Positions 1 to 10,071 of a stretch of DNA of 10,071 nt are shown piece by piece. The notes beneath the pieces were generated by a model. It was given only the letters and a program-made list of their open reading frames with translations, had not been told where the DNA came from and did no database searches. The stretch lies in contig DAHXMR010000130.1 of NCBI GenBank assembly GCA_027371655.1, positions 1 to 10,071 of the forward strand, given 5' to 3'. Position 1 is the stretch's first letter. Each line of letters opens with the position of its first letter. This stretch comes from Microcaldota archaeon. Lineage in GTDB: Archaea; Micrarchaeota; Micrarchaeia; Norongarragalinales; CAINOH01. The position numbers and the translations under genes are program-made.

Positions 1-698
1 TTTTTTTGGTGCACGAAAAGGGGAAAGAAAACTCCGTGCTGGAATTCCAGAAAAAAGTGAACCTTGAGCTTCCGGGCAGGATGGAATTGGAGCTTGAAGA
101 TTTCTACCCCCGCGGCATTTTCGTCGGCAAAAAGCTCGCGGGCAAGCCCGCCGAGGGCGAGGAGGAAACCGGGGCCAAGAAAAAATACGCGCTCATAAAC
201 AAGTCCGGCAAAATCAAGATACGCGGCTTCGAACTCGTGCGCCGCGACTGGAGCAAAATCGCGCGCAACACCCAGCGCAAGGTGCTCGAAGTATTGCTTT
301 CCGAGGGCGACGTGCAAAAAGCCGTGGCGGTTGTCCGCGAGGCAATCGCGCTTTTGAAGTCCGGAAAAGCGCCCCTTGAAGACGTCACGATAATGACGCA
401 ATTGCAAAAAAAGACCGGCTCATACGAGATAGTCTCGCCCGAGGTCAGCGCTGCGTTGAAAGCGCGCAAGGCGGGAATAAAAATTCCCGAAGGCGCAGTC
501 CTCCAATTCGTCGTCACAAAGGACGGCAAGACCATTTCGGAAAAGGCGCAGGTACTGGAGCTTGCAAAGGACTACGACGCGGATTACTACGTCAACAACC
601 AGATAATCCCCTCGGTGCTAAAAATATTGGGCGCCTTCGGAATAGACGCGGAACAGCTCAAGACGGGAAAGTCCCAAAGCAGCCTAAGCGATTGGTGA
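1..698 (+). CDS. polB: Family B DNA polymerase, C-terminal part (5' end outside window)
   Basis: This is the last 231 codons of an archaeal replicative family B DNA polymerase, which extends DNA 3' ends using dNTPs. The frame is open to the left edge (first full codon at base 3), so no start is present. The TTG at 6 is not a real start. The visible part corresponds to the palm/thumb region that in Pyrococcus Pol follows the catalytic YxDTD motif, which must lie just upstream. Landmarks are the LPGRMELELEDFY segment near residue 22, KKYALI near 69, the conserved RRDWS near 79-83, and DYDADYYVNNQIIPSVLKIL near 190-208. About 15 extra residues (LAGKPAEGEEETGA) sit between FVGKK and KKYALI compared with the Pyrococcus enzyme. 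The C-terminus QSSLSDW resembles a PCNA-interacting (PIP) peptide. The family call is strong; which PolB subgroup it belongs to cannot be judged without the exonuclease and palm domains. Confidence 0.93.
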   Translation, partial: FLVHEKGKENSVLEFQKKVNLELPGRMELELEDFYPRGIFVGKKLAGKPAEGEEETGAKKKYALINKSGKIKIRGFELVRRDWSKIARNTQRKVLEVLLSEGDVQKAVAVVREAIALLKSGKAPLEDVTIMTQLQKKTGSYEIVSPEVSAALKARKAGIKIPEGAVLQFVVTKDGKTISEKAQVLELAKDYDADYYVNNQIIPSVLKILGAFGIDAEQLKTGKSQSSLSDW

Positions 699-707
699 AA
701 ATTCGTG
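692..707 (+). promoter_or_regulatory. Ribosome binding site of the methionine aminopeptidase overlapping the polB stop
   Basis: GGTGA at 694-698 matches the anti-Shine-Dalgarno end of archaeal 16S rRNA (ATCACCTCC). It lies six bases before the GTG at 705. Its TGA is at the same time the polB stop codon. This supports GTG 705 as the true start and suggests translational coupling within one transcript. Confidence 0.6.
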
Positions 708-1601
708 GACGACAATGCGGTTGAATGCTTTTTGAAGGCCGGCAAGATCGCACGCAAGGTGCAGGACTTCGCCCGCAGCGAGGCGCGCCCCGGAATGAAG
801 CTTCTCGATTACTGCGAAAAAATAGAGGCAAAAATTTTGGCCACAGGCGCGGGAATCGCATTCCCCGTCAACCTCTCCATAAACGAATGCGCCGCCCACT
901 ACACGCCCCCCACAGGCGACCAAACGGCCCTGGGAGAAAACGACGTATTGAAAGTCGATTTGGGCACGCACATCGAAGGCTACATCGCCGACTGCGCCTT
1001 TACTTACAGTGCCTCCGGCAAAAATGAGACGCTTGTTTTTGCAAGCAAAAACGCCCTTGCCGCGGCATTGGAACAAATGAGGGCAGGCGCAAGCATCCGC
1101 GACATCGGCGGGGCAATCGAGGCAACGATAAGGGCTGCGGGGTTTTTGCCGGTTGAAAACTTGTGCGGCCATTCTCTTGAAAAATTGCGCATCCACGCGG
1201 GCTTGGAAATCCCCAACACCGGCCGCGGCTCGTACGTATTGCGCGAGGGCGACGTTTTCGCCGTCGAGCCCTTCGCCTCAACGGGAAAGGGCTTCGTGCG
1301 CGAGGGAAGCGTTTGCGAAATTTTCGCCCTCGCCCAATTGGGAAAAAAATCGCGCCTGCCCGCGTCGAGGGCGCTTCTTGAATTTTTGGAAAAGGAATAC
1401 GGCACCCTTCCCTTTGCCAGGCGGTGGCTTTCGAAAAGCGGGCTTGGCGATTCCAAAATTTCCTTCGCCCTCGCCGACCTCGTGCGCCAGGGCGTGCTGC
1501 ACAACTATCCCGTGCTCAACGACGCCAAGGGCAGCATGGTGTCGCAGGCCGAGACCTCGGTCATCGTGGAAAAAAGCGGGGTGCGCGACATTCTCGCCTG
1601 A
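705..1601 (+). CDS. map: Methionine aminopeptidase, archaeal type II
   Basis: This cytoplasmic metallo-exopeptidase removes the initiator methionine from nascent proteins. It is 298 residues long, close to the 295 of the Pyrococcus enzyme, and aligns with it along its whole length from the N-terminal KAGKIARKV. By alignment the metal ligands are D85 (KVDLG), D96 (IADCAFT), H156 (GHSLE), E188 (FAVEPF) and E283 (QAETS). The substrate-site histidines are H65 (AAHYTP) and H164 (IHAG). The extra helical insert typical of type II enzymes lies at about 205-265 and contains EYGTLPFARRWL. The N-terminal extension of eukaryotic MetAP2 is absent. One oddity is that the usual QFEHT around the last glutamate reads QAETS; the glutamate itself is kept. 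The GTG start is supported by a GGTGA site and by alignment to the Pyrococcus start. The gene follows polB by six bases, so the two are probably co-transcribed, but no functional link is implied. Confidence 0.95.
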   Translation: MDDNAVECFLKAGKIARKVQDFARSEARPGMKLLDYCEKIEAKILATGAGIAFPVNLSINECAAHYTPPTGDQTALGENDVLKVDLGTHIEGYIADCAFTYSASGKNETLVFASKNALAAALEQMRAGASIRDIGGAIEATIRAAGFLPVENLCGHSLEKLRIHAGLEIPNTGRGSYVLREGDVFAVEPFASTGKGFVREGSVCEIFALAQLGKKSRLPASRALLEFLEKEYGTLPFARRWLSKSGLGDSKISFALADLVRQGVLHNYPVLNDAKGSMVSQAETSVIVEKSGVRDILA

Positions 1602-1608
1602 TTGCCCT

Positions 1609-1625
1609 GTAAAGGTTTAAATTGC
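1609..1625 (+). promoter_or_regulatory. Candidate archaeal promoter (BRE/TATA) for the membrane protein at 1663
   Basis: The purine-rich GTAAAGG followed by TTTAAATT (1616-1623) stands out in GC-rich sequence. With the TATA centre near 1619, transcription would begin near 1645. That leaves a leader of about 18 bases containing AAGGT (1650-1654), eight bases before the ATG. Position and composition fit a box A element; no experimental support is available. Confidence 0.5.
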
Positions 1626-1662
1626 GGCAGTCCTCAAGAACTGCAAAACAAGGTCTATTCAA

Positions 1663-2787
1663 ATGCCGGAAAAACCAAAGCAGAAGGATTACGCGCCGCT
1701 GCCCGCGCAGCCCCAGAAGGTTTCGATAGAATTTGCGCTTCCCCAGTTCGACTCCGCCTTCAAGCTAAAGCTGCCCTTCCTGGCCATCCTTCTTTTCGTG
1801 TTCTCGTTCTCGCTTTACCTGCTTGCGGAATCGCGCGCGCTTTCCATGGATTGGTTCACCGAATTCACGAACCTGCAGAACCTGCTTCTGCCCCGGCTTT
1901 ACAGCCCCGCGTTCCTTTTGTTCCTGCTTTGCGTTTCGCTGTGCTTCGCGCTCTCCTCGTTCTTCGGCTTCGGCCAATCCTCGCGCATGCACTCGGTTTT
2001 CGTGCTTTTGGCGACCATGGTCCCCGCGCTTGCCATGGGCCTGGTTTACTCGGGGGACCACCCCAATTACGCCGCGGCGTTCATCGCCCTTTCGCTTGGC
2101 GTTTCATCGGCCGCGTATTTTTCCGCCAAAAAAGACAAGCCCACCAAATCCGAGGTGTGGTACGCAATCGGCAACGCGATGACGTTTTTCGCGGCAGTCG
2201 CCTTCGTGGCAACCCTCGCGGTCGTGTGGACCAACAACGACACGTTCACCGACAAGGTTTTCCTGGGAATGGCCAACGCGGCGCCGGTAACCCTGCGCGA
2301 GGCGGCCAAGGCGGGCGCGTCCGCCGTCGACAACTACCAGGTGGACAACGCGACCATAGAAAGCATGATTACCGAAAAAGACGCGCAACTTCTTTACGAT
2401 GCAATGCGCGACACCACCGTTTCGCAGGCAACCGGCGCCGTCCGCACGATGCTTGAAGCATCCTTCCCGACCTTCGACAAGCTCGGCGATTCAAGCAAGG
2501 CCAGCCTCACCAACGGCCTTAAGCGCTCGCTTGTCAACGCGTTTCCCGCCATCAAGCAGAAATTCGCCGCAGGATTGCGCGACTTCGCAAGCGCGGAGGC
2601 GCAGCCGCCCACCGACGCGCAAATCAAGCGGCTGAGGGGCCAAATGGAGGGATTGCCCCAATTCCAGCTCATGAAATCCGGCCTTCCCCTTGCGTTGGCG
2701 CTTTTCGTATACTCGTTCATCTCGCTTCTGCGCTTCATCGTCAGGCCGGTCGCAGTGCTTGCGACACTTGGCCTGATCATGCTCTGA
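1663..2787 (+). CDS. Polytopic membrane protein of unknown function
   Basis: I do not recognise this 374-residue protein. The hydrophobic segments are at about 36-55, 82-104, 109-130, 136-155 and 168-190. A polar region of about 145 residues (191-337) follows, then a final hydrophobic stretch at 338-374 that could hold one or two helices. The N-terminal 30 residues are polar and proline-containing, presumably cytoplasmic. The large polar region is rich in Ala, Asp and Lys, looks mostly helical (for example REAAKAGASAVDNY and SKASLTNGLKRSLVNAF), and lacks the cysteines that mark the downstream genes. The C-terminus ends at the membrane with no tail. The start is supported by AAGGT eight bases upstream; the alternative frame across the same DNA gives an Arg/His/Gly-rich, non-protein-like product. 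It has its own promoter candidate and sits between housekeeping genes and the Cys-rich cluster, so its link to either is uncertain. Confidence 0.85.
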   Translation: MPEKPKQKDYAPLPAQPQKVSIEFALPQFDSAFKLKLPFLAILLFVFSFSLYLLAESRALSMDWFTEFTNLQNLLLPRLYSPAFLLFLLCVSLCFALSSFFGFGQSSRMHSVFVLLATMVPALAMGLVYSGDHPNYAAAFIALSLGVSSAAYFSAKKDKPTKSEVWYAIGNAMTFFAAVAFVATLAVVWTNNDTFTDKVFLGMANAAPVTLREAAKAGASAVDNYQVDNATIESMITEKDAQLLYDAMRDTTVSQATGAVRTMLEASFPTFDKLGDSSKASLTNGLKRSLVNAFPAIKQKFAAGLRDFASAEAQPPTDAQIKRLRGQMEGLPQFQLMKSGLPLALALFVYSFISLLRFIVRPVAVLATLGLIML

Positions 2788-2801
2788 ACAGGGCCCAAAG
2801 A

Positions 2802-2833
2802 CCGCCTCCGCGCGCTTTCATGCGCGGGCGCGG
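2802..2833. repeat. GC-rich inverted repeat between genes
   Basis: Arms 2802-2813 and 2822-2833 can form a 12-pair stem with one mismatch and one G-U pair around an eight-base loop; the perfect core is CCGCGC/GCGCGG. On the + strand it is followed by AAAAAA, not a T tract, so it is not a typical terminator for the preceding gene. It lies directly upstream of the promoter of the first Cys-rich gene, where it could act in mRNA stability or protein binding, or be incidental. Confidence 0.4.
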
Positions 2834-2850
2834 AAAAAAGCATTATAACC
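2834..2850 (+). promoter_or_regulatory. Candidate promoter for leaderless transcription of the first Cys-rich gene
   Basis: An A-rich BRE-like stretch (AAAAAAGC, 2834-2841) leads into ATTATAA (2842-2848). The TATA centre at about 2845 is 27-28 bases before the ATG at 2873, which is the usual archaeal TATA-to-start distance. No Shine-Dalgarno sequence precedes this ATG, so the mRNA probably starts at or within a few bases of the start codon. Confidence 0.6.
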
Positions 2851-2872
2851 CCGCCTTGTTTGAACTCTGCTT

Positions 2873-5077
2873 ATGAAGCCGCTTCCGCGGCCAAGCCCGC
2901 AAAGCCCGCTGCTTGGAAAGGCATTGCTTGCAGCAATAGCCATCCTTGCGCTTGCCGCAGTGTCCTTTTCGGCCTACGAACTGTTCTTCAAGCCCGCACC
3001 CGAAACCGCCCAAGCCCCATCGCCCACGCCCGGCCCCACGCCCACGCCATACCAGCAGCGCCTGTGCTCGGGCGCCGCCCGCGACTACATCTGCCCGCCC
3101 GGCTGCCCTGCGGCATCGGACATCGACTGCTGCATTGCGCAAAAAAACTGCTGGATACCGGGCGTCGGCTGCGTGCAAAACGCCACGCAAAAAACCGGCT
3201 GCATTTTATGCAACCCAACGCTTTCGCAAACGGATTGGAGCAACAAGCCCGACAACTCCCCGTGCACGCCCGACTCCAATCCCTGCACCTCCGATGCGTG
3301 CCTCGGCGGCGAATGCGCGCACCCCGCGCTTGAAAACGGAACTGCGTGCCCCGGCGGCGCATGCTGCGGTTCCGCGTGCCAACCTATGCCAAAATGCACA
3401 AGCTGCCAAGACGGCCCGGTGTGCGAAAGCGGAAAATGGGTTTGCAAGGACAAGCCGAAGGGAACCGCGTGCCAGAAAACATTGGACGCCAACTGCACCA
3501 CCGGCACCTGCGACGGCAGCGGAAACTGCACTGCGACAATTTTGCCCAACTTCTGCTTCCTGCAAAACGCGTGCTTTGGCGCCGCTGAAAAAAATCCGTC
3601 GAACGACTGCCAAAAATGCTCGCCGGATTATTCGCAAACCGCCTGGCAAACACAGGCCGATGCAACCGCCTGCAAAGACGACGGAAACGAATGCACGACC
3701 GACGTATGCAAGGCCGGCCTGTGCACCCATACTGCCAAAGAGCAGGGCGCCGCATGCACCGACGACGGATTGGCGTGCACACTGGACTTCTGCTCTTCTT
3801 CCGGCCAGTGCTCGCACGCAGCGAAACAGGGCTTCTGCGTGATTGGCGGAAAATGCGTCAAAGACGGCCAGGAGAATCCCTCCAACCCCTGCCAGTACTG
3901 CAACTCCGCGGAAAGCAATTCCAATTGGAGCGCAAAGGCAGAGTTCGCGCAATGCGGCTCCGAGGCGGACTGCGGCAAGAGCCAGTGCGTGAGGGGAACG
4001 TGCACGGCGATGGAAAAGCCCGACGGCACCGCATGCAGCCCCGACGCTTACAACTGCACACTCGACGTTTGCAAACACGGCGTGTGCTCGCACGATGTGC
4101 AAGCCGGATGCATCATCGGCGGCATCTGCGTTGCGGAAGGAAGCAAAAGCCCGCAAAACGAGTGCCTGAAATGCTCGCGGCAAATCAACCCGTATAATTG
4201 GACGGTGCGCGAAAGCGAACCGTGCACGGACGACGGAAAGGAATGCACAAAGGACGTGTGCAACGCGCAAGCGCAATGCACGCACCCGAACAAGGACGCG
4301 GGCGCGTCGTGTTCCTCGGATTCGAACCCGTGCACAAGCGACGAATGCAACGGAAACGGATTGTGCACGCACCCATTGAAGCCCAAGGGCACCGCCTGCT
4401 CGACCATCAACCGGTGCGACGCGAACGAAATATGCAAGGCCACCGCCTGCGACGAAAGCGGGAACTGCGTGCTGCCCGGCGGAAACTGCTATTACTGCAA
4501 CCAGGCCACGCAAAACCTGTGCAAAACCGAGTCCTGCAACAGCATAGTCAACTACTGCACCAACGTGAACGGAATATGGCGCTGGACCACGGAGCCCTCA
4601 TGCGACGACTCCGACCCCTGCACCAAAGGCGATGCTTGCACGAAAGGCAACTGCATAGGCCCCGAATACAACCCCGCACCAGCTTGCGGCACCTACACGA
4701 TACTCGACTGCCCGCAAAACACGAACAAAAACAACACGATAATAACGGCAAGGCACTACTCCAAATTCTCGCCCTCCTGCGCCGGCGTAAACGTTTCCGC
4801 AATCCTGTTGGACGACGGCACCGCGGCCGGCGCGCAAACAGTCTGCCAAAACAACACGCTGATCACGTCCCTCTCCACGCAAAAACCCGGAGAATACCAG
4901 TTCAACGCCACGGACTCGAAGGGCGACGTAAAAACCTGCAAAATACAGCGCTTCGGCCAGGGCGCGCCCGCATTCGAATTCCCCGACTTCGATCCCCTGC
5001 TTTTGCCCGCGCTTGCAATTGCGGCAATCCTCCTTGTCAGGCGTGCGGGCCGGAAAATGCAAAAGGCGATGACTTAA
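2873..5077 (+). CDS. Large Cys-rich surface protein with slime-mold-type CTDC repeats
   Basis: This 734-residue protein has about 80 cysteines (near 11%). An N-terminal hydrophobic anchor (14-39) is followed by a Pro/Thr spacer (41-60, ending PTPGPTPTPYQQ) and a long Cys-rich ectodomain. Six units resemble the Dictyostelium CTDC repeat (CxDDGxxCTxDVCxxGxCxH), at about 131-152, 267-287, 295-315, 388-408, 451-472 and 480-501. Four units of a second type (CxIxGxC, PxNxCxxC, then Trp) are at about 88-122, 228-258, 322-352 and 413-443. Residues 605-692 look like an Ig-like beta domain (GEYQFNATD, then CK). The protein ends with EFPDFDPLLLPALAIAAILL and a basic tail. The cysteine pattern implies export and disulfide bonding, and many N-x-S/T sites are present. 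It likely acts at the cell surface as a structural or adhesive protein; no enzyme motif is seen. With hydrophobic segments at both ends, either the first is cleaved or the protein is held at both ends. The start is fixed by the TATA at -27 and by the anchor beginning soon after it. Confidence 0.85.
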   Translation: MKPLPRPSPQSPLLGKALLAAIAILALAAVSFSAYELFFKPAPETAQAPSPTPGPTPTPYQQRLCSGAARDYICPPGCPAASDIDCCIAQKNCWIPGVGCVQNATQKTGCILCNPTLSQTDWSNKPDNSPCTPDSNPCTSDACLGGECAHPALENGTACPGGACCGSACQPMPKCTSCQDGPVCESGKWVCKDKPKGTACQKTLDANCTTGTCDGSGNCTATILPNFCFLQNACFGAAEKNPSNDCQKCSPDYSQTAWQTQADATACKDDGNECTTDVCKAGLCTHTAKEQGAACTDDGLACTLDFCSSSGQCSHAAKQGFCVIGGKCVKDGQENPSNPCQYCNSAESNSNWSAKAEFAQCGSEADCGKSQCVRGTCTAMEKPDGTACSPDAYNCTLDVCKHGVCSHDVQAGCIIGGICVAEGSKSPQNECLKCSRQINPYNWTVRESEPCTDDGKECTKDVCNAQAQCTHPNKDAGASCSSDSNPCTSDECNGNGLCTHPLKPKGTACSTINRCDANEICKATACDESGNCVLPGGNCYYCNQATQNLCKTESCNSIVNYCTNVNGIWRWTTEPSCDDSDPCTKGDACTKGNCIGPEYNPAPACGTYTILDCPQNTNKNNTIITARHYSKFSPSCAGVNVSAILLDDGTAAGAQTVCQNNTLITSLSTQKPGEYQFNATDSKGDVKTCKIQRFGQGAPAFEFPDFDPLLLPALAIAAILLVRRAGRKMQKAMT
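3134..4375 (+). repeat. Protein-level alternating Cys repeats (two unit types)
   Basis: The coding repeats alternate. Type A units (CxIxGxC...NPxNxCxxC...W) are at 3134-3238, 3554-3646, 3836-3928 and 4109-4201. Type B units (CTDDGxxCTxDVC-like) are at 3263-3328, 3671-3733, 3755-3817, 4034-4096, 4223-4288 and 4310-4375. The units have diverged at DNA level, so this is not a short tandem DNA repeat or a CRISPR array. Additional weaker Cys units flank these (for example residues 200-219 and 577-594). Confidence 0.75.
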
Positions 5078-5118
5078 AAAAAGGGCAAACCCCCCTTTAC
5101 GTAAGAAGTGCACCCGAA

Positions 5119-5727
5119 ATGGCAGCGAAAACGCGCGCAAACGAAAAAGGGATCCCAAACGCCGGCGGCCAAGGCATTCCGAATTGGGCGGGAATCGCAC
5201 TGGCACTTGCGGCAATCGCGCTTGCATTCCTATTCTTTTCGTCAACGGGAAAAAACGCCGCGCAATCCCCGGAAACCCCGGGCGCCGCCCAAGCCCCCGT
5301 AGCAACTCCGACTTTGGCAGCAACGCCGGCTTCCGCATTTTCGCCAACGCCCGTGCCCTCGGCTGCCCCGGCGCAGCTTCCGCAGCCTCCCTCGCCTTCG
5401 GGAAAGCATTTCAACCGGCTTGGCACGCTTGCTGCCGTTGAAGCCCCGGATTCGCTGGCAAAATTTTACGTAAGCTTTTTCGCGGACATCCGCGAGCCGC
5501 TTTCCAACGCTTCAATTTCGGTTGGCGGAAAAAACTTTTCATACGACGGCGCCCCAAGCTGCCTTGAGTACGGGGGGAATATAACCGGGGCGTGTACGCT
5601 GACATATGCGGACCGCTGGGAAATCGAATACCTTGCGGCGGTGGAAAATTCCGTGCCCGGAAAATCCTACGAAATCAAACTCCAAAGCGATGAAAAAAAC
5701 GCGTCCATGACTTACGTAAAAAAATGA
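5119..5727 (+). CDS. Anchored protein with C-terminal domain shared with the gene at 7867
   Basis: I do not recognise a named family. The 202-residue protein has a short cytoplasmic N-terminus, one membrane helix (about 22-42), a long Ala/Pro/Thr/Ser spacer (43-95), and a globular domain of about 105 residues (97-202). That domain aligns with the last 105 residues of the protein encoded at 7867-9459, by eye about 45% identical. Shared landmarks are HFxxLxTL, FYxSxFxDIxxPLxNAxISV, APSC, GAC, and GKxYxIxLxS before a final YV. Two conserved cysteines (C148 and C159) could form a disulfide. The alternating hydrophobic pattern suggests a beta-rich, Ig-like fold outside the cell. The frame is open far upstream through the previous gene, but ATG 5119 is the only sensible start because the anchor follows it. 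No clear Shine-Dalgarno site or promoter is seen in the 41-base gap, so co-transcription with the previous gene is likely. Confidence 0.82.
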   Translation: MAAKTRANEKGIPNAGGQGIPNWAGIALALAAIALAFLFFSSTGKNAAQSPETPGAAQAPVATPTLAATPASAFSPTPVPSAAPAQLPQPPSPSGKHFNRLGTLAAVEAPDSLAKFYVSFFADIREPLSNASISVGGKNFSYDGAPSCLEYGGNITGACTLTYADRWEIEYLAAVENSVPGKSYEIKLQSDEKNASMTYVKK

Positions 5728-5760
5728 ACGGGCAAAAAACCCGCTTGAAATTAATTTGTG

Positions 5761-5776
5761 AAGGTAATTTGAAATG
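5761..5776 (+). promoter_or_regulatory. AAGGT ribosome binding site of the second Cys-rich gene
   Basis: AAGGT at 5761-5765 is followed by eight bases and the ATG at 5774. The same AAGGT, eight-base spacing and ATG occurs before the gene at 1663. It supports ATG 5774 as the start and a leadered or internal-operon mode of translation. Confidence 0.45.
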
Positions 5777-7792
5777 CGCTTTTCTGCAAAAACCGCGTTC
5801 GCCGCGCTTCTTGTCGCGGCCGCCTTTTCCGGCATTGCAAGCGCGTGCGCAAGCGACGGCGACTGCCTTTGCAGGGACAACGTCCCCAATTGCGTGGACT
5901 ACGGCAACGGATGGGGCAATTATTACGGCCGCTGCGTTGGCGGGTACTGCGTTTTCTGCACCGACGGGATAGACAACGATTACAGCGGCACAAAAGACTG
6001 CCAGGAGGGAACGTACTGTTCCGCCGCCGACTACTGCGGCGCGGGCGTGCCGGCAATATGCCTGGCCGGCCAGCCGTGGTACGGCCCTTCGGCGCCAACG
6101 TCCACCGCGGGATGGGAGTGCTGCATCGGAGGGGGCAGGGCGAATTTCGGCGGCAGCACTTATTGTTCGTCGGATTGCGGCGCGTCAGGAGAATGCAACG
6201 GCCTGCAGCCGAATTCTTATGCCGGGAACTGCAATGCCGGAACGTGGGCGGTGCGCGACTACTGCGATTCGAACTGCCGGGCCCGCGACTATCCGTCGGG
6301 CAACGCGAATTCGCAGTGCTGGCAGGATGCGGGTGCAAGCTGCACCGCGCCGTACTGCCCTAACAAGTACCCCGGCCAGTGCTATGATTCAACGCGGTAT
6401 TGCAGCCTGCCCTCGCAAGGCAACGGAATAGACCCGTGCACTTCCCTGCAGTCCTGCGGAACGCAGGCATGCCACGCAACGGACGTAGTGGGCGAAAATA
6501 CCGCGACAATAACATTGCGCGTTTTCCCCGCAAGCTGCGGCAAAACATGCTCGGACCGCGCGGACCCGCGGAATTGGGGGCTGCCCAACTGCAACAACTG
6601 CGGAGGCGCAAACGGCGACGCCAATTCCTGCGCGCCGGCAACCACGTCCTGGCTTTGCGACGCGCCCAAAGCCTGCACATCGCAATACGTTTCCCAAACA
6701 AGCGCAACTTATTACTGCCAATACGACGCGTCCCGCGGATGGGTGTGGAAACAGGCCACCGCCGAAGGCACGCGGTGCCCCGGCCCCTCCGACACCGTTT
6801 CGCCCGGGTGCGAAGACTCGGGGGCCAATTCGGGCCTGCCCCTTGGTGGCGGAGTTTGCAAGGAATACCGCTGCAGAAGCGGCGCATGCAGCCTCGACCC
6901 CGTAAAAACCGATTACTGCGGCGGAAATTCGCCCTCGTGCAACGGAGCGCCGTGCTCGCTCACATATTATTCCTGCTCATCGTCAACCGGCGCGTGCGTG
7001 CCCTCGACGTATTCCCAATCCGATTGGTGCTCGGACAACGGCACGCAATACGGAGGCGGCGCGTGCGGCGCCCAAAACTGGACGTGCGCGGGCGTGCCGG
7101 GAATAATGCACGTTGCAAGCACCGGCACTTTGCTGGGGGGAGGCGACGGGGTGGATTTGTGCGCCGGCGCTTACAGCCAAAACGTTTCATACTACTCCTG
7201 CAACCCCGACAACAATGCCTGCGCGCAACAGCCCGCTTCCTGCGGCCAAAATTCCACGTGCCCCCCGGGAGGCAGTTTGCTTGCGCCGTGTTCGCGTTTT
7301 TGCTCCACTCAAAACAGCACGGGCGAACAGGCCTGGGGCGGGGCGGGCATGTGCCAGGCGTGCACTCCCGACTGCAAGGGGGCGCTAAACCTTAACGGTT
7401 TTTCCGAATTGTCCTGCGAAACCCTGATTGCCGCAAACACCAGCACAGCATACGTGCGGTATTACTCGGCGGGAAACGCGAAGTGCTCGCCGGGCACGCT
7501 TGTGGCCGCCACGGTTTTATTCAACGGCGCGGCCCTGCAGCCCTCCCAAGTTTCGGTTTCCCCCGACTGCAGCACCATGCTTTGGAGCGCGAGCTTCCCA
7601 AGCGGCCAAAACGGCACGTACGAAATATCCTTCAACGCGACCGACGGCACGGGGTACGGCGCGTCATGCAAATCGCTCAAAATAGTCCCTGCAACAAAAG
7701 CCCCGGACTTCGACTTCCTGCTTTTGCCCCTCCTCGCAATAGGCGCCCTATTATTGGCAAGAACCCGGAATCGCGGAAAAACGCAAAAATAA
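5774..7792 (+). CDS. Secreted Cys-rich surface protein with C-terminal membrane anchor
   Basis: This 672-residue protein has about 62 cysteines. A cleavable signal peptide is clear: RFSAK, a hydrophobic core, then GIASA with likely cleavage after A24. Near residues 62-76 the sequence CTDGIDNDYSGTKDC resembles the MopE-type DGxDND motif, a possible metal- or calcium-binding loop. Residues 131-180 (SSDCGASGECNG..., GNCNAGTWAVRDYCDSNC, DYPSGNANS) match the Cys-rich protein starting at 9497. The middle (200-535) is irregular, rich in Gly, Ser and Cys. Residues 536-637 correspond to the Ig-like tail of the 2873 gene (GTYEISFNATD, then SCK). The end, APDFDFLLLPLLAIGALLLARTRNRGK, is a motif, hydrophobic helix and basic tail. 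The mature protein should sit outside the cell, anchored or sorted through its C-terminus. Its function is unknown; a structural or adhesive role is inference. It starts 46 bases after the previous gene with an AAGGT site. Confidence 0.85.
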   Translation: MRFSAKTAFAALLVAAAFSGIASACASDGDCLCRDNVPNCVDYGNGWGNYYGRCVGGYCVFCTDGIDNDYSGTKDCQEGTYCSAADYCGAGVPAICLAGQPWYGPSAPTSTAGWECCIGGGRANFGGSTYCSSDCGASGECNGLQPNSYAGNCNAGTWAVRDYCDSNCRARDYPSGNANSQCWQDAGASCTAPYCPNKYPGQCYDSTRYCSLPSQGNGIDPCTSLQSCGTQACHATDVVGENTATITLRVFPASCGKTCSDRADPRNWGLPNCNNCGGANGDANSCAPATTSWLCDAPKACTSQYVSQTSATYYCQYDASRGWVWKQATAEGTRCPGPSDTVSPGCEDSGANSGLPLGGGVCKEYRCRSGACSLDPVKTDYCGGNSPSCNGAPCSLTYYSCSSSTGACVPSTYSQSDWCSDNGTQYGGGACGAQNWTCAGVPGIMHVASTGTLLGGGDGVDLCAGAYSQNVSYYSCNPDNNACAQQPASCGQNSTCPPGGSLLAPCSRFCSTQNSTGEQAWGGAGMCQACTPDCKGALNLNGFSELSCETLIAANTSTAYVRYYSAGNAKCSPGTLVAATVLFNGAALQPSQVSVSPDCSTMLWSASFPSGQNGTYEISFNATDGTGYGASCKSLKIVPATKAPDFDFLLLPLLAIGALLLARTRNRGKTQK

Positions 7793-7811
7793 ACCGCCCA
7801 AAGGAGCATCC

Positions 7812-7866
7812 GCCATATTTAAAAAAGCGGAAAACCCCTTATTTATCCGGAGCTATAGGTCCCCAA
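7812..7866 (+). promoter_or_regulatory. Candidate promoter region for the helical-repeat protein
   Basis: Two AT-rich sites stand out in the 74-base gap. ATATTTAAAAAA (7815-7826) would give a start near 7844 with a short leader. CTTATTTAT (7838-7846) would place the start at about 7868, at the ATG itself. AGGT at 7857-7860, six bases before the ATG, would serve only the first, leadered transcript. Which one is used cannot be told from sequence. Confidence 0.45.
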
Positions 7867-9459
7867 ATGGCACAATCAACGCCGATTGCAAACACGCTGA
7901 CAAAAGGCGTAGCCATCGCCCTCGCCGCAATCATCCTGCTTTTCATCGCATCCCAGCTCTACAATCCGCAACCGCAAGCACAGCCAACGCCAATCCCAAC
8001 CGCACAGGCAACCCCAACTCCCGCCCCCTTGTTTGTCGAAGTCTCCGGAATCGAAGCGGCGCAAAGCGCAATCGCATTCATCAACGGCATGAAGCTTGCA
8101 GACGGAACTTACGTTTACTCGGTTGACTGCGATTCAACCGGCTGCAACAAGAAAAGCAACTTGACGGGATTGCCGCAAAGCAACGCGTGGGCCGCATTCG
8201 CAAACATCGGCCTCTACCGCGCCACAAAAGACTCAAAATACCTTGACGCGGCAAAGGCCGAAGTGGCAAAAGAAATCGAAATCTGCTCCAAGGCAGACGG
8301 CACAATCGTCGGTCCAAGCGAGCAGAAGAACTGCCTGTGGGCGCTCGTCCAGCCGTACGAGGTTTACAAGGAAACAAACGACGCGAAAACAAAAGATTTC
8401 ATTTTGAAAAACGCCGAAACAATCCTGCGTTACCTGCGGCCGGATCCAACGCAGGGCGCGGGAATGCTGCAGTCGATTATTGCCAGAGAGCTTGCGATTG
8501 CGTACTCGCTTTCCAGCGACGGGAAATTCCTGCAGGCGGCAGTCGGGTTCGACAATGCGGCAAAGCAATCCATGGACGCGGACAACCGCGTTGCTTTCGC
8601 AAACGGATTCCCGGTGCGCCTCGAAGAATGCTGGCAAAAACTTGCGGAACTCCAATTGTACGGGGCCGCACAAAACCAATCCTACCTCGATTCCGCCAAG
8701 GGCTTTTTCGACGGAATAGAACAAGCCGGCGCGTCGGGCGAATTCTACAAGAATTTTGAAATCGCAACGCAGCTGCACCCCTGCATCGAATCGCTTCAAC
8801 TGCTCTCCGAAAAAACCGGCGCCTCCAAATACTCCGAAGAGGCGGCAAAAATCTCCGCCTATCTTGCCCAAGCGTCCTGGGACTCGGAGTTCTCGAAAAA
8901 ATACGATGGCCGCGGCGGTTTCGCTACAATGTTCTGCCGGGTTGCCGACGGTTCTTCGCTGTGCGCCCCTTCAAACGACAAAACAATCACCGACAATTCT
9001 TACGGCGCATACCTCCTTGCAAAACCCGGTTTGAACCTCCCGATTGAAAGGACTGCCGGCCGGCCCAAGGGGCAGCTTTACTTCAACTCGACGCAACTTC
9101 CAAAAATTACGCCACAGCCCGTGCCGGCAAAAAACTGGACGCACTTCGATCCCCTTGAAACGCTTCAAGTCTTCAAAGCCTCGGATTCCCCGTCCACGTT
9201 CTACGCGAGCTATTTCGTCGACATAAACGCGCCGCTTGCAAACGCGGTCATCTCGGTTGACGGCGAAAAATTCCCATTCGACAGCGCGCCAAGCTGCTTC
9301 AACATGAGCGTGCTGAAAGGCGCGTGCACCCGGCGCGACACCATCCGCTCGGAAATCCAGTACGTGGCAACGTTTGAAAAAGCGGTTGCAGGCAAAACAT
9401 ATTCGATAGGACTTTCAAGCGGAGAGAAAACCGCGAAAATCCAGTACGTGCATTCTTAA
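7867..9459 (+). CDS. Membrane-anchored alpha/alpha helical-repeat protein with shared C-terminal domain
   Basis: This 530-residue protein has a membrane anchor (12-32), a Pro/Thr/Gln spacer (33-55, with PTPIPTAQATPTPAP), and an all-helical domain (about 60-390). It ends in a ~105-residue domain (426-530) shared with the protein at 5119. The helical domain is built of hairpins with the recurring pattern LYxATKDSKYLDAA: about 104-137, 156-190, 203-236, 254-287 and 299-333, with a last element near 376-388 (DNSYGAYLLAKPG). This is the look of an alpha/alpha toroid, the fold of many glycosidases, epimerases and lyases acting on carbohydrates. I see no diagnostic catalytic pair, so enzyme activity is not claimed; a sugar-binding or degenerate role is equally possible. 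There are eight cysteines in the helical domain and two (C477, C487) in the tail, consistent with disulfides outside the cell. ATG 7867 is chosen because the anchor follows at once; the open frame further upstream only overlaps the previous gene. Confidence 0.85.
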   Translation: MAQSTPIANTLTKGVAIALAAIILLFIASQLYNPQPQAQPTPIPTAQATPTPAPLFVEVSGIEAAQSAIAFINGMKLADGTYVYSVDCDSTGCNKKSNLTGLPQSNAWAAFANIGLYRATKDSKYLDAAKAEVAKEIEICSKADGTIVGPSEQKNCLWALVQPYEVYKETNDAKTKDFILKNAETILRYLRPDPTQGAGMLQSIIARELAIAYSLSSDGKFLQAAVGFDNAAKQSMDADNRVAFANGFPVRLEECWQKLAELQLYGAAQNQSYLDSAKGFFDGIEQAGASGEFYKNFEIATQLHPCIESLQLLSEKTGASKYSEEAAKISAYLAQASWDSEFSKKYDGRGGFATMFCRVADGSSLCAPSNDKTITDNSYGAYLLAKPGLNLPIERTAGRPKGQLYFNSTQLPKITPQPVPAKNWTHFDPLETLQVFKASDSPSTFYASYFVDINAPLANAVISVDGEKFPFDSAPSCFNMSVLKGACTRRDTIRSEIQYVATFEKAVAGKTYSIGLSSGEKTAKIQYVHS

Positions 9460-9496
9460 GCATTAATCAAAACAAGGTTTCCAGGTTTTACGGAAA

Positions 9497-10071
9497 ATGA
9501 TGAAAAAAAGTTTGCTTGCGCTGGTTTCGATTGCATTCATTCTTGCCCTAGCTCCCTCGGCCAAGGCCGATGCGTGCGACTCCACCAATTGCGGCGGAGG
9601 ATGCTGCATAGGCGCATGGGATTACAACCAGCCCGCCCAAGCGTGCTTCGCGGACAATTCATATCTCACTTCCGGCACCAGCACCTACGACCCCGGATTT
9701 TGCGGGTACACGTATCCCTATCGTTACAATCTCGGCTCCTGCAACAATTGCGCCCAATACGCCAGCTACGGATGCAGCGGCGGTTCGTGGACGGGCGTAT
9801 GCACGGGAACCTACGGCATTTACCGCAGCAGCAACACCGGATGCGGCAACACCTGTACGTACATCCAGGACATCCCGCAGTGCCCGCCGTGCAACGGAAA
9901 ACTAGACTTGTCGGGCGTGTGTTCCACTGCATGCGGCGCTAATGCCGGATGCAACGGAGTTGCCCCCGGCGGCTGGAGGGGGAATTGCGGCGCGGGGTCT
10001 TGGGCGGTATTGGACACGTGCGACGCGAATTGCAATCCGATTGACTATCCCCCGGGAAACGTGAATGCAAA
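9497..10071 (+). CDS. Secreted Cys-rich protein, N-terminal part (continues past right edge)
   Basis: The first 191 codons of an exported Cys-rich protein are visible, with 20 cysteines so far, and the frame is open to the window end. There is a clear signal peptide: MMKKS, a hydrophobic core, then PSAKA with likely cleavage after A24. An early CGGGCCIGAW resembles the ECCIGGG of the gene at 5774. Residues 141-190 (GVCSTACGANAGCNG, GNCGAGSWAVLDTCDANC, IDYPPGNVN) align with residues 131-180 of that gene, with the cysteines in register. It is therefore a paralogue or partial paralogue, and a C-terminal PDFD-type anchor may lie beyond the window. Two ATG codons are adjacent (9497 and 9500); AGGT at 9483-9486 lies 10 or 13 bases upstream, so the first is slightly preferred. 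It follows the previous gene by 37 bases. Function is unknown; a surface role is inferred. Confidence 0.83.
   Translation, partial: MMKKSLLALVSIAFILALAPSAKADACDSTNCGGGCCIGAWDYNQPAQACFADNSYLTSGTSTYDPGFCGYTYPYRYNLGSCNNCAQYASYGCSGGSWTGVCTGTYGIYRSSNTGCGNTCTYIQDIPQCPPCNGKLDLSGVCSTACGANAGCNGVAPGGWRGNCGAGSWAVLDTCDANCNPIDYPPGNVNA

Follow-up and report, generated by a model that had tools for sequence, protein, structure and literature searches.

What is the function of a run of five adjacent genes, in which large cysteine-rich proteins alternate with membrane-anchored ones, in a Micrarchaeota-type archaeon? The window analysed is a stretch of 10,071 nucleotides (contig DAHXMR010000130.1, assembly GCA_027371655.1), and its genes are denoted here by their first position. 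The cluster is preceded by the 3' end of a family B DNA polymerase gene, a type II methionyl aminopeptidase gene and a membrane protein gene (1663). Its five ORFs lie on the same strand, separated by gaps of 37-74 nt (Table 1). Cysteine accounts for 10.9%, 9.2% and 10.5% of residues in the products of 2873, 5774 and 9497, as against 0.5-1.9% in those of 1663, 5119 and 7867. The regular alternation of Cys-rich and anchored products described in a first-pass annotation is thus borne out by ORF coordinates and Cys contents, as is its remark that a third unit, beginning with 9497, is interrupted by the end of the window.

Table 1. Features of the surface-protein cluster (positions in the window; aa, residues of the respective product)
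Feature	Position	Strand	Basis
Cys-rich surface protein 1 (2873), 734 aa, 80 Cys: N-terminal hydrophobic segment (aa 13-31), Pro-rich linker, Cys repeats, C-terminal module, anchor	2873..5077	+	ORF, Cys count, hydrophobic segments
Repeat region of 2873: six CxDDxxxCTxDxCxxxxC-type and three NxCxxC...W units	3263..4366	+	Pattern count
C-terminal module of 2873: PDFD-x-LLLP, hydrophobic segment, basic tail	4688..5074	+	Alignment A4
Anchored short protein (5119), 202 aa: N-terminal TM (aa 24-42), Pro-rich linker, domain X	5119..5727	+	
Domain X, copy 1	5407..5724	+	Alignment A3; E 4e-27 to 7867 product
Cys-rich surface protein 2 (5774), 672 aa, 62 Cys: signal-peptide-like N-terminus, Cys-rich body, C-terminal module, PDFD anchor	5774..7792	+	ORF, Cys count, relatives P0006 (76%) and P0007
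Region of 5774 with two GGGxC-type Cys repeats of ~70 aa each, common to P0007 and P0008	6803..7282	+	
C-terminal module of 5774 with PDFD-x-LLLP anchor	7391..7789	+	Alignment A4
Anchored protein (7867), 530 aa: N-terminal TM (aa 10-28), Pro-rich linker, alpha/alpha toroid, domain X	7867..9459	+	
Predicted alpha/alpha toroid domain, aa about 57-390	8035..9036	+	AlphaFold2 model; Foldseek and VIA-align matches
Domain X, copy 2 (pLDDT about 45-65, low confidence)	9130..9456	+	Alignment and model
Cys-rich surface protein 3 (9497), 20 Cys, incomplete at window end	9497..10071	+	N-terminus homologous to P0007; 5774 homology over 53 aa

Hydrophobic segments are present at both ends of the 2873 product and at the C-terminus of the 5774 product, which also starts like a signal peptide; in the products of 5119 and 7867 they are N-terminal only. 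Judged from sequence, a location of the products outside the cell is well supported, so that the surface location initially assigned to the cluster holds together with the interleaving. Taken together, the genes have the look of a surface kit peculiar to their lineage. We tentatively favour, as a reading slightly short of probable, a lineage-specific surface locus made of disulfide-rich stalks and a sugar-directed toroid ectoprotein. The Cys-rich proteins would be exported and heavily disulfide-bonded, kept on the cell by the C-terminal PDFD motif and hydrophobic segment, and would build a coat or stiff stalks. With its N-terminus fixed in the membrane, the 7867 product would expose outside the cell an alpha/alpha toroid which may bind or process a sugar polymer, be it of the cell's own coat, of a host or of a matrix. 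Domain X would be a small beta-rich accessory domain at the end of this protein, displayed alone by 5119.

We examined how far the genes of the cluster are related to each other. The anchored proteins 5119 and 7867 do end in one and the same domain, as the first-pass annotation had it: domain X is 46.6% identical between them over 118 aa (E 4e-27). Paralogy likewise links 5774 to 9497 (54.7% over 53 aa, E about 1e-13), each of which aligns to P0007 as well. It was proposed from such homologous parts in every second gene that a two-gene unit had been duplicated and then diverged, domain X docking, processing or anchoring a Cys-rich fibre. The recurrence of homologous parts stands for these two gene pairs; that the genes are copies of a unit was not confirmed. 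Homology of the proteins 2873 and 5774 is limited to about 130 residues at the C-terminus (aa 608-731 and 543-672; E 2.6e-6 in one direction of alignment and 0.013 in the other), their bodies are built of different repeats, six CTxDxC-type units in the former versus two of the GGGxC type in the latter, and nothing in 5119 corresponds to the helical body of 330 residues in 7867. Between successive units, homology is thus confined to the C-terminal module or domain X and does not extend over most of the length of both members. Moreover, since the X copy of 5119 is 46-54% identical to any of those in 7867 and its two close relatives (P0002 and P0003), whereas the latter three are 64-68% identical to each other, the copies of 5119 and 7867 appear to have split before these lineages did, or else 5119 evolved faster. 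Duplication of a two-gene unit is therefore, in our opinion, unlikely.

For domain X of the window proteins, neither Pfam nor NCBIfam offered a family at E <= 1, and its profile has no match among PDB sequences up to E 10. Two single-member Pfam matches of alignment A2 members, PF21910 (E 0.051) and PF22962 (E 0.082), could touch it, and two marginal matches of its profile over 301 genomes of the phylum (E 4.1e-4 and 6.3e-4) were not counted as relatives. Its resemblance by eye to the C-terminal module of the Cys-rich proteins was also rejected, the profile-profile comparison giving a probability of 0.4% (E 0.14).

The Cys-rich body of 2873 was found in 0 of 32 chosen genomes, where alignment A5 gave three matches, every one confined to the C-terminal module. 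The predicted structure of 5774 is poor (pLDDT 29.5) and was set aside, a point against the reading favoured here. In P0008, a Cys repeat of ~70 residues, GGG[SMA]C...W.C...C.G...YY.C, occurs in four tandem copies with a spacing of 71. The same repeat type is present in P0007 (345-661) and in the window (6803-7282); it looks like a repeat domain that Pfam leaves unmarked in the window protein. P0008 also has a precomputed PF11617 label.

A profile of the C-terminal module common to 2873 and 5774 matches 28 places (L029-L056) in 19 of the 301 genomes, and at the 27 loci that were read the Cys content is 0-7% (at least 4% in nine, at least 8% in none, many frames being cut by the fetched stretch). 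In view of this spread and the low Cys content, the module is a regional commodity and no remnant of unit duplication. The majority of the 27 frames finish in a proline motif, a hydrophobic segment and a basic tail, and judging from the sequences the module may be a clade-specific anchoring signal in these 19 genomes. PDFD was also considered as a sorting signal used genome-wide in many copies, and rejected: the pattern PDF[DN]xLLxP occurs at 15 sites in 14 of the 301 genomes. Four of these sites (in three genomes) lie 24-29 residues upstream of a stop and have a hydrophobic and basic tail; the remaining 11 have no anchor-like look. Exosortase/archaeosortase (PF09721) matches are found in 164 of the 301 genomes, namely in 14 of the 19 with the module versus 150 of the 282 others, and do not discriminate. 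Several of those listed in the group G280-G301 are partial, starting at about profile position 100 in frames of ~160-360 aa, and possibly represent a reduced form.

This distribution of the module gives ground to the main rival of the surface locus favoured here, namely a loose island of surface genes that carry generic anchoring modules, have no joint function and are interleaved by accident, their adjacency reflecting short evolutionary distance. We regard it as a serious possibility, if not a probable one. Another locus (L004) supports it further. There, a polymerase-like frame (assigned by eye), an aminopeptidase and a relative of 1663 (E 3e-9) follow in the same order as in the window, and the surface-protein cluster is absent after the aminopeptidase and 1663-type genes, from which it follows that the cluster is not tied to this position. 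The 1663 product (1663-2787) is a membrane protein with about five hydrophobic segments and no Pfam family over the cut-off. The order of aminopeptidase and 1663-type protein was thus met twice, with 22.8% identity of the latter over 232 aa.

In a collection of 5.8 billion proteins searched with 7867 and 5774, three relatives of each were found besides the window's own: P0002 (68%), P0003 (57%) and P0004 for the former, among the 7997 most word-sharing candidates that were scored, and P0006 (76%), P0007 and P0008 for the latter. Two cluster relatives are named 'Candidatus Micrarchaeia archaeon', and among the eight top-listed relatives of the aminopeptidase in named genomes, seven belong to Micrarchaeota and one to an 'uncultured archaeon'. 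The orthologs of 5774 and 7867, P0006 and P0002, bear the tags WC792_01405 and WC792_01410 in one MAG. Locus tags conventionally step by five; adjacency is read here from the tags only, and the order is that of the window if they rise along the + strand. As P0006 is 76% identical to 5774, this synteny may be merely recent, again in accord with a loose island. P0003 and P0007 are each located on a contig of 1,226,866 bases, the length for P0002 and P0006 being 1,302,862 bases.

A more distant case is found in the only genome of the 301 with a clear toroid relative (G299); the marginal toroid-profile matches besides it (3 of 4 and 8 of 9 genomes) were set aside. Its toroid, in an anchored protein of 428 aa that lacks domain X, is only 28% identical to that of 7867 (86/310), and is nevertheless followed by the gene of an exported protein rich in Thr and Cys (6% Cys). 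Counted from its first possible start, this gene overlaps that of the toroid by 4 nt; it is truncated by the contig end. The tail of this Cys-rich protein taken alone matches the start of the C-terminal module (13 bits, E 1e-5), the whole frame giving no significant total. The genes flanking the pair differ from those of the window, which argues against an accidental arrangement preserved by short distance. The toroid comes first in this pair, while in the window a Cys-rich gene lies on both sides of the toroid gene. Recurrent pairing, anticipated from the window, was thus encountered in few genomes, and the WC792 tags and the G299 pair speak, on these few genomes, against the refuting case of homologues that are scattered and never adjacent. 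Since the G299 protein has no X, it is the toroid, missed in the first-pass annotation, that recurs with a Cys-rich neighbour. Judging from three loci, one of them read via locus tags only, the association that looks older is the toroid/Cys-rich neighbourhood and not the one with domain X. This weakens both the duplicated unit and the suggestion that X docks, processes or anchors a Cys-rich fibre.

A scan of genome contigs with alignment A1 had no result, nor did A1 find a match in 10 genomes (0/10). No sign of a phage or viral origin was met: tblastn of the 7867 protein against phages gave no match, and no relative of alignments A2 and A5 was confirmed in viral contigs. One of the marginal toroid-profile matches, a 495-aa frame in genome G287 (L027), shows, by eye, a thioredoxin-like start and a toroid-like body of another kind.

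What could the toroid do? Its predicted structure has the (alpha/alpha)6 fold of GH76-type enzymes, and on the strength of the model it is a divergent family in a well-known fold. A sugar-directed role, as in the surface locus we favour, has several points against it. The fold by itself gives no function, the window protein reaches no Pfam glycosidase cut-off, and PF03663 (GH76), not listed for it, matches one of the five A2 members at E 0.44, short of its cut-off. GH76 enzymes use a catalytic Asp pair, at which the mutant titles of structure matches hint. The only invariant acids among the five toroid sequences are D339 and D376; the sequence alignments bearing on the pair are short, in differing registers and below 12 bits per stretch. 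The relatives, too, are few.

A different chemistry can be envisaged, in which the toroid acts on its neighbour's cysteines through a lanthionine-synthetase-like zinc-thiol site. C255, H304 and C306, invariant in all five sequences, would lie at the starts of neighbouring inner helices, a placement which we presume, likening the three to the zinc ligands of LanC. LanCL2 (6wq1) is among the Foldseek matches of 7867 (E 2.7e-4, rank 43), outranked by many glycosidase and epimerase matches, and NCBIfam LanM and LanKC matches are weak (E 0.12-0.14). No PF05147 (LanC) match was found for A2 members up to E 10, where HMMER filters may drop weak matches. The other cysteines of the family appear paired, and C255-C306 may be one more disulfide. 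We consider such a site highly improbable.

It is also conceivable, with little probability in our estimation, that some Micrarchaeota possess a two-part surface system, in which an anchored, disulfide-bonded toroid enzyme would modify or glycan-trim the Cys-rich stalk encoded by the adjoining gene. The toroid would then represent a new family whose active site departs from the standard (W108, Q162, R207, C255-W256, H304, C306, K372, D376), and domain X would be a docking domain, likewise new, gained in one branch.

The DPANN archaea have been described as ectosymbiotic for the most part (PMC8407392). In the literature covered, as far as titles and the beginnings of abstracts tell and with subscription papers mostly outside the scope, we found no account of what Micrarchaeota use to touch their host and no description of this locus or toroid family. 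The locus alone does not settle function. It provides concrete, testable surface candidates for Micrarchaeota, together with a divergent toroid family to which no catalysis is assigned and a small domain that lacks a curated family.

Comparison with known systems reveals likeness and distance at each level. PGF-CTERM and PEF-CTERM are families of archaeal C-terminal sorting signals. The C-termini of 2873 and 5774 share their tripartite build, with a short P-[DE]-F motif, a hydrophobic segment and a basic tail, but the exact pattern described above is C-terminal at a minority of its sites over the 301 genomes, and no NCBIfam match, CTERM models included, was obtained for either protein at E <= 1, where HMMER filters may drop weak matches. 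The Cys repeats of 2873 resemble the Dictyostelium CTDC repeat (PF00526) in three weak stretches (E 0.0012), but remain under the Pfam cut-off (19 against 27 bits). Finally, residues 57-390 of 7867 share their predicted fold, and the toroid family shares weak local sequence matches, with GH76 alpha-mannanases and other toroid sugar enzymes (GH127, GH88/105, AGE-type epimerases). Their identity to 7867 is 8-16% in 50 structure matches, and the 7867 family is set apart from them by several invariant cysteines, an N-terminal membrane anchor and the C-terminal domain X.
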